A stretch of DNA of 64,000 nt from Monodelphis domestica (lineage: Eukaryota; Chordata; Mammalia; Didelphimorphia; Didelphidae): assembly GCF_027887165.1 (NCBI RefSeq), contig NC_077233.1:180195207-180259206 (forward strand), in the 5' to 3' direction. Position 1 is the first letter of the stretch. Every line of letters begins with the position of its first letter. Of this stretch, positions 1 to 64,000 are shown piece by piece. The translations under genes were made by a program, and so were the position numbers. A model generated the notes under the pieces. That model ran no database searches and was not told the origin of the DNA. It saw nothing but the letters and a program-made list of their open reading frames with translations.

Positions 1-1700
1 ACTACGTATAGCATTTTCCTGATTCTGTTCACTTTACTTTGTATCACTTCACATAAATTGTTCCAGACTTTTTTTTGGTAATCATTTTGTTTGTTATCTC
101 TTATGCCATAATAGTATTCCATTACAAGCATATACCACAACTTGTTCAGCCATTCCTCAATTGATAGACTCTCTTCAGTTTACAATTCTTTGCCATCACA
201 CAAAGATCTGCTATGAATATTTTTATACAGGTAGGTTCTTTTCCTTTATCTTTAACCTCTTTGGGATATAGACCCAGTAATTGTATTTTTGGGTCAAAAG
301 GTATGCATAGTTTTATGGCCTTTTGGGCAGGGTTCCAGATTACTCTCCAGAATGGTTATATCAGTTCACAGCTCCATCAACAGTATATTAGTATCCCAAA
401 TTTTCCACATTCCCCTTTAATATTTCTCATTTTACTTTATGTAATACTAGCCAGTCTGGTGGATGTGACATGGTACTTCAGAGTTGTTTTAATATGCATT
501 TTTCTGATTAATAGTGGTTTGGAGAATTTTCTTCATGTGATTAAAGAGAGTTTTAATTTCTTCATCTAAGAATTGCTTGTTCAGATCCTCTGACCATTTG
601 TTAACTAGGGAATACTTTGTATCCTTATAAATTTGACTGTGTTCTCTATCTATTTGAGAAATGAAGCCTTTGTCAGAGTGACTTGCTATAAAGATTTTCC
701 CCAATTTGGGATCTTGGTTGCTTTGATTTTGTTTGTGCAGAAACTTTTTAATTTAATGTAGTCAAATTTATCTATTTTATATCTCACAGTGCTCTCTATG
801 TCTTGGTTTGACCTAAATTCTTCCCTTATCATAGGTCTAGCAAGTAAACTATCTTGTTCTTCCATAATTTGTTTATGCCATTGCTCTTTATTTCTGAATT
901 ATGCATCTATATCTATTTTCACTTTACCTTATATATGGAACGAGGTGTTGGTCTGTTCCTAGTTCTGCCATACTATTTTCCTGTTTCCCCAGCAGTTTTT
1001 GTCAAATAGTGAGTTCTTCTTTTGGTTTGTCAGACACTAGGTTACTCTGGTCATTTACCATTGCATGTAGAGTGCCTAATCTATTCCATTGGTCCTCCAC
1101 TCTATTTCTTAACCATTACCAGATTATTTTCATGGCTAATGTTTTATAATATAGTTTGAGATCTAGTAGAGCTAAGCTACCTTTCTTAATTTTTTCATTA
1201 ATTCCCTTAATATTCTAGATCTTTTGTTCATCTAGATGAATTTTGCTTTTACTTTTTTCCTAGGTCTATTAAAAAATTTTTGGGCAGTTTGATTGGTATG
1301 GAACTGAAAAGGTAATTGATTTGGGAAGAATTGCCATTCTCATAACATTGGTTTAGCCTAACCTTGAGCAGCTAATGTTTTTCCAATTGTTTAGATTTGA
1401 CTCTATTTGTGTGAAAAGCGTTTCATAGTTGTGATCATATAGTTACTCGGTTTGTCTTATAGGGTAGACTTCCAGGTATTTTATATCAGCTATAGTTATT
1501 TTAAAATAGGATTTCTCTTTCTATCTCTTGCAGTTTGGCTCTACTGGTAGTATAGAAAAATGCTTATGATTTGTGTGGGTTTATTTTATATCCTGCAACT
1601 TTGGATACTATGCCATTTAATGCATATAAGTTTGATATTAGTATTATTTCATCATCTATGGTTCCTTTTATTGATGTTTAATTCCCTTATCTCTTTTCAT
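1..1700 (-). mobile_element. L1-type LINE, ORF2 3' half (minus), truncated by window edge
   Basis: Read on the minus strand this carries degraded LINE-1 ORF2 C-terminal coding sequence. Its layout matches the other minus-strand L1 copies at 16,380-16,760 and 25,480-26,400, including the stretch around 1,000-1,020 that pairs with 25,750-25,770. Many stops and frameshifts; no working reverse transcriptase. The upstream limit near 1,700 is approximate, and 1,700-1,850 may be further decayed L1. Confidence 0.75.
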
Positions 1701-1935
1701 CAGGTTCATTTTCACTTTTGCTTTGTCTGAAATTATTTATATTCTTTTTTTTTAATTTGACAAAAGTATAGTATATTTTTCTCTGGCTCTTTATCTTTAT
1801 TCTGAATGCATCTCCCTATTTTAAATGAGTTTCTCATAGACATCATAATGTTGGATTCTGACTTTTAATCCACAGAAACGAAGGATGAACAATAGCAACA
1901 GTAGCAACAGCAACAACATTTTAGGAAGCAATAGT

Positions 1936-2200
1936 AACTTCTCATTGCCTGCTGGATTAAATCTAAACTCCTCTGTCTCCTTTAATTTTTTATTGGTAAT
2001 TATGAACTTAATTCTACCTGACTTTCAAGTCCTAATATTCTGAACCACAATAACTAGCTAAATTTATTTCCCACTGCTTTTCAATATGAACCCTTCATTT
2101 ATAGGCAAGTTCTACATTTAATCCCTCTTCTGTCCCCACTAGGGTTCCTGTGCCACAGTAATTCCTAGGTCAAATCCTGATCTATAAGTTGTTCCTCCCC
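1936..2200 (+). mobile_element. L2-like LINE 3' fragment
   Basis: Word order resembles the L2 3' region (short conserved blocks around 1,945-1,985 and 2,015-2,050). Highly diverged, so the family call is tentative. Confidence 0.4.
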
Positions 2201-3009
2201 ACGTGGAATAATATCCTCTTTTCTATCCACTCATCCAACCCCCCCCCCCCTTTTGAGTACAATTATAATGAGCATCTAACTTTTCTCAGTGTTAGCCTTA
2301 TTTCTTCAAGACTCTAAGCTTTCACTATTAAATTCTTGATTTTCTTGATTTATTTATATAGATGAGAAAGCTGATTGTTCTTACATATTGGAGCTCTACA
2401 TAGGGTCAATTTGTAGTGTCAATAGAGGAGAAACCAGGTAGTAAATATAAAAAGGAAGAGGATATTGAGGGCATTATTAGATTAGCTAGGCTAGCATATA
2501 TTCAACATGAATTAATTGTGCATAGGATGGATTCTGTGAGGAGGGGAGATGATTCTTTGAATATTTATTGACCACCATGAGTTGTTATCTTCAACCACCC
2601 ATTTTTCCTATTATTACCTGGCACTGACAATTTGCTAGCTAACTGAATATAAAACCAACTGCCCCCAAAGGAAGAGAAACTAACTTAAAATTTCTTAATA
2701 ATATCTTCACTAGGTTATATAAAAGCCTTGTTAAATTGCTTAGGGTTGACCTTAATGATCTCAGCCAGTTAATGATTCTTTACCTTCCACTTTAGAAGTC
2801 CTAATGAAGTAAAAGTTAGATTCATATATTTTTAGAAGTCCTGAAATTTTTGCTAATCATACTTTCATATAATTCATCATCAACTTCAGACATCAAATTC
2901 TCTGCTAACAGGAGGATAATTTGTTATAATAGGTAGAGGCATGACATTATTGACCTTGATGAAATCACAAGATCATAGAGTTAGAGCTAAAAAGGAGGAA
3001 AAGGACCTA
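2201..3009. other. Unassigned sequence
   Basis: AT-rich sequence with a short poly-C run at about 2,240-2,250. No gene, repeat family or regulatory motif that I can support. Confidence 0.5.
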
Positions 3010-3410
3010 TACACAAGTTGTTTATAGCAAAGCAGCCTTTTTTGTATTTTGTCTTTTTATTTATAGCAAAGAATTGGGTCTTGAGGGGATGCCCATCAAT
3101 TGGGGAATGGCTCAACAGATTGTATTATTTGATTGTGATGGAATACTATTGTGCTTTGAGAAATGACGGGCAGGATGTTTTGAGGAAAACCTGGAAAACA
3201 TTTGCATGAACTGATGAAATGGGCAGAACTGGAGAATGTTGTACACAGTAACAGCAATATTGTACAGTGATCAGTTGTGAATAATATCTATTTTCAGCAA
3301 TAAAATTACCTTAGATAATTCCAAAAGATTTAAGATAAAAAATACTATGTACCTTCATGGAAAGAACTGATGGAATCTGAATATAGACTGAGGCATACTT
3401 TTATTTATTC
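3010..3410 (+). mobile_element. L1-type LINE 3' end, first part
   Basis: The frame at 3,018-3,209 contains EWLNRLYYLIVMEYYCAL, which resembles the C-terminal block of mammalian L1 ORF2 proteins. The element resumes at about 4,656 after a nested insertion. Confidence 0.75.
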
Positions 3411-3492
3411 ATTATTATTCTTAAAAATTTATTTAAAATATTTTCCCATGGTTACAAGAATTATGTTCTTTCCCTCTCCTTTTCCTTCCCAC
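3411..3492 (-). mobile_element. Minus-strand LINE 3' fragment, part 1 (nested)
   Basis: 3' UTR-like sequence in reverse orientation, interrupted by the LTR at 3,493 and resuming at 4,452. A similar 3' end is at 15,910-16,100. Likely target duplication: CATACTTTTA near 3,401 and TATACTTTTA near 4,658. Confidence 0.65.
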
Positions 3493-4451
3493 TGTTACAA
3501 GGGAATCACTTTAAAAGACTGATATATATATTAATTTAAGGTCGCCAAGGAATCAGCTATGTAATTCTTAAATGAAAACTTAAGTCAGCCGTCAATCTTT
3601 TATGGAGTTTAATTACAATAAGAGGAAGTAATTAGAGATAGAGAGAGAGAAAAAGGAGAGAAGGAAATAGGGCTTAAATACCCCTTCTGTTTAGGCTGGG
3701 CCAAAAGGCCCAAGCCCTTAGATAGCTGGGGCAAAGAAAAGAGATCAGTCCCTATTACTCACGTGACCAAAATGGAGAAACAGTCTCAGAGGCCCCCACC
3801 TTCAGCTTCCTTCAGAGCAAGCTTCTCAGAGCCCACACGACCACACCGACCAACTACTCAACCACCCCCTCGGAGTCTTCAGACCCCCTATCTTTAAGGA
3901 AACCATCCAAGTTCCTCCCCTCAGTTCTCCCATCTACCAATCACTCTTCATCAATTTCCCTGTGCCAATGGAGGCTCTAGCTTAACCCAGGACCGCCCAG
4001 AGGTTTCTGGCTTTTGCACATGTCTGTTGAAGGTCATATTTTCAAATGATTAAATCTTTGCTCCTTTGCTACAGCCCTTTCTAAATCCTGTTAACCTGAG
4101 TAGGGTAGAGATTGGAATAATTAAATTTTGATCTAGGCTGCAGCCCTTACTCAATCCTGTTAGGACTGAATAGGGTGGAGATTGATTCCAAGTATCTCCA
4201 TTGTATCAATTCTAAAATCAATCATGACTCAAAGAAATTCTGTTCTATGCTTAAGCATAGGTCAAAGTCCTTTCCATTGTTCAGCAAAAGGTTTCTGTCC
4301 TAAAGTAATCTTAAGAAGGGAAGAGAAGGAACCTCCCATGCCAATGGGGTTCCCATTCCAATAGACTATCAATAAGAAATTTTCCAAGTATGAAATATCC
4401 CAATGGTGAAATTTCCAACATTTATAAGTCTAAGGAAATTTGAGGTTTACA
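3493..4451 (-). mobile_element. Solo ERV LTR, family 1 copy 1 (959 bp)
   Basis: Bounded by TG...CA on the plus strand (starts TGTTACAAGG, ends GGTTTACA) and flanked by a perfect 4-bp target duplication CCAC (3,489-3,492 and 4,452-4,455), as for class I (ERV1-like) integrations. Minus orientation is inferred from a TATA-like TATTTAAGCCC on that strand (about 3,671-3,682). The near-identical copy at 13,893-14,865 confirms both ends. No internal viral genes, so it is a solo LTR. Confidence 0.88.
4048..4187. repeat. Tandem duplication inside LTR family 1
   Basis: Two diverged units of about 68-70 bp, 4,048-4,116 and 4,117-4,187, both built around CAGCCCTT...AATCCTGTTA...GAGTAGGGT or a close variant. 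The same pair is in copy 2 at roughly 14,450-14,595, so it predates both insertions. Confidence 0.7.
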
Positions 4452-4655
4452 CCACCTCCTGGAGCTGACAAGCAATTCCATTGGGTTATATATATTGTTC
4501 AAAACCTATTTCTATATTATTCATATTTGTATTTGTGTTTTGTATTTGTAATTTGTATTTGTGTTCTTTGTATTTGTATTTGTAATAGTGTCTTTCTAAA
4601 GCCAAAACCACAGTCATATATCCATCGAACCACGTAACCAATCCTATATTTTTTA
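4452..4655 (-). mobile_element. Minus-strand LINE 3' fragment, part 2 (nested)
   Basis: Continues the element interrupted at 3,492; begins CTCCTGGAGCTGACAAG after the CCAC duplication, as does the homologous stretch near 16,015. Confidence 0.6.
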
Positions 4656-4910
4656 AGTATACTTTTAAAAAAACTTGTTTTTTCTTTCTTTCTTTCTTTC
4701 CTTTTTTTGATCTGAATTTTCTTTCACAACATAACTAACATGGAAATATGTTTTGCATGACCATACCCATATAACCTATATCAAATTACTTACCCTTTCA
4801 AGGGGTGGGGAAGGAGGGAGAGGGAGAATTTAGAACTCAACATTTTAGAAAATGAATGTAAAAATTGTTTTTACATGTAATTGGAAAACTATTTTTAAAA
4901 CTAGCTAGAA
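4656..4910 (+). mobile_element. L1-type LINE 3' end, second part
   Basis: Resumes the plus-strand LINE left at 3,410. Ends with ATGTAATTGGAAAA and an A-rich tail, like the related 3' end at 54,881-55,220. A short CTTT run lies at about 4,681-4,705. Confidence 0.65.
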
Positions 4911-5065
4911 GGCACCTCAGAGTTCATCTACCCCAACTTCTTCAATTTTCAGATGAAGAAACTGAGGCTCAGTGAGGCCAAGTGACTTGCCAAAGGTCAT
5001 AGGTAATATTAGAGGCCAGGTTTTCTAATTCCAAAACCAGTGCTCTTCCCAAGATCCATTTTGCT
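4911..5065 (-). mobile_element. MIR-like SINE relic
   Basis: Contains the antisense MIR core pattern GATGAAGAAACTGAGGCTCA followed by GTGACTTGCCAAAGGTCA. Confidence 0.65.
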
Positions 5066-5937
5066 GATTTGGTGGTAGTGGTATAGCTTGCCACTTCGTA
5101 ATTATTTGTATAAGCCTAGCCTCAGACAAATTATGATATTAGTAAAGTTTCTCATTGCTCCTCTCTGTCTCCCATTCCTTCCCTATTTCCATTTCCAAAT
5201 ATCCAGAACTTGAATTCACACTAAATTTTTAGTGTAGCAGCCAGGGGGTGCTACAATCAATAATGCCTGACCCTATTTAGTAGTAAGAATCAAGTGTGAG
5301 CAATCAAACCCTCATCCCTACTTGTCATGCACCTTGCCCCAAGCCAGAGGGCACGCTGGGTTACAAACTGCCAAACTTTCTCTGCTTCCCAGAGAACAGG
5401 CTTCCTTTCTCCCGTAAGCTCTACCCTAGTAGGTGAGAGCAACTTTTCAAACCTTGCTCCCATTCTTCTAACTCTGCCTTCTTTCCTTCAGTGCTAATGA
5501 GCAAAGAAAGACCACTGTAGCAAAATGTCAACTCCCACCCTCCAGAGACTATTCCTGAAAGGAATTAGATTTCTCAGCTCATTTTCTGCTCTGCCGCTGT
5601 CCCACAGCTCTGCACCCAACCCTTCTACTTGTCACTGACATCTGTACCAAAAGGAACACAAACATTGCCTCTGGAAAGGAGGAGGTATTAGTTGGATGCT
5701 TTATTGTTCCACTCACCATCTTTATGACATTCCAGATAATCGTTCCCTTCATTGGCCATCATTTTTCTGTTGTCTTTCACATTAGAATTTATGCTCCTTT
5801 AAAGCAGGAACTGCCTCACTTTTGCATTTGTATCTCCATTGCTTATTTATCACAGTGCAAAGGAAGCATTGAGCCCAGAATGAATTCTCTATTCCTGCTA
5901 TAAACTCCATGGTTGAAACCGTGGACTGGCAGGTAAC
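5066..5937. other. Unassigned sequence
   Basis: Mixed-composition sequence with no recognised repeat and no convincing coding frame. Confidence 0.5.
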
Positions 5938-5938
5938 T

Positions 5939-5984
<46 letters not shown>

Positions 5985-5992
5985 ACAACAAC
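5938..5992. repeat. (ATC)n microsatellite with short (AAC)n tail
   Basis: About 15 ATC units followed by three AAC units. The methionine run in the reverse frame (MMMMM) comes only from this repeat. Confidence 0.95.
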
Positions 5993-6210
5993 ATTAAGAA
6001 AGTATATAACACTTTAAGGTTTGCAAAAACACTTTACATATATTATCACATTGTATCTTCACAAAAAGACAGTGAGTGAGTACTATTGTCATCCCCTCTT
6101 TGCAGGTGAAGAAACTGAGGTTGAGATAGATTAACATATAGGTTCATACAGCTACTAAGTATCTGAGGTAGGATCTGAATTTGGGTCTTTTTGTCTCTTG
6201 ATGTTTTATT
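5993..6210 (-). mobile_element. MIR/THER-like SINE relic
   Basis: Antisense SINE sequence: ACTTTAAGGTTTGCAAA, then the GTGAAGAAACTGAGG core block and a decayed head. Confidence 0.6.
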
Positions 6211-6959
6211 CCATTATGGATTTGCATTTTAAAAGAAGACTCTGGAGAGTGTAATTCTTAAGATTTAATCTTTAATGATGAACTTAATCCACCCACTAAG
6301 GTGGTGCTTATTGTTGTTATTAAAGAGTTACTTTTGGGCAAGTGGGACTTCTTAGCTCTCTGAAAATTACAGCATGACCTTGCTGACCTGTCAAACCAAC
6401 TTTGGATATACTTTGAGCATGAAATATGAACTTTCCCCTAATATTTAATCTATGAATTCACCCAAACATTGAGGAAAGAGAGCAGAGGGATGTTTCTATA
6501 GCATGAATTTCCATTTGCAAGGAGGCTTTGAAAATTTTGATGTACCTTTTTTCACTATAAATTCTGTCTAGACTTTATGAGCTAATACCAGGGGCTTATA
6601 TACATCTTTAAGGAGTTGTTTGATATGATCAGAAAAGATGAAAAAGTAAAATTTCATTTTCCCATTCCTTATTTTCGTTTTGGTCTCTTTTTGATCTCAG
6701 AACTTCTAAACTTGCTCTCCGTGTCTCTAAAATGTCCTTCTACCTGAGTAGAAAAGCCTTAAATGCTTCTATTTCATTCTCTTTTCCCCAAATGGTTTAA
6801 GCTACCAATCTCCATGATCTCAAACATCATTCAATTTTTCTTCAGATTTAGGGGGTTTGATAAAATCGAATAAAATAGTTGAATAGAAAACCCCTTCCCA
6901 GCATCATTAGAATTCCATTTATGATATGTTGGAGCAAAACGTGTTAACAGCATAATTAT
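6211..6959. other. Unassigned sequence
   Basis: No recognisable gene or repeat. Confidence 0.45.
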
Positions 6960-7445
6960 TAAAAAAAATTCTGGCCTACATGAACTGAAGTGCAGTGAAC
7001 TAAGTAGAACCAGGAAAACATTGTACATAGAGACATAACACTGTGGGACAATCAAATGTAATTGACTTTGCTACTAATAGCAATGCTATCCAGGACAACC
7101 CTGAGGACTTATGAGAAAGAATGCTATTCATATTTAGAGAAAGGACTGTGGGAGTAGAAATCCAGAAGAAAATATGTGATTTATCACTTGTTTATATGGG
7201 CATGTGATTTGGGTTTTACCAATACTCAGTATTGATTCCAAGACAGAAGGTAAAGATTTTTAATTAAAAAATAATAAAATAAAATAAAAGATTGCTCTTT
7301 TATAAAAATGAATAATATGGAAATGTATTCAAGTGATAATATATATGTATAACCCAGTGGAATTGCTTTTCAACTCTGGGAGGGGGGAGGGAAGGGAGAA
7401 AATGTGAATCATGTAACAATGGAAAAAATTTAAAAATTAAAAAAA
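6960..7445 (+). mobile_element. L1-type LINE 3' end with a SINE tail inserted
   Basis: Shares the 3' layout of 19,913-20,525 (AGAACCAGG..ACATTGTACA, GACTTTGCTACTA, GTATAACCC). At about 7,218-7,290 it is interrupted by the tail of a family A SINE and an AATAA-rich run. Ends in an A-rich tail near 7,445. Confidence 0.7.
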
Positions 7446-7564
7446 TTTTCTAGCTAACTATTTCAATAGGTTGGTAATGATGTGGTTAAAAAAAATGTAG
7501 AAATGAACTTTTCCTAAGTAATGTTGTTTAATTTTAACATAAGGCATTCCAAAAATCTTTTGCT

Positions 7565-7800
7565 GTTGTTCAGGTGTGTCTGACTCTTTGTGATCCCACT
7601 TTGGATTTTCTTGGCAAAGAAACTAGAGTAGTTTGCCATTTCATTCTCCAGCTCATTTTAAAAATGAGGAATTGGAGGCAAATAGTGACTTGCCTATGGT
7701 TACATAGCCGGTAAGTATCTGAAGCCACTTTTGAATTCAGGAAGATGCATCTTCCTGGTTCCAGACTTAGCACTCTATCACTGTACCACCTAGCTACCCC
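7565..7800 (-). mobile_element. tRNA-type SINE with RTE-like tail (family B)
   Basis: Antisense copy of the family seen in plus orientation at 63,553-63,800: the tail (TGTCTGACTCTTTGTGATCCC) lies at the low-coordinate end and the tRNA-like head at the high end. The frame at 7,570-7,842 is this SINE and not a gene. Confidence 0.75.
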
Positions 7801-7884
7801 TTTACCCCCAAATCTTAGTAGAGTTTTAAACCTTAACATCATAAACCTGTACCAAGATTTTTGGAATACTCTGTATTAAAATGT

Positions 7885-8075
7885 ATTTTTCCATTGTAAT
7901 AATAGCAATAACTCCTTATATTTCTATTCAGGTGCTTTCACCTATATGACTTCTTTTGATCATCAACACAAGCAGGACCTGTACTATTCTTCTTTTATAA
8001 TAAGGGAACCAAATATAGAGAAATTAAGCAGTTTGCTTAGACTGACACAGCAAGCCATTAGCAAATCTAAGACCA
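7885..8075 (-). mobile_element. MIR/THER-like SINE relic
   Basis: Diverged antisense copy: CTTTTGATCATCAACACAAG, AGAGAAATTAAGCAGTTTGC, then the decayed head. Confidence 0.5.
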
Positions 8076-8149
8076 AAATATGGAACTAATAATGATTCCT
8101 AGTGCAGGGAAAGAGGTAAAAGAATATCTGTGTATTTGTGTTCTGTCCT

Positions 8150-8365
8150 GAGGTCAAGAGAAACTAGACAGGGTGGTATAGTGGAAAGATCAGTGGACCT
8201 GAATTCAAATCTTGAATCTAGTTTCTGCCACTTAATTCCTATAAAACCTCAGGGAATTCATTTAACTACTCTTGTCCTCAGATTCTTTATCTGTAAAATG
8301 AAGAGGCTGTACTAGACTGTGTTTGAGGCCTCCTTTGGCTCTGAATCTGATTATTTGATCCCCCA
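8150..8365 (+). mobile_element. MIR SINE
   Basis: Sense MIR layout: GTGGTATAGTGGAAAGA head, then TTTATCTGTAAAATGAAGAG and the downstream TCTGAATCTGATTA block. Confidence 0.7.
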
Positions 8366-9239
8366 AGTAAGCCTTTAGTCAGTCACAGAAGAAAATTTTT
8401 AATTTCGCCTTCTTAGACCTCTTCACTGCCACCCACTCCTCCATGTCTTTTTTCTAACATTAGTTCTTTGGAAGTTGAACATTGGCTCATTTTTCTCTTT
8501 ATTTTGTGTTGGATTTTCATACTGATGCCTGTGTTTTTCTTCAGGGTTTTTTTCTAAGACATTTCTTTTACTGATGCAGGTCTTGACAGAGACTGGAATT
8601 CCACCATGACACATTTCACATTCAGAGAAGGAAACATTTCCCTTTTTTAGGGGGTGGAGTGAGGGGTGAAGAATCAGAAGATAGACGGTAGAAAGAGAGA
8701 AGTTAGTTTCACCAAGAGCCCAGTAGCTCTTAATCTGTCTCCGATGAACTGATTCAGCACAGAGAGCAGGAGACTGTATTTTTATACATTCCAGGAAATA
8801 GCTGGCACATTGTGATTACATGATAATAGTAATAATTGTGGTAAAAATAAAAATGATGATAAAAAACAGCAGCTGGCTCCCATGAGGACCTGCAAAGAGT
8901 AAAATGATTTCAAATAGAAAGTGATTTCTCCTCCCTACTCCCTACCCCAAGAGGCAAATTAACTTTTCAGATATCCTTTAGTATCCTGCAAGAGGTAATT
9001 TGCTAAATGTTCTTAGGTCCTCATGAAGTGTTTATCCTGCCTGATGAAAAAAGTCATTTTTTCCCAGAGTGCTTTTCTTCCTTAAGCTAATTCTAGGACC
9101 TGGCTTGATGATCATCATATTGATTCAGAAAGAAAGATGTTTAGAGTAGATACCTTCCTACTCATGAAGTCATTTTGGGGCTTGCTTATAAAACTTAACT
9201 CAAAGTCCACTTTCTCCAAAAAGCATTACATGAACCAAG
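8366..9239. other. Unassigned sequence
   Basis: No supported gene or repeat. The small frames here start and stop without similarity I recognise. Confidence 0.45.
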
Positions 9240-9410
9240 GTAACTATTTTCTTCATCATTCATTCATTCAACAAATATTTATTAAACACCTTTTATATAC
9301 CAGGCTTTGTGTTAAGTATAAAAAGATAAAATATGAAATGGTCCATGTCCTCAAGATGTTTATATTTTGTTGGAGGAAAACACCATGTACGTAGAAAATG
9401 AAATATAAAA
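9240..9410 (+). mobile_element. Ancient LINE-like dispersed repeat
   Basis: Starts with a CATT run then CAACAAATATTTATTAAACACC, a start shared by diverged copies near 10,937, 40,388 and 60,415. Old LINE 3' relative; family not determined. Confidence 0.5.
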
Positions 9411-9799
9411 TTTATAAGTATAATAGGAGACCTGCCAAAAAGTCTAGTACTGAAGAGCATATGTAGTGAGCCTTATATAATTCCCCAGGTGGTTGGGGGA
9501 ATGTGTAGGCATTTTACTCTTGATTATTTCCCATGTGATGAATGAAAAGGCTTTTGGTTGGCTGCAGAGCAGAAAGTGTGTATGCATTCAAAATGGCACT
9601 AACTAGCCAAATCCAGCTCTTCTCTCTCTTTTTTTAGTGTTGAGGAGGATACTGTAAAGTCTTCAGGTGGGAAGAAAAGGAGTAGCAGTGGCCTCCTGAT
9701 GACACCTACTTATACAGAGTAGTGTTTACATACATGCATACATATGTACATACATGTGTGTTGTCCAAGTATATTTATGGGTGTGTGTGCATTCACATA

Positions 9800-9995
9800 T
9801 AAAATAGTCTGGTACAATAGGAGTATAGGATGTGGGATCCAAAGACCTGGGTTTGAAGTTCAGTCTGTTATTTACAAATTTGGGGTCCTTGGGCAAGTAA
9901 ATCAACCTGGGGCACAGGACTCAGTCCCTCATATGTAAAATGAAGGGGCTAGACTTAGTGTCTCTACGGTGCCTTCTAGTTCTAAAGTTTTAACC
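9800..9995 (+). mobile_element. MIR SINE
   Basis: Sense MIR order: AAGACCTGGGTTTGAA, CTTGGGCAAGTAAATCA, ATGTAAAATGAAGGGGCTAG, then GTGCCTTCTAGTTCTAAA. Confidence 0.7.
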
Positions 9996-9997
9996 TT

Positions 9998-10850
9998 TTG
10001 AACAAAGCACTTGCCAGAGGAAGAGCATTAGTAACTGGTGGGATGAAGGGAGGTTTCCCAGTAGGAGATGGCACTTGAGCTGAGATTTGAGGGAAGACAG
10101 GGAGGGATTCTAGCATATTGAAGTGAGGGGAGGAGAGGAAAAATGCCTTCTGGGTTTTAGGGACAATCTGTGCAAAAACAACAGAGATGGGAGGTTGGAA
10201 TGTGGTATTAGGGAAGAAAAAAGAATTCATTTGATTGGAAGGTAGAACACAAGAAGGAGAGCCATGTGTAATAAGCTTGGAAAAGTGGCCTAGAGTCAGA
10301 TTGTCAAGGACTTTAAAAGTCAAATAGAAGCATTTGAATGTAATCTTAGAGACAGGTGAGAACCATCAGAGCTTCTTGAAAAAGGAATTAACATGGTAGA
10401 ATCTCTGTTCTGGAAAGTTCATTTTGGTATCTGGGTGAATGAGGGATCAAAAAAGAGATCAGAGGCTAGGAAATCTATAAGGAGACTGTTGCACTGTCCA
10501 GGCAGAAGTGTTGAAGGTCCTCACAAGGCTGGTGGTTGTGTAAATGGAGAGAAGGGGATAGATGTAAGATATATGATGGAGGGAGAAATAATAAGATTTG
10601 ACAAAGGTTTTTGAGGGAGCAGAGAACTGATGAGTGCCTGTGTGATTGAAATGTTTGTGGTATTCTGAAAAGAAAGAAAGAAATTAGGAAAATGGGATGC
10701 TTTGGAGAGGGAAAACAATGAGTTCTGTTTTAGACACTTGTATTTGAGATATTCATGGAACATGCAAATGGAGATATCCAGTTGGTTGTGCCAGAATATT
10801 ATTGGTGGATATATTGATCTAGAATCATGTGCAGAGAGATTAGAGCTAAT
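9998..10850 (+). mobile_element. Ancient dispersed repeat, family unassigned
   Basis: Shares blocks with 40,680-41,095, for example TTGTGAAGAGC or GTCAAGGACTTTAAA followed by a sentence-like series of short conserved words. I read it as an old LINE-type 3' region; open frames on either strand are incidental. Confidence 0.4.
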
Positions 10851-10854
10851 GAGA

Positions 10855-10936
10855 TTTCTGTCATTTTGTCATGTCTGATTCTTTGTGACCCCACGGACCA
10901 TTGTTATCCATGAGGTTTTCTTGGCAAGGAGACTGC
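10855..10936 (-). mobile_element. Family B SINE tail fragment
   Basis: TGTCATGTCTGATTCTTTGTG and GTTTTCTTGGCAAGGAG are the antisense RTE-like tail of family B; the head is missing. Confidence 0.6.
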
Positions 10937-11335
10937 CAATCAATCAATAAGCATTTATTAACTGCTTACTTTTTGCCAGATATTGTGCAAGGCACTAAGA
11001 ATACAAACATAAAAGCAAAACGATTCATGATTTCAAGGAATTTGGATCTAAAAAAGAAGTAAAGATAGAAGATAGCCAAAATCAAAGCTGGTGAATCATG
11101 ATTATACAAAATTGAGAATGGCCAGACAGGTAGAAGGAGAATCAGAAAAGGGTTGGATAAAGACAGTCCAGGAATATGGGAGTGTCTAGAATGAGGGAAT
11201 TCTTAATAAGGTTATATATTGCAGAGAAGTCAAGGATATGGCCTAAGAAAAGGCCATTGGATCTGGCAATTAATAGATCATTAGTTATTTTGGAGATAAT
11301 GGTGTCAGTTTGAGTGGGGTGGTTGAAAGACAGGT
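10937..11335 (+). mobile_element. Ancient LINE-like dispersed repeat
   Basis: Begins CAATCAATCAATAAGCATTT, parallel to 40,388, and continues through AAAGGCCATTGGATCTGGC-type words typical of an old mammal-wide repeat. Family not named. Confidence 0.4.
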
Positions 11336-11339
11336 TTCA

Positions 11340-11560
11340 AAGGATGAGGCATTTTATTTTTTGCTTGGTTTTAAAAATAAATATTTTGTCAATATCATTT
11401 ACTTTAAGATCACCTATATTTCCCAGATATATCCCTGACATTTTCCCCTCTTATTTTCTTATTTTCTCCTTATATAGCAAAGCCCCATAGAATCCCCTGA
11501 AGTAGTCATATGTATATATGTGGTAAATTTGAATAATTTTGTGCAGTTCTGGGGTGAAAG
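11340..11560 (-). mobile_element. L1-type 3' fragment
   Basis: Similar to minus-strand LINE 3' pieces at 36,330 and 48,610 (A+T-rich leader, then a CTTATTTTCTTATTTTCTCC pyrimidine stretch). Low certainty. Confidence 0.35.
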
Positions 11561-12279
11561 AAGTAGTTTTCTATAGCTTCTCATTGGATTTATTGACTGT
11601 AATCCATTTTAGTGTGAACTTTAGGGTTTTGCTAGAATAGGTATGTATGAACTGGGCAGTCTGTCACCTATTCAAATAGCCTGCTTAGCTGGAAACCTAT
11701 TTCCCTAATCTTCTTTGATTGTGTCTTTCTTTCAACCTTGAAGTAGAATCTGGACTAGTATCTGGGCTTAGAGATGGTTCTTTAAATTCTCCTCATTTTC
11801 ACTCACAATTATTCAAATTTCTTCTGCCTCAATTCAACTTCAGATCTAGTCCAAACCCCTGCAAATCATCTACACAATTTCCTTCTCTTTCTTTTTGGAT
11901 CAAGGCCTTTTCTCTTCTCTAGCTCCTTTTCTTATAACCCTTTCCCATGAAAAAAAGAAGAGGCAAATTTTTGGACTTCAATTCCCTTGATTTCCAGGCC
12001 TCTGCCACAAATGCCTCAACTATAGAAAATATTCTGGAATAATTTATAAAAATAGAAGTCTGCCTTAAGGCCTTGGAAGAATGCTTTGAATAGTATATTT
12101 TGAACTATCTTTTAAAACATGAAATCTATACTCATAATATCCTTGGGTAATCTGAGCCATGATTAGAAGAAAAAGCATCCATCCCTCTTTTCCCCAAACA
12201 AAAAAATTTATCATGGCACACATCAAGAAGAGATTTGTGGAAAATAATTAAGTGAAAGGAAAAAATTTTAAAATAATCT
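11561..12279. other. Unassigned sequence
   Basis: No gene or repeat recognised. Confidence 0.45.
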
Positions 12280-12420
12280 ATCAGGTACCTCCTATGTGCT
12301 CAGCTGCCTGCTAGGTGCAGTGATAAACGGTGAATATATAGTCAGTTTTTTGGAAGGAGATTAACACACATGAAACAATTAAAAAATAATTCAAGACAAT
12401 ATGCAATTAGGTGCTCTATT
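12280..12420 (+). mobile_element. Ancient LINE-like dispersed repeat fragment
   Basis: Contains the diverged words TACCTCCTATGTGCTC and GCCTGCTAGGTGCAG, found in the same order in the copies near 9,280 and 60,430. Confidence 0.35.
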
Positions 12421-12544
12421 GTGTGGTAGAGAATGTGAGAGCTGTCAGAACTCAAAGGAGACTGGGAGTATTAATTAGGAAAAACAAAAGCCCTGGACTA
12501 TCAAAAAGGATATGCAGGGGAAAGAAATGCAGACAAAGGACAAA

Positions 12545-12690
12545 AAGACTCCAGTTAGAATCTTGGCTTCTGCCACTAACTAGTTGTATGACTTTGAGGA
12601 ACTTGCTTTACTTTGTTGGCCTCAGTTTTCTCATCTGTGAAACCAAGAGATCTACAAGGAACTATGGGAATTCAATCTGTAACTATGAGT
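12545..12690 (+). mobile_element. MIR SINE
   Basis: Sense MIR core: CTTCTGCCACTAACTAGTTG, GGCCTCAGTTTTCTCATCTG. Confidence 0.65.
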
Positions 12691-13305
12691 GCTAATGTAA
12701 ATGATATGATTCTTTAATAAATGAAATTGGATAGTTCTTTAAGTATATTTTTAAAAGATATGGAAAGAATTCAAGTACCATATGCTTCAGTTTGCTAAAT
12801 TGAAAGGGTTGATCGTGTTATATTTTTGCATCTTTAAAGATGAGAGATTTGGACTGGCTCAGCTGTAAGACCCCTTCCAGTTTTGAATGCTATTATCCTC
12901 ATACAGGATGAGCTTCAAGTAGTTTGGTGATTTTCAAGCTACTAAGGACCACAGAATCTTGGGAGCTGTAAGGGAATCGAGAGGTCAGCTAATCCAATTT
13001 GGAACTAATAAGTAATTCCCTCTACAATATTCCCAGTAAGATATCCCTCCAAATTCAGCCTAGTCTAGACTACTTGTTGACCTTTGGTTCACTGGCCTTG
13101 CCTCTATGTCCATGGCTTTCTCCTCTTACTTGTGAGTTTGTTCCCATCAACTCCATTTGAGGAAGTACTCATGTCAGTCATTCTCACTCTAAATTTGGTT
13201 TAGCCCATTTCTCTCTCAGACTACTTCTTGACCTCAGTTCCAGTTCTGACCCCCTTATTCTCACCCTACCCATTCCCATCCCCAGCTTTTTGTCTTCCTT
13301 GAGTC
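12691..13305. other. Unassigned sequence with old repeat traces
   Basis: 12,950-13,080 has wording of an old dispersed repeat (AGGTCAGCTAATCCAA), too decayed to name. Nothing coding seen. Confidence 0.4.
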
Positions 13306-13535
13306 ATCTAGGTGACTCAGTGGATAGAACTGGACCTGAAATTAGGAGTTCAAATCTTGCCTCAGATATTTTCTAGCTGTGTGACTCTGGGCAAGTCACT
13401 AACTGTTGCCTGCCTCAATTTTCTCAACTGTAAAATGAGGATAGTAATAGCATCTATCTCCCAAGACTGTGAGGATTAAAACATTTATAAAATATTTAGA
13501 ACAGTGCTTGGTGACCAAGTAGGAACTTAATACTT
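13306..13535 (+). mobile_element. tRNA/MIR-type SINE
   Basis: GTGACTCAGTGGATAGAACTGG head, CTGTGTGACTCTGGGCAAGTC core, then the tail with ATAGTAATAGCATCTATCTC and AACAGTGCTTGGTG. A pyrimidine-rich imperfect CCTT tract follows at about 13,548-13,607. Confidence 0.75.
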
Positions 13536-13639
13536 CCTCCCTCTCTTCTCCATCCTTCCAGCCTTTCTTCTTCCCTCCTTCCCTCCCTCCCTTCTTTCCT
13601 TCCTTCTGTAAGGAAGAGAAAAGGTTTTGTTTTTTTTTT

Positions 13640-13880
13640 TAAAGGTTCGACTGGATTATTCAAGAGTAGGGCTGCCAGTTGAGGAAAGACTCTGAATGAA
13701 CATCCTAAGGCAAAAGCCAATAACATGGAAATGAGTTCGGATCGAGGACATACGGGATACCCAGAGGAATCACGCATCACCAATGGGGGTGGGGGTGGGG
13801 GAAGGAAAAGAAAATGATCTTTGTTTCTAATGAATAATGTTTGAAAATAACCAAATAAAATAAGGTTTATGTAAAAAAAA
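13640..13880 (+). mobile_element. L1 3' UTR with poly(A) tail
   Basis: At first this looks like a processed pseudogene 3' end (AAATAAAATAAGG followed by A9). Its words align with the reverse complements of 25,485-25,640 and 22,121-22,383 (ATGAATAATGT.TGAAAAT.ACCAAATAAAATAA), which places it as the 3' UTR of an L1 family. Also contains a short GGGGGT repeat at about 13,785-13,800. Confidence 0.75.
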
Positions 13881-13892
13881 AGATTAGGGTTA

Positions 13893-14865
13893 TGTGACAA
13901 GGAAATCACTTTTAAAAGACTGATATATATTAATTTAAGGTCGCCAAGGAATTCAGCTATGTAATTCCTAAATGAAAACTCAAGTCAGCCGTCAACCTTT
14001 TATGGAGTTTTAATTACAAACAGGAGGAAGAAAGGAATTAGAGATAGAGAGATAGAGGTAGAGGGAAAGGGGAGAGAAGGGAATAGGGCTTAAATACCCC
14101 TTCTGTTTAGCCTGAGCCAAAAGGCCCAAGCCCTTAGATAGCTGGGGCAAAGAAAGGAGATCAGTCCCTATTACTCACGTGACCAAAATGGAGAAACAGT
14201 CTCAGAGCCCCCACCTTCAGCTTCCTTCAGAGCAAGCTTCTCTGAGCACACCGCAACCACTCTGACAAACTCCTAAAACCCCCCCCCTGAGTCTTCAGAC
14301 CCCTCTCATCCAAGTTGCCTCCCCTCAGTTCTCACATCTACCAATCACTGTCCATCAATTTCCCTGTGCCAATGGAGGCTCTAGCTTAACCCAGGACCGC
14401 CCAGAGGTCTTCTGGCTTTGCACATGTCTGTTGAAGGTCATATTTTCAAATAATTAAATCTTTGATCCTTTGCTACAGCCCTTCCTAAATCCTGTTAACC
14501 TGAGTAGGGTAGAGATTGGAATAATTAAATTTTGATCTATGCTGCAGCCCTTCCTCAATCCTGTTAGGACTGAGTAGGGTGGAGATTGATTCCAAGTATC
14601 TCCATTGTATCAATTCTAAAATCAATCATGACTCAAAGAAATTCCTGTTCTTTGCTTAAGAATAGGTCAAAGTTCTTTCCATTGTTCAGCAAAAAGTTTC
14701 TGTCCTAAAGTAATCTTAAGAAGGGAGGAGGGGGAAACTCTCATGCCAAAGGGGTTCACATTCCAATAGCCAAGACCCACTATCAATAGGGAATTTTTCA
14801 AGTATGAAATTTCCCAATGGTGAAATTTCCAACATTTATAAGTCTAAGAAATTTTGAGGTTTACA
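13893..14865 (-). mobile_element. Solo ERV LTR, family 1 copy 2 (973 bp)
   Basis: Starts TGTGACAAGG and ends GGTTTACA on the plus strand, with a perfect 4-bp duplication GTTA at 13,889-13,892 and 14,866-14,869. Very similar throughout to 3,493-4,451, including the internal tandem pair. The TATA-like motif (about 14,088-14,098) again points to the minus strand. It sits at the 3' edge of another LTR (14,866-15,533). Confidence 0.88.
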
Positions 14866-15533
14866 GTTACCAGGAATTTTAATTAATTCCAAAGATATTT
14901 ATTTACAATTAATCTACAAAATTTAAAAAAGAGTGAAGTACGAAAATCAGAGAGAAGATAGAGTAAGATATCTAGTCTATGCACCAAGTATTTTGCTCCA
15001 ACCCCTGCCTCAACCCAGGCAGGACTTAGCCAGAGAAGCTTCAGCCTTGAGCTGAAGATCTGGGGGATGCAGGGAGCCTCTCTCTAGAGGATAGGTCTCT
15101 CCTGAGGCTAGTCTCTTCAGAAATCCAGGAAAGGAGTCATCTCTTTTCACTCACCATATGTCAGTCCAAAGGGAGAGATTTAAGAACAGTCTCACCAAGT
15201 ACAGGGTCTCAGGTCCAGTCAGCAGATTCTTCACCAACCTCCAGCTCGAAGTCAGAACTCTGGAGAAGTCAAACTGCCCACAGGAAGTTGTAACTCCCTT
15301 TTAAAGACACTTTCTTTTGCATCACTTCCTGTGCCTTCCTCCACTTTTACATCTTCCGATTACAGTTGAAGCTTTGCTTAGGACTGCCCAGGGGGAAGTC
15401 AGTTTGATTTTCATTCGTCACCCACTATTGCACACGTGGGTCACAGACCTCCCCCACTCAAGTGTGAATGGGGTATTTACACTTTTGGTGATTGAATCTA
15501 AAAATTGGCAGGGGAGTTCATTTAACCTTCACA
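14866..15533 (-). mobile_element. Second ERV LTR family (about 665 bp)
   Basis: On the minus strand it starts TGTGAAGGTTAAATG at 15,533, has a TATA-like CTTTAAAAGGG (about 15,298-15,306) and a poly(A) signal AATAAA (14,898-14,903), then about 30 bases to its end: a normal LTR promoter, R and U5 order. The 3' edge is blurred by the family 1 LTR inserted there. No target duplication could be set. The low-stop frame at 15,317-15,724 is incidental. Confidence 0.7.
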
Positions 15534-15709
15534 CTTCCTTCCTTCTTTCCTTCCTTCCTTCCTTCTTTCCTTCCTTCTTCCTTCCTTCCTTCTTTCCTTC
15601 CTTCTTCCTTCCTTCCTTCCTTCCTTCCTTCCTTCCTTCCTTCCTTCCTTCCTTCCTTCCTTCCTTCCTTCCTTCCTTCCTTCCTTCCTTCCTTCCTTCC
15701 TTCCTTCCT
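15534..15709. repeat. (CTTC)n microsatellite
   Basis: Imperfect CTTC/CTTT start, then an almost pure array to 15,708. The PSFLPS frames (plus) and RKEGRKEG frames (minus) are translations of this repeat. Confidence 0.97.
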
Positions 15710-15907
15710 GGATCACATAGTTAAGCACAGTAATAAATAGGTTTTTTTAAAAATCTTTCTGGTGATCTGAAGATCTTTAATAAGGGTATTCAAATATATA
15801 ATTTAGTTATAGAGCTGCTGATGATCCTAACAATGAGAAAAATGGGATTACTAAGGCACAGTTCATCTTAGCTGTTTTTTTGCAAACCCTATTTAGTTTA
15901 AAAAAAA

Positions 15908-16770
15908 AAAACTTTTTTCCCCAAATTTATTTATTTTATTTTAATGACAAATTTCCACATAAATTTTCCAAAGTTATATGATTCATGTTGTCTCCTTCCT
16001 TTCCTCCTTCCCCCTACCTGGAGCTGACAAGAAATTCAATCTGGGTTGTAGATGTATGCATAAGTAGTTCCAGATTATTCATTTTTAAGTGAATAATCTT
16101 ATAAAACCAAAATCCTAAATCATATACCCATATAAACAAGTGATAAATCATATTTTTCATCTGCATTTCTCCTCCAACAGTTCTTTCTCTGGAGTTGGAC
16201 AGCATTTTTTCATAAGTCCCTTGGAATTGTCCTGGATCATTGTATTGCTGTTAGTAGCAAAGACCATGATATTTGATCTTTCCATAGTATTTTAGATACC
16301 GTGTATAATGTTCTCCTGATTCTGCTTATTTCACTCTCCATCAGTTCATGAAGGTTTTTCTAGTTCTTTCTGCAACCATCCTGTTCATCATTCCTTACAG
16401 CATAATAGTATTCCATCACCATCATATACCACAATTTGTTCAGTCATTATCCAATTGAGGGACAACCTTTTACTTTCTAATGCTTTGCCACCACAAAAAG
16501 TATAGCTATAAATATTCTGTACAAATTAGTCCTTTCTCATTATTTTATCTCTTTGGGATACAGACCTAGTAATGGTATTACTGGATCAAAAGGTAAGCAT
16601 TATTTTTTAGCCCTTTGGGCACATTTCCAAATTGTCCTACAGAATGGTTGGATCAATTCACAACTCGACCAGCAATGCATTAGTGTCCCAATTGTGCCAC
16701 ATCACCTCCAACATTTATTCTTTTCCTTTACTGTCTTATTAGCCACCTATTTAGCTTTGAATGTCACTGA
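15908..16770 (-). mobile_element. L1-type LINE 3' end (minus)
   Basis: From 3' UTR at about 15,908 to ORF2 C-terminal sequence near 16,770, antisense. Shares blocks with 43,785-44,495 and 1-560 (CAGCATAATAGTATTCCATCA, TACCACAATTTGTTCAG, TCTTTGGGATACAGACC). Confidence 0.8.
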
Positions 16771-17771
16771 CACTCTACACATAGTTCCAGACAGAGTCTC
16801 TGGCAAAGAGAAATATGGAACATGAACTATGAAAAACAGACAGAATTTTATGCAGTATTTCCAGGGTTATGTTGATACTTGTTCCAATTTTGACAGGTAC
16901 TGGGCAGGACAAAACTAGATGTTTTAAAAATCTTTAAGGAACTAAAACATGTTGAACATCCATGTGACAAAGAATTTATTATACAGAGATGTAACTTAAA
17001 AATTATTAGCTCATTGTAAAAATATCCTATTAATGATAAAGAAAGATCCTTAAGATTTACCTGCAATTCAGAATTTCCTCTGGAAACTTCAGAGTATATA
17101 CCTCTTGCCTGGGTCTCCACTATTATAGATAGGTCTCCTGTGCAAGCACTTAAGATAATAAGGTGTAGCAGGTTGTGCTGGTAAGTAACTCTTGTCTCTC
17201 CAAAAATTGCTACACTTTTAAGTTTAATCTACTTTATTAATATTTTCTCTGCCGTGTTCCTAAGTCTAGACACTTTACAAAACAATAAATAAAGCTCTGA
17301 TTTGTAGTGATTGCCAATTTTTGAGGTATAAATGTTCACACTGAAATTTTAATAGTCATCTTTCTTGAGCTGATGCCAGTATACCCTAAGGTAAAGAACA
17401 ACCTTTAGTTTACTCCACAGAAAATGCCAAATAATACAAAAGAATGATAATTGTTCATCAACAATTGCTTTTCTGTGAGTCCTGTTTTCTGTTCTGGAAA
17501 CCTATAATAATCTTCATGTCTAAGTAAATGAAATTAAACTTTGCTAAACAATAAATTCCCCATCATCCGAAATGAAATATGTGCAAAAATATTTAGACCA
17601 ATAGAGTCATAGAGTCATCTCTAACCCTTTCAGGTTGAATGGGTGCATGTTTAACCATTTTTCAGATGTTATGGTACAATTATAATACCTAGCAAAGGTT
17701 AACCTCCATTATAATTTTACAAGTTGACCCGTATACTCTGAGCAACCTTCTACAAAAAGAAACAGAGGAAG
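16771..17771. other. Unassigned sequence
   Basis: About 1 kb of A+T-rich sequence with no recognised repeat, exon or RNA gene. Confidence 0.5.
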
Positions 17772-17950
17772 GGCTTTAGGTAGCCTAGGATAGAGTGCCT
17801 GGAGTTAGGAAGACCTGGGTTTAAATCTGGCCTCAGACACTTACTAGCTATGTGACTCTGGGAAAATAACTTAACCCCAATTGTCTGGTCATTGCCACTT
17901 TTCTGTCTTAGAATTGATACAAAGACAGAAGATAAGGGTTTAAGAAAAAG
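17772..17950 (+). mobile_element. tRNA-type SINE, decayed
   Basis: AGGAAGACCTGGGTTTAAAT, CTAGCTATGTGACTCTGGG and the tail ACAGAAGATAAGGGTTT. Head and tail suggest family A; several lesions. Confidence 0.7.
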
Positions 17951-18039
17951 AGAGAAGAAAAGGAGATGAAATCAATAACAAGGCAACACATGTTTGGGTC
18001 TAATATTATATACTTTGTATGTTTTATAGTGAACATTTA

Positions 18040-18190
18040 TTAGTCTACATACATATTATTTACCCTTAACTGAATATAAACTCCTTGAGGTTAGGGTCTG
18101 ATTATTTTTTCTTTTATATTCCTAGCATCTACCTTAGAACCTTGCTCACAATGGCAGATACTTTAATAAATGTTTATTGAATTGAATTCA
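18040..18190 (+). mobile_element. L2 LINE 3' end
   Basis: AAACTCCTTGAGGTTAGGG, CTAGCATCTACC and AATAAATGTTTATTGAATTG are in L2 3'-end order. Confidence 0.65.
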
Positions 18191-18507
18191 TCTATTTACT
18201 ATATTCCTTCTCTAGAATAGAGCTGAAATATAAGATTGTTCTTTTTACTTTAATGTTGTAACATAAATAGTGAGATAGAGCTGAAAAGAGACCTTTTATG
18301 ATTATGAAATATGATGATGAGAGGATTCCACCCTAATCTAATGGATTAGATGCCATAGGAATATATATATATATTTTTAATTAATTTATTTATTTAGGAT
18401 AAGCAACTTCAATTTGTTTTAAGTCTCCATTTTCTGAATAAGTATTGTTATATAAGTTGGTTTGGTAATACAATAAGGACATGAGTAATATAGTTAGGCA
18501 ATGACAA

Positions 18508-18712
18508 TGTATGTACCCTCCAATTTGATAACCACTCACAAATGATATATGTTTCCTCTCAATTTGGTAAACTCCTAATAACATGTGTGCCCTTCAAATG
18601 TGTTAAACGATTACCAATGATATATATGTGTCCCACAGATTTAGTAAATGATTGCTAATGGAGTATATGTTTAAGTGTGTGTGTCCCAAACTTGATAAAC
18701 ATCTGATAAACC
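18508..18712. repeat. Degenerate minisatellite, unit about 40 bp
   Basis: Four to five diverged head-to-tail units begin near 18,510, 18,548, 18,584, 18,623 and 18,664. Each follows the order TATGT, CCCTC or a variant, AATTTGRTAAAC, then AATGATA. Clear by eye from the recurring TTTGGTAAA and AATGATATAT words. Not a SINE or LINE motif I know. Confidence 0.65.
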
Positions 18713-18714
18713 AT

Positions 18715-19417
18715 TTCTTTTTTTTAACCATTTCTAATGATGAGCTTTTAATTTTTATTTTATTTTATTTTCCTTTTTCCCCATTAAATTTTAAAAATTT
18801 ATCTTTTTTTATTACTTAGTCCTTTTCCAAGTGTCCCTCCTTTTCCTTTTCCCAAAGAGCCATTCCATATAATAAATAGTATTTTTTAGAGAGGGGGAAA
18901 AAACCATGTATAACTTGTCAATACGTTGAAAAAGTTAAAAAACCTATGCAATGTGTAACACCTGTGGACCTCCTACCTTAATGAATGAGTGGGTTAGGGG
19001 TGTGCTCTCATGTTTCTTCAATATAGTTCTGCTTGTTTTTTATCATTTTGTTACATTTGCTTTTGATTCTTTTGGTGTGTAGTTGTTTTTTCTATTTGTA
19101 TTGTCATAGTTACTGTGTATATCGTTTTATTAGCTCTGCTTACTTGATTCTGCATCAGTGCACATGGATCTTTCCATTTTTCTGTGTATTCATCACATAC
19201 ATCATTTCTTATAGTACAGTAATATTTTATTATATTCATTTACCACAATTTGTTTTGCTATTTCCCAGTTGATATCTACTTTATTTCTAATTCTTAACAA
19301 TCACAAAAGTGCTGCTATGAATATTTTGGGTTCTTATCATGACTTCCTTGGGGTGCAAGACCCATGTTAGAGACTCTGGTTCAAAGAGTATGATCATTTT
19401 AGTTACTTAATTTGCAT
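18715..19417 (-). mobile_element. Old L1-type LINE fragment (minus), part 1
   Basis: Antisense 3' UTR and ORF2 C-terminal words (TACCACAATTTGTTTTGC, CACAAAAGTGCTGCTATGAA). More diverged than the other L1 copies. Interrupted by the SINE at 19,433. Confidence 0.6.
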
Positions 19418-19432
19418 AGTTATACCATTTTA

Positions 19433-19655
19433 TTTTTTTAAATTATTATTATTTTTAAAACCCTTACCTTCCATCTTGGAGTCAATACTGTACTCTGTAT
19501 TGGCTCCAAGGCAGAAGAATGGTAAGGGCTAGGCAATGAGGGTCATGTACTTGCCCAGAGTCACACAGCTGGGAAGTGTCTGAGGCCAGATTTGAACCGA
19601 GGACCTCCCATCTCTAGGTCTGGCTCTCAATCCACTGAGCTACCCAGCTGCCCCC
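19433..19655 (-). mobile_element. tRNA-type SINE family A, with perfect target duplication
   Basis: Antisense full-length copy: the low end carries CCCTTACCTTCCATCTTGGA, the high end the head (GAGCTACCCAGCTGCCCCC). Flanked by the 15-bp direct repeat AGTTATACCATTTTA at 19,418-19,432 and 19,656-19,670, the mark of LINE-driven retrotransposition. Confidence 0.9.
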
Positions 19656-19670
19656 AGTTATACCATTTTA

Positions 19671-19912
19671 AAGTCCACCAATAATGTATTAGCATGCCTA
19701 TCATTCTATAATCCATCCAACATTGTTACCATTTTTTGTCATTTATATCAATTTGTGTGTGAGTTCTGAGATGAAACCTAAGAGTTGTTTTACTTGGTTA
19801 TTAATTTCTACTATTTCTGAATCTCCTTTCTCTAATTTGTTCCATTGATCTATCTCTCTGCTCTTTAACCAATATCAGGTGGTTTTTATGACTGTTGCTT
19901 AATAATATAGTT
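19671..19912 (-). mobile_element. Old L1-type LINE fragment (minus), part 2
   Basis: Continues the interrupted element into ORF2 (the AATATAGTTTGAG block shared with 1,148-1,160 and 25,901-25,913). Meets a plus-strand L1 at about 19,913. Confidence 0.6.
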
Positions 19913-20525
19913 TGAGCCATCTTGGAGGGCAATTTGCAACTATGCCTAAATGGCTTTAAAAGAATGCATGCCCTTCGATCCAGAAATACCATTGCTGAGT
20001 TTGTACCCCAAAGAGACAATAGGGGAAAATATATTTATAGCCACACTCTGTAGCAGCAAAAAATTTGGAAAATGAGGGGGTGTCCATCTATTGGGGAATG
20101 ACTAAACAAATTATGGTATCTATTGGTGATGGAATACTATTGTGCTGAAAGGAATGATGAACTGGAGGAATTCCATGTGAACTGGAAAGACCTCCAGGAA
20201 TTGATGCAGAGCAAAAGGAGCAGAACCAGGAGAACATTGTACACAGAAACTGATATACTGTGGTACAATCAAATGTAATGGACTTCTTTACTAGTAGCAA
20301 TGCAATGATCCAGGACAATCCTGAGGAATTTATGAGATAGAGAATGCTATCCACATCCAGAGAAAGAACTGTGAGAATAGAAGCGCAGAAGAAAAACATA
20401 TGGTTGATCAAATCGTCCAATGGGTTTATGATTGGAGAATTTTGACTTTAAATGATCACTCTATTGCAATATTAATAATTTGAAAATAGGTTTTGAACAA
20501 TGATATATGTATAACCCTGTAGGTA
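19913..20525 (+). mobile_element. L1-type LINE 3' end (plus), truncated at the virus junction
   Basis: GGAATACTATTGTGCTGAAAG, AGAACCAGGAGAACATTGTA and ATATGTATAACCC are the plus-strand versions of the ORF2 end and 3' UTR. Compared with 7,345-7,445, it loses its 3' tail right after GTATAACCC, where parvovirus-derived sequence begins. Confidence 0.75.
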
Positions 20526-20597
20526 TTAATCACTTGTATGTCTCCTCTCATTTCCATTGATCTGTCTGGATCTTCATCTTTGACACCAAGAGTTTTT

Positions 20598-21266
20598 AGT
20601 ATTTGAACACTGTCTTGTTTGTGTCTTCTGCAATTAGTATTGTTGCTGTTACTAATTTTAATATTGTGTTTGTGGTGGTACTATTGCTGTTTCTGTTACT
20701 GTTTTTATGCTTATGTTAAATATTTCTTGTTCTAGGTTTTGTAATCCTATGCATTTGCAAATTAGTGTCATGTGACTAAAGTCTGCTGGACTCATCCAGA
20801 CTCCTCAAGCATTGGCATCTAGTATAAACTATAATGTTAGTATTTGTGCATGTCCATTATCTCTCCATCCTGTGTATGGTGTTGCTCTTGCTGTTGATTT
20901 TGGTTTGGATACTTATAGAGAATATTCATCATATTCTGCTTCTTTTAGTATTATGTGTCTGTTTATATTACATGTTATCACCCATTCACCTTCAAATTTC
21001 TGTTCTGTTGTATTGTTAAAACTTCCTGTTGATTTTCCTATTCCTCCTCCTCCACCTGCTGTACCTGTTTTTTCCTCCTTCTGTGAATGTAGTTTGATTC
21101 ATGTCCATGTTTTCATCTATTTGATCAGTCATGTTTGTTTTAGCATTAGCTCCTAGTATCTTCCTTCCTTCCTTCCTTCCTTCCTTCCTTCCTTCCTTCC
21201 TTCCTTCCTTCCTTCCTTCCTTCCTTCCTTCCTTCCTTCCTTCCTTCCTTCCTCCCTCCCTCCCTC

Positions 21267-21326
<60 letters not shown>

Positions 21327-21365
21327 AGATTTATGAATGTGTGTCTAGGTGCAGGTCTTTTTTTA
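20598..21365 (-). pseudogene. Parvovirus VP1/VP2 capsid pseudogene, N-terminal part
   Basis: Continues from the PLA2 domain. First a basic KKRPAPRHTFIN stretch (21,329-21,365), then the microsatellite, then a possible VP2 start ATG at 21,132-21,130 (MTDQIDEN). After a frame change near 21,065-21,076 comes the glycine-rich GTAGGGGIGKSTGSFNN (about 21,010-21,060), typical of protoparvovirus VP2 N-termini, followed by EWVITCNINR. A further frame holds DANA, a TGA (20,805-20,807) where tryptophan is expected, then GVWMSPADFSHM, and finally TILIAEDTNKTVFKY near 20,598-20,645. The remaining capsid is not found. Confidence 0.9.
21159..21325. repeat. Compound microsatellite (CTTC)n-(CCCT)n-(CT)n-(CTTT)n inside VP
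   Basis: Starts at about 21,159 with near-perfect CTTC, passes through CCTC and a CT run, and ends with CTTT near 21,325. It interrupts the capsid frame between the basic VP1 stretch and the VP2 start. The AAGA-rich sense-strand codons there are a likely seed. Confidence 0.95.
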
Positions 21366-21419
21366 CTTACAGTTTGCTGGCTGGTTTTTGTTTTTGTTGT
21401 TGTTTGAAGGTTGAAATTA

Positions 21420-21654
21420 TGGTGCTATTAGTCTCTTTATTTTGAAAGCTTTGTTTCTGATCCAACCACCCCAGTCTCTGGCATTGTTGGTTTCTTGTAC
21501 AGATTTAGCATCAGTTTCATTGAAGTACCAGTAAGGGTTCTGTCTCGATTGTATAAAATGATAGTGCTCATCGTGTTTTTTGGCAGCTTTATCACTTGGA
21601 TTGGTTAGTTCTCCCTGATCAAGAGTATTGCCCAGCCCAAGGTATTTGTATATC
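21420..21654 (-). pseudogene. Parvovirus VP1-unique region: phospholipase A2 domain
   Basis: VP1u PLA2 is the capsid lipase parvoviruses use to leave endosomes. About 78 codons are open with no stop. Visible in order: calcium loop YLGLGN (about 21,627-21,648), LDQGELTNPSDKAAKKHDE with the catalytic His-Asp pair (HD codons at 21,570-21,575), NPYWYF (21,523-21,543), WGGWI (about 21,459-21,475) and a basic KIKR. The loop has leucine where proline is usual in PLA2 loops (YLGPGN type). There is no ATG in this frame; the leader would come from the exon before the candidate intron. The frame ends at TAA 21,417-21,419. Confidence 0.93.
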
Positions 21655-21731
21655 CTACAAAATATGGTTGGGTTAGTTAAATTGTTAGTAGTATGTTATT
21701 TGTCAGTTAATTAAAATTTTTTTTGCCTTAC
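21655..21731 (-). other. Candidate VP1 intron with splice sites preserved
   Basis: On the minus strand, AAAAG/GTAAGG (donor GT at 21,731-21,730) and a T-rich ATTTTGTAG/G acceptor (AG at 21,656-21,655) bound a 77-nt segment. It lies just where protoparvoviruses splice between the NS1 tail / VP1 leader and the VP1 body. Both sites fit consensus, but the element is dead and use is unproven. Confidence 0.5.
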
Positions 21732-22990
21732 CTTTTCTTGGCCAGTTTTAGGACATGTTTTCTTCTAGCCACCAGTTGTTGAACTCCCAAATGAATGGTT
21801 GAGTTTGTTGTGAGGAACAGGCTCCCACATCTTTGGGTTGTTCTGCAGGTATTGGAATATCCTCTTGTGAGTTGGTAATTGATGTAGAGGCAATCAGTTC
21901 TGGTATTAATACTTTCTGATCTTCTTTTCCATATATTCAGTTCATTAGCTTCTGTGATGAAGTCCCAGTCTTTTAGACTGATTTTGTTCATCAGTTCACT
22001 TGGGTTAGTTTTATTTATATTTGGTTTTGGCTCTGTCCAATTTTCTTCCCATACTGGTACATCAGTCCAAAGTTCAACATAACTGCTCATTGTTAGATAG
22101 TATCCAAGTTCTTCTAATATGTTTTTCCATTTGAATTAGTTTATTTAGTCAAATTAGAACATTATTCCTTGGGTACAATAATCACATTATTTCCCTCTTT
22201 CCCCTCCACCCACTCTTCCCGCAGCCAACGCACAATTTCATTGGGTATTACATGTGCCTTTGGTCAGAACTTATTTCCATGTTGTTGTTTGCACTAGGAT
22301 GTTCATTTAGAGTCTACATCCTCAACAATATGCCTTCAACCCATGTATTCAAGCAGTTGTTTTTCTTTGGTGTTTTTACTCACGCTCTTCTAATATTTTA
22401 AATAGATTTGGTATTTCTTTATTATCTTTGATTCCAAACCTAGCATCCAGTGTGGTGTGAAGTCTTATATTAACACATCTGTGTTTAATAGACTCAGAGT
22501 GTTCTGGTCTGAGTTCACAGCCAATTCTTACATTTGTTATGCCCTCATTTGAGGTCATAATTACTGGAGTAGGTTCTATTGCTTTGCTTCCTTTTCCTTT
22601 TTTGATCTAATCTGATACTTTGTCCTGACATAATTGCCTTAAATTGGTTTACTTGCTGACCCAAGTTACAAGCTTCTTCTATCTATATAATATTTTTGTT
22701 GCAACAATCATTAAATGGAAAGTTTACATTTGCTGGGTTGTAGCAACTAACATTACCAACAAATTCACATTTTTTTGTGTGTTATTAGAATTTTTCCTGT
22801 GCTTACTGGTCCTTGTAGAAGGATTGCGTTTCTTTTTCCTAGTTGTTTATTTAGTGTACACATCATTCCATGTTCTACTTTGATTGGGTTGTAATTATTT
22901 AATTTTAGTATTTTTAAACGTTTTGTGTTGTTGGAGAGCAGTTGAAGTGTTATCTATTTGTTTTTTGTTCTCTTGCACTGGTTTGTTCCA
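21728..22990 (-). pseudogene. Parvovirus NS1-like pseudogene, helicase domain to C-terminus
   Basis: NS1 is the viral replication protein (nickase plus SF3 helicase). Visible here, in order: a frame ending in NPIKVEHGMM just upstream; Walker A GPVSTGK at 22,792-22,812; a Walker B region with NVNFPFNDC (about 22,701-22,740); QVNQFKAI and SGQSIRLDQK (22,608-22,662); EPTPVIMTSNEG (about 22,541-22,585). A conserved tryptophan position before IEE reads as TAG (22,683-22,685). Frame changes lie near an A/T run at 22,769-22,776 and at 22,597-22,606. The frame is then open from 22,599 to 22,376, split by an L1 fragment, and resumes through 21,728-22,120 with VPVWEENW. No start or N-terminal domain. 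Cannot encode a working protein. Confidence 0.9.
22121..22383 (-). mobile_element. L1 3' UTR fragment inserted in the NS1 pseudogene
   Basis: Flanked by a 13-bp direct repeat with one mismatch, GTTCTTCTAATAT (22,108-22,120) and GCTCTTCTAATAT (22,384-22,396). The body matches the L1 3' UTR family at 13,640-13,880 and 25,485-25,750, antisense to it. Removing one repeat copy would bring the two NS1 frames together, so it entered after the virus was in the genome. Confidence 0.82.
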
Positions 22991-23014
22991 CTGAAAACTT
23001 ACGTTCAGGGCTAA

Positions 23015-23560
23015 AGGTTAGCCCTGGGTCCCTAACACTGCTCTTGGGCTAGAATTCACACAGCTACTTTTTTGAAACTTATTTTTTGTTCCACAGATAG
23101 GGTCCTTGTTCCCATGAAACCACTCCTGTCTGCCCTCGACTTGTGACTCGGGATTAGGAAATGAGCGAAAGAGCTGCCAGATGGCATCTATTCTTGCTCT
23201 CAGGACTAGCACAGGGGTTCACTGGGATCTTTTTCTGCCAAAGTGTTTCCTGCCCTGGTATTCAGTCCCCTTATCATCCCTGGGCACTGGAATGGTCCCT
23301 GCTCCCTATCACTGCTGCTGCTATACTGTGTTCGGTCAGCCCACAGAACAGTAAGTTGAGGCAGATAACAGTTAAGTTATTTTCCCAGAGTCAAACAGCT
23401 AGTAAGCATCAGAGGCTGGATTCAAACTCAAGTCTTTCTGTTTTCAGACCCAGTGCAGCTGGTTGCCTAAAGTTTAGAGGGAGTTTGATGGGATCCCTTC
23501 TCTATGTCTTTGGTAGAGCACTCTGGTCACTTCCTAAAGGTTGTATGTAACTGCATTTCA
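23015..23560. other. Unassigned flank of the parvovirus element
   Basis: G+C-richer than the surroundings. Open frames on both strands (23,018-23,212 minus, 23,161-23,550 plus) resemble nothing I recognise. 23,345-23,470 has MIR-like antisense words (GCTAGTAAGCATCAGAGGCTG). It may be the internal part of an unknown retroelement. Confidence 0.4.
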
Positions 23561-23644
23561 TAGATTTGGTAATGAGTATTTAAGATTTAGGAGTTTTTTG
23601 TGTGGTAATCATTTGTTTTATGGCAGCTAAGGCTGTTACCTACT

Positions 23645-23845
23645 CTATCAGCAGTGGGTAGAGTTTTAGCCCTGGTGTCAGGAAGATATGAATATAAATT
23701 TAGCCTTAGATAACTTATTAGCTTTGTCACTCTGGGCAAATTAGCTTCTGTTTGCCACAGTTATCTCATCTCCAAAATGAGAATAATAGCATCTATCTCT
23801 CAGGGTTGTTGTGAGGATTAAATGGGATAACAGTTATATGTACAT
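23645..23845 (+). mobile_element. tRNA/MIR-type SINE
   Basis: Same layout as 13,306-13,535: CTCTGGGCAAATTAGC, AATAATAGCATCTATCTCTC, GTTGTTGTGAGGATTAAATG. Confidence 0.7.
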
Positions 23846-23849
23846 TTAG

Positions 23850-24085
23850 TTAGGTGTTGCAGTGGATTGAGTGCTGTGTGTGGAGTCCAGAAGATTCATA
23901 TTCCTTAGTTCAAATATAATCTTAGACACTTACTAGCTGTGTGACCCTGGGCAAGTCAGTTTACCCTGTTTGCCTCAGTTTCCTCAACTGTAAAATGAAG
24001 AAATGGCAAACTATTATTTTGCAAAGAAAAATCCCAAATGAGGTCACAAAGAGTTGGATATGACTGAAATGACTAACAATAATGT
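23850..24085 (+). mobile_element. Family B SINE with RTE-like tail
   Basis: GTGTGACCCTGGGCAAGTC core, TTTGCCTCAGTTTCCTC, then AGGTCACAAAGAGTTGGATA and TGACTGAAATGACTAACAA at the tail. Confidence 0.85.
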
Positions 24086-24128
24086 TATATAATTATATAA
24101 TAACATACCATATAATTGTTTTATAATT

Positions 24129-24335
24129 CTTTTAAAAAAAAAACTTTACTTTCCATCTTAGAATCAATATTGTATATTTGTTTCAAGGCAGAAGAGTGGT
24201 AAGGGCTAGGCAATGGGGGGTAGGTGACTTGCCCAGGGTCATACAGCTAGAAGAGTCTGAGGTTAGATTTGTATCCAGGACCTCTCATCTCCAGGCCTGG
24301 CTCTCAATCCACTGAGCCACTTAGTTGTTTCCCTG
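24129..24335 (-). mobile_element. Family A SINE (antisense)
   Basis: GGCAGAAGAGTGGTAAGGGC, GTGACTTGCCCAGGGTCA and AATCCACTGAGCCACTTAG. T-rich leader at the low end. Confidence 0.85.
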
Positions 24336-24805
24336 CTTTATAGTTTTTGAAGTGTTATATAAATGTTAGCAATTATTACTACTAATACATATCTGCTCTA
24401 TGTTGTCAGATAGCTACTTTGTGCATTGAGCATCTTTCTGAAAGGGACTCATTTACCATTTTTAAAAAATAGGTGATCCTAGATATGAACCATACCTATG
24501 CTCTGTTTTAGATAGTCCCTTCTCTCCCTACCCCTACATCTGGGGTATAGTGTTATAAGAGTAGCCTGACTTCCATTCTTTTAGGGATATGATTCCTTCA
24601 GCAATGAACCAGATCCATGGAACCTATCTAGCACCAGAGCCTCTTTTCTGGGAGGCTTCTTTCTTCCCCAATTATGTGTAAAAATTAAAAACCAAAAAAT
24701 ATCTTACATTTGGTGCATTCTGATGTGGTTTAATGGCTTAGAATTGCTCTATTCTAGAAACCTAGTTTAATATAGTAAAAAAATACCGAGTAACTTTAAA
24801 TGTTG
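24336..24805. other. Unassigned sequence
   Basis: No gene or repeat supported. Confidence 0.45.
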
Positions 24806-25045
24806 TTTAGTTGTTTAAGTTGTGTCCAACTCTTCATGACTCCATGTGGGGTTTTCTTGGCAAAGATATGACAGTGGTTTACCATTTCCTTCTCCAGATC
24901 ATTTTACAGATGAGGAAACTGAAGCAAAAGGGTGAAGAGACTTGCCAGAATCACATGGCTAGTTAAATATCTGAGGCTAGATTTGAACTCAGGTCTTCCT
25001 GATTCCAAGTCTAGCACTATATCCATTGTATCATTTATCTGTAAT
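24806..25045 (-). mobile_element. Family B SINE (antisense)
   Basis: Tail TTGTGTCCAACTCTTCATGA first, then GTTTTCTTGGCAAAGA, GATGAGGAAACTGAAGC, and the head words TCCAAGTCTAGCACTA. Confidence 0.8.
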
Positions 25046-25474
25046 TTTTTTAAACCCCATACTTTGATTTTTAAAAATAACTTTAAAAGGGCCTCATTTT
25101 AAAAAATAGAAGCCAAATCATAGACACATAAGTAATAGTAATGGTAATAAGTATGACAAATTATATTTGTATAGCACCTTATATATATTACCACATTTGA
25201 TTCTATAAATTTTTCATAAAATCCAAGATTTAAAAATTTTTGAGAGAAATTTCAGAAAAAGAAGCTCGCTAACTCCTTGAATCAAGAAAGTGAACTGTTT
25301 GGAGAATGTGCCATAAAGAAACCTATACTGCATCAGGAGATACAGAATGAACTTTGGGATGTAATTGATTGAACTGAAGGGGGTTGAACACATTTATTCT
25401 GAATGTAAACTCTTATGCCAAAGGGGACTGCCCCCGATTGGCTTTTTGTCAATGCATCTAACAAACATTGGTTT
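25046..25474. other. Unassigned sequence
   Basis: A+T-rich; 25,140-25,215 may be a worn SINE tail. Nothing else seen. Confidence 0.4.
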
Positions 25475-26400
25475 CTTTTTTTAAAACATTATTTTATTTG
25501 GTCATTTTCATACATTATTCATTGGAAAGAGAGATCATTTTCTTTTCCTCCCACCCCCCCAACCATCCCTTCCCTAGCCAATGCTCGATTCCACTGGGTA
25601 TCACATGTGTCCTTGCTCCAAACCCATTTCCTTGTTGTTACTATTTGTTCACCTAATTGGTCATTCATCCATTCTGAGTTTATCTTGGTGTAGGGTGTGA
25701 GATGTTGATCCAAACCTAATCTCTCCCACACTTTCAATTTTACCAGTAATTTTTATCAAATAGAGGATTTTTGTCCAAAAAGCTGGGGTCTTTGGTTTGT
25801 CATAGACTGTCTTGCTGAGGTAATTTACCCCAAGTCTATTCCACTGATCCTCCTTTCTGTCTCTTAGCCAGTACCAAATTGTTTTGATGACTGCTGCTTG
25901 GTAATATAGTTTGAGATCTGGGACTGCAAGGCCACCTTCCTTTGTATTTTTTTCATCATTTCCCTGGATATCCTTGATGTTTTGTTCTTCCAAATGAACT
26001 TTATTATGGTTTTCTCTAATTCAGTAAAAAAGTTTTTTGGAAGTTCAATGGGTATGGCACTAAATAGATAGATAAGTTTGGGTAGGATGGTCATTTTTAT
26101 TAAGCTAGCTTGTCCCACCCATGAGCAATCAATGTTTTTCCAATTGTTTAGATCTAGTTTTAATTGTGTGGAGAGTGTTTTATAATTGTGTTCATATAGT
26201 TCCTGTGTTTGTCTCAGCAGATAGATTACTAAGTATTTTATATTGTCTTTGGTGACTTTAAATGGAATTTCTCTTTTTAATTCTTGCTGCTGAACTGGGT
26301 TGGAGATATATAGAAATGCTGATGACTTATGCGGGTTTATTTTGTATCCTGCAACTTTGCTAAAATTGTTGATTATTTCTACTAGCTTTTTGGTTGATTC
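25475..26400 (-). mobile_element. L1 LINE: ORF2 C-terminal coding plus 3' UTR
   Basis: The best-preserved LINE-1 coding relic here. Minus frames include ILPKLIYLFSAIPIELP and KTIIKFIWKNKTSRIS (25,864-26,118) and GGLAVPDLKLYYQAAVIKT (25,661-25,993), all standard L1 ORF2 blocks downstream of the reverse transcriptase. The two frames overlap in different phases, so at least one frameshift is present. 3' UTR at 25,475-25,660; the LTR at 26,489 lies just upstream in L1 terms. Confidence 0.9.
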
Positions 26401-26488
26401 TCTAGGATTCTTTATGGTTTTGCTCTCTCTCTCTTTTATTTCCCTTTTCTCTCCAACTATTGTAGTTTCCTCTTAGAAAGTGCAATAT

Positions 26489-27285
26489 TGTATGCATTTT
26501 TAGCTAGAAGATCTTTAGAGATGTAAACTAGTTATGTTAAACAATTCATTGGGGAGACTAATCTTCCAAAGAATCACAGGGGGGATTTTGAAGCTAGGAT
26601 TAACTCTTCCCTTGACTATTTTTAGCTAATCAAATCAAGAACTTAAAGTACTCCTACTTGACACTAAGTGAGTTTGCAAGTCATTTATTAGAGTAAGCTA
26701 ACACCTTCAAAGGTCACTGCTCCCTCTCCCCTTGGGCAGTGCTAGGCAAATTGAAAGACTGTGATTGGTTCCTGTAAAGTGGGGGAGCAACAGGAAGTAA
26801 TGTCGAGAACACTGTTTTAAAAAGGCCAGCCTAAGGACTGATTCATACTCTCTGCATTGGTGAGCCATACTGGAGGAGGAGACTTTCCCTGGATCTTGAA
26901 TTGGCTTGTGGTGGTGAGTGGAGTGATTCCTTCCTTGGTTCTTTGGTGAGGAGACCCTCTCTGTTTGTTGGCACTTTGGTGGGACACTCCTTTCAGTGTG
27001 AACTCTGATGAGGTTCTTGGTGTTCTTAGCCTTGTGTGCACTGAAGGTTCTCAGTGGATTCTTCAGTGTCTCCTGGCTCTTCCAATTTCGGCTTCCTAAT
27101 TAGGACTTTGGATTCTGATGTGATTCACTTTTGTATTTGCATTTGCGGTATGGAGACATTGGGATTAAATTTAGTGTATTTGTAGTTAGGTGGTACTTTC
27201 TGTCTCTTTCACTCTTTCCTTTGTAAATAAAGCTGCTAAAAGTAATTTTGCCTTAAGCTGTAATATTTTTAAATCAGCAACCACA
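26489..27285 (+). mobile_element. Solo ERV LTR, third family (797 bp)
   Basis: TGTATGC...CAACCACA ends with a 4-bp ATAT duplication (26,485-26,488 and 27,286-27,289). Promoter-like GATTGG, TATA-like TTTTAAAAAGG at 26,814-26,824 and AATAAA at 27,226-27,231 are in the right order for plus orientation, with about 55 bases after the signal. The duplication is all A/T, so edges are likely but not certain. Confidence 0.65.
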
Positions 27286-27329
27286 ATATTACTTTAGAAC
27301 TTTCATATTAGCATAAAAAACTAAATTTA

Positions 27330-27500
27330 AATTCTTATAATTCTCATCACAATTCTGTGAGCTGGATAATATCTGTAATATTATTATTCCCTTTTTATAG
27401 ATGAAGAAACTGAGGCTCATTTAGGCTAAATTATTTTCCCTCATTCACATAACCATTAAGGGCCAGATTTGTGACTTGAAATTCAACCTTCTAATTTCAT
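27330..27500 (-). mobile_element. MIR/THER-like SINE relic
   Basis: CAATTCTGTGAGCTGGATAA, ATAGATGAAGAAACTGAGGC, ATAACCATTAAGGGCCAG. Confidence 0.6.
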
Positions 27501-27860
27501 TTCTTCTTTCTATTATTATTATGCTGTTTGAATGTTCACTATATATAGAGCACTATAGAATTAAGCACTATAGAGGGATAAAGCAGAAACATGATACTTA
27601 ACTTCTGTTTCTTTCTGATCTTTGTTTCTCCTGTGGATTTTCCCCCAACCCCTTCTACAGAGTAGTAAGAGAAGACTTCATGAAAGAACTGATACTTGAG
27701 CCTTAACTTAAAGGTAGAAGAGAAGATTTAGAAAAGCAAGAGAAGAAATGGAAAGACAGTCAGTGTGTAAGGAGAGGTGATGGAAAACAAAGATAAAATT
27801 TGAAGAATGACAAAAAAGGTCAAGAACACAGGATAGAGAGCAGTTGAAGTGTTGTCTATG
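27501..27860. other. Unassigned sequence
   Basis: 27,660-27,850 has wording of the ancient dispersed repeat family (AGAAGACTTCATGAAAGA). No gene. Confidence 0.35.
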
Positions 27861-27901
27861 AATGTGTGTGTATGTGTATATATGTATATATATATACATA
27901 T

Positions 27902-27964
<63 letters not shown>

Positions 27965-27977
27965 TAGATATATATAT
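27861..27977. repeat. Compound (TG/TA)n-(CA)n-(TA)n microsatellite
   Basis: TG/TATG start, TA run, about 11 CA units, a second TA run. Explains the [12 protein letters not shown] frames. Confidence 0.95.
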
Positions 27978-28532
27978 TCACCTGTGCCAGATTGCTTACA
28001 CAAACTAGAGTGTCTCTGAGTAAGTAGGGGCAAATTGGGAAACATCCTGAGAGTTTTGGGAGCTTAAAGGGGAGAAGTGGGTAGACCTAAAGATAAGATA
28101 GAATTTTTTCTCCCTAGAGCCTCTTGTCTTATTATTCTACCTAAAAACTTAGTAGCCACTATAGAATATGCAATGTATTATATTCGTAACAGGATTCTAG
28201 CCAATTGTGTGTGGGTGTAGCTCTTCTTTGCCAAGAAGAGATAAGGAAGGCTGTACCCATAAACATGCTGTTACATCTTTCTCATGCTATGTGGAAAATG
28301 TCAACAAAAAGAATATCTCAGAATTTCTTCCCAGCATTGAAGGAGGATCCTCTAAGTTTTATAAGGAAGTGAGGAAAAACTCTTAATCTTGATATGCTTG
28401 ATTTTGTCCAAAAAGCATTATATTACTGTGTTCTTATGTACTGTCTATCCAAGTCCATTAATATATTTACTTAGATTTATAGTGAAATCTCAATTGTTTT
28501 CCTTTTATTTTTACCTTTATTTCCAAATGTAT

Positions 28533-28632
<100 letters not shown>

Positions 28633-28639
28633 CCTCAGA

Positions 28640-28800
28640 TGCTAGCAGTATGTATGACTGGGCAAGTTATTTAACCTTTGTTTCCTCATCCATAAAATGG
28701 GGATAATAATAGTAACTCCCTTCCAAGGTTGTTGTTAAGATCAAATAAGATAATAATTTTAAAATGCTCTGTAAACTTTAAAGTGCTGTATATATGCTAG
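28640..28800 (+). mobile_element. tRNA/MIR-type SINE, 5'-truncated
   Basis: GACTGGGCAAGTTATTTAAC through CTTTAAAGTGCTGTATATAT. The head is missing, apparently at the (GA)n array. Confidence 0.65.
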
Positions 28801-30300
28801 TTGTTGTTATTGTTAAACTTATTCAATGAAAATATTTTATAACTAGAGGTTGTCAAGGTTCATTTACTACAAGTGTGAGCAGAATTATTTGTGATGTATA
28901 GCCAGAGCAAAAAATTGATGAAGAAATCTTCAGACCAGAAAATAAAGACCCCATTTCCAATATTCATGTATTGCTTTTTGTAGACTTTCTCATGAATATT
29001 AATTGTAAATGATGTCTACTTTTTAAAAGAAATTGCAACATTTTAGCAAGAATTATACTGTCTTCCAACTAGCTACAAAAAGTAGGTAGGTTAGATTATT
29101 GACCTGACCCACACCTTTTTATAATTTTTTCTCCTACTATGTTCTTTCCCCCAGATGGTTATTCTACCTCCCCTCCAGTGGGGCTGTAAACAGGCCAGAA
29201 TAGAAATGCCCTACAAATCACATTACAGGGCTCTGAAAAGATCAAAGATGAACACTGTACTGGAAAGATCAAAGAAAAGTGGTGGTGTCTTCCATATGTA
29301 TATGAGGCATTAAAATTCTCACACTCAGGAGAAAAAGATTGTAAATGGAGATCTAAAAAGGCACAACATGAATCAATTCTTTTGACAAAAATTTCAATGA
29401 GAATAGGAAACGGGGCCTACTTAACCCATTCTTGTGACAATTTCAAATATATTATCTTCTTCCCAGATGCTCAAGCCAAGAAAATGAGTACCAGAGGAGC
29501 CTTAAACATGGCCTCAGTCTCCTTTCCAGCAATATGTTTCTTCAGAAGTTTGTTTGATTCACAACATCAGACATCATTTGAATATATTCCTTGTTTTCAA
29601 TTAAGCTGTGCATAATCTCTCTCTAGTTTTTTCCTCCTTTACTGGGCTTTTGGGAACAAAAATGACAGAAGATTATAGCCCTTGAGGGGATAACTATAAC
29701 TAGTATACCTTTGCTCTAATGTTTAAATAGATTCATCTTATTGTAATGCATTAGTCTGTTCTTAATTAATTTCATTGGCCAGGGTTATTTTTGATTAACA
29801 TTTTTATTCAGAGACTATATGTCAGACCAGACTTCATTCCCTACCCCTATTTCTAACCCCAGGAGATTCAGATGCTAAATTCATAATGGCATCTTGCACC
29901 TTTTATCTGGAGAACTAGCTGGCAATGCTTTGCAAATAGGAATCAGTTCAGCCAGATCATCCTTTATCTTCCTAAAGAAATGCAGTAATAATACAGGAAT
30001 TAATTTCTACTATTCCCTCCTCAGCATACAACAAAGCCAGAATCCAGGTTCTGGTCTTCGATCTCAGTTATTTCTGTCTGAAGACAGTCCATCTCAACTG
30101 AAAACTCTGTACCCTGGAAACTGGCACTTGCCATCAATACAGTAAAATTCAGCCTTTTCTTTCCCTGATCCTTCCTATTTCTAGCCTCCTGGCCATTTAT
30201 CAGGAATGCACAGTTTTACATTTTAAGGCTTTTCCGCTCCCTATTCATCACCTTTCTAAAACACACATGGTCGCCATATGTTCTAAAGCTATCTATCTGG
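28801..30300. other. Block with no recognised repeat
   Basis: About 1.5 kb without clear SINE, LINE or LTR wording. Frames at 29,382-29,615 and 29,894-30,145 are short and unrecognised, with no splice context I can support. Could hold regulatory or unique sequence. Confidence 0.45.
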
Positions 30301-30980
30301 AATGATTTTTTTTTTTTTGTGGAGACCAGGGGAATTTATTTTTTTAATTAAGTTTATCAATAATTTCTGTTTTTTTATACAATACTTTCCTTAAAACAAT
30401 CCAATAAACACCACCCCCTACAAAGTATAACTACTGATAGTACAAATTGTAGCATATGAATGCAACACAATATTTATAATGCTATGAGAAATGAGGAAAG
30501 AGATGATTACAGGAATTCTTAGGCTATAGGAATTGACACAGTGAAATGGAAACTGGGAGAATAATTTCTAGGAGGACATTGCAAAGAAAAACAATTTTGA
30601 AAAACTTAAGAACTTTAATCAGTTCACTGACCAGGCAGGGCTCCAACAGATACATGATAACATATATTCTTGATTTATTGACAAATAGATGACAGACACA
30701 AGGTGCAGAAAGAGAATTATATTTTTGAATAAGACCGCCATGATGATTTGTTTTGCTTGGCTGCGCTTTTTTGTTATTTGTTAACAAGGTTTTTTTTTTC
30801 TCTTTTGTTTTTTAATTGGGGAGGAGGTATTATGAAGAAAGGGTGTAGAAATAATGATTCCCTACAACAGGAAGGGCACTGAAAAAAAAATTTTTAATGA
30901 ACAAAAGAGAACAGAAGGAAGCATAGGTAAGAAATACAGCTTTGAAAGTTGCATATGGAATTTAATCCATACTTTTAAAA
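30301..30980 (+). mobile_element. L1-type LINE 3' end, decayed
   Basis: 30,600-30,660 and 30,745-30,850 follow the order of 39,880-40,100 (ACTTAAGAACT, CACTGACCA, then TTGTTATTTGTTAACAAGG and a GGGGAGGAGG block). 30,301-30,560 is less certain. Confidence 0.5.
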
Positions 30981-30985
30981 ATTAG

Positions 30986-31190
30986 TGGCTGCAGCTGGAT
31001 AGCTCAGTGGATTGAGAGCCAGGCCCAGAGATGGGAGGTCCTGGGTTCAAATATGGCCTCAGACACTTCCTAGCTGTGTGACCCTGGGCAAGTCACTTAA
31101 CCCTCATTGCCTAGGCCTTACCATTCTTTTGCCTTGGAACCAATACACAGTATTGATTCTAAGGTGGAAGGTAAGGGCTTAAAAAAAATT
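30986..31190 (+). mobile_element. Family A SINE
   Basis: Full-length: GATAGCTCAGTGGATTGAGA, TGTGTGACCCTGGGCAAGTC, ACACAGTATTGATTCTAAGG and a GGTAAGGGCTTA8 tail. Confidence 0.92.
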
Positions 31191-31200
31191 ATGCAGTGGA

Positions 31201-31398
31201 ATTGGGATAGCTAGGTGACTCAGTGGATAGAAAGCTAGGTTTGGAGACAGGAGGTCCTGGGTTCAGATCTGGCCTTAAATACTTCCTGGGCAAGTCACTT
31301 ATACCTAGCTGCCTAGCCCTTAACTGCTCTTCTCTCTTGAAACCAATACTTAGTATTGATCCTAAGATAGAAAGTAAGGGTTTTTTAAAAAGAAATGG
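31201..31398 (+). mobile_element. Family A SINE, internally trimmed
   Basis: Ten bases after the previous copy, same strand. TAGGTGACTCAGTGGATAGA head, then TACTTCC joins directly to TGGGCAAGTCACTT, so the TAGCTGTGTGACCC stretch is missing. Confidence 0.88.
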
Positions 31399-31814
31399 AA
31401 ATCAGTGATTTCATAGAGAATTCTCTTTTGTGTTCTGCTACATGTATGGAAATTATCTGTATTTTGATTTTAAATTCAAACATTTTAAAAGGAAAAAAAA
31501 AAGTCTGTCCCTGAAAAGAGCTTATTAATTTTTAACAAAAATGAGAAAAAAGGAGCACACTTTTAAGAGTTATATTCCAGCTTTGCTCTGAATATTTAAC
31601 TCCCATCAACACAGATAGGACTCTGGTACAAATATCAAAACTGTGATCTAGTTTAAATTATGGCCCGGCTATTTCCATTTTTATTCATTGAGATTTTAAA
31701 TGAGACCATCAGCAATGTTACCAAAGTATATGAAAACACTGTACTCTATTATGTAGTTCAAGTTATCACAATGTTTTGAAGTTTCATAGCTTGTTTATAT
31801 CTGTTTACAATTTG
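31399..31814. other. Unassigned sequence
   Basis: A+T-rich, no feature seen. Confidence 0.45.
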
Positions 31815-32330
31815 CACATTTTAAAAAAGCTTTATTGATGCTTTTTGTTTCTCTGTCACAGTCATTTCCAGATATTGCATCCCTTCCTTCCCGCCCTTGT
31901 CCTTGAACTCTTCTCTTGTAAGAGTTAAGCATAACCAACAGATTTAGTGAGGGAGTCAGAGTTTTTGCAACATTCTTGGGGGAAGGCTGGAGGAGTTTGC
32001 TTTATTAACTATCCTCCCAAGACAAGATTGGTCATCACTATTCTCAGACTTTGTCTTACCTTTAAAGTTTTTTTAGTTAATATTACTGTAGACATATACT
32101 GTTCTCTTGGTTCTGCTTAATTCCATCTATATCAATTTATACAAATCTTCCCATATTTCTCCAAATTTGTCACACCTTATTTTTTTTATTGTACAATACC
32201 ATTCCCTTATATTTATATACCATTTTGTTCAGCCATTCCTCAAAGGCTAGGAATTCAGTTTGTTTCCTAATTTTTGTATTTTTTATGAGAAGCACCTTTT
32301 CATAATGATTTGACAGTCAGTTTTGAACAG
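31815..32330 (-). mobile_element. L1-type LINE 3' fragment (minus)
   Basis: GTTCTCTTGGTTCTGCTTAA, CATTTTGTTCAGCCATTCCT: antisense ORF2 end, decayed. Confidence 0.65.
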
Positions 32331-32477
32331 GGTAGGAAGACTTAGTTCCAGTTTCTGCTCCTGACATAGTCTGCCTACTTGAGTCTGAGTCTAAAAGACA
32401 CTTGGTTTCTTAGTGTCCCCAAGACAACTATCTTAGACAGTATATTATAGTGAATCAGTTAACCACAATTTATTAAA

Positions 32478-32540
32478 TGGGATAGCTAGGTGGATTAGTA
32501 TTGATTCTAAGACAGAAGGTAAGGGTTTTTTAAAAAAGGG
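32478..32540 (+). mobile_element. Family A SINE with most of the body deleted
   Basis: Head GGGATAGCTAGGTGGATTAG fused to tail GTATTGATTCTAAGACAGAA and GGTAAGGGTTTTTT: about 130 bases of the body are absent. Confidence 0.75.
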
Positions 32541-32559
32541 TTATTAATTCCTTTAGCTT

Positions 32560-32660
32560 TTTAAATTTTTAAATTTTATTTTTATATATAATAAAATATA
32601 TATTATAAAATATATGTTACATATATATTATATATAATAAAATAAATTTAAATTAAAAAA
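32560..32660. repeat. AT-rich, palindrome-prone tract
   Basis: Runs of TATATA, AATAAAATATATATT and its near complement. Low complexity. Confidence 0.7.
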
Positions 32661-33222
32661 ATTTACACCATAGTATTTCCCAGTATTCTTCATCTTCCCT
32701 TCCTCCTAGCCTTTAGGTCATTACCATGGAACTGTCCCTTATAACAAAGAAAAATGATTTTTAAGACTGACTGATAAAACCTTTACCCTCCTGGCCCAAA
32801 GCTACAATATGTGTGGCCAGAAAAAAACCTGGTATGTATGGGACTGCTGCCCAGAGTGAAGCAGGGCTCTTTAGTTGCTAGTAATTATAGCAAAGGGAAA
32901 TTCCATAGCAAGGACAAATTGATATTGGTTTGTAGGTAATGATCCCCATCGGAATGATGATGAAGAAGTGGTCATCTGAGATAAACAGGCATACCTCACA
33001 TGACATTGCACTGACCAATATAATTTTTAAGTCATTATTTCATTATTATTAGACCAACCTTAATATCTTAAAATCCTGCTGTAGTCAACTACCCATTTAG
33101 AATATTGTTTCTAGCTATGCTTATGACACTTCACAAGCCCTGTCTCACAGGGCATGTTGGTAATAGATTATTTGTGCATAGCATTCTATCGGCTATGCAT
33201 CCCTGTCCTTAGGGTGATGGTC
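32661..33222. other. Unassigned sequence
   Basis: 32,670-32,790 may be L1 3' leftovers; the rest is not recognised. Confidence 0.35.
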
Positions 33223-33440
33223 AGACAGCTAGATGGCTCAGTGCATTGTGTTAGAATTGAAGTCAAGAACTTCAAATCCTTCCTCAGATTCTTACTAGCA
33301 GCATGGGCAAGTCAGTTAACCTCTCTATGCTTTAGTTTCCTCATCTTATAGATGACAATAATAATAGCCCCCACCTTACAAGGTAGGTGTGAAAATCAAA
33401 TAGGATAATATGTTAAGTGCTTGCAAACTTAAATCACTAT
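33223..33440 (+). mobile_element. tRNA/MIR-type SINE
   Basis: AGACAGCTAGATGGCTCAGT head, GCATGGGCAAGTCAGTTAAC, GATGACAATAATAATAGCCC and GATAATATGTTAAGTGCTT tail. Confidence 0.75.
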
Positions 33441-33611
33441 CTACAGGCTAGACATTGTCATCAATCCTATGAGATAAATAGACCAAGTATTAATATCCCC
33501 ATTGTACAGAGAAAAAAACACTTTGTGAAATAGGGATGATACTGTTTCTGATAACTTACTATACCTGATTATTGATAGGAAAGACATTTGTGAATTGTAA
33601 AATGCTAGGCG

Positions 33612-33775
33612 AATTCTGGTAGCTAGGTAGCACAGCAGATAGAGAGCTGGTCTTGAATCCAGGAAGATTCATCTTTCTCAGTTCAAATTTGGTCTCAGAT
33701 GCTTACTGTGTGACCCTGGGCAAGTCACTTCACCCTGTTTGCCTTGGTTTTGAACAGACTGCACAAAACAACAAA
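33612..33775 (+). mobile_element. Family B SINE, 3'-truncated
   Basis: TGGTAGCTAGGTAGCACAGC head through TCACTTCACCCTGTTTGCC; the RTE-like tail is missing. Confidence 0.75.
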
Positions 33776-33984
33776 TATATAGTTCATAGGATTTAAAATG
33801 TAAAGGGTTTAGGGATCAATTAGGTCAACTTACTTGTAAAAACAAATAAAGAGAAATGAGGCCTGGAGAAGTTGTTATTCATCTAAGATCACTTCATTAA
33901 CAAGACACAGAATTTGAAACTAGGATTTCTGACTCCAAATCTAGTGTTTCTTCCATTGTACAACAAGGCATATGTTACTAATAT

Positions 33985-34560
33985 TCAAGGGAGAGAGTTG
34001 TTCACTCTTTGTTTCAAAGAGGAGCAATGACATCAGGAGGGTAATGACTTGCCTCTGAGTTGGATTTAAGTGAAGCAGAGTTGCAGTCTTCAGCCTCCCT
34101 CTCTTTCAGAGTCATCAAAGTCCAGTGGCAAGACGAAAGTCAGGATTTTCAGTGGTCCAGGATGCAGTATTTGACTTTGGTATCTTTCAGTGTCTGACCA
34201 GGTTCTAAGTACTACCCAGTTACTGCTTCAGCTACCTTCATGGATGTTGGAAAAGATTGTCCTTATATGCCCATTCCACCAGGGGAAATCTTTACATCCT
34301 TGAGGTAGACATCTCCCTAACTCTCCAATGAGTTTGAGGTCTATGGGTTGCCCTCTACCTAGTCTAGTTTGTTTTGAAGATGGTTTTATTACGTTGTGGC
34401 CACTGTGCCTGCCATAGCTTCTTGAAACCACAGATGAGAGTTGAGTGAAAGATGGATGCCAAATGTAGATCAAGGGAAGGAAAAAGTACCTTAAAGGAAA
34501 TATTTTAGCCAAAATTATTCAAAACAGACCTGGGTTCAAGGAAATGGGGAAGCACAAGGT
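33985..34560. other. Possible dispersed repeat, unnamed
   Basis: Composition (CAAAGAGGAGCAATGACATC, AGTGGCAAGACGAAAGTCAG) looks like a repeat I associate with marsupial genomes, but no second copy lies in this window to prove it. A short minus frame at 34,228-34,512 is unrecognised. Confidence 0.3.
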
Positions 34561-36064
34561 CTGCTTCTCTTGTTTTCTCTTGTGTTTGTGACAGATTAAG
34601 TTTTAAATATTTTAATTTCCAAATTTAAAATTATATATCTTTGTAAAATGAAATATTAAGCAAGTTAAGTTTCTCCTAATTGAGTGGAATGGTTTCCAAG
34701 AATTTATTTGAAGCATGACAAAAATGTCTTGGTAAACCATCTACCCTCAAATTGTAAAGCAATTAATTGTACCAAACTCATCCCATTAGACTTTGAATTT
34801 GGTTTTTCATTTTTCCTTTTAATAAGGAGCAACATTTCAATAAATCTAATAGCTAGTTAAATTTAGCAAACACTCAGATTTATCAATATGTTTGAAAATA
34901 TACCTCCAAGAGTTCTCACAATTGTATTCAAAGTATATTTGTAGAAGCACTATTTATATTTGTAAACCATGATTTCTTGGTGACCTGTTTCCTGGAAGTA
35001 CACTATTTGCTTCCTTCTCTTTGTTTTTGAGAATACTAACAGAGAAATTAGTAATGTAATGAGAGAAAAGGCTTAGGGACACTTTCAGGGGTGCTATGAG
35101 ATTAAACTGATACAATGGATGTAAAAGCACTCTACAAACCTTAAAGTGCTACACAAATGTGAGTTATTATTATTATTCATATTAATGATAACTGTCATTA
35201 TTTTGTTACTGTTTCTAGCCTCTAGTCACCCAGCCTCTAATCTGGTGATTTCATTCCCCAAGCCTCCTACAGCACTCTGCCCAACACAAATAATGTTTAA
35301 AAAGCAATACAGGGGTGTGTTAGTAAATATTTAACAATGAGGCTCTCCAGTAAAAAACCTAAAAACTAAGTATACATATTTTTCAGATTTATCTACACCA
35401 TCCACATTTTCTTAATTCTAGGCAATCAGCAAAACAATTAATTAAACACTGGTTTGATTTCCGGTGTAAATGCTCACAGTCAAAACTGAACAATGGCTTT
35501 CCAACTCAGAGCTAGCTCCAGGAACTCCCCTGGATACATTGTTGTTAAGGGTTGCAGATTCTTTAGTTTCCTTTGGACTCTTTTATCTGGAAGGGGCATT
35601 AGAGATTATCTAGTCCAACTACTCTCCTTAATTGGGAACAGAATTGAAGCATAGAGGGGAAAATGATTTATTCCAAGCCTGTAGCTTGGTGGTAAGCTCA
35701 AACTAGAACTTAATGGTCTTCACACTTGGTCAAATGCTCTTTTCATTTTTTTTTGAGGTGCCAACTCCTCCAGGAAGTTAGTCATGGGCATGAAGCTCTC
35801 TTAGTGTGGGTGGGATAGACAGAACTGTGTGCAGAGATAGGTGATGTTTGCTACCACTTAGTAGAGTGCAGTATGTAGGGAGGTACTACAAAGTAAACGT
35901 TTAAATATTACTTTTTATAAAGTTGGTTTTGTGTGTATTTCATATTATGTATATATTTTGCATATATATATATACATTTTATTTTTTATTTTTTTGTCAA
36001 ATTCCATTTTTAATGACACTTAAGTATTTATTCTGTGATGTTAAGTGTGGTATAATTAATAGAA
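34561..36064. other. Mostly unassigned sequence
   Basis: 35,100-35,215 resembles a SINE tail (CTTAAAGTGCTACACAAAT) and 35,585-35,710 a MIR core (TTATCTAGTCCAACTACTC). No gene seen. Confidence 0.4.
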
Positions 36065-36245
36065 AGAGGATTAGATTTGAAGCCAGAGGACCTTGGGTTT
36101 AACTCTTGCCTCTCCTCCCTTTGTGACTCTGGGCAAATCACTTCACTTTTCTGGACTCCAGTTTCTCTATCTGTAGAATGAGGGGATTGGACTTAGATGA
36201 TCTCTGTGGTCCTTTTTAAATCATACATTCTATGATTCTATATAT
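36065..36245 (+). mobile_element. MIR SINE
   Basis: GACTCTGGGCAAATCACTTC, CTATCTGTAGAATGAGGGGA, ATTCTATGATTCTA in sense order. Confidence 0.8.
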
Positions 36246-36329
36246 AATATACATAAATAGAATACATACGCATCCACCACAGAATTATCACCTGAATGTG
36301 AATTGTAGTCTTTTGAATATTGATTTTTT

Positions 36330-36680
36330 CTTTTAAATCTCTTTCATTTTCAAATATATCTCTCCTCCTTCCCCATTACAAAAACTAAACAAATTTTTAA
36401 AAAGTAGTTCAGTAAAATCAAACAACAAATCAACAAATTCTGACAATGTATGCATATGTAATATTCTACATTCATATTCCCCACCACTGCCAAGAAAGGG
36501 ACATTGATATGTTTTTTCATCTTTTTAGAGACAAACTTGGCAATTGTAATGATATGACATTGAGTTTCTTCTTGTTGCTGCCATTGAATATATTGCTTTC
36601 CTGGTTCTTTTTGCCTTATTCATTATCTGTTCATATAAATCTTCACATGCTTCTCTGTTTTTTGTTAAATATAATATTTT
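36330..36680 (-). mobile_element. L1-type LINE 3' fragment (minus)
   Basis: 3' UTR antisense words (CATTTTCAAATATATCTCTC) then TTTCCTGGTTCTTTTTGCC. Confidence 0.55.
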
Positions 36681-36689
36681 AAAGTATTT

Positions 36690-37055
36690 ATTAGGTTCAC
36701 ATAAGTAGAGATGGAAGAGATTTGAATCTAGCCAATCCAAACTCCTCTGGATTGCCCTCAAGGAGGTTAAGTGATTTTCCCAGTCATAAAAGTAGTGTCA
36801 GAGAGCTTTTGTTTTTGCATCAGAATAATCCCAAAAGAGGAGAAAATGTAGTCAAGCAAAACAAAGCATCATATAACTGAGTTCAACAGTAAATTTAATA
36901 GTAAAGCTTAAGGGGCTATAAGGGATCTCAGATCATGTAGGTTCATTCCCTCACTTTACAAATGAAAACACTTCAACCCCCAGAAAGAAAGTGACGTGGC
37001 TGATAGCTCAAAACTAGCAAGTGTGAAACTCTTTGCCAAAACCTAGATCTCCTGA
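36690..37055 (-). mobile_element. Two MIR-like relics
   Basis: 36,700-36,815 (CAAGGAGGTTAAGTGATTTT) and 36,900-37,055 (TTTACAAATGAAAACACTTC). Both antisense and worn. Confidence 0.5.
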
Positions 37056-37062
37056 TTCCTAT

Positions 37063-37081
37063 ACTGTTGTTGTTGTTGTTG

Positions 37082-37128
<47 letters not shown>
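37063..37128. repeat. (TTG)n-(TG)n microsatellite
   Basis: Six TTG units then about 22 TG units. Confidence 0.95.
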
Positions 37129-37130
<2 letters not shown>

Positions 37131-37694
37131 AATATCATACCACATTACTTCCTTCTCAACTTTAACTAACTTCTACTTCTTGAGACTGAGTGGTCTTTAG
37201 GTCAGTATTTTTTTTTATCTGATTTCAAGGACAATTTTTAGAAGCACATGCAAAGATACTCCTGCTGGCAGTTGCAATTTCACAAGAGGGACCCTCCTTC
37301 TCTCCTAATCCTCCAAGAGTGAATTTACTTGAGTCAACTGGAAAGCCTGAGAAGGACTGTTTCATTTCTGCCACCCACACTGTGTCCATATTTGTTTGTC
37401 CATCTCACAAAGATACTTTTTAAGCAATTTGCAGAATTTTCAAGGGCCATCTAGTCCACAGACCATACTTATCCTTCAAAAATAATATGATGTGCTCAGC
37501 TCATCTATCTTGTTTAACATTTTAAAGAAGTAATTAAACTATTTTTCATGGTGTGATACAGTGAGTCACAGGTACTCTCTGATCCTGAGTGTACTATGCT
37601 GCTGAAGTATGGATAATGTTCTTCAGTCTTTCAGCAGATAAAAAAACACAACTAATAATTGCCTCATGTAAACAAGTCTAAATGAAAAAACCAA
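37129..37694. other. Unassigned sequence
   Basis: No repeat or gene recognised. Confidence 0.45.
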
Positions 37695-37907
37695 AAAAAA
37701 AAAAACAAAACAAAAAACCTCACCTTTCATCTAGGATTCAATACTGTGTATTGACTCCAAGGCAGAAGAGTGATAAGGGCTAGGCAATGGGGGTCAAGTG
37801 ACTTGCCCAGGGTCACACAGCTGGGAAGTGTCTGAGGCCAGATTTGAACCTAGGACCTCCCATCTCTAGGCCTGGCTCTCAATCCACTGAGCTACCCAGC
37901 TGCCCCC
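37695..37907 (-). mobile_element. Family A SINE (antisense, near full-length)
   Basis: A-rich start, then TGACTCCAAGGCAGAAGAGT, CAGGGTCACACAGCTGGGAA and GAGCTACCCAGCTGCCCCC. Confidence 0.92.
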
Positions 37908-38457
37908 TCTGTTGTTTTTTAAGGGAAGATCTGTCCATCTTCATAGAGATTTTGGAAGAATATATTAGATGGAGAAAATTGAAGATGATTGAGAGAAAGT
38001 GAATATTGAAGGAGAAAAATGAAGAAAATCAAATGGGATGAGATGGAAAGAAGGGCACAAATAAAGGGTTTTGACCTGGGCAAAAGGAAGTTTCTTCTCT
38101 AGAGATTGGCATACAGGAAGAGAGAAAGTCTGGTGATAAAATAGAGGAGGCTTGAAGTGTGGAATTGGGTTAAAGAAGGAACTCAGTGGATGGTAACAGA
38201 CAAGTAGGAGACTCTGTCCTCTGCTGAGAGGAAGTGGACAGCAAATAGTGGAGTTTTAAGAGAAAGGAAGGTTTGGAAAAGTTGTAAGTGGAATGACTGA
38301 GCTTTGATAAAAGAAAAATGAAGGCATTAATTATCATGTAGGAACAAAGTTCCAAATAAGATGAATTAACATAAGTTTGTAGTCTATCTTGTTGGCATGA
38401 TTTTGGGGTATTAGGGAGGTTGATGAATGGGGAAGTCAATGAGTTTGAAAGGGAATC
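37908..38457. other. Unassigned purine-rich sequence
   Basis: Plus strand is rich in GAAG/GGAA without a strict repeat. No gene. Confidence 0.45.
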
Positions 38458-38604
38458 AATTTATATACCAAAGAAAGTCACTCAATTATGTGTATTCTTT
38501 GACCTAGTAATACCACTATTAACCCTATACTCCAAAGACATCAAAAAAAGAGGAAAATAACCCATATGTGCAAACATTTTTAGCAATTCTTTAAAAAACA
38601 TTTT
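38458..38604 (+). mobile_element. L1-type LINE (plus), part 1 of an interrupted copy
   Basis: TTTGACCTAGTAATACCACT and CTATACTCCAAAGACATCA belong to the ORF2 C-terminal region. Resumes near 39,618. Confidence 0.6.
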
Positions 38605-38785
38605 TTTTATGGGAACAGCTGGGTTGTTAAGTGGATTTGAGAGCCAGGCCTAGAGATGGGAGCTTCTGGGTTCAAATCTGGCCTCAGACACTTCCCAGTT
38701 GTGTGACCCTGGGTAAGTCACTGAACCCCCATTGCCTAGCCCTTTCCACTCTTCTGCCTTGGAGCCAATACACAGTATTGATAGG
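38605..38785 (+). mobile_element. Family A SINE, 3'-truncated at an L1 junction
   Basis: GGGAACAGCTGGGTTGTTAA head through ACACAGTATTGATAGG, where it runs straight into minus-strand L1. Confidence 0.85.
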
Positions 38786-38867
38786 TTGCTAAGGTCATTT
38801 ACCCCCTTTATATTGTATATCTAATCTATTCCACTAATCTAACATTTCATTTCTTAGTCAGTTCCAG

Positions 38868-39077
38868 ATTTTTTTTTAAACTCTTACCTTTCGTCTTGGA
38901 GTCAATACTGTGTATTGGTTCCAAGGCAGAAGAGTGGTAAGGGCTAGGCAATAAGGGTCAAGTGACTTGCCCAGGGTCACACAACTGGGAAGTGTCTGAG
39001 GTCAGATTTGAATCCAGAACCCAGAACCTCCCATCTCTGGGCCTGCCTCTCAATCCACTGAGCTACCCAACTGCCCC
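38868..39077 (-). mobile_element. Family A SINE inside the L1
   Basis: CTCTTACCTTTCGTCTTGGA, CAGGGTCACACAACTGGGAA, CACTGAGCTACCCAACTGCC. An extra AGAACCC direct repeat lies near 39,016-39,030. Confidence 0.9.
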
Positions 39078-39112
39078 CAATATTGTTTTGATGACTGCTG
39101 TTTTATAATACT

Positions 39113-39178
39113 ATATAATATAATATAATATAATATAATATAATATAATATAATATAATATAATATAATAATAATATA
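39113..39178. repeat. (ATATA)n pentanucleotide microsatellite
   Basis: About 12 units of a five-base TATAA-type repeat inside the L1 ORF2 relic. Confidence 0.95.
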
Positions 39179-39617
39179 AAAAAAATTGAGACCTGGTATT
39201 ACCAGGCCTTCTTCCTTCACTTTTTTTTTCATTAGTTCCCTTGAAATTCTTGAACATTTGTTCTTCCAGATGAAATCTGTTAATTATTTTTCTGGTTCTA
39301 TAAAATAATTATTTGGTGGTTTGATTGGTATGGCACTGAATAAATACACTAATTTAGATAATATTGTCATTTTATTATATTAGCTCAGCCTATCCACAAG
39401 CAATTAATATTTTTCCAATTGTTTAGATCTGACTTTATTTGTCTGAAAAGTGTTTTGTGATTGTGTTCATATAATTTCTGTGTTTGCCTTGGCAAGTAAA
39501 TTCATGTGTATTTCATATTGTTTAGAGTGATTTTAAATGGAATTTCTCTTTCTGACTCTTGCTATTAGACTTTGTTGGTAATATACAGAAATGCTGAAGA
39601 TTTATGTGGATTTATTT

Positions 39618-40110
39618 TGTATCTTAGCAGTTCTTTTTGTGGTGTCAAAGAACCAGGTACTAAAGGGGTGCCCATCATTTGAGGAATGGCTTAACAAATT
39701 ATGATATGTAAATATACCATAACACATGACATAAAATTGTGTCAAACGAAGTGACAAATGGGATGGTTTCAGAGAAACCTGGGAAAACTTGAGTGAATTG
39801 ATGCAGAGTGAAGTGAGGAGAATTGAGAAAATAATTTATTCAATAACTCCAGCATAAGAAAGCCAAATATCTTTGGAAGACTTAAGAACTCTGATGAATA
39901 CAATGACCAACTATGATTCCAGAGGTCTGAAAACAACTCATGTTACTCACTTCCATGTTGAATGAGACATACGTTTTTTACATAGCCAGTATGAAAATTT
40001 GTTTGCCTGACTATGCATATATGTTACAAGGACTTTGTTTTCCTCTTTGGTGGTATGGTGAGGAGAGAAGAAAAATGTTTGTTAGTTAAAAAATGAAATT
40101 ATACATTGAG
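39618..40110 (+). mobile_element. L1-type LINE 3' end (plus), part 2
   Basis: GGGGTGCCCATCATTTGAGG, GAATTGATGCAGAGTGAAGT and a closing TTAAAAAATGAAATTATA tail. Junction words TAGCAATTCTTT (about 38,582) and TAGCAGTTCTTT (about 39,625) look like the duplicated target of the inserted block. Confidence 0.7.
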
Positions 40111-40387
40111 ATTTTCAAGCAGGTGAGCAGAGAGAGTCAAAAACTGATCTTAAGAAAGGAGAAAGAACGATCCAGAGTTCTATAGATTGTAGATTGTAGT
40201 AGCTTTGTATCATGAATCTTCTCAATCCATGATTACTAATCCTACAATTATTGCTTCTGTCAAATTTTAAATATTAAAAAAGGACACCACCCCCAAGTAG
40301 GGAACCACAGCCAAAACATTCTTTTCATGAAACTGTATTGTTTTATTCATTAGAAGCAGCATCTATCACTGGCCTCTGCAAAACACC
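40111..40387. other. Unassigned sequence
   Basis: No feature seen. Confidence 0.4.
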
Positions 40388-41095
40388 ATCAATCAATCAA
40401 TCAATCAATCATTAGGCTTTCATTAGGAATTTACTTTGTGGCCGGCATTGTGATATTTGTGCAATACAAAGAAAAATAATTTTTACAAAATAGTCTTCGT
40501 GCCTAAGGAGCTTACATTCTAGTGGGGAAGATTGTGTTAGACTGTAAGCTCCTTGATGGCAGGGATTGTCTTTTTATTCATTATATCCCTAGTGCTTAAC
40601 ACATAGTAGGAGCTTAATAAAAATTTATTGGATTGGATTGGAAATAACATGACAAATAAAAATATACAAGGTAAATACAGCAGAGGTAGAAAATAACCTT
40701 AAGAGGGATGGTGTTAGCAGCTTGGGACAGAGTGGGGGACTACTTGAAAGGTCTCCTGGAGGAGGTTGCACATGAGGTGAGTCTTAAAAAACAGCCAGGA
40801 ATTCTAAAAATCAGAAGTAAGGAGGGAGAGCACCCTAGATGTGGGTGAACAGCCAAGGTAAAGGTACAGAGGTAGCAGATGGATTGTCTTTGTGTAAATT
40901 AACAAAGAATAGGCAAGCAGGTCAGTGTGACTGGATCATATGGGAGGCAGTGGAATGTAAGAAGATTAGAAAAGTAGGCAGGATTCAAGTTGTGAAGAGC
41001 TTTAAATGCCATTGGACTTTATATTTGTTCTGGAGGTAACAGGGGAGTAATTTGGAGGCCCATGACATAATCAGATATAAAATTTAGGAAAGTCA
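40388..41095 (+). mobile_element. Ancient LINE-like repeat with an L2-like end
   Basis: Opens with an (AATC)n run (40,388-40,413); GTAAGCTCCTTGATGGCAGG to AATAAAAATTTATTGG is L2-like (40,535-40,635); 40,680-41,095 matches the family at 9,998-10,850 in word order. Confidence 0.5.
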
Positions 41096-41099
41096 TTAG

Positions 41100-42340
41100 T
41101 CCAACATTATTAGCAAATGGAAGGATGACACTTCCCCAACCCTCTGGTGTGGTTCTCATCTGCCTCTTAAACTAGAATCCTGGGTTGGAAAGGCAAATGG
41201 ATGATCTTTAATGAAAGCAGGCAGCTATGGTTTGTTTGTTTTTTAAATAAGGAAGGTCAAGAGAAAAAAAAAACTATGTAAAACCTGTGATAGCGTAGGT
41301 TGGGAGCAAGAGTTTAAAGAGTATAAGAAAAGCAATAACAGCATAAAAAACATTATCGCTCGGATGGAAGCCATGTGATCATCAAGTACATTAAAAGAAA
41401 AACTGATATAATTTTTAAAAGCTGTTCATTTCCTGCAATTCAGTTCTAGGAAGTAATTACATTAGTTACATGGCCAAGGGCGAGAGGGAGGAAGCAGGAA
41501 GAGAGATCTATTTCCTTTCCATGTTTTTTTATCTAGAGATACAGTGCCTGGAACATAGTAGGAACTTATTGCTTGCTTGACTTGTTGCAAATGTCTTTTT
41601 ATTATCAGTTAAACATAAGAGTTTAGAATATTAAACTATAGGGGGTTTTTTATTTGTGGATTTTTTTTTCTGTTTTGGCTGGAGAGAACGAGCATTGGTT
41701 ATGTTTGGTTCATGAGATTTCCCACTATCCTCTCTCAGCTAAATCAGAATGTACACGTTAAGGGTGAGTCAATGAAGAGAGATGCAGAATGGCTGATTCA
41801 CCAGGAGCTGATGTTTGTTTCCTTATCTAAGGAATGAATCATTACTTTTATTGGTTGTTTTGCTTTGCTTATAATGCTGACTTCTTATGTCAAGATGCCA
41901 AATCAGGAAGGAAATCTTCCTGTATTGCAGGACTGTCCTTTAAAAACCTCTGTAACCATCCACCAACTTGCTCCACTAAAACATACACCTCCAGAGGGAG
42001 TTCTAACGTGAAACATGGAAACTGCTCATTACCTTCCAGGCCAAGTGACCTGGCAAAAGGATTTCAAGCTAATAAAGAAATTAAAGGAAAATCATTTCAC
42101 TTTGGGGCTACCAGGAATAGTACTCTGAAATTCTCTAGGCTTTCAGTTCAGTTCTGAAACTCCTTTTGCAATTATGAGAAGGCATGAACTTTCTGAAATC
42201 TGACCCAGCAGTTTCAGAAGACCTTGAGAGTAGACACTGAGGGTAGTTGGCACCAGGCTACTCAGAATTCTGGCAAAATGTGAACTTCCAGAGACAAAAT
42301 TGCAACAGAAAATATTATTGAAGGAAGAGGTAATATTAAT
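41100..42340. other. Longest block without recognised repeats
   Basis: About 1.2 kb of mixed composition. The frame at 41,834-42,157 (107 codons) has no similarity I know and no supporting exon signals, so I do not call it a gene. A candidate for conserved non-coding sequence. Confidence 0.45.
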
Positions 42341-42344
42341 GATC

Positions 42345-42590
42345 TAGCATGTTGTTCAGTCAAGTCTGACTCTTTATAACTCCTTTTTTTGTTTGCTTGT
42401 TTTTTGGCAAAGATGCTGAATAAATTATTTCCTTCTCCATTGTATATTATAGATGAGAAAACTGAGGCAAACAGGTTAAGCGACTTGCTCAGGGTCACAC
42501 AGCTAGTGGGAATCTAAAGCCAGATATTAAGTCAGATCTTTCTTACACCAGGCCAGCACTCTACCCAGTGAGCCACCTAGATGCCCCTGA
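42345..42590 (-). mobile_element. Family B SINE (antisense)
   Basis: GTTGTTCAGTCAAGTCTGAC tail, AGATGAGAAAACTGAGGC, CAGGGTCACACAGCTAGTGG, and a head ending AGCCACCTAGATGCCCC. Confidence 0.85.
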
Positions 42591-42664
42591 TCTAGTACAG
42601 CAAGTACTTACTACCTGACTCACTAAATTCTGTCTTTGGAAGCCTTAAAGAACCATATAAAAAT

Positions 42665-43322
42665 GAACTACTGTTGTTCTATTATTTTTTAATACTCTTA
42701 TTTTAGTTTCAATTCCAATTTATCTTCTCTTTCTTCATCCCCAAACCATTGAGAAGGCAAGAAAAACAAGACCCTGTTTAAAATATGTCTAATCAACTAA
42801 AACAAATTCTTACTTTAACCATATCCAAATGAGGGGAAAAAAAGAAAAGAAAATATACTTCATTCTGCATGCAGAGTCCATTATTTCTCTGACTGGAGGT
42901 AGAGAACATGTTTCATTTAAGTCCTTTGGAAATGTGGTTGGTTCTTGTGTTGATCAGGGTTCCTAGGTTTTTCAAAGTTGTTTTGTCATTTTACTGTTGT
43001 TACTGTTGTATAAATTGTTCTCCTGGTTCTGCTCATTTCACATTATATTAGTTTACACACATTTTCCTAGGATTTTCTGTAATGAACATCATTTTTTTAA
43101 CAGCATAATTACGTTTCATTACATTCATATGTTGTAATTTGTTCATTCTCCAACTGATGAGTACTCTCTTTCCAATTCTTTGCCACCATGGAAAGAGCTG
43201 CTATAAATATTTTTGCATTTGTGGATTCTTTTCTTCTTTGATCTCTTTGGAGAGCTATTTCATTATTATTGCCACTGTTACAAGGAACTATGATTTTCTC
43301 AGTGTGGATAGGCTCCACCATC
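42665..43322 (-). mobile_element. L1-type LINE 3' end (minus)
   Basis: GTTCTCCTGGTTCTGCTCAT, TTGTAATTTGTTCATTCTCC, GAGCTGCTATAAATATTTTT in antisense order. A MIR-like piece follows at 43,330-43,450. Confidence 0.7.
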
Positions 43323-43784
43323 TATAACATAGGGACAGCTAAGGCATAAACAGATTAGTTAAATTGTCCATAGTCACACAATTAGCAAATGTCCAAAGCA
43401 GGATTTGAACCTAGTTCTTCTTGAAGCCCACTTCATCATTCTATCCACAATGCCAGGATACTCTATAATTCTAATATTCCTTTAAAATTATTTTTCTTTT
43501 GGTCCAGAAAGACCTGTGAATTCATCAGTGTGGGAGAAACTCCTGGTATGAAAACTCTTTTCATAGTGGAAGTTGTTAAACTATATTTTTATGGTTTTAG
43601 AGAGTTGCCTATAGCCTGAAAGGGAAAGTAATTCATGGTTGGTTGGACATCTAGTGAGTTTTAGAATCAGGATTTGAATCTAGGTCTTCTGGATTCTTTT
43701 CTCTATCCACTTTATCATCTTGCCTTTAAAAAGTATTCCCACATTATTCTCTGCAGCCCCTCCTCCTTGAAAATATATTTTTTC

Positions 43785-44500
43785 CAGCAACATTTTAATT
43801 CTCTCTCCCCAATTACATGTAGAAGCAATTTTCTTATATTTTGAGTTCCAAATTCTTTCTCCTTTCTTTCCCTTATCCTTTCTCTGAGAATGGCAAGCAA
43901 TTTGATATAGGTTATAGTGTGCTGTCATGTAACATGTATTTTTATAGTCATCATGTTGTGAAAGAAGACACATATCACTAAAAAAAACAGTCTCAAAGAA
44001 AATAAAGTGAAAAGTTATCTGCTTTAATCTTCATGCAAATTCCATCAGTTTTTTCTCTGGTGGTGAATAACATTTTTTGAAGTTGTCTTGGATGATTATA
44101 TTGCTGATAATAGCTTAATTATTCACAGCTGATTATTATACAGTATTACTGTTACTGTGTACAATGTTCTCCTGGATCTGCCCACTTTACTTTGCATCAA
44201 TTCATATAAATATTTACAAGTTTTTCTGAAATTATCCTGTTTGCCATTTCTTATAACACAGTAGTATTCCATTACAATCATATACTACAACTTGTTTAGC
44301 CATTCCTCAACTGATGGGCATCCCCTCAATTTCCAACTTTTGCTACTAAAAAAAAAGCCACTATAAATATTTTTGTACAAATAAGTCCTCCCTCCACCCT
44401 TTTTTTGATCTCTTTAGGATGCAGTAATGATATTGCTGGATTAAAGAGTATATTATACTCAGTTTTATAGCCCTTTGAGCATAGTTCCAAATTGCTTCCT
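43785..44500 (-). mobile_element. L1-type LINE 3' end (minus)
   Basis: 3' UTR from about 43,785, then GTTCTCCTGGATCTGCCCAC, ACAGTAGTATTCCATTACAA and CAACTTGTTTAGCCATTCCT. Confidence 0.78.
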
Positions 44501-45520
44501 TGAATATATGTTTTTTAAAAATCAGAGTATAAATCTCTGTAGATGTAATAATTTTCTACTGATCCAAGTTACCTACTATACAATTGTGGAAAGGAAAGCT
44601 CTATAAACAAATAGATTTTAAATGAATGAATGAAAAAACATTTGGGATTACAAAAGCACTTTACTTTCAAATAGAAAAGCTCAGCTGGTCCTTGCTTTCA
44701 AAGACTTTGAATTTTAGTTGAGGAGACAACTCATGTGAGTTTCAGATACAAGTCAAATGAAAAGGTCCTGTGGTCCTTAGGGGTTAGCAGCAAAGTAGAT
44801 GATAATGCATTATCTTTAATGCTATTTTCATTGATTAAAATATATCCTTTCCTGCTGTTGATCCATTTGGCAGTGCCAAGGGTTTTTAGTGGCAAGAATT
44901 TTCTTCTACAGATTCTTCAATAGTTGTGGCTAGGTATAAGGCAGAGTCTCAGCAGTGGAAACAAGCTCAAATTGAAATGGGTGTCCTAGTGTACGTAAGA
45001 ATCCTTGTAGGTCATGTATTGACTTAGAAAATCAGAGAGAAATATTATTTATAGTATACTACATTTTTATTAATTTATATTCATTGTTAATAAATTAGTA
45101 ATATAGTAACTAATAATTTACTACATATTTTCATTAATATTTCCAAATTACATTTTAATGTGATATTGCTGTTTGATATCTCTGGTCTACAGCTCCCGTA
45201 AAAACAGTCACTAGGTAGAAGCTTTTGCTGTAATTGGAAGAGACAATACATATAGGGAAGTGATAGTGGGGTAAAAGAAGAGTGTGATAGATATTTTGGT
45301 TTATATGATCACAGGGATGATAATTGGGGCCATAGGGGAGTCAATCAATGCTAAAGAGTCTATCATGCTGAAAAAGTTCATACTGAACTTTTTTTTTCTC
45401 TTGAGACTAGATCCATGATTCTATTGATAACAGGGAACTCCCTCTACTAGTTCTGCAACTTAAGGTCTTGGAGAATTATGTATAAAACTTAACATACTCT
45501 CTCGGACCAGTGATTCCTGT
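44501..45520. other. Unassigned sequence
   Basis: About 1 kb, A+T-rich, includes an AT-rich stretch near 45,050-45,170. No gene. Confidence 0.45.
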
Positions 45521-45524
45521 ATGT

Positions 45525-45655
45525 CATTTTCTCCATTAGATTGTAAATTACTTTAGAGAAGTGTCTATGCCATAACTATATTTGCCTCCCTAGCACCTAG
45601 CACAGTGGTGACTGGAGATAATAGATGCTTAATTAATTTGTTAAGTTTTGTAAAT
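45525..45655 (+). mobile_element. L2 LINE 3' end
   Basis: GATTGTAAATTACTTTAGAG, CTCCCTAGCACCTAGCACAG, AGATGCTTAATTAAT. Confidence 0.65.
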
Positions 45656-45699
45656 GGGAGAAACAATAGGACTTGCTCACCAATTGAAGAGGGATATGG

Positions 45700-45890
45700 G
45701 ATAGGGACACCTACTAGCTGTTGTGACTCTGGGCAAGCCACTTAACTTTGTTTGCTTCAGTTTTCTCTTCTGTAAAGTAAGTTGGAAAAGGAAATGGCAA
45801 ATCACTTGAATATCTTTACCAAGAAAACCTCAAATACGGCCACAAAGAGTTGGACATGACTGACAACCTACTGAACAACAACAAAATGGG
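45700..45890 (+). mobile_element. Family B SINE, 5'-truncated
   Basis: GTGACTCTGGGCAAGCCACT, GGAAAAGGAAATGGCAAAT, CACAAAGAGTTGGACATGAC and GAACAACAACAAAA. Confidence 0.85.
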
Positions 45891-45989
45891 ATGAGGTCCA
45901 AAATGACTTCTGTTGTGAGCCTTGGGAGACTAGGAGCCTATTGGTGTCCTCCACTGAAAGAGAAGTTGGAAGAGGAGCAAGTTTGGGGA

Positions 45990-46965
45990 GATATTAAGAA
46001 TTCTGTTTGGGACATGCTGGTCTCAAATTCATTCCCTTCCTTATGCTCACAGTCGCTACTACTTTGGTTCAAGACTTCACTTTTTTGTTTGTCTATTGTA
46101 ACCTCCTAAGTGGTTCCCTTCACCTCTCCATCTTTCACACAACTACCAAACTAACATTCCTGATTCACACATTTAATTAAGCTTTATCATTCCCCTGTTT
46201 CTGAAGCTACCATGCTTCCCTCTTGTCTCTACATAAAATATAAACTTTGTTAGACTTTACAATCTGACCTTGGCCTACTTTCCAGACTTATTGTACATTG
46301 TTTTCCTTCACTCATTCTATGTTCCAGCCAAACTGGTCTGCTTACTGTTCCCTCCTGCAGAACAACACTTTATGCTTTTTTTTTTCCATGCCTCCACAGT
46401 CTTTCCCCCATTCTCTTCTCACCTCTGCCTCATGGAATATCTGCCTTCCATCAAGGTTTAGTGCAGGTGCCACTTTTCATAGGAAGTCTTCATTTGTTAG
46501 TACATTTCCTCTATCACCACTCCCACTCCAATTATTTGTGTATTTTAATTTTCTTTCTTTAAACATTTTTGCAATGTTTATTGCTAACTTGTTTTGATAT
46601 TATCTTCATTTCTGAATATACTTTTCCCTACTCCCCTTTCTGATAAGCCACCTCTTGTGACAAAGGATTTAAAAAAAAAATCAGTTCAGCAAAGCCAATG
46701 GATCAGCTGAGTTTGACAATCTATGCAGTTTCCTAATCATTTCTTTCTCTGAAAAGAGGTGAAGAGGTGTATTTTCTCATTTTTTTCCTGGGGCCATACT
46801 TTGTCATTATAATTTTTTATTTAATTTTCTGTATACATGTTATTGCTGCTTCTCCAAGAGATTTTAAGCCCCTTAAGGATGGGACAATTCTGTTTTTGTC
46901 TTGTATCCCTAGCATCGTGGTTGGCACATTATAGGTATTTAAGAGATGCTAGTTGAATTAATAAA
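45990..46965 (+). mobile_element. L2 LINE 3' region, split by an L1 piece
   Basis: L2 3' order from CTCCTAAGTGGTTCCC through CCATGCTTCCCTCTTGTCTC and GTGCAGGTGCCACTT, ending CTAGCATCGTGGTTGGC near 46,910. An antisense L1 3' fragment at about 46,560-46,823 interrupts it, with TTAATTTTCT near 46,545 and again near 46,821 as the likely duplicated target. Confidence 0.65.
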
Positions 46966-46981
46966 TTAAAGATGTCAGTGG

Positions 46982-46990
46982 GATAGATAG

Positions 46991-47068
<78 letters not shown>

Positions 47069-47148
47069 GATAGATAGATAGATAGATGATAGATAGATAG
47101 ATAGATGATAGATAGATAGATAGATAGATATAGATATATAGATAGATA
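46982..47148. repeat. (GATA)n microsatellite with phase slips
   Basis: Nearly continuous GATA/TAGA, interrupted by several GATGATA slips after 47,065 and one GATAAATA near 47,005. Explains the YLSIYLSI frame on the minus strand. Confidence 0.97.
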
Positions 47149-47570
47149 CCCAGCGAACAATTTGGAGCTATTGGGACAAATAGACATATGAGATCACAGT
47201 GTTAAAGAAGAATAGAGAAACTAAATGCTTTGAAATGTTATAAAGGTCCTCTGAGTCCAAATTCACTATTTTTTCTGCTACACTCCAGGAATTATCAGCA
47301 TGGAAGTGAGTATCAATTAATGGAAATGAATCATAGCACCAAGAGAGAGAATATATTTAGAGAACTTTGGGGTATTTAAGGTTGCTAGTTCATATGCAGA
47401 GACTACCTCAGTTTCCTCAGCTGTAAAACATGAACACAATCTCCTTTATTTACCTCATAGGATAATTATGAAAATAAAATGAGGTATGTCTGAAAGCATT
47501 TTGTTTTTCTTTCTAATTTATTTTATTTTTCAATTAATAGAGCTAAGAAACTGAAAAATTTTCATCTATC
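47149..47570. other. Unassigned sequence
   Basis: 47,400-47,500 holds a worn SINE tail (CAGTTTCCTCAGCTGTAAA). Nothing else. Confidence 0.4.
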
Positions 47571-47574
47571 TCCT

Positions 47575-47870
47575 TTAAACTTTTCTAAGCACTTTTTAAT
47601 TTACTAATTCTTTTATTCCTACAACAACCTTGTGAAGCAAAGAAGAAAAGTGTATTTATATTCATTTTACAGAAAGGGAATTGAACAATGTGGGTTCTGA
47701 AATTTAGGGTCAAAGGATTGCTACTAAAATCCTAGCTTTGTCCCTTGCTAGCTGTATGATTTGGGGCAAGTTAATTATTCTCTCTGGCCTAAATGTATTC
47801 ATCTGTAAATTGAGAGGGCTGGACTAGCTTTTGTCTAAAGTCCTTTACAGAAAGCTTTAAATTTGTGAAA
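47575..47870. mobile_element. Two MIR-like relics in opposite orientation
   Basis: 47,575-47,695 antisense (CAACAACCTTGTGAAGCAAA), 47,735-47,870 sense (GCTAGCTGTATGATTTGGGG, CATCTGTAAATTGAGAGGGC). Confidence 0.6.
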
Positions 47871-48605
47871 GTAGGAAATATTAGTACTGTAATTTCTGGA
47901 AATCTTTCTCAAAGGAAGGATATAAAATTCAATAAACTATAATACCCAAGTATTCTTTTTTGCTCCATGAAGTTATTCTTTGAATTTGCTTAGTTCAAAG
48001 CCTTTAAACAAAAGATAATTATCTCCCTGTTTAAATAAATAAAACTTCTCAAATTTAAGGGTGGATTGGCCAGTAAGCCCAGTCCTTATGAGCATGTGCA
48101 GAGTGTTTGGCTAATGCATTCCCCATGTGGCCTTTGGGGAATGGTAGATATTCTATAACTGGTTGTTGGCTGCTGCCCATGTGGTGAAGATCTTTTTTGA
48201 TCATTTATGTAGCTAGAACTGAGAATATATTCAAAAGGAATTAGTTGACTAGAACCTCTTCTTCTCTTGTTCTAGCCAGGTGGTATTTCTAAGGTCTTTT
48301 GAATGAACATGCTCATAAGAACTGGGGTCATTGATCAGCCCCATGTTGAACAAATTTAACAAGCATTTATAAAGTGCAGGTAGTACATGTGACAGGAGAC
48401 AGATCCCCGCCTTCCTTCTAGTAGGAGAGATGAGCTATGGATTTAAATAAGGACTGTGCAAAAGAGATGTAAGTTATAAGAGCTCACATTGTGGGAAATT
48501 CACTGAGAATGGAGACAGGCAGAACTAAATATGTATGAAAGATATGCTGACTTTTAGGGATGGGACCCTTCAAGTTGTAGGTTAATTATGGATTTGATTT
48601 CGAAA
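47871..48605. other. Unassigned sequence
   Basis: 48,350-48,500 has weak wording of the ancient LINE-like repeat. No gene. Confidence 0.4.
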
Positions 48606-48609
48606 ATGC

Positions 48610-48840
48610 CATTGAATCTTTTGTTTTTATATATCACCTTCATTTGCAAATATATCCTTTACTATATTAACTTCTAAGCCACTCCCTGTAACAAGAATTT
48701 AAAAAAGAAAGAGGAAAAAAGCCTCCAAAACATTACAACGGAATTACTACATCAGTGGGGTTTAGCAGTCTATGCAATGTTTTATGACCATAGTTCCCCA
48801 TTCCTGCAAAGAGAGGAAGGCAATGCATTTAGAATGTTCT
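48610..48840 (-). mobile_element. L1-type LINE 3' fragment (minus)
   Basis: CACCTTCATTTGCAAATATA, GCCACTCCCTGTAACAAGAA: the antisense 3' UTR pattern also seen at 46,600-46,700. Confidence 0.55.
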
Positions 48841-48844
48841 TAAA

Positions 48845-50065
48845 GGGATAGCTCAGAAGTGCTTAGAAAGGGAAGCATTGATTACTAAGAACCAGTATGG
48901 GCTCATCACGGACAAGTTATGCCAGAATAACCTCATTTTTCTTCTTTTGACAGAATTACTAGATGTATATATTGGGGAAATGCCAGATATGTGGTAGAGC
49001 TCCATTTTAGTTAGGCATCTGAAAATATATCTCTAAATATTGTCTAAAAATCTATTGTCTAAATAATTGTAGACAATATACACAGATAAAGGCTTGATAA
49101 TAGCTTTGCTATGTTGATCTGGAACTGGCTAAAGGGACAAACCAAAAAATTATGACTAATGGATCAATGTAAACTCAAAAGGAGGACTCTCCTGTTGTGT
49201 CATAGAGTCTCATTTTTTGCTCCTGTTGTGGTCAGCACTTTCATCAATGAACTTGGATGTAGGTATAGAATGCTTATCAAATCGCTAGTGGATGCATAAT
49301 TTGGATCCATAGTTAATGGATTTTTTTTGACAGTATTTAACAGAATCCAAAAAGAGGTCATGTTAGGGCCAAATCTAATAAAAGAGAATTTGACAGAGAC
49401 AAATTACTTTTGAGTTAAACAAGTCAATTCTATAAGCATGGTATAAGAGAGCCCATTAGACAATCTATTTTACAAAGAGTTAGGTGTATTAGTGGCCTAT
49501 ATGTTCAGTAAGAGTCAACAATAGTAGTCAAAAAAGCCATTGCAAGTATAGGCTGCATTAATAAAAGGATAATGCCCTGTAGGTTCGTGTTCAGTGATGG
49601 GTACCATATTTTAGGAAGAATATTGACAAGATAAGGGAAAGGTAATCAAGATAGCAAAGGGACTGTTTTACGAGGATAAGTTAAAGGAACTAAAGATACT
49701 TAACTTGGAGAAGAGAAAACTTAGGGGACCTAACATTCTTATCTTCGGGTTAGTAAAGGACTATATGTGGAGAATTGTTTTAGTTAGGCCCCAGTGGACA
49801 AAAGTAGGATGAAAGGATAGAAGTCGGGGAGAGAGACAGATTTTGACTCAATATAAAAACACACTTCCTAATGATTAAAAGCTGGCCAAAATTGGAGTTT
49901 GCTGACAGATTAAATAATTTGTTCACCATCACTGGCAGTAATCAAGCGGAGGCTGAACAATTACTTGTCAGGGGTTTTGTAGAGGGTATTTCTTCTTAGT
50001 TATTGGTTAAACTAGTTACTCTATGAGTCCTATTTCAACTCTGAGATTTTAGAATTCATCTTATT
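48845..50065 (+). mobile_element. CR1/L3 LINE, RT end and 3' UTR
   Basis: CACTTTCATCAATGAACTTG is the decayed FINDL block of a CR1-type reverse transcriptase. 49,690-50,060 follows the CR1/L3 order: GGAGAAGAGAAAACTTAGGG, CAGTGGACAAAAGTAGGATG, CACTTCCTAATGATTAAAAG, GAGGCTGAACAATTACTTG and GGGTTTTGTAGAGGG. Ancient, many lesions. Confidence 0.75.
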
Positions 50066-50084
50066 TTTGGGAAGTTCATGCCAA

Positions 50085-50580
50085 ATTTAAATAGAGAGTA
50101 AAACCAAGAATCACAGAATTCCAGAGTTGAAAGCTATCCCAGCAGCCATGCCATTCAACCCATCACTGAAAATAGATTCTTTCTACAACACCCTTGACTA
50201 GGGATCACTTAATCTGTACTTAACAGACTTCCAATGAAAGAGAACCCACATTTTCCAGAGGCAGTGCATTCTATTTTGGTGTGACTCTAATTGTTAGGAC
50301 ATTTTTCCTTTCATTAATCTTCATAATTTTAACAACCAGCGTTTACATACTGCTTTGGAGTTTGTAAAGAGCTTTTAACAGAAAATATCATCTCATGTGA
50401 TTCTCACGACAACCCTGGAAGATAGGTATTATTTTTATCCCCATTTTATAGTTAAGAAAACAGAGGTGAAGACAGTTTGAATGACTTGTTCAGGGTCATA
50501 CAGTTAGCAAGTATCTGAGTAAGGATTTTTGAATTCATGTTTTCCTGCCTTCCCAGTGTTCTACTGAATGAACCCTCTGC
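50085..50580. mobile_element. Old dispersed repeat followed by an antisense MIR/THER relic
   Basis: 50,115-50,320 carries AGAACCCACATTTTCCAGAG and CTCTAATTGTTAGGACATTT, words of an old CR1/L3-associated repeat. 50,325-50,580 is SINE-like (TCTCACGACAACCCTGGAAG, CAGGGTCATACAGTTAGCAA). Confidence 0.5.
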
Positions 50581-50599
50581 AGTTCATTTCCAGAATGGT

Positions 50600-51654
50600 G
50601 AGAATAGTGTCAAACAGTAGAAAGAGAATTTGTTATGGAGTCAGATGACATGGGTTCATATCTTGGCTTTGTCACCCATGTAATCTTAAGGAAATCATTT
50701 AATTTAAAATCTCCAGCCTTAAATTTTGACCAAGTCCTTATGTGACAGACATAAAGGTTTTGGATGGAGGGAGCATTGATGGTACTGAAAGTAGCATTAA
50801 ACTAGTATTTTTATTTCCATGAATAATTTGGATTCTTCAGCTGTGATTCAAACCCAGAATTTCTGTCTCTAAGTTCTGTAAGCTTTCCACTGTACCATAA
50901 TTGCTTTTAAAATGGGAGATGGAAGAAAAGGAGGAACAAGTGTTAAGTCCTCCTCCCTTTCCTTTATTCCATTCTAATTTTATGAGATTTAAAAGACTAT
51001 TAATCAGAATTAATAAAAAATATATATCATATCCTTTCCCTGATTTAAAATCCTCTAAATAAAAACAATTCTGCTTATGTTCTAACATTTTGAAGAAATG
51101 CTATGGCTTCATAGGGTTGGGGTTACTCTTCCCACTCCCTTCTGTGGTAATGGTCCCCTTTGCTCTGAACCTGTGGCCTGCAGTCCAACTGAGTTCAATC
51201 CCAAGAGATCTGAGATCTTCTCTAATGAGAAGAGGGATTCAGTCCTTGGCTCATTAAATCTTCACTGATGTCCCTTGGACACATTATTTCATGTTGAGGT
51301 TTGGTATTTCATCTAATGTTTCCTCAAAGTGAGGATATTAAAAAGGCAGTAAATGTAAATATGAATCAGGTATTTATTTCCTACACACGAAAGAAATGCT
51401 AAATATAGAACATTCATACAGAAGAGTCAGAACTTTGTAGTTCAAGATAGAAGCAGTCTCTTTTCATAAGTACACTGAGTCATTGTCTCCGCAGGCTGAC
51501 ACACCCAAGTGTGAGTGACTATGACCTTGGAGTCCCCAGGAATTTACAGGGGGAACTGAAAACTTCAGATGCAATGCAAATTCAACCATGCCTATAGAAG
51601 ACAACACTTGACAAAAAGATATATGTATATATGAAACTATACCTTGATTATTTC
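50600..51654. other. Mostly unassigned sequence
   Basis: 50,605-50,740 is a worn sense MIR; the rest has no recognised feature. Confidence 0.4.
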
Positions 51655-51860
51655 TATTTATCATTTCTTTCTCTGGAGATAGACATACACAAGTTATTAT
51701 TTAAACTTTTTCAGTTGCTGTATCTAATATTCTTTTGGTTCTGCTTGTTTTACCTTTATATTTTCATGTAGGTCTTTCCAAGTTCTGTTTTTTCTTTTTT
51801 TTAATTAGCCTGCTCATTATTTCTGATGGTGTAGTAGTATTCTATCACAATCACATTTGG
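51655..51860 (-). mobile_element. L1-type LINE 3' fragment (minus)
   Basis: CTTTTGGTTCTGCTTGTTTT and TGTAGTAGTATTCTATCACA in antisense order. Confidence 0.55.
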
Positions 51861-52655
51861 CTACATTAATTTGAAATGTTCTTGGGACAGAAGATTCCAT
51901 AAAAAGAAAAGGGTACCAAGCAGAAGGGGGATGGTGTTGCCTGAGATAGAGTTCTTTTATAAAAAAGAACTAGTTATAGAAGACCAGAGAGGTTTTCTGG
52001 ACCAAGATAGTTATGGAAAGTGCCCTTACCTAGAGTTTATTTGCTCACTGACAAAATATTATAGCTGATCAATTAAATTATGACAATTGGGGAATACCCT
52101 TTAGCTTAGCCTTTAAAAAAGAGACTTTGCTGAAGGAAAGACAGGCATCAGAACTTAGAGATGCAGATAGGAGAGAGGATATTCATAGAGGAGTCATCTC
52201 TGTTCTCTCCTCTCTTCAGGAACCACAGGCAGATCTCATTGGAGAAACAAGGGGGATTGTCTTAAATGTTCATGGATATATGACCATGAGTTTTTTATTT
52301 GTTCATTTTCTTTTTTGTAAAACAAAGCCTATCCTGTATTAATATACATTACAGTCAATCCTCGGTCTTACGGAAGCAGAACCTTTAAGGCCATATTCTC
52401 ATGTTCCTTGGGGAAACCCTGTTTGGAAAATGAGTCCAAGAGTGACTACACTGATCATTTGAACCATGAGTAGGCCATTTAAAACACTTTGATCTATATT
52501 TTCCAACCTGTCAAACAATAATACAATCTGTTTTGCATATCTCACAAGGTAATAACAAAAACTCACATTTACATACCACTTTCCCCATTTTTGGACTTAA
52601 TATTTCTTTGTACAATAGAATGGGAACTAAAGGATTTTTTTAAATTAACAATTTA
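51861..52655. other. Unassigned sequence
   Basis: 52,353-52,380 (CAGTCAATCCTCGGTCTTAC) resembles a DNA-transposon end but no partner end was found. No gene. Confidence 0.35.
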
Positions 52656-52659
52656 AAAA

Positions 52660-53040
52660 TTTAAATTTAAGGTAGTTCATAAAATATCATTATCCCCATT
52701 TCACAGGTGAAGAAACCAAACTCTGAGAGGTTGAGTCCAAGGTCATATAAACAGCTAATGCCAGAATCTGGACGCATACCTGGGTCTTCTGACTTCAAGC
52801 CCAGAGGTCTTTCCTTCTTTACTACATTACCTTCATTAAATGATATGGGAAAATACCATTGTAAACTCTGAAGTATTATACTAACATAACAGTGATCATA
52901 ACAGACACTTATGTAGTGCTTTAAGGTTTGCAAGGAAATTTACATAGTTTTTATTTGATCCTCACAATAACATTCTGAGGTTGGTGTTATTATTATCCTT
53001 TGTTTTATAGATTAGGAAACTGAGGCTAAGAGGTGTTTTA
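52660..53040 (-). mobile_element. Two antisense MIR/THER-like relics
   Basis: 52,665-52,815 (TTTCACAGGTGAAGAAACCA) and 52,875-53,040 (TTTAAGGTTTGCAAGGAAAT, GATTAGGAAACTGAGGCTAA). Confidence 0.6.
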
Positions 53041-53546
53041 TTTTGACTAAATTTAAATGTTAAAAATGTTTAATTTTAAATTATTATTATTATTTTAGAA
53101 CTGAATGTCAACTCAAAAACTATCCTATAACTTTTTCCCCCTAGAGTTGTTTTTATAGTTCTTCTAACTTTATTTGTCCACTCATGGCTTTTTAAGGTAT
53201 GGTAGAGTCAGGTTAATTACCTTTAATACTATCTCTAAGCTACAAGAAAAAAAAGGTGGCTTTGGGCCAAAGGTTCAAAAACATCTGTATTGTGAAAAGC
53301 CAACCTAAAGGTGCCTTGACTCTTCTTTTAGGATGTGCATTTTAATTAATGTTTGATTAAGTCACCTGTGGAGGAAGGCCTATTTCATAATGAAGGAAAA
53401 TGGCTCCAATTTTCCTTTTTGAATAATGTCAAAGGTATGGTATTTGCAATTAGAAGAGAAAGAAATAAGGGTGAGTGGTTAGAGCAACATACTAAGAATA
53501 GAATTCCTGATTTCTATTCTTAGTCTGGTTTATCATGTGGCACAAA
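53041..53546. other. Unassigned sequence
   Basis: No feature seen. Confidence 0.4.
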
Positions 53547-53550
53547 CATG

Positions 53551-53670
53551 TGTGACAAGGAAATCACTTTAAAAGACTGATATATATCAATTTAAGGTCG
53601 CCAAGGAATTCAGCTATGTAATTCCTAAATGAAAACTCAAGTCAGCAGTCAACCTTTTATGGAGTTTACA
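53551..53670 (-). mobile_element. ERV LTR family 1 copy 3, internally deleted remnant (120 bp)
   Basis: Keeps TGTGACAAGG at one end and GTTTACA at the other, with a perfect CATG target duplication at 53,547-53,550 and 53,671-53,674. The first about 113 bases match the plus-strand start of copies 1 and 2; the remaining about 850 are missing. The join is at GTTTA, which occurs in full copies both at GGAGTTTA and at GAGGTTTACA. Confidence 0.9.
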
Positions 53671-53674
53671 CATG

Positions 53675-54454
53675 TCACCTGCTACTTAGTTTCCTGCTTC
53701 TCACTTTTTTATCTGTTACATCTGAAAACATTATCAGAGAGAATAAAAGGATCCTTTTAAAAAAAATCCTTGAATCCCCTTGGTTAGCAGTGTAGCAGGT
53801 CTGGGATTCAGGAAACTACCATGTCAATCTCCATTCAGACCAATCCCCTATTTGCTTAGGCTTTGTGATTATCATTTTAATATTTTCCATCCTTTGCTTC
53901 ACAGACTTTGGAAAAGGATTGTTAATTTTAAAAAAATCCTTTAGTTCCCATTCTATTGCACAAAGAAATATTAAGTCCAAAAATCTATGTCTCATTCTCC
54001 CCCCACATCTTCCTCCCTTCCATCCCTTCCCTCTCTCCAAGAAAGCAGATAATATTATATAGGCTGTACATATGTTTTCATATAATACATATTTCCCTGA
54101 AATAAGAGATATATTGCTTTCGCTAGAGAAAATTTCATAGAGGAGATGGTTTACTTTAGTATTCTTTGGGCATAGCTATTGTGAGAATTTGTTTTTCTTT
54201 GATAAGCATATTTATTATAATTTGTTCCATAAATATAACAAAAATGAATTGTTTTCCTAAGGAACACATCAATAGAATAATAGAAAAAAGTTTCCAGAGT
54301 GGGTTACCTACTGCAAAAGAATGATCTTATTTTATCTTTCTTTTTGATAAAAGACACAGATTCATATTATATGTTCTTGTGAAAGTATATTATAACATGT
54401 TCAAATAGCAATGTAATATAATTTTTCCAGTAGAGAAACATTGTTAAGATAAAA
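53675..54454. other. Unassigned sequence
   Basis: A+T-rich with no recognised element. Confidence 0.4.
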
Positions 54455-54529
54455 TAGAAACAATAGCAATATTGTGGGATAATCAACTGTGATAGACTTT
54501 GCTACTCTGAGCAATACAATGATCTAGAA
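54455..54529 (+). mobile_element. L1-type LINE 3' end, part 1
   Basis: GATAGACTTTGCTACTCTGA matches 20,275-20,300 and 7,055-7,085. Interrupted by the MITE at 54,530. Confidence 0.7.
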
Positions 54530-54880
54530 CAGTGATGGAAAACCATTTAGACTAGAGACAGAATGCTGTGCCCCACCCCCCAAGACCATGTGCAGTGACC
54601 CTTCCCTCTTTACCCCACATAGGAGAGAGAGAAGTGCTCCCATTGGGCTGCTGGGCAGAGGGGCGGGTGATGTGAAAAAATGTCATCAGGCATGGTGGAG
54701 AGGGGGAGGGAAGCAGCTCTGCCAGAGTTGTCCTGCTTTTCTAGTAACAAACTCTTGGCAGGGCAGGGGTGGTGGTGGTTGTGTGAAAGGTGGGACAGTG
54801 GGGCAGGGAGCGACCACGTGCCCACAGAGAACACTCTGTGTGACATCTTTGGCACCTATGCCATAGGTTTACCATCACTG
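54530..54880. mobile_element. hAT-like non-autonomous DNA transposon (MITE, 351 bp)
   Basis: Terminal inverted repeats CAGTGATGGAAAACC and GGTTTACCATCACTG pair at 13 of 15 positions. The 8-bp flanks ATCTAGAA and ATCTAAGA match at 6 of 8, consistent with an old hAT target duplication. The interior is G+C-rich with no transposase; frames on both strands (54,588-54,886) are incidental. Resembles OposCharlie-type ends by memory. Confidence 0.82.
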
Positions 54881-55220
54881 ATCTAAGAAAATTCTGAAGG
54901 ACTTATGACAAAGAATGTTATCCACTTCCAGAGAGAGAACTCTTGGAGTTGGAATATAGATCAAAGCAAACCGTTTTTCACATTAGTTTATTTGGGTTTT
55001 TATTTTGGGGTTTTGGTTTTTTATACGTGTATTCTCTTACAATAACGAACAACATGGAAATATGTTTTGCATGATAATACATGTATAACCCAGATCAAAT
55101 TTCTTATCATCTCTGGAATGGGGGAGGGAAGGAAGAAAGGAAGGCAATTTGGGTCTTATTACTTCAGAAAATTTATGTGGAAAATTATTATTACATGTAA
55201 TTGGTAAAATAAAAAAATAG
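54881..55220 (+). mobile_element. L1-type LINE 3' end, part 2
   Basis: AAGAATGTTATCCACTTCCA, ATGTATAACCCAGATCAAAT, then ATTACATGTAATTGGTAAAA and an A-rich tail, as at 4,740-4,900. Confidence 0.75.
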
Positions 55221-56450
55221 AAACATTAAAGTTGTTCTGATGACTTACTTATTTGGGAAAAAACAACAATCCTGATTATCTCAGTGTTTTAGTCATCAAT
55301 TAAAAACAATTTCATTATGACAATAGAAATCACCTTCTTGTTCACTTCAAAACCAAATCCATTTAAGCTGCTGAGCTCATTTTGCTTATCAACTTAATGA
55401 ACTAGATAACTGTGGTTTTTTTTCTCCTAAAACATTGCTGATTTCTTCAATATATAGATCAGGTATATAAAGACAATCATAGTGAAGTTATAATCTTTAG
55501 ATCAGCTGTGAAGAACGTTTAAAATCTTTCCTTATTTGACTAAGTACAGATGATCCACTTAAATCTAAATTCCTTGCTATAGATCCAAAGGCTACCTTAT
55601 TGTCTATGAGCTAGCTATACTTGTTGGGGCATAGTTAATATCCATCTACATTGCTTCTACCTACACATATATATTCCATTCTCTTTACATAGGGAGCAAG
55701 TCTTCATTTAATCTTGAATAACTCAAAAAAAATAATGAATGACCCATGCGGTGTTTTTCTGCATTTGGAAAGTACTGTTTTCTTTTCAAAGGAGATCAAA
55801 TAAAGGTCCCATTGTGGATTTTCAATTCACCAAGTGGATGAAGATATGCAGGGAATTTGTCACATGCCAAACATTACTACCTACTGAAAACTATGGAATT
55901 GCTCACTGTAATCTTAGGGGTCAGTGAATACAAAGACAAGCTGTTTTGGTCAAAGGCTAATGGGAAGGCTGTCCAACAAATTCAGGGCAATTTCTTCTCA
56001 TCATTGCATCATTGTGGCCTGGTGGTGACCCTGAATTCTCAAAGGCTGAGCCAGTGGAACACATTCTCCGGCAGGTTCTACATAGCTGGAAAGGACTGAG
56101 GTACCAGCTATGAACTGAAGAACAGCAGAGCTAGGGGCAAAGAGGCTTCATCACTGGGAGATTAATCCTCAAGTGAGATGCCCTCCCCACCCCCCAAAGC
56201 AATTTAAGAAACTATCCACTAGAAGTGCTAGGTTCCTCAATAGAGAGAATACTCTCAGTGAGTACATCAGAGATGTTTTGAGGTATTCATTAAAACCCTG
56301 CTTCAATAGTCCTTCCCAGATATGTGGTGGAAAATGTTGTCAGAAGACCTCTATCCAAGTCACAGTTCTGTCACTTATTAGTCCTTTGATCTTGACTAAG
56401 AGACTTCTTTCTTAGCCTTAGTTTTCTCATCTATAAAATAGAAAGAGAGG
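55221..56450. other. Block with no recognised repeat
   Basis: About 1.2 kb. Frames at 55,739-55,927, 55,857-56,099 and 56,173-56,415 overlap or abut but share no similarity I recognise and no clear splice pattern. Confidence 0.45.
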
Positions 56451-56454
56451 AAAT

Positions 56455-56700
56455 AAGCATTTATCAAGTGCCAGCTATGAGCCAGGTACTTTACAAATAT
56501 TATTTTATTTGATCCTCTCAATTGGGAGGTAGGTGATTTTATTTGCCCTATTTAATAGTTGAAGAATTTGAGGAAAACAGTATTTAAGAGACTTGGATAA
56601 GGTCACACAGACAATCTGAAGCAAGATGTGAATTCAGGTCTTCCTGACCCTAAGCCCAGGGCACTATCTATCCATTGTGCCACCTACCTGGCCCTAGGAC
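56455..56700 (-). mobile_element. MIR/THER-like SINE (antisense, near full-length)
   Basis: CATTTATCAAGTGCCAGCTA, TTATTTGATCCTCTCAATTG, CACTATCTATCCATTGTGCC and CACCTACCTGGCCC. Confidence 0.75.
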
Positions 56701-57184
56701 ATGGATGATGATAATGGGAAAACCTACTTCAGGGTAATAGGGAATATACAAATTACATGATTCATGTATTTTGTAACTTGAAAGCACAATATGAATCTGA
56801 ACTGTTATTGTGAATACCCTCTAATAATATGTATTATTTTTCCTTCTTTACAAAGTCAAAATTTTGTATTTGAACAAATATATCTCTGGTGAAATATTTT
56901 TTTCTTTTTTCTTATGTCTTCATAGGCAGAATAATGGACAATGCCTCCCTTAATCACTTCTTTTTAATGTTCTTACTATTTAGCTTAGATGAGATTTATC
57001 TTAGCCTAGCTGAGAGCTGATTAAGTAGTGGACTCTGTCTTTGTTGTTTTTTGCTGTTTTTTTTAAGCATATGTCTCAAATTCCATCATAGTGACTTTCA
57101 GGAGATTATGTAAATGTTGTTTGTTGTCTTGGAATTCTCTTTAAAAGTGGGATGGGGTGAGTTATGGGAGAGACAGTATGTGGC
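56701..57184. other. Unassigned sequence
   Basis: No gene or repeat supported. Confidence 0.4.
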
Positions 57185-57525
57185 GGAGCAAATAGATGAT
57201 TTAGGAAGACCTGAGCTTAAGTCTTTCTAATGATACATACTGGCTGTGTCACCCTAGGCAAGTCATTTAACTTAAAAACAAACAAACAAAAAAACCCAAA
57301 AAAACCTTACTTGCTGTCTGAGAATCAATATTCAGTATCAGTTCCAAGTTAGAAGATAATGACCAAGCAGCTGGGGTTAAGTGATTTGCTCAGGGTCACA
57401 CAGTTAGGAAGTGTTGGAGTCAGATTTTAACCCAGGACCTCCTATCTCCAGGTCTGGCTCTCTATCCACTGAGTCACCCAGCTGCTCCCAAGTCACTTAA
57501 ATCCTAAGACAGCAAGTTGTCTTAC
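57185..57525 (+). mobile_element. Plus-strand SINE interrupted by an antisense family A SINE
   Basis: Outer copy runs 57,185-57,275 and resumes at about 57,488. Inner antisense copy about 57,299-57,488 (GGGTCACACAGTTAGGAAGT, CCACTGAGTCACCCAGCTGC). CAAGTCATTTAA and CAAGTCACTTAA flank the inner copy as its target duplication. Confidence 0.78.
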
Positions 57526-58185
57526 TGGTAGAAAGACAGTTTCTTTACTGGGAGTTCCTTGCACTAATGAGATCACAAGACCAGGCTGAAAAATGAAATG
57601 AAGAAAAAGGATTTTGGAAATGTATAATGGGACGAGGCTAGAAAACTAATTCCTGTTAAGGTGGGCTTTGATTTGAGGAAAAATGTTATATGCAAATCCC
57701 TATTTGCAAAGCCAGGAAAATTAGTGGTAATTAGTTGTATTACAAACATACTCTTCATTTTATGAAAACAGTTTATGTTAGGATTGCTTTAAACTGCAAA
57801 TTCCCTTATTGCATTCAAAATGTAATTTGGTTTTCAGATCTGCATCTTTTAAGAAGTTACCGTACAGAGCAGAATTGCTTTTTGTCAAATGGAGGTGGTA
57901 GATATTATTAGGCAACAAATACATCTTTAAGTTGGGTAATATGGTACTTTGTGGATCTATTCATGTATTTTATGGGGTGACAATAGAGGATGCCATGTTT
58001 GTGCTAGCTATGGAGTTAACATGACTTGTAAAATGGCAATATGAAGATTGTTTATAAACAATTCATCATTAGGGTGCCCAACTTTTGGAAGAAACACTTT
58101 TTTCAATTGATCACAGCCTTGTTTGGAGTGGGGAGGTGTGGAACCCAAGCATAGTGCTGCTGTCAGTGATAGAAGGGGTACTATT
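57526..58185. other. Unassigned sequence
   Basis: No feature seen. Confidence 0.4.
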
Positions 58186-58383
58186 TTTAAAAACCTTCAT
58201 CTTCTGTCTTAGAAATGATACTAGATATTGGTTCCAAGGCAGAAGAGCAGTGAGAGCTAAGCAATTGGGCATAAGTGAGTTGCCCAGGACAACAGAGCTA
58301 GAAGTCTGGGAGATTGGATTAGAACCCTGTACCTCACATCTCTAGGCTTAGGTCTTTCTCCACAGACTCACTTAGCTGCTCCT
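58186..58383 (-). mobile_element. Family A SINE (antisense)
   Basis: TTGGTTCCAAGGCAGAAGAG, GAGTTGCCCAGGACAACAGA, ACTCACTTAGCTGCTCC. Confidence 0.85.
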
Positions 58384-58610
58384 GGGCTACTATTGATAAT
58401 CAAATCCCTTATCAGATCAAAGAAGGGGGCCATTCCCCATCTCAGCTAAAAATCTTGTTGAGCTTCAGAGAGATAGAATTGCTTTTATCGCTGGTCTTAT
58501 GGAACCAAGACTGGATATTGTATATAATTTTGTTTCGTTCTTTCTATCATAGATCTAGAGCTGGAAGGAACCTCAGGGGTCATTTAGAGATAGCTGGATA
58601 GACAGTATTA

Positions 58611-58803
58611 GAGGCAGCTAGGTGACTCAATGGGTAGAGCACCAGGAGGTCCTGGGTTCAAATTTGACCTCAAATACTTTTTAGCTCTGTGTCCCTGGGC
58701 AAGTCACTTATCCCCAAAGTGCCTAGCCTTTACTGCTCTTCTGCCTTGGAACCAATACTTAGAATTGATTCAAAGATGAAAGGTTAGGGTTTTAGAAAAA
58801 AAG
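58611..58803 (+). mobile_element. Family A SINE
   Basis: GGCAGCTAGGTGACTCAATG, GGAGGTCCTGGGTTCAAATT, CTTCTGCCTTGGAACCAATA and a GGTTAGGGTTTT tail. Confidence 0.88.
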
Positions 58804-60404
58804 GGAGACATAATATTGATTGTGGATATCCACTAAGTATAGCTTTGGGATTGCTAGGAAAATCCTGTTCAATTGATTGGGGACCCATGAATCAAGGGAA
58901 GTATTTCTCATTTGCATTCTAGAATGAAAAAGGACAGTCTAAATATTGTTCTGTACTTGTGCTAGCTGAAAAGTTTGTAATTACCCATTACTCTCTTTTA
59001 TACTCTATGTCCCAGGCAAAGTGACCTACTTGTGGTTTCCTTGCATTCTCATTCCATTTCCTCCCTCATGGCTTTTGTACAAATAAAGACCCTGAAGTCA
59101 TGGGAAGTAAAGTAACTTGACCAAGGTCACTCAGTGAGAAGACAGTAGGCAAAATAAATGTATATCCAAGTTTAGCCTATCTGAGCAAATATGGACAGTC
59201 ACCAGATTAGTCAGGAAAGGAATCAAAACATGGTGTAACCAAGTGCAAAGTATGCTGCATAGTTTAGGCAATTTAAATTTAATTATCAAACAATCCTTCA
59301 TATGACCTGCTCAACCTCATATATTTTGTGTGATTGACTTGGGAAGTATGAGTCCTCCAAACTTCTTTCTGTAATGTGTATTTGCTAAAAAAGGCAGGAA
59401 AAACTGGACAGGTTCCTTTTGAAAATAATCAGATTACAGAGCAACTTGGAATGACCAAGTCCTAAAAATGTTTCAAACTAGGCTCTGATATTGGTATTTC
59501 AGTATTCCGGGGATAGAAATAAAGTAAAAAGTGTTTGTTCAGGAAGAGGTAATGTCTTGTTTATTCTATTTTAATGCCTGGCATCTCCAAATAGAAAATG
59601 TCTGCCTTGTTTTTAAGGATGTGGCAAGAAAAGGCCCCTTTTATAACTTGGAATCCTCAGAAGAATGGAAAAAACCCACCTTCAACAAATTCAATTCTGA
59701 GCCTTCAAGAACTTAGCATAAATGTCTCAGTGTTCATAGTGATGTTACTTGTCATCATGCAGAAGCATTGCAAAGAGAGCTACTCCAGTGAAAATGCAGA
59801 AGATATAAAGATGTTCAGGAGCCCCAAATAGATGAGACAATTTTCTTTCCCTCTCAGGTGAGCTCCACCTTTCCCCATGGCCCTGTAGAGTAGAATAGGA
59901 CCACATTTTATGACCCGGATAATTTAAGACCCTTTGCTGAAAATCATACATCATAGCAAATCCCATTATTTAATAAATATTTTTATATGAACATAACTCA
60001 GCTCTTTATGACCTAGGTTTATCAAAGGGGCAGCATCAACATTCATACTTTGGGGCCATTATTAATAACTACATAGCATTAATGAAATAAAGATAAGCAC
60101 TTCTCTGATGTAGACATGACTTGTTATAAGCTTGAACTCTGGACAAAGACTAATGCAGGGGCTAATATTTGGTGTAAAACAATGTAATGACTCACATTTA
60201 TACTTCTCAGAGTGAGAATGAGATTGGGGGTGAAGATGGATCAGATTGAGCATATAATTTAAAAGTGTTACATATTTTTCTGCCTTAATTTCTTTCGATT
60301 GCTATAACTGAATTCATGTGTGTTGAGTTTCCATAAAATAAGATCCTACTGTACTCCATCCAGATTTATAATGCTACCCCAAGTTTGAGGTTTTCCTGAG
60401 CAGA
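58804..60404. other. Mostly unassigned sequence
   Basis: 59,090-59,190 is MIR-like antisense (AAAGACCCTGAAGTCATGGG, CTTGACCAAGGTCACTCAG). Frames at 59,531-59,831 are unrecognised. No gene called. Confidence 0.4.
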
Positions 60405-60540
60405 AGCCTCATTCAGTAGATAGCATGATTGTTTACTAGGTGCCAGGAACTATGTGGCAAAAACATTTTTGTGGTCCTTAAGGAGCTCACATTCTAATGG
60501 GGAGAAAATAACCTCAGAAAGAAGGCAGTAGAAATAGAAA
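60405..60540 (+). mobile_element. Ancient LINE-like repeat fragment
   Basis: TTTACTAGGTGCCAGGAACT and CCTTAAGGAGCTCACATTCT match the word order at 10,960-11,040 and 40,430-40,530. Confidence 0.5.
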
Positions 60541-60604
60541 CAGAAACAGCAGCAGTCAGAAATTAGGGAAAAGGCTTTTTGCAGAAAATTACATTTCTAG
60601 GACA

Positions 60605-60850
60605 AGCAAGGTGGTGCAATAGATGAGTGTTGGACCTAGAGTCAGGAAGACTCAGCTTCCTGATTTCAAATCTGGCTTCAGACACTTATTAACTGAGCAA
60701 GTCACTTCACCCTGTTTGCCTCAGTTTCTTCATTTGGAAAATGAGCTGGAGAAGGAAATGGCAAACTACTTCAGTACTTCTGCCAAGAAAACCCCAAATG
60801 GGGTCATGAAGAGCTGGATGCAGCTGAAAAACAACTAAGTAACAATAGCA
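60605..60850 (+). mobile_element. Family B SINE, full-length
   Basis: AAGGTGGTGCAATAGATGAG head, AATGAGCTGGAGAAGGAAAT, CCAAGAAAACCCCAAATGGG, and the tail AAGAGCTGGATGCAGCTGAA. Confidence 0.9.
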
Positions 60851-61827
60851 TTTGAACTGAGTCATAAAGGAAGTCAGGGAAGCCAGGAAATGGAGGTGAG
60901 AAGGGACATTTCAGGTGTGAGAGAAAGCCAGTGGAAGAAATGGGAGTGCTATGTATGAGGATCAGCAAGAATTCAGATTTCTTCCTACTGATTTGTCAGT
61001 TTGAATAAATTTTAGTAGAAGTGATCTTCGGATCATAGGTTTAGAGCAATAAGGGACCTAAGAGGACATTTAGTCCAACCTTCTCATTTTATAGATGAAG
61101 AAATTGAGACCGAGAGAAATAGTGTGATTTACCCAAGGGCACATAAATTGTAAACATGAGATCCCAAACTTCAACCTAGTTTTCTCCAATTACAGATCCT
61201 ATACAAGCCAATACAAATCAGAATTCCAGGAGTACAAAACCATAGATTGTACTGCTCAGGAAAGATTGTAGACAGGCTTACTAAAAATGAATTTGCATAT
61301 GATTCACCATCCAGATTTCAGTCATGATTTAACAGCAAACTTATATCCTATATGTTGTTGGAAAGCAAGTAGCAACTTGCAGTCAGTTATAGAGTATATT
61401 TACTGAGGGTGTAACAATTTTGGGTATGAGGATGTTTTCCTTGAACAGAAGGAAGCCTTCATTTTAATGGATATGGCTTATGAATGAACAGTGGATGAAG
61501 ACAAAAACTGGGAAGATATTATTACTGTGATAACTTGGGAACTGCTTATCCCCAGACTAAAAGCATAATTTTCCAACTTTTCTTTCTTAAAAAAACATTT
61601 ATTATCATAGGGACTGATACGGTTTAGGACTATAAGGCCATATATAGATCTAGAGGTAGAAAGGTACCATATATTTCACTGTTGCCCCCCTCCCCATTTT
61701 TCAGATCAGGAAACTAAGGCCTAGACAGTTGATGATGTACCTGTTCAGAGTAACACAGGTAGTAAATATTCATAGAATCATAAATCTAGAACTGGAAGTA
61801 TCCTTAAAAAGTAGTTTGTCCAAATTC
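60851..61827. other. Mixed old repeats and unassigned sequence
   Basis: 60,850-60,960 resembles the ancient repeat family; 61,040-61,200 is an antisense MIR (ATTTTATAGATGAAGAAATT); the rest is unassigned. Confidence 0.4.
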
Positions 61828-61979
61828 CTTCCTTCCTTCCTTTCTTCCTTCCTTCCTTCCTTCCTTCCTTCCTTCCTTCCTTCCTTCCTTCCTTCCTTCC
61901 TTCCTTCCTTCCTTCCTTCCTTCCTTCCTTCCTTCCTTCCTTCCTTCCTTCCTTCCTTCCTTCCTTCCTTCCTTCCTTA
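61828..61979. repeat. (CTTC)n microsatellite
   Basis: Almost pure after a single CTTT variant near 61,840. Gives rise to the PSFLPS and RKEGRKEG frames. Confidence 0.97.
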
Positions 61980-61999
61980 ATTTTAGCATATATATATTT

Positions 62000-62180
62000 T
62001 AATAAACCTTTGTCTTTTGTTTTAGAATCAATGCTGTGTTTTAGCAGTATGGGCTAGGCAAGGAGTGTTAAGTGACTTGCCTAGAGTCACATAACCAGGA
62101 AGTGTCTGAGTTCATATTTGAACACAGGACCTCTTGTCTCTAGGCCTGTCTCTCAATCTACTAAGTTACCTAGTTGCCCC
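62000..62180 (-). mobile_element. Family A SINE (antisense, worn)
   Basis: TTTTAGAATCAATGCTGTGT, GTGACTTGCCTAGAGTCACA, GTTACCTAGTTGCCCC. Confidence 0.8.
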
Positions 62181-62189
62181 TACTTTAGC

Positions 62190-62400
62190 ATATTTTTAAA
62201 AATTATTTTTTCATATTAAGAAAAATATTTTTTTCCTCTTCTACTTCTTATCCTCCTGGAGTAGGGAGGATGGGTAGAAAATAATTCTTGTAACAAATAT
62301 GCACAGTTTAGCAAAACAATATCTTACCTTGGCTATATCCAAAAAATATATCTCAATCAGTGTCCTGAGGCTATTACTTCTCTGTTAAGAGTTGGGTAGC
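62190..62400 (-). mobile_element. L1-type LINE 3' fragment (minus)
   Basis: Antisense 3' UTR pattern: pyrimidine block, then ATTCTTGTAACAAATATGCA and AATATCTTACCTTGGC. Confidence 0.45.
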
Positions 62401-62624
62401 ATGCTTATCACCAGTCCTCTAGAATCATCCAATTCTTTCATTTTTACAGATAAGGAAACTGAGGGAAGTTACATATTACTTACTCGTTACATAGTACTTA
62501 CTCAAGATTACAATAGTATTAAGTGTCATATGCAGTATTGGAACCTAGGTCCTTAAACATTTAGAATGGGAAATGACATCAAAGGACATCATTTGGCAGC
62601 CTGGAGAAGCCTCTGGATAATGTT

Positions 62625-62816
62625 ATTTTATTAACCCTTACATTCTATCTTAGTATCAATTCTAAGACAGAAGAGTGGCAAAGACTAGGGAGTTGGGGTT
62701 AAGTGACTTTCCTAGGGTCACACAGCTAGCTAGGTAGTGTCTGCAGCCAGAACTGAACCTAGGTCCTCCCAACTCCAGGCTTGGCACTCTATCTTCTGTA
62801 CTACCTAGCTGCCCCT
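62625..62816 (-). mobile_element. Family A SINE (antisense)
   Basis: TTAACCCTTACATTCTATCT, GGTCACACAGCTAGCTAGGT, ACTACCTAGCTGCCCC. Confidence 0.85.
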
Positions 62817-62989
62817 AATGTTTTAAAATATATGCAATAATCATTCATAGGAGTACAAGTAAAAACAGTTACATTGAAAAACCCCTCACAATTCCTCCTC
62901 CCGCCCCATCTAAGTTCACAGACCCTTTGAGTTCTTTCTAAGTGTGGTGGTGTGGGTCAGTGGACCTCAGACTAAAACTCTCTTGTCTA

Positions 62990-63185
62990 GAGGCAGCTGG
63001 GTAGCTCAGTGGATTGAGAGCCAGACCTAGAAACAGAAGGTCCTGGGTTCAAATGTGATCTCAGGCACTTCCCAGTTGTGTGACCCTGGGATAACCCTTC
63101 CATTGCTTAGCCCTTACCACTCTTCTGCCTTGGAACCAATACACAGTATTGATTCTAAGGTGGAAGGTTAAGGGTTAAAAAAAGT
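62990..63185 (+). mobile_element. Family A SINE
   Basis: GGCAGCTGGGTAGCTCAGTG, GAAGGTCCTGGGTTCAAATG, ACACAGTATTGATTCTAAGG and a TTAAGGGTTA tail. Confidence 0.92.
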
Positions 63186-63199
63186 CTCGTATAAAAGTA

Positions 63200-63330
63200 G
63201 TATAATAATGCTATTTTACAGACGAAGAAACAATCCTAGAGAGTTAAATGATTTACCCAGGATCTCACAGTGGCAAATCTGAGATTCAAATGCAGATCCT
63301 CTAACCCCAAATGCATTATGCCTTTTTTAT
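63200..63330 (-). mobile_element. MIR-like relic
   Basis: TATTTTACAGACGAAGAAAC, AGTTAAATGATTTACCCAGG. Confidence 0.55.
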
Positions 63331-63552
63331 GCTCAGTACTGTGCCATACTGCTACTTTGAGTTTCTGCTATTTGTTTAGTCCTGTTCTATGTACAAATAG
63401 CATAGAGCATAACACATAATCTCTGAACTAAAGGAGTTACTATCCATTTAGGGAGAACCCCAAGATGCAGGTGGCAACTTGGCTTACTTGATAGAACACA
63501 GCCTTAAAACTAGAAAGACGTGGGTAAGTCCTGCCTCAGATACATACTGTGG

Positions 63553-63800
63553 GGCAGCTAGGAAGCACAGTGAATAGAGTGCCTAACCTGGAGTCAGGAA
63601 GACCTTAGTTCAAATCCAGACTCAGATGTTTACTAGCTGGATGACCCTGGGCAAGTCACTTACCCCTGTTTGCCTCGGTTTCCTCATCTGTAAAATGAGC
63701 TGGAGAAAGAAATGGCAAAGCACTCCAGTATCTCAGCCAAGAAAACCCCAAGTGGGGTCATAAAGAGTCAGATCCAATTGAAATGACTGAGCAACAACTG
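63553..63800 (+). mobile_element. Family B SINE, full-length
   Basis: Head GGGGCAGCTAGGAAGCACAG, CTGGAGTCAGGAAGACCTTA, GGATGACCCTGGGCAAGTCA, CATCTGTAAAATGAGCTGGA and the RTE/BovB-like tail (GGGGTCATAAAGAGTCAGAT, GACTGAGCAACAACT). A truncated SINE lies directly before it at 63,475-63,552. Confidence 0.92.
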
Positions 63801-64000
63801 GTACATATTCACTGGGTTAGGTTGGGTAAGTAATTTAACCACTTGGTGCTGCTTTACAGCAATTTCATAAATGAACTGAAGAGCTATTATTGACATACTG
63901 GTTGAAGGAGTTCCTTTTCCTGAGAATTTCAATGAACTCATATGAGATCATATGTGCAGTCCCAATACATAAGCAATAAACAAATATATAAAAAACTGCA
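63801..64000. other. Unassigned sequence at window end
   Basis: Nothing recognised. Confidence 0.4.

What the first reader, a model, noticed from the sequence alone, without database searches (positions are those of the whole stretch)
20530..22990. Endogenous parvovirus fossil with NS1, VP1 and VP2 parts in viral order
Seen: helicase motifs (GPVSTGK, NVNFPFNDC, QVNQFKAI, EPTPVIMTSNE), then the PLA2 motifs (YLGLGN, HDEHY, NPYWYF, WGGW), then a glycine-rich VP2 start and further capsid words, all on one strand within 2.5 kb. Known: this combination and order is specific to Parvoviridae. Inferred: Protoparvovirus-like, integrated in a mammalian (probably marsupial) germ line. It is easily missed because no viral frame over 125 codons survives and the PLA2 frame has no ATG.
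Basis: partly seen in the sequence, partly recalled or inferred. Interest (0 to 1): 0.93.

Follow-up and report, generated by a model that had tools for sequence, protein, structure and literature searches.

The report
Broken ancient parvovirus in mammal DNA
A decayed, partial copy of an ancient parvovirus sits in this mammalian (probably marsupial) genome, a well-known kind of viral fossil that here shows both virus genes in order but has no sign of still working.

Summary
On the minus strand, about 22,960 down to 20,520, stop-free pieces match, in viral order, parvovirus NS1 helicase (best E 3.3e-14), the VP1-type phospholipase A2 (3.3e-17) and VP2 coat (8.3e-7, 4.3e-10). None of 91 flanking minus-strand pieces matches a parvovirus family. 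It is an endogenous parvoviral element: a partial genome without the NS1 start and about three quarters of VP2, broken by stops and frame changes, a nested L1-tail-like insertion with a 16/19 target-site duplication and a microsatellite. The phospholipase is closest to H-1 parvovirus (82 bits; AAV-DJ 37.6), so it is protoparvovirus-like, although one VP2 piece scores best with an amdoparvovirus. No full-length viral protein can be made; neutral decay after a germ-line integration explains it best. Such elements are known: Campbell 2022 counts at least 105 protoparvovirus-related integrations in mammals, with an EPV-only 'Archaeoproto' clade common in marsupials (PMC9707805, passages). Marsupial host, clade, and whether this locus is already catalogued could not be tested. 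New member of a known kind; low interest.

The parts
22765..22953 (-). NS1 helicase piece with Walker A motif (profile positions 81-130 of 271)
   Evidence: Parvo_NS1 E 3.9e-12; Rep40/Rep68 and two NS1 sequences in the PDB, E 1.2e-4 to 3.7e-4
22686..22781 (-). NS1 helicase piece (profile positions 134-161)
   Evidence: Parvo_NS1 E 0.00059, 19.3 bits, just under the cut-off of 20
22545..22682 (-). NS1 helicase piece (profile positions 164-196)
   Evidence: Parvo_NS1 E 3.8e-5
22376..22606 (-). NS1 helicase piece (profile positions 190-260)
   Evidence: Parvo_NS1 E 3.3e-14; Rep chains from E 4e-5
22124..22380 (-). nested retrocopy resembling an L1 3' tail, inserted in the NS1 region
   Evidence: 22,135-22,326 has 69-73% identity to other stretches of the window (alignment A1); outer limits are taken from the duplication, so the end near 22,327-22,380 is inference
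22105..22123 (-). target-site duplication, one copy
   Evidence: 16 of 19 identical to 22,381-22,399; so good a match in 1 of 1992 random window pairs and 3 of 2000 shuffles (zones chosen after the repeat had been seen)
22381..22399 (-). target-site duplication, other copy
21731..22135 (-). 135-codon stop-free frame, probably NS1 C-terminal region by position; no family match
   Evidence: assignment is inference
21655..21731 (-). possible VP1 intron of 77 bases: GTAAG donor, TACTAAC branch-like site, TTTTGTAG acceptor
   Evidence: inference from motifs and position, no RNA data
21420..21695 (-). VP1 unique region with phospholipase A2 domain
   Evidence: Phospholip_A2_4 E 3.3e-17; H-1 parvovirus chain 4g0r E 2.5e-22
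21160..21325 (-). microsatellite between VP1u and VP2 start (GGAA and GA runs on the minus strand)
20916..21098 (-). VP2 N-terminal piece with glycine-rich stretch (profile positions 1-46 of 525)
   Evidence: Parvo_coat E 8.3e-7; human bufavirus 1 chain 9cuz E 8e-8
20661..20804 (-). VP2 piece (profile positions 87-126 of 525)
   Evidence: Parvo_coat E 4.3e-10; the 29 PDB sequences found at E up to 1 bear capsid, coat, VP or endogenous-viral-element names
20520..20660 (-). end zone, possibly more VP2; no family match
   Evidence: none matched a parvovirus; inference
19917..20517 (+). L1 3' part abutting the element; lacks the L1 3' end that the copy near 16 kb has
   Evidence: 72% identity to 16,065-16,647 up to 20,488; alignment A1

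Best explanation
A germ-line fossil of one partial protoparvovirus-like genome. Shown: NS1 helicase, VP1-type phospholipase A2 and VP2 pieces lie in viral order on one strand within about 2.4 kb, broken by stops and frame changes and by a later L1-tail-like insertion with its own target-site duplication, amid host repeats. Inferred: viral DNA entered the germ line by non-homologous joining at a break, was fixed by drift, lost both ends at or after integration, and has decayed without a protein function. If it does anything now, it would be only as transcribed RNA, for which there is no evidence here.
For: Pfam and PDB matches of separate pieces; no parvovirus match in 91 flanking pieces; three frames used in NS1 and three stops in the 146-codon VP2 frame; target-site duplication around the insert; A-rich sense strand, 0.44 in NS1 and 0.46 in VP2, values reached by 1.5% and 0.3% of 2540 overlapping 500-base windows of both strands, the element's own included; L1 and SINE copies around it. 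Similar elements are reported in marsupials (PMC9707805 passages; PMC8449507 passages).
Against: No target-site duplication or terminal repeat of the element itself was seen, so the integration route is not shown. Stretches inside it match nothing: 22,135-21,731 and 20,680-20,459, 20,912-20,832 and 20,715-20,599. Three scans of viral contigs and one protein search found no relative, which I take as a limit of those collections.
Confidence: 0.95

Rival explanations
1. The element derives from another parvovirus group, an amdoparvovirus-like 'AP' virus or a dependoparvovirus, rather than a protoparvovirus-like one.
For: One VP2 piece scores best with Aleutian mink disease virus (8ep2, 39.5 bits) ahead of tusavirus (6x2k, 34.5); NS1 pieces find mostly Rep40/Rep68 chains, from recall those of AAV, but only two NS1 sequences are in those lists.
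Against: The PLA2 domain is well kept and amdoparvoviruses lack it (PMC9612331 passages); a glycine-rich stretch is present, absent in the three AP elements of Penzes 2018 (PMC6232428 passages); the best chains for the VP2 pieces are bufavirus 1 and Aleutian mink disease virus, not AAV (many lower rows have generic names); for PLA2, H-1 parvovirus gives 82 bits, bufavirus 1 57, the next chain 42.3 and AAV-DJ 37.6.
Confidence: 0.12
2. The locus has been co-opted: its transcripts serve as antiviral small RNA or regulatory RNA although no full protein is made.
For: Parvovirus-like transcripts were found in five of 13 Australian marsupial species (PMC8449507 passages), and a degu Rep EPV inhibits a parvovirus (as told in PMC11521997 passages).
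Against: No expression data here; in the koala few small RNAs mapped to the parvovirus capsid EVE (PMC8449507 passages); the frames are broken.
Confidence: 0.04
3. A host helicase and a host phospholipase lie near each other by chance.
For: None found.
Against: The families above Pfam's cut-offs are Parvo_NS1, Parvo_coat and Phospholip_A2_4, the best solved chains are parvovirus capsid and Rep/NS1 proteins, and the order is viral.
Confidence: 0.005

Closest known systems
'Archaeoproto' clade of protoparvovirus-like EPVs (Campbell et al. 2022, PMC9707805; passages read)
   Same: Protoparvovirus-like, fossil only, highly represented in Australian and American marsupials
   Different: Clade placement of this element not tested; no published EPV sequence was available to compare
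Marsupial parvovirus EVE transcripts (Harding et al. 2021, PMC8449507; passages read)
   Same: VP1/VP2 and NS pieces in marsupial genomes
   Different: Those are transcribed loci; transcription of this one is unknown
[quoted passage not shown] 2018, PMC6232428; passages read)
   Same: Broken NS-VP fossil, one of them in a marsupial
   Different: This one has a glycine-rich VP2 start and a PLA2 piece matching its profile to the end; SarHar.1 has only a trace of NS and a disintegrated PLA2 catalytic part, but a near complete VP, which this one lacks
Mus spretus endogenous parvovirus capsid (6nf9)
   Same: Both VP2 pieces match it
   Different: Its capsid was assembled and solved by cryo-EM (listed in PMC6521121, passage); here VP2 is about a quarter present and broken

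Membership tests
Endogenous parvoviral element (Parvoviridae) | NS1/Rep helicase of parvovirus type | tested here: met
   Parvo_NS1 in three pieces above the cut-off and one just below
Endogenous parvoviral element (Parvoviridae) | Parvovirus coat protein downstream on the same strand | tested here: met
   Parvo_coat in two pieces
Endogenous parvoviral element (Parvoviridae) | Lies in host DNA and is degraded | tested here: met
   L1/SINE flanks; stops and frame changes; nested insertion
Endogenous parvoviral element (Parvoviridae) | Viral terminal repeats | tested here: inconclusive
   Two inverted pairs found in 20,400-23,100, neither pairs the two ends; both genome ends are missing
Protoparvovirus-like lineage | PLA2 domain in VP1u, absent in amdoparvoviruses (but shared with most other Parvovirinae) | tested here: met
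   Phospholip_A2_4 E 3.3e-17; best match H-1 parvovirus (name from PMC6521121)
Protoparvovirus-like lineage | VP2 closest to protoparvoviruses | tested here: inconclusive
   First piece best with human bufavirus 1, second piece best with Aleutian mink disease virus
Protoparvovirus-like lineage | Splicing inside the VP1 frame | tested here: inconclusive
   Donor, branch-like and acceptor motifs at 21,731-21,655; no RNA data
'Archaeoproto' EPV clade | Groups with marsupial and New World rodent EPVs in an NS tree | not testable with these tools
   No published EPV sequence in the collections reached; supplements not available
AP elements (Penzes 2018) | No poly-glycine stretch in VP | tested here: not met
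   Glycine-rich stretch present and inside the Parvo_coat match
Dependoparvovirus EPV | VP closest to AAV | tested here: not met
   Best chains are bufavirus 1, Aleutian mink disease virus and H-1 parvovirus; AAV-DJ is 44 bits below H-1 parvovirus for PLA2

The most novel reading that the evidence does not exclude
An uncatalogued germ-line integration of an extinct marsupial protoparvovirus that preserves, beside the PLA2 domain, the splice signals of the VP1 intron, so that it documents that this extinct lineage already made VP1 by splicing of the protoparvovirus type.
Probability: 0.3. Interest if true: 0.35.

Novelty: new member of a known kind. Interest (0 to 1): 0.2.

Why it matters
Each dated EPV adds a calibration point for how old parvovirus lineages are and which hosts they had. 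This one keeps parts of both genes on one strand, with PLA2 and a VP2 glycine-rich start, so it could be placed on both an NS and a VP tree. Its value is incremental: over a hundred protoparvovirus-related integrations in mammals are already described (PMC9707805 passages).

Tried and rejected
Searched for the missing NS1 start and the missing VP2 rest beyond the ends: 91 minus-strand pieces of at least 32 codons between 15,810 and 29,000, outside the element's body, gave no parvovirus family at E up to 0.1. One search listed 94 such pieces after a filter against low complexity; I left out three simple-repeat ones. So the missing parts are not merely pushed aside by an insertion within those bounds, as far as pieces of that length can show.

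Relatives: three scans of viral contigs (PLA2, NS1 and VP2 pieces) and one protein search found none; these collections may hold few animal viruses, so nothing follows. Rfam found nothing in the window. The bacterial promoter scan does not apply to a mammal and was set aside. PDB searches with two stretches of unclear nature gave no parvovirus match, and two short VP2-side pieces none in Pfam or the PDB. With the first VP2 piece, 6 of 35 PDB rows are receptor constructs at E 0.32 or worse, which I count as chance. The idea of an intact or co-opted protein gene was rejected because the frames are broken; selection was not tested. Paper searches: and 35 for the SINE; I make no claim that the locus is absent from print.

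Full report
Observation. I tested the stop-to-stop pieces apart. In one search, 6 of 10 pieces match above Pfam's own cut-offs: three Parvo_NS1 (E 3.9e-12, 3.8e-5, 3.3e-14), one Phospholip_A2_4 (3.3e-17; from recall the domain of parvovirus VP1) and two Parvo_coat (8.3e-7, 4.3e-10); 4 of 10 match no parvovirus family. In one search, 1 of 10 further pieces (22,781-22,686) matches Parvo_NS1 just under the cut-off; two VP2-side pieces there match nothing. As a control, 0 of 91 minus-strand pieces around the element match a parvovirus family at E up to 0.1.

Anatomy. Read from the viral 5' side, the element starts inside NS1: stretches between profile positions 81 and 260 of 271 of Parvo_NS1 are represented, positions 1 to 80 are not found. 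The helicase pieces use three frames. Then follows a stretch of about 257 bases of which 22,135-22,326 resembles the 3' tail of L1-like copies elsewhere in the window (69-73% identity; alignment A1). It is bounded by a direct repeat of 19 bases, 16 identical; so good a match was reached by 1 of 1992 random pairs of window stretches and by 3 of 2000 shuffles, with zones chosen after the repeat had been seen. I read it as a retroposon with its target-site duplication that landed in the viral sequence after integration. Next comes a 135-codon open frame without a match, by position probably the NS1 C-terminal region.

The PLA2 domain lies at 21,695-21,420. That its frame has no ATG need not be an anomaly: a GTAAG donor at 21,731, a TACTAAC at 21,690 and a TTTTGTAG acceptor ending at 21,655 outline a 77-base intron just before it, with ATGs upstream at 21,756 and 21,830 (three other acceptor-like words were found in 21,400-22,140, but no other GTAAG or GTGAG). 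Penzes 2018 states that splicing of protoparvovirus VP mRNA occurs within the VP frame (PMC6232428, passages). The match of motifs is suggestive, not proof. A GGAA/GA microsatellite (21,160-21,325) separates VP1u from the VP2 start, which carries the glycine-rich stretch. The VP2 frame from 21,098 to 20,661 holds three stops. Coat profile positions beyond 126 of 525 are not found. Up to about 20,517 the neighbour is the 3' part of an L1 on the opposite strand that lacks its own 3' end; whether the virus integrated in that L1 or a later deletion joined them is open.

Affinity. With the PLA2 piece the best solved chain is H-1 parvovirus VP1 (4g0r, 82 bits), then human bufavirus 1 (9cuz, 57), then other capsid chains at 42.3 bits and less, among them AAV-DJ (37.6) (names from PMC6521121, and PMC11360561, passages). 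The first VP2 piece is best with human bufavirus 1 (35.8 bits), then Aleutian mink disease virus (30.1). The second is best with Aleutian mink disease virus (8ep2, 39.5), then tusavirus (6x2k, 34.5) (names from PMC9612331, and PMC7354515, passages). NS1 pieces find Rep40/Rep68 chains (AAV from recall) and two NS1 sequences, which does not place them. Since amdoparvoviruses lack PLA2, a protoparvovirus-like origin is the best reading, but a basal position in the Amdo-Proto lineage is not excluded.

Age. If the duplication was perfect when made, 3 of 19 differences give about 20 million years for the nested insertion, with a range of 3.8 to 62.5 from the small number alone (Jukes-Cantor, two copies, the rate 0.0045 per million years that a Tasmanian devil study derived for WSINE1; PMC3403934, passages). 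That is a minimum for the element and holds only if the host is an Australian marsupial with that rate. It rests on one short repeat and is an order of magnitude at best.

Host. L1 sequence and 19 hits (the query itself included) of a SINE in 64 kb fit a mammal. The SINE looks to me, from recall, like the marsupial WSINE1; that was not tested, nor was the window's own genome reachable.

Compared with what is known. Campbell 2022 reports 121 protoparvovirus-related EPV sequences in mammals, at least 105 integrations, most spanning at least about half of the genome, with an EPV-only 'Archaeoproto' clade highly represented in Australian and American marsupials (PMC9707805, passages). Harding 2021 found parvovirus-like transcripts in five of 13 Australian marsupial species (PMC8449507, passages). 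A 2024 survey reports purifying selection on some marsupial parvovirus orthogroups (PMC11521997, passages); selection was not tested here, and the broken frames make it unlikely. So this is an ordinary member of a known kind. It may or may not be among the published loci; I could not check.

Noticed in passing
3493-4451 and 13893-14865: Two copies, 89.7% identical, 959 and 973 bases, begin TG and end CA; each is flanked by its own 4-base duplication (CCAC and GTTA), so they look like two solo LTRs of one endogenous retrovirus family. Of 44 pieces of at least 55 codons between them, 34 were scanned; none matched a retroviral family at E up to 0.01.
   Followed up: partly
25867-26472, minus strand; similar DNA at 39186-39623 and 1080-1603: L1 ORF2-like remnants; the first gives a weak reverse-transcriptase match under the cut-off (E 0.0058; copies).
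   Followed up: partly
19460-19660 and 18 further hits across the window: A SINE with copies up to 91% identical, from recall like the marsupial CORE-SINE WSINE1.
   Followed up: partly
13678-13863: An L1-tail-like copy ends about 30 bases before one of the two LTR-like copies (13893), perhaps a nested insertion.
   Followed up: no
23000-23340: Sequence next to the element on the NS1 side that matches no other part of the window and whose minus-strand pieces match no parvovirus family.
   Followed up: no
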